The notes beneath the pieces are model-generated. The model was not told where the DNA came from. It saw only the letters and a program-made list of their open reading frames with translations, and made no database searches. A DNA stretch of 6,105 bases from Candidatus Tectimicrobiota bacterium (GTDB lineage Bacteria; JACPSX01): NCBI GenBank assembly GCA_016193065.1, contig JACPSX010000223.1:1-6105 (forward strand), in the 5' to 3' direction. The translations under genes were made by a program, and so were the position numbers. This document shows positions 1 to 6,105 of this stretch, piece after piece (within the stretch, counting starts at the first letter, position 1; every line of letters begins with the position of its first letter).

Positions 1-35
1 AGCCCGACAACGAGAGAATCTGGTGGGGCGTCTAA
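1..35 (+). CDS. C-terminal end of an unidentified upstream gene (partial)
   Basis: One frame stays open from the window edge and reads PDNERIWWGV before a TAA stop at 33-35. The stop overlaps the ATG at 35-37 as TAATG, the classic arrangement for translational coupling. That is the main reason to believe this short stretch is the tail of a real gene in the same operon as the GH57 enzyme. Ten residues are too few to identify the product. Chance open reading over this length is quite possible. Confidence 0.4.
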   Translation, partial: PDNERIWWGV

Positions 36-2233
36 TGCCGACGGCACACCTTCTCTTGGCGATTCACTGTCACCAACCCGTCGGCAACTTCCCCGAAGTG
101 TTCGAGAGAGCCTACCGGGAATGCTACGAGCCGTTCCTCAAGACCGTCATCGACCACCCCGGCGTGCTCATGACCCTGCACTACAGCGGACCCTTGCTGG
201 AGTGGCTGGAAGAGCATCAGCCCGAATATCTGGACAACTTAAAGGCCCTCGTCGAGCGCGGCCAGGTGGAAATGATGGGAGGGGGCTTTTACGAGCCCCT
301 GCTGCCCACGATCCCCGAGGAAGACGCCCTGGGCCAAATTGAGATGATGAGGAATTACGTCCAGCACCACTTTAACTGCACTCCCAAGGGGATCTGGCTG
401 GCGGAACGAGTTTGGGACCCGGATCTTCCCCGCCTCCTGCAGCGGGCGGGAGCGCACTACACTGTGTTAGACGAGACCCACTTTCTGTACGGCGGGCTCA
501 AGCCGTCGCAGATCATGGGTTCCTACATCACCGAACGACTCGGAAGCACGGTGTCTGTATTTCCCATCTTGAAGAAGCTGCGCTACATGATCCCCTTCAA
601 GCCGGTCGAGGAGGTTATTGCGACCCTGCGCCAGTTCGCCGAGGCGAATCCGGGAGAGGGGTTCACCTACGGAGACGACGGGGAGAAGTTCGGCCTGTGG
701 CCGGGCACTCACAACTGGGTCCACAAGCAGGGGTGGCTGCAGAGTTTCTTCAGCGCCCTGGAGAAAAACGCGGACTGGCTCAAGCTCGACCACTTCTCCA
801 CGTTCCTGGAAAAGCACAAGGCGCGAGGGCGCATCTACCTGCCGCCTGCCTCTTATGAGGAGATGATGGAATGGGCCCTGCCCGTGGAAAGTTCCCGAAG
901 GTTTAAGGAAATCCAGGAGACTGTAAGACGCTGGGACAAAAGCGAGCTTTATCTCCCCTTCCTGCGGGGCGGGCAGTGGGAAAACTTTCTGGTCAAATAT
1001 CCCGAGAGCAACCAGATCCACAAGAAGATGCTCCACGTGAGCCAAAAGATCTCCCAGGCGGCAGCCACCCACGGTGCGAGCCCGGACCTGCAGGCCGCCC
1101 GCCGCCACCTGTGGAAAGGCCAGTGCAATTGCGCCTACTGGCACGGCCTGTTTGGAGGCCTCTACTTGAACTACCTGCGCCACGCTCTCTACGAAAACCT
1201 GCTGGCCGCCGAGCAAATTCTTGATCGTCTGGAGCGAGGAGACGGCCCCTGGGTGGACAGCGAACGGATCGACTTCAACCGGGACGGGCAGGAGGAGGTC
1301 CTGTTGCGCAATCCCACCTTGAACCTCTACCTGGATCCGGCCAGGGGAGGCTCCGTGTGGGAGCTGGACTACAAGCCGGCACGATTCAACCTCTCCAACG
1401 TCCTGGACCGCCGTGAAGAGGCCTACCATGCGGAGGTCAAAAATTCGGCCCGAGGACAGCAGCAGGATTTGTGGCAGCGACCGACCACGATTCACGAGCG
1501 GGCGCACGCAAAAGAAGACGGCATCGAGAGCCTGCTTGTTTACGACTGGTACCCCCGCCGCTCTTTTCTCGACCACATCTTCCCCGTGGAAACCTCTCTG
1601 CAGGACTTCAGCCGAAGCGCTTACCGGGAGTGGGGAGATTTCGTGAACCAGCCTTATGATGTAACGGGGCTCACAAGATCCCCTGCAGGGGAAACCCTCC
1701 GGCTGGAGCTCCGGCGGCAGGGAACTCTCTGCACCCCGGAGCAGGCAGTCCCCCTGGAGATCTCAAAGTCTCTGGAGATGAGCGGCAGCGAGACCAGGGT
1801 CCGGGCCCTCTACCGGCTTGCCAGCAGCCGGCCTCGTCCGCCCCGGATCCGTTTCGGCTGCGAGTTTAATTTCACCCTCCTGGCCGGAAACGATCCCCAG
1901 CGCTATTTCCGTATTCCCGGGGTCCCGCCGGAAGAGAGCCAGATGGAGAGTTTCGGAGAAGTTTGCAATGTGAGAGAACTGTTCCTCGTGGACGAATGGG
2001 GCAAGTTTGCCCTTGGTCTTTTTTTCAGCCAGCCCTGTACCCTATGGCGGTTTCCTCTGGAGACAGTCTCCCAGGCCGAGTACGGTTTCCAGAGAACGTA
2101 TCAGGGTTCCGTCCTGCTCCCCTGGTGGCTCTTGAATTTGGACGAGGAGAACCACTGGAACCTGGAAATCCGCATCGAGGTCAAGAATATTGAGGAATGG
2201 CGACATGACCGGCGTTTTTCCCGCCCGTTTTAA
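35..2233 (+). CDS. GH57 family glucan-processing enzyme (4-alpha-glucanotransferase / alpha-amylase type)
   Basis: This is a 732-residue glycoside hydrolase family 57 protein, probably cytoplasmic because no signal peptide is visible. The family cleaves or transfers alpha-1,4-glucan chains by a retaining mechanism, so a role in glycogen or maltodextrin metabolism is likely. The N-terminal barrel starts at once with LLLAIHCHQPVGNF, the conserved first GH57 motif. GIWLAERVWDPD carries the expected nucleophile at Glu124, and YGDDGEKFGLWPGTH carries the acid/base at Asp214 or Asp215. These positions nearly match E123 and D214 of the Thermococcus litoralis glucanotransferase. WHGLFGGLYLNYLRH follows near residue 375. 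The remainder resembles the DUF1925/DUF1926 beta-rich domains of that subgroup, ending in WNLEIRIEV. An in-frame GTG at 23 would add MGRL, but the ATG at 35 matches the family N-terminus and overlaps the upstream stop. Transferase versus hydrolase activity cannot be decided from sequence. The stop codon TAA lies on the edge of a mobile element. Confidence 0.93.
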   Translation: MPTAHLLLAIHCHQPVGNFPEVFERAYRECYEPFLKTVIDHPGVLMTLHYSGPLLEWLEEHQPEYLDNLKALVERGQVEMMGGGFYEPLLPTIPEEDALGQIEMMRNYVQHHFNCTPKGIWLAERVWDPDLPRLLQRAGAHYTVLDETHFLYGGLKPSQIMGSYITERLGSTVSVFPILKKLRYMIPFKPVEEVIATLRQFAEANPGEGFTYGDDGEKFGLWPGTHNWVHKQGWLQSFFSALEKNADWLKLDHFSTFLEKHKARGRIYLPPASYEEMMEWALPVESSRRFKEIQETVRRWDKSELYLPFLRGGQWENFLVKYPESNQIHKKMLHVSQKISQAAATHGASPDLQAARRHLWKGQCNCAYWHGLFGGLYLNYLRHALYENLLAAEQILDRLERGDGPWVDSERIDFNRDGQEEVLLRNPTLNLYLDPARGGSVWELDYKPARFNLSNVLDRREEAYHAEVKNSARGQQQDLWQRPTTIHERAHAKEDGIESLLVYDWYPRRSFLDHIFPVETSLQDFSRSAYREWGDFVNQPYDVTGLTRSPAGETLRLELRRQGTLCTPEQAVPLEISKSLEMSGSETRVRALYRLASSRPRPPRIRFGCEFNFTLLAGNDPQRYFRIPGVPPEESQMESFGEVCNVRELFLVDEWGKFALGLFFSQPCTLWRFPLETVSQAEYGFQRTYQGSVLLPWWLLNLDEENHWNLEIRIEVKNIEEWRHDRRFSRPF
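2191..2195 (+). promoter_or_regulatory. Ribosome binding site choosing the 2205 start
   Basis: TGAGG lies nine bases before the ATG at 2205, inside the last codons of the GH57 gene. An upstream in-frame TTG at 2190 has no comparable site. This supports the ATG at 2205 as the start of the DUF3108 gene and suggests translation coupled to the GH57 gene. Confidence 0.5.
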
Positions 2234-3275
2234 CAGGCTGCTGAAAAAGTCTGTTTCGTGGTTCGACAGGCTCACCACGAACGATCCGGTACCCTTGTTT
2301 TCAATACCAGCCCCGTTCGGCCTCACCCGGAAACTGGGTACCCGGTCGAAGGCTGAACGGAGGGTTTTTCAGCACCCAGTTAGGGCAGCAGCTTTCGGAG
2401 CCACCCTGATTCCGGCCGTCTTGTGGATGCTGACTGCAACGGCGGGCGTTCATGCTCAGGACAGACCCTCCGACTCCGCTCAGGGCAGGCCTCCCGACTC
2501 CGTTCGTCCTCACCCGGAAGCCGGGTACCTGGTCGAAGGACGAACGGTTGTCCAGGACCACTCCGGTCCTGGAGCAACCGCCCTCCCCTTTCACGTCGGT
2601 GAAGAGCTGACCTTTGACTTGACCTGGATGGGAATCAAAGGGGGAACGGCCACAATGGCGGTCCCCGAAAAGACCACGTGGGCGGGTGTCCCGGTTTATC
2701 ACCTGGTCACAACGGCCGAGTCGGCTCCTGCGGTCTCGGCCTTCTACCGGGTCGAGGACAAGGTCGAAAGCTTCGTAGAGGTGCGGGGCCTCTTCCCGCT
2801 TTACTTCAAGTCCCGGCAACAGGAGGGAAAATACCGGGGTGCCAAAGACATCTTCTTCGATCCACAGACGGGTAAGGCCACTTACCGCAAGAACCAGGAG
2901 CCGACGGAAGTCTTTCCCGTCCCTCCGGGAGTTCAAGATGCCCTTTCGTCCTTCTATTATTTAAGGACGCTTCCTTTAAAATCCGACGCGCCCGTTATGA
3001 TCACGATGTTTGACAGCAAGAAGACGGCGCAGGTCGAGGTCCAGATTCTGGGTAGAGAAAAGGTGAAAACTCTCTGGGGGCCGGTCCAGACTCTCAAGGT
3101 GAAGCCTATTCTAAAGACCGAGGGGATCTTCAGGCGCAAGGGAGATGTCCTGATTTGGCTCACGGAGGATTTCCAGAAGCTCCCCCTGCGGATGGAGAGC
3201 AAGATCCCCATCGGCTCCATCGTCGCCACACTGGTCAACATCCGCGGCGCCAACCCACCGACTCCCTCGCCGTAG
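2205..3275 (+). CDS. DUF3108-type exported protein with repeat-derived N-terminal region
   Basis: The 356-residue product matches the DUF3108 style, a beta-rich family of exported proteins of unknown function, from about residue 127 to the end. Recognisable pieces are LPFHVGEELTFDLTWMGIKGGTATM, then YRVEDKVESFVE with LFPLYFKSRQQEGKY, and the C-terminal WLTEDFQKLPLRMESKIPIGSIVATL. A hydrophobic segment at residues 60-84 (AAAFGATLIPAVLWMLTATAG) ends in VHA followed by Q, a good signal peptidase I site. What precedes it is odd. Codons 10-59 are exactly a 150-bp MITE-like element, leaving only MTGVFPARF from the presumed original start. Codons 84-125 are a second block of repeats. Removing the first insert gives a normal signal peptide of about 34 residues. 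Export today may therefore work from a long n-region, from an internal start, or poorly. The gene overlaps the GH57 gene by 29 bases. I cannot say what the protein does beyond a likely envelope role. Confidence 0.82.
   Translation: MTGVFPARFNRLLKKSVSWFDRLTTNDPVPLFSIPAPFGLTRKLGTRSKAERRVFQHPVRAAAFGATLIPAVLWMLTATAGVHAQDRPSDSAQGRPPDSVRPHPEAGYLVEGRTVVQDHSGPGATALPFHVGEELTFDLTWMGIKGGTATMAVPEKTTWAGVPVYHLVTTAESAPAVSAFYRVEDKVESFVEVRGLFPLYFKSRQQEGKYRGAKDIFFDPQTGKATYRKNQEPTEVFPVPPGVQDALSSFYYLRTLPLKSDAPVMITMFDSKKTAQVEVQILGREKVKTLWGPVQTLKVKPILKTEGIFRRKGDVLIWLTEDFQKLPLRMESKIPIGSIVATLVNIRGANPPTPSP
2255..2281. repeat. Palindromic hairpin within the MITE-like element
   Basis: TTCGTGGT (2255-2262) and ACCACGAA (2274-2281) are a perfect 8-bp inverted repeat around an 11-base loop. 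The core, TTCGACAGGCTCACCACGAA, is of a kind I know as a widely scattered palindromic repeat in environmental bacterial genomes. It often shows up in spurious reverse-strand translations as VVSLSNHE. Recognition is from memory and would need a genome-wide search. Confidence 0.6.
2313..2360. repeat. 48-bp palindromic repeat, copy A
   Basis: The outer arms CCGTTCGGCCT (2313-2323) and AGGCTGAACGG (2350-2360) pair over 11 positions with one G-T wobble. An internal hairpin is formed by ACCCGG and CTGGGT around a three-base AAA loop. It matches copy B at 2500-2547 in 42 of 48 positions. It lies inside the MITE-like element, in frame within the DUF3108 gene. Confidence 0.72.
2454..2501. repeat. Two tandem 24-bp repeats encoding AQDRPSDS / AQGRPPDS
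   Basis: Two adjacent 24-base units (2454-2477 and 2478-2501) match in 20 of 24 positions and encode two in-frame octapeptides. The repeats begin at the codon for the last residue of the predicted signal peptide. The unit resembles the CGACTCCGCTCAGGGCAGG type of dispersed repeat, whose reverse translation reads ACPERSRR. The peptide is therefore probably a by-product of a DNA repeat and not a selected motif. Confidence 0.7.
2500..2547. repeat. 48-bp palindromic repeat, copy B
   Basis: The outer arms CCGTTCGTCCT (2500-2510) and AGGACGAACGG (2537-2547) pair perfectly over 11 bp. An internal hairpin is formed by ACCCGG and CCGGGT around an AAG loop. It differs from copy A at six positions. One pair of differences swaps a G-C for a T-A pair in the outer stem, so the stem is kept while its sequence changes. 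Confidence 0.75.
2546..2579. repeat. Long hairpin abutting copy B
   Basis: GGTTGTCCAGGACC (2546-2559) pairs with GGTCCTGGA plus CAACC (2565-2573 and 2575-2579) around a five-base loop, with one bulged G at 2574. This gives 14 base pairs. It completes a block of repeats from 2454 to 2579, which is 126 bp or 42 codons, between the signal peptide and the start of the DUF3108 domain. Confidence 0.65.
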
Positions 3276-3290
3276 CCGGAGCCGTACGCC

Positions 3291-3377
3291 TCAGACAGAC
3301 AGAAACTTCTGGAGAACCACCGCGCGCGTCCTGTCGACAGGATTCTCGATCTTACACTTGGCGTAGAAGGTCCCCAT
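3291..3377 (-). pseudogene. Truncated clan AA (retropepsin-like) aspartic protease gene
   Basis: Reading leftward from an ATG at 3377, the frame gives MGTFYAKCKIENPVDRTRAV followed by VLQKFLSV and a stop at 3291. This lines up without gaps with the start of the intact protein at 4584-4952 (MGTFYVGALIQNHINRK..., then IPKLLVDTGSE). Shared features are MGTFY, I and N at positions 10 and 12, R at 16, and the K-x-L just before the active site. The remnant breaks off where the catalytic Asp-Thr-Gly should begin. It is therefore a dead fragment, cut by deletion or frameshift at the border with the DUF3108 gene. GGAGGG touches the ATG directly, which is too close for a normal ribosome binding site. 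The match covers only 28 residues, but order and spacing agree throughout. Confidence 0.65.
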
Positions 3378-3522
3378 CCCTCCGGCTCCCGTTCTCCTTT
3401 CGCTCGAACTCACGGCCGACGTCAAACGCCCGGCCGAGCGGCAGATTCTGACCGCTCCAGCCGCGGGTGCTGGGCCGCGCGTTGCCTTGCTCTGGTCGCG
3501 GTAGCAAGACGCTGCCCTGCGC

Positions 3523-3771
3523 ATGCTGTGCGACTTCTACGGCAAGAGCCCGGATCTCGTTTGACCTTCTGCACGCCCAGCGGGAGAACAGGCTGCCGGC
3601 CGTGCTCAGCGCGCAGGAGGTGCGGCGCCGCTCACGGAAGTCGCCCGACGGTTCAACCGGGACGTCTCAACGCTGAGTCGGGCCGTGGGGGCATTGCAGC
3701 GCATCGCCAGCGCGGGCAGGCCAGAGGTGAAACCATTGTGCAAACATCAAAAAGCAATTATACAAGCTTGA
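3523..3771 (+). pseudogene. Decayed transposase/recombinase fragments
   Basis: Two frames carry protein-like pieces with no intact gene. From 3631 the frame reads LTEVARRFNRDVSTLSRAVG and ends at a TGA at 3769-3771. This resembles the helix-turn-helix tail found on some REP-associated (RAYT, Y1-type) transposases. In another frame, about 3561-3630, LLHAQRENRLPAVLSAQEVR resembles the segment that opens the catalytic domain of Xer-like tyrosine recombinases. No catalytic residues (HUH and Tyr, or R-H-R-Y) are present. The mosaic suggests overlapping deletions in mobile-element genes. Both family assignments come from remembered motifs and are tentative. The TGA falls inside a motif repeated, inverted, on the far side of vapBC. 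Confidence 0.4.
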
Positions 3772-3773
3772 CC
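3757..3773 (+). repeat. Left member of an inverted motif pair around vapBC
   Basis: ATTATACAAGCTTGACC here resembles the reverse complement of GGTCAGGTTTGTAAT at 4557-4571. The ACAA-Y-TGACC part agrees in 10 of 12 positions. Motifs of the form acaaacctgacc are common at the ends of REP/RAYT or IS200-like elements, so this may be a terminus of a former element. Confidence 0.35.
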
Positions 3774-3791
3774 CTTTCTCCCCCTTTCTCC
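3772..3791. repeat. Perfect 10-bp tandem duplication
   Basis: CCCTTTCTCC occurs twice in direct succession (3772-3781 and 3782-3791), immediately after the transposase debris. It could be a small slippage duplication or the trace of an insertion. Nothing else suggests a function. Confidence 0.55.
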
Positions 3792-3857
3792 GTAGTTTAG
3801 GCTCTCCCGCCGGGGACCGCCACAGGAGAATGTTCCCAAGCGCGCCCTGGTTGGCTT

Positions 3858-4256
3858 CTATCCCATCTTCACAACCTTGAGACCACAGAGCTTCTCGATT
3901 GGATCGAAGTCTTTGTCATTGTGCAAAAGGCGGATGTTGTGTTCGATAGCCACGGAAGCGATCATGCAATCAACCGCCTTACGAATCGTGATGCCATGCC
4001 GCCGTAGCGTTCGATACAGCTCCGATGCTCTCACAAAGGTACGCCGACTCATCTGGAGGAAAAGGAAGGTGTCAAACCGTGATAGGGTTTTGGTGTAATT
4101 TGAGTCATCGCGAATCCCCTGCAGGACTTCGGTAAGAATGACCCCACAAATACAGATATCCTCCCCCTCTGTGAGGAAATGCTCCAGTGTTTGGACCTGC
4201 GGCGTGTTCTTCCCACCAAAGAAGTCCACCCACACGGTGGTATCGACAATGACCAC
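3858..4256 (-). CDS. vapC: VapC-type PIN-domain ribonuclease toxin
   Basis: The 132-residue protein has the full PIN-domain pattern. The N-terminal strand MVIVDTTVWVDFF holds Asp5. LTEVLQGI holds Glu43. AVDCMIASVA holds Asp96, and LLHNDKDFD supplies Asp114 or Asp116 as the fourth acidic ligand. In this family these residues bind Mg2+ or Mn2+ and cut RNA, often tRNA or rRNA, when the protein is not held by its antitoxin. The length is normal and nothing is missing. The start is a GTG, two bases past the stop of vapB, with AAGGGA inside the vapB end as a possible ribosome binding site. This tight spacing makes synthesis of toxin depend on translation of antitoxin. Base composition is visibly less GC-rich than in the GH57 and permease genes, which fits a horizontally moving module. 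Confidence 0.93.
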   Translation of the reverse strand: MVIVDTTVWVDFFGGKNTPQVQTLEHFLTEGEDICICGVILTEVLQGIRDDSNYTKTLSRFDTFLFLQMSRRTFVRASELYRTLRRHGITIRKAVDCMIASVAIEHNIRLLHNDKDFDPIEKLCGLKVVKMG

Positions 4257-4258
4257 CG

Positions 4259-4459
4259 CTATGCCCGTCCCTTACGCCACTCCTCAAGGTCGCCTTCCCA
4301 GCGAACCGCCCCTTTGAGTTCGAGCACTTTCTTCTGGCGTTTGTGCCTGAGCAATTCATGCAGGGCGTGGTCGATCAGCGTCCGAAGCGTTCGGATCCCA
4401 GTCTCCTTCTGGCATTTGGCAACGAGGTCATCATCCAGAACGACATTCGTCCTTCTCAT
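4259..4459 (-). CDS. vapB: VapB-type antitoxin (ribbon-helix-helix family)
   Basis: The 66-residue protein begins MRRTNVVLDDDLV, the usual beta strand and first helix of the small VapB group also known as DUF2191. The following helix, TLRTLIDHALHELLRHKRQKK, completes the DNA-binding dimer fold. The C-terminal tail LELKGAVRWEGDLEEW is typical of the segment that wraps around and blocks the VapC active site. The frame runs 17 codons further upstream, but the ATG at 4459 has AGGAGG eight bases before it and gives the standard family N-terminus. It is the first gene of a two-gene unit with vapC. A promoter and an inverted repeat lie directly upstream, consistent with autorepression by the VapBC complex. 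Confidence 0.92.
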   Translation of the reverse strand: MRRTNVVLDDDLVAKCQKETGIRTLRTLIDHALHELLRHKRQKKVLELKGAVRWEGDLEEWRKGRA

Positions 4460-4467
4460 ACGAGCCA

Positions 4468-4473
4468 CCTCCT
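4468..4473 (-). promoter_or_regulatory. Ribosome binding site of vapB
   Basis: AGGAGG (written CCTCCT on the plus strand) stands eight bases before the ATG at 4459. It fixes the vapB start and rules out the longer upstream reading. Confidence 0.8.
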
Positions 4474-4476
4474 CGA

Positions 4477-4505
4477 ATACACATATATAGACTTTTAATG
4501 TGTAT
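4477..4505. promoter_or_regulatory. Inverted repeat, candidate VapBC operator
   Basis: ATACACAT (4477-4484) and ATGTGTAT (4498-4505) are perfect 8-bp inverted arms separated by 13 bases. Their centres are 21 bp apart, two helical turns, so both arms face the same side of the DNA. The arms overlap the predicted -10 and the edge of the -35 element of the vapB promoter. Ribbon-helix-helix antitoxins usually repress their own operons through such sites. The operator role is inferred. Confidence 0.65.
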
Positions 4506-4510
4506 GGCAA
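4482..4510 (-). promoter_or_regulatory. Predicted sigma-70 type promoter of vapBC
   Basis: On the minus strand TTGCCA (4505-4510) is followed after exactly 17 bases by TATATG (4482-4487). Transcription would start near 4475, giving a short leader of about 16 bases with the vapB ribosome binding site. The AT-rich patch stands out from its surroundings. Confidence 0.55.
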
Positions 4511-4556
4511 GCAGTTTTCTCAGGAAGCCACGGGTCAGGGAGTCACGGGGGGTCGA

Positions 4557-4571
4557 GGTCAGGTTTGTAAT
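4557..4571 (-). repeat. Right member of an inverted motif pair around vapBC
   Basis: On the minus strand this reads ATTACAAACCTGACC, close to the plus-strand motif at 3757-3773. Together the two would bracket the vapBC operon as inverted ends. The match is short and imperfect. Confidence 0.35.
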
Positions 4572-4583
4572 CTTGTTCGGCGT

Positions 4584-4952
4584 CTACGCTGCTGGAATTG
4601 GGCCGGCAGCAACCAGTCTCCTCCTGGTTGGGCTCACAACCAGGTTGAGTCCTTCGAGGGTACGAGCCCCAAGAAGAACGAGGTCTCCTTTTTCTGCGAC
4701 CACGACTTCATCGATGGTGAAGTACTTGTCCACCCGGATGACCGCAAAGCCGACACTTCGTGTGACCACTGTGCCGTTCGTCATGACAAAGGATACGTCC
4801 TTTTTCTCACGGTTCACTCCTATCCTGTCCAAGATCGCTTCTGGCAGCCGGGTATGCTCACTTCCGGTGTCAACAAGAAGCTTGGGTATTCGCGCGGACT
4901 TCTTCCTATTAATGTGGTTTTGAATCAATGCGCCAACATAGAATGTTCCCAT
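4584..4952 (-). CDS. Clan AA (retropepsin-like) aspartic protease
   Basis: The 122-residue protein has the layout of small bacterial retropepsin-like proteases, which act as dimers with one catalytic Asp from each chain. It begins MGTFYVGALIQN. The active-site segment KLLVDTGSEHTRLP has Asp28 in the Asp-Thr-Gly motif. The second hallmark, VLLGARTLEGLNLVVSP, lies near residues 91-107 and ends in the usual RRRLV tail. No signal peptide or membrane segment is seen, so it is probably cytoplasmic. The natural substrate is unknown for this family. The frame is open for six more codons upstream, but AGGAG stands six bases before the ATG at 4952, and the family starts with MGTF. The gene lies 124 bases upstream of vapB on the same strand, and a broken second copy lies beyond vapC. 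Confidence 0.85.
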   Translation of the reverse strand: MGTFYVGALIQNHINRKKSARIPKLLVDTGSEHTRLPEAILDRIGVNREKKDVSFVMTNGTVVTRSVGFAVIRVDKYFTIDEVVVAEKGDLVLLGARTLEGLNLVVSPTRRRLVAAGPIPAA

Positions 4953-4958
4953 TGCGTT

Positions 4959-4963
4959 CTCCT
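4959..4963 (-). promoter_or_regulatory. Ribosome binding site choosing the 4952 start
   Basis: AGGAG (CTCCT on the plus strand) sits six bases before the ATG at 4952. The alternative ATG at 4970 lies upstream of this site and would add MEQENA, which the family lacks. Confidence 0.65.
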
Positions 4964-4979
4964 GCTCCATTCTTCGCCG

Positions 4980-5115
4980 AACGGGGCGGCGGATGAGCCG
5001 TGGCCCGCAGGGCCATTGGTTCCATCCTCGGGTTCGGCCGCCGCAGGCGGCCGCAACCAGCGGGGCTCAACCGCCGCCCCGTTTGCCCGGACGCCTGCGG
5101 CCGGGCGAACCAATG
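4980..5115. repeat. GC-rich block of interleaved inverted repeats
   Basis: Two long inverted repeats cross each other. The first joins 4980-4999 with 5064-5083 and matches in 19 of 20 positions. The second joins CATTGGTTC (5014-5022) with GAACCAATG (5107-5115) and is perfect over 9 bp. Local hairpins fill the spaces: TGGCCC-GCA-GGGCCA (5001-5015), CGGCCGCC-GCA-GGCGGCCG (5035-5053), and GCCCGG with CCGGGC (5085-5106). A competing pairing is TTGGTT (5016-5021) with AACCAG (5055-5060). No gene is supported here. It could be a palindromic mobile repeat, two nested ones, a structured RNA or a recombination site. It is not an ordinary intrinsic terminator, as no T-run follows on either strand. Confidence 0.65.
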
Positions 5116-5273
5116 AGTATGGTGTTCGGCATAATTCGGCCTTACTTCGGCATAGCTCAGGTCTTAACCGCTCAGCCTTGGAAACATTTCTACAATAATT
5201 TCAACGAGGTGTAAAGAGAATCCCATCTTCCAAGTCCACGGTTTGAAGGGCCGCGCAAACTGGAGAAGTTGGG
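5116..5273. other. Intergenic stretch downstream of the permease gene
   Basis: Apart from the short tandem repeats at 5125-5155, I see no gene, RNA gene or clear terminator here. The permease transcript would run into this stretch from the right. Confidence 0.5.
5125..5155. repeat. Three tandem TTCGGC-type repeats with 10-11 bp period
   Basis: TTCGGCATAA (5125-5134), TTCGGCCTTAC (5135-5145) and TTCGGCATAG (5146-5155) follow one another. The period is close to one helical turn, so the TTCGGC cores fall on the same face of the DNA. This is the pattern of iterated protein-binding sites, for example at element ends, but a chance origin from the adjoining repeat block is possible. Confidence 0.5.
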
Positions 5274-6105
5274 TTATCCCGAGATGCGGGAGTAGCGGCG
5301 GGCCACGGCAACCAGAATTGCCGACACCAGGCTCACCAGGATCCCCAGGGCACCCAAAGGCCCGGTCAGTCCGTCCAGCCACAGGAAATAAAGAAGCGGC
5401 CCCACGGGTTCCGAGGAAGGAGTGTAAAGGAACAGAGACAGGCTGAATTCCCGCATGAAGATGGTGGCCAGGAGGATCCAGCCTGCAATGAGGCCCGGGC
5501 GCATCAAGGGGAAGAGGATGCGCCGCAGGGTGGTCCAGAACCCGCCCCCGCAGGCCCGGGAAGCTTCCTCCAGCTCCCGGTGGATCTGGACGATCGTGCT
5601 CGTCACGGACCGGAGCCCGTAGGGAAGAAAGCGGGTCACGTAGGCAATCAGCAAAATCCAGATCGTGGCGTAAATCGGCAGGGGGATTTTCACGTACCCC
5701 CACAGCAGGCCGATGGCCAGAGCCGTGCTGGGAAACGCCCAGGGGAGAAAGGTCAGGCCCTCCAGAATGCCGCGCCCGAACACCTTGGTCTTCACCGTAA
5801 TGTAGGCCGTCAGGGCCGCCAGGAACATGGCCGCCGTGGCTCCGGATACGGCCAGGAAGAGGCTGTTGCCGATCGCCCTGTACACCCGATCGCTTTTGAA
5901 AATGTAGGCGTAGTGCTTGAGCGTGGCCAGCTGGATCGTCTCCAGAGTCGGGACGTGATAATAGGGGAGGATCGAGATCAGGAACAGCATGACAATCGGC
6001 ATGATGACCATCAGGGTGAGAATCCCCAGGGCCCCCGCCGAAGCCACAAACTTCCAGCGGCCCAGGTCGATCGTGTGGGGACGGTAGCCTTTGCCGGTGA
6101 CCGTG
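5274..6105 (-). CDS. ABC transporter inner-membrane permease, C-terminal part (partial)
   Basis: The frame is open from the right edge of the window to a TAA at 5274 and gives 276 residues. It enters as TVTGKGYRPHTIDLGRWKF ahead of the first visible membrane segment. A GTG at 6047 could mimic a start but cuts this conserved stretch. Six hydrophobic segments follow, near residues 20-45, 76-100, 108-132, 141-160, 202-224 and 245-268. The cytoplasmic EAA loop, which docks on the ATPase, is present as ELEEASRACGGGFWTTLRRI then LFPLMRPGL. The sequence style fits the second half of large FbpB/AfuB-like permeases with two permease domains (Fe3+, polyamine or similar solute uptake). That is from family memory, and the substrate is uncertain. 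Partner genes are not in the window. It would be the last gene of a leftward unit. Confidence 0.9.
   Translation of the reverse strand, partial: TVTGKGYRPHTIDLGRWKFVASAGALGILTLMVIMPIVMLFLISILPYYHVPTLETIQLATLKHYAYIFKSDRVYRAIGNSLFLAVSGATAAMFLAALTAYITVKTKVFGRGILEGLTFLPWAFPSTALAIGLLWGYVKIPLPIYATIWILLIAYVTRFLPYGLRSVTSTIVQIHRELEEASRACGGGFWTTLRRILFPLMRPGLIAGWILLATIFMREFSLSLFLYTPSSEPVGPLLYFLWLDGLTGPLGALGILVSLVSAILVAVARRYSRISG

Follow-up and report, generated by a model that had tools for sequence, protein, structure and literature searches.

A MITE-like element lying in frame at the overlap of a GH57 and a DUF3108 gene, and the occurrence of its family at stop codons

The GH57-DUF3108 overlap and its repeat element

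The stretch of DNA analysed, which will be referred to as the window, is a contig of 6105 bp (C199) from a 2.9 Mb genome comprising 294 contigs and 86% complete. Its plus strand carries a gene for a GH57 / 4-alpha-glucanotransferase-like protein (23-2233; PF03065, PF09094, PF09095) and, starting within the 3′ end of this gene, a gene for a DUF3108 protein with a signal peptide (2205-3275; PF11306, 3.5e-48). The ATG at 2205 is preceded by GAGGA eight bases upstream, and the GH57 stop codon sits nine codons into the DUF3108 gene. GH57 ends on the left target copy of a short element, through which the DUF3108 gene reads. The minus strand further downstream encodes a PIN-domain / VapB-like toxin-antitoxin pair (3858-4510; PF01850, PF09957) and a retropepsin-like aspartyl protease (4584-4970), the latter ORF lying beside GC-rich inverted repeats at 4980-5113 (20 nt, 95%; 14 nt, 93%) that are probably another repeat.

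A preliminary description of this DNA had proposed an element with 17-bp inverted ends and exact bounds at 2232-2381. The inverted pair is real: 15 of those 17 nt are complementary, and 16 of 18 nt at 2231-2248 and 2365-2382. For a pair of this latter quality, the chance expectation at a spacing of 60-240 bp is ~0.08 per 6.1 kb, equal base use being assumed. The net insertion of 150 bp holds in either phase of the boundary, but the exact boundary is ambiguous. In the repeat-aware reading, the whole unit (2230-2383) consists of a left YTAR target copy TTAA (2230-2233), a core of 146 bp on the plus strand (2234-2379) and a right target copy TTAG (2380-2383) that differs from the left one by one base, so that the target duplication is imperfect here. 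Inverted-repeat and pattern searches placed the terminal inverted repeats at 2234-2248 (CAGGCTGCTGAAAAA, plus strand) and 2365-2379 (TTTTTCAGCACCCAG, minus strand; reverse complement CTGGGTGCTGAAAAA). Two palindromes lie between them, A at 2255-2282 (TTCGTGGT-N11-ACCACGAA) and B, of 48 nt, at 2313-2360, which occurs a second time at 2500-2547 (88%). An Rfam search gave no matches.

The TAA at 2231-2233 within the left target copy is the stop codon of GH57, and this codon as well as TTT (2229-2231) and AGG (2382-2384) had been correctly described. The inserted length of 146+4 bp is a multiple of three, and both genes are open once the 150 bp are removed. Within the terminal inverted repeat, the GH57 frame meets TAR and the second (+2) frame meets TGA; the +1 frame alone is open, which is that of DUF3108. 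An element with inverted ends thus lies in frame at the gene overlap with both genes intact, confirming the original observation. The accompanying model of a clean excision stands insofar as both genes are open without the 150 bp; this cleanness is a consequence of duplicating an IS5-type YTAR target over TAA/TAG and does not show that an excision ever took place. An empty allele was not found and a DUF3108 scan of the genome contigs gave nothing, in a set that includes no other genome of the phylum; in the same contigs, a DNA pattern combining the end with palindrome A had 0 matches.

The element family and autonomous insertion sequences with its ends

Forty-six stretches of the same genome resemble the element, the best DNA identities being 91, 89, 80 and 77%. 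The end pattern ARCAGGMTGCTGAAAAA, allowing up to three mismatches, yielded 84 matches in this genome compared to 11 for a reversed-pattern control, and such a multi-copy family rules out a chance origin of the inverted ends. By our own count of the genome, examined as targeted stretches around the copies, ~29 distinct copies retain at least one recognisable end, many of them degraded. Their ends read YTAR|CAGGMTGCTGAAAAA...TTTTTCAGCAKCCTG|YTAR, they measure 131-190 bp overall, and the inner palindromes A and B lie inside; flanks are decayed or non-YTAR in several of them (L002, L063, L092, L111). Short length, terminal inverted repeats, many copies and the lack of a transposase gene are all characteristic of MITEs. 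The earlier designation as MITE-like is consequently upheld, the ends being found at many other places in the genome.

Related repeats were also encountered. Four loci of this genome (L008, L040, L054, L061) represent another repeat family with common inner palindromes and different ends (about GGAGACTGTGTC), which indicates that the palindromes behave as modules or move separately. L063 and L086 (contigs C149 and C141) carry yet another type of element, 144 bp long, with similar ends and another interior (CCGGGTACCCG...).

IS5 is reported to duplicate a target of the form Py-T-A-Pu, CTAG being the commonest (PMC5493358). Direct CTAA/CTAA flanks were detected at L098 in the same genome and at L144 on a viral contig, TTAA/TTAA at L139 and L142, and CTAG/CTAG at L041 and L005. 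For the palindromic CTAG or TTAA flanks, a duplication and an extended inverted end are not separable, whereas CTAA is asymmetric, so that L098 and L144 demonstrate a 4-bp YTAR target duplication. A six-base GAAAAC duplication considered at L041 was dropped in favour of YTAR, since other copies are without GAAAAC.

Autonomous insertion sequences carrying the ends of the family are present in other genomes. A full-length IS of 1340 bp (L179) has the family's terminal inverted repeats, CTAG on both sides and a transposase with DUF772 and DDE_Tnp_1 domains; in another genome, a full-length IS of 1331 bp (L172) has the family's ends and is likewise bordered by CTAG. Ends of 15 nt are common to the MITE and the ISs at L179, L172, L183 and L145, all in other genomes or contigs. 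A truncated transposase beside a family-type end on a viral contig matched the NCBIfam models for IS5 and IS1182 below their cut-offs, as expected of a fragment. Inverted ends, YTAR (often CTAG) target copies and the terminal repeat CAGGCTGCTGAAAAA are thus features that the window element has in common with IS5/IS1182-type ISs and their MITEs; it differs from the ISs in comprising 146 bp without a transposase, and no autonomous copy was found in the MAG. As judged from its ends and flanks, the element most likely belongs to the MITEs of the IS5/IS1182 type, with duplication of a 4-bp YTAR target; the partner-type transposase scores on the models of both families. From the shared ends we infer mobilisation by a DUF772/DDE transposase. 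A search of the MAG (86% complete) detected no transposase of the matching type; it was run without a positive control, so that its empty answer shows little, and the gene may have been missed in the assembly or the master copy lost. A DDE transposase at L131 of the same genome was rejected as partner as it lacks the family ends.

Copies at stop codons

Eleven copies, including that of the window, adjoin the stop codon of a gene recognised by Pfam. The genes concerned are, besides GH57, those for AdoMet synthetase (MetK, L005), thiolase (L041), HSP20 (L049), aldolase II (L050), a flagellar rod protein (L054), an ABC transporter (L070), dCTP deaminase (Dcd, L079), a PALP enzyme (L080, where the stop is TGA), an Fe-S/CCG protein (L099, GTAG) and an S1 protein (L126). 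About a third of the sister copies in the genome are also located on stop codons. In several of these genes, the domain ends only a few residues short of the protein end (380/383 for MetK, 434/437 for thiolase, 117/120 for the flagellar rod protein), and the stops are thus very likely native. A putative in-frame C-terminal extension at L043 was discarded, the 560-codon ORF lying opposite a better gene.

The TAA or TAG forms the last three bases of YTAR, so that duplication of the target regenerates the stop and the insertion appears clean. At the window, a transposase recognising CAGGMTGCTGAAAAA ends would attack the YTAR target, and duplication of its 4 bp would regenerate TAA/TAG on the near side and keep the end of GH57. 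With the GH57 stop nine codons inside DUF3108, the insertion would lengthen the latter gene by 146+4 = 150 bp, and since the one stop-free frame of the terminal repeat is that of DUF3108, this gene would gain 50 codons upstream of the signal-peptide core. That a non-autonomous IS5/IS1182-type MITE was inserted at the YTAR holding the GH57 stop, thereby adding 50 codons to DUF3108, is in our judgement highly probable. The rule of the stop-codon target explains why both genes survived.

The frequency of such sites was evaluated with a simple codon-model gene caller. Called stops hold eight of the 20 YTAR-bearing copies compared to 25 of 262 non-genic YTAR sites (Fisher p = 7e-4), or to 25 of 448 YTAR sites overall (p = 2e-5); this caller is a rough one whose codon model had ten of the named stop-adjacent genes plus GH57 as its training set, the loci were fetched from the same genome because they hold copies, and the surviving copies show selection as well as target choice. 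The enrichment probably reflects survival rather than target choice: insertion would occur at any YTAR, copies within genes would be purged, and those at stops and in intergenic sites would remain. Some copies do lie in intergenic DNA, and at L137 an IS end of the family type interrupts a tape-measure gene, which indicates that the machinery is not stop-specific and follows YTAR rather than the stop codon itself. Against survival as the sole cause, the enrichment persists when only non-genic YTAR sites are compared, with the reservations about caller and loci given above. It is less likely that the family, or even IS5/IS1182 elements with YTAR targets at large, hits TAA/TAG stops beyond what avoidance of gene disruption would produce, spreading through coding-dense genomes without breaking genes and creating N-terminal extensions at overlaps. 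One IS end (L183) lies directly at the point where a proline dehydrogenase gene terminates. The IS at L172 had seemed to lie on a stop codon, but the more probable gene, BirA-like by eye, terminates ~70 bp before it.

A target that holds a stop codon, which its duplication rebuilds, would explain in a simple way how gene-dense genomes can tolerate some small transposons. Where genes overlap, such a harmless insertion would give rise to new coding sequence, linking the target choice of a transposon to the evolution of protein N-termini.

The DUF3108 leader and comparison with known repeat elements

The present DUF3108 protein begins with MTGVFPARF-[50 residues]-RAAAFGATLIPAVLWMLTATAGVHA|QD, in which the hydrophobic core and the AGVHA|Q cleavage site (2382-2456, plus strand) were predicted by hydropathy and the -3,-1 rule. 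Without 2232-2381 it would read MTGVFPARFRAAAFGATLIPAVLWMLTATAGVHA|QD, with an N-region, a hydrophobic core and small residues at -3 and -1, and by the same two predictors this leader appears typical of a Sec signal peptide, in agreement with the preliminary description. Core and predicted cleavage site are identical with and without the insert. Homologues of DUF3108 with a readable N-terminus (~30-38% identity) possess ~30-80 residues ahead of the domain, without a 50-residue block, so that a leader of ~130 residues, as found here, is exceptional. Behind the signal peptide, the linker contains a second palindromic repeat array (2454-2582, plus strand), which is in frame and comprises two units of 24 nt, a module of 48 nt sharing 88% identity with 2313-2360, and a hairpin (GGTTGTCCAGGACC/GGTCCTGGAGCAACC).

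We infer that translation starts from ATG 2205 and that export persists despite an N-region of ~60 residues. This is long for a signal peptide, and an in-frame TTG at 2295 within the element offers a later start; DUF3108 might then begin in or after the element, the insertion being real but outside the exported protein, and it would be by accident that the frame is open from ATG 2205 onwards. Such a later start is unlikely, as the GAGGA motif precedes ATG 2205 whereas TTG 2295 has none, the sole later in-frame ATG/GTG/TTG codons of the leader (2421, 2427) fall inside the hydrophobic core, and without the insert ATG 2205 leads straight into a typical signal peptide. Still less credible is the idea that the elements persist at gene ends because they act as bidirectional hairpins or terminators (domesticated 3′ elements), with the window copy as a by-product. 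Folding is strong on both strands (the window copy has z of -2.9 and -4.2, and L041 has about -7) and TTTTTCAG follows the inner hairpins, but a terminator scan detected none at the element, and termination between GH57 and DUF3108 would have a polar effect on the overlapping gene.

In-frame fusions of MITEs as such are already known from Rickettsia palindromic elements and from the Correia, ERIC and YPAL elements, one of them forming part of a signal peptide (PMC10969869, PMC2229807); what is new here is the nesting on stop codons, and a limited, partial literature search found no paper on stop-codon regeneration via a YTAR target. The analogy to Rickettsia palindromic elements drawn in the preliminary description proved weak. 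Those elements are of similar size (105-150 bp), palindromic and in frame in coding genes (PMC10969869, PMC2229807), but they recur within ORFs that are conserved, and the peptide they encode is conserved as well, whereas among the ~29 copies of the present family the window copy is the only supported case of a translated insertion, the others lying on stop codons or between genes. QMITE1 and QMITE2 of Coxiella overlap 3′ ends of genes, at times supplying only the stop, and are occasionally inserted in frame, QMITE2 measuring 150-190 bp; QMITE2 differs in its 7-11 nt direct repeats, variable in sequence and not of the YTAR type, and the parts of that report available to us do not describe regeneration of a stop through target duplication (PMC5896051). 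In Yersinia, a YPAL/RU-2 element is fused in frame at YPO1552 and feeds a predicted signal peptide (PMC2229807). There, YPAL itself codes for part of the signal peptide, whereas the window element only lengthens the region ahead of the core.
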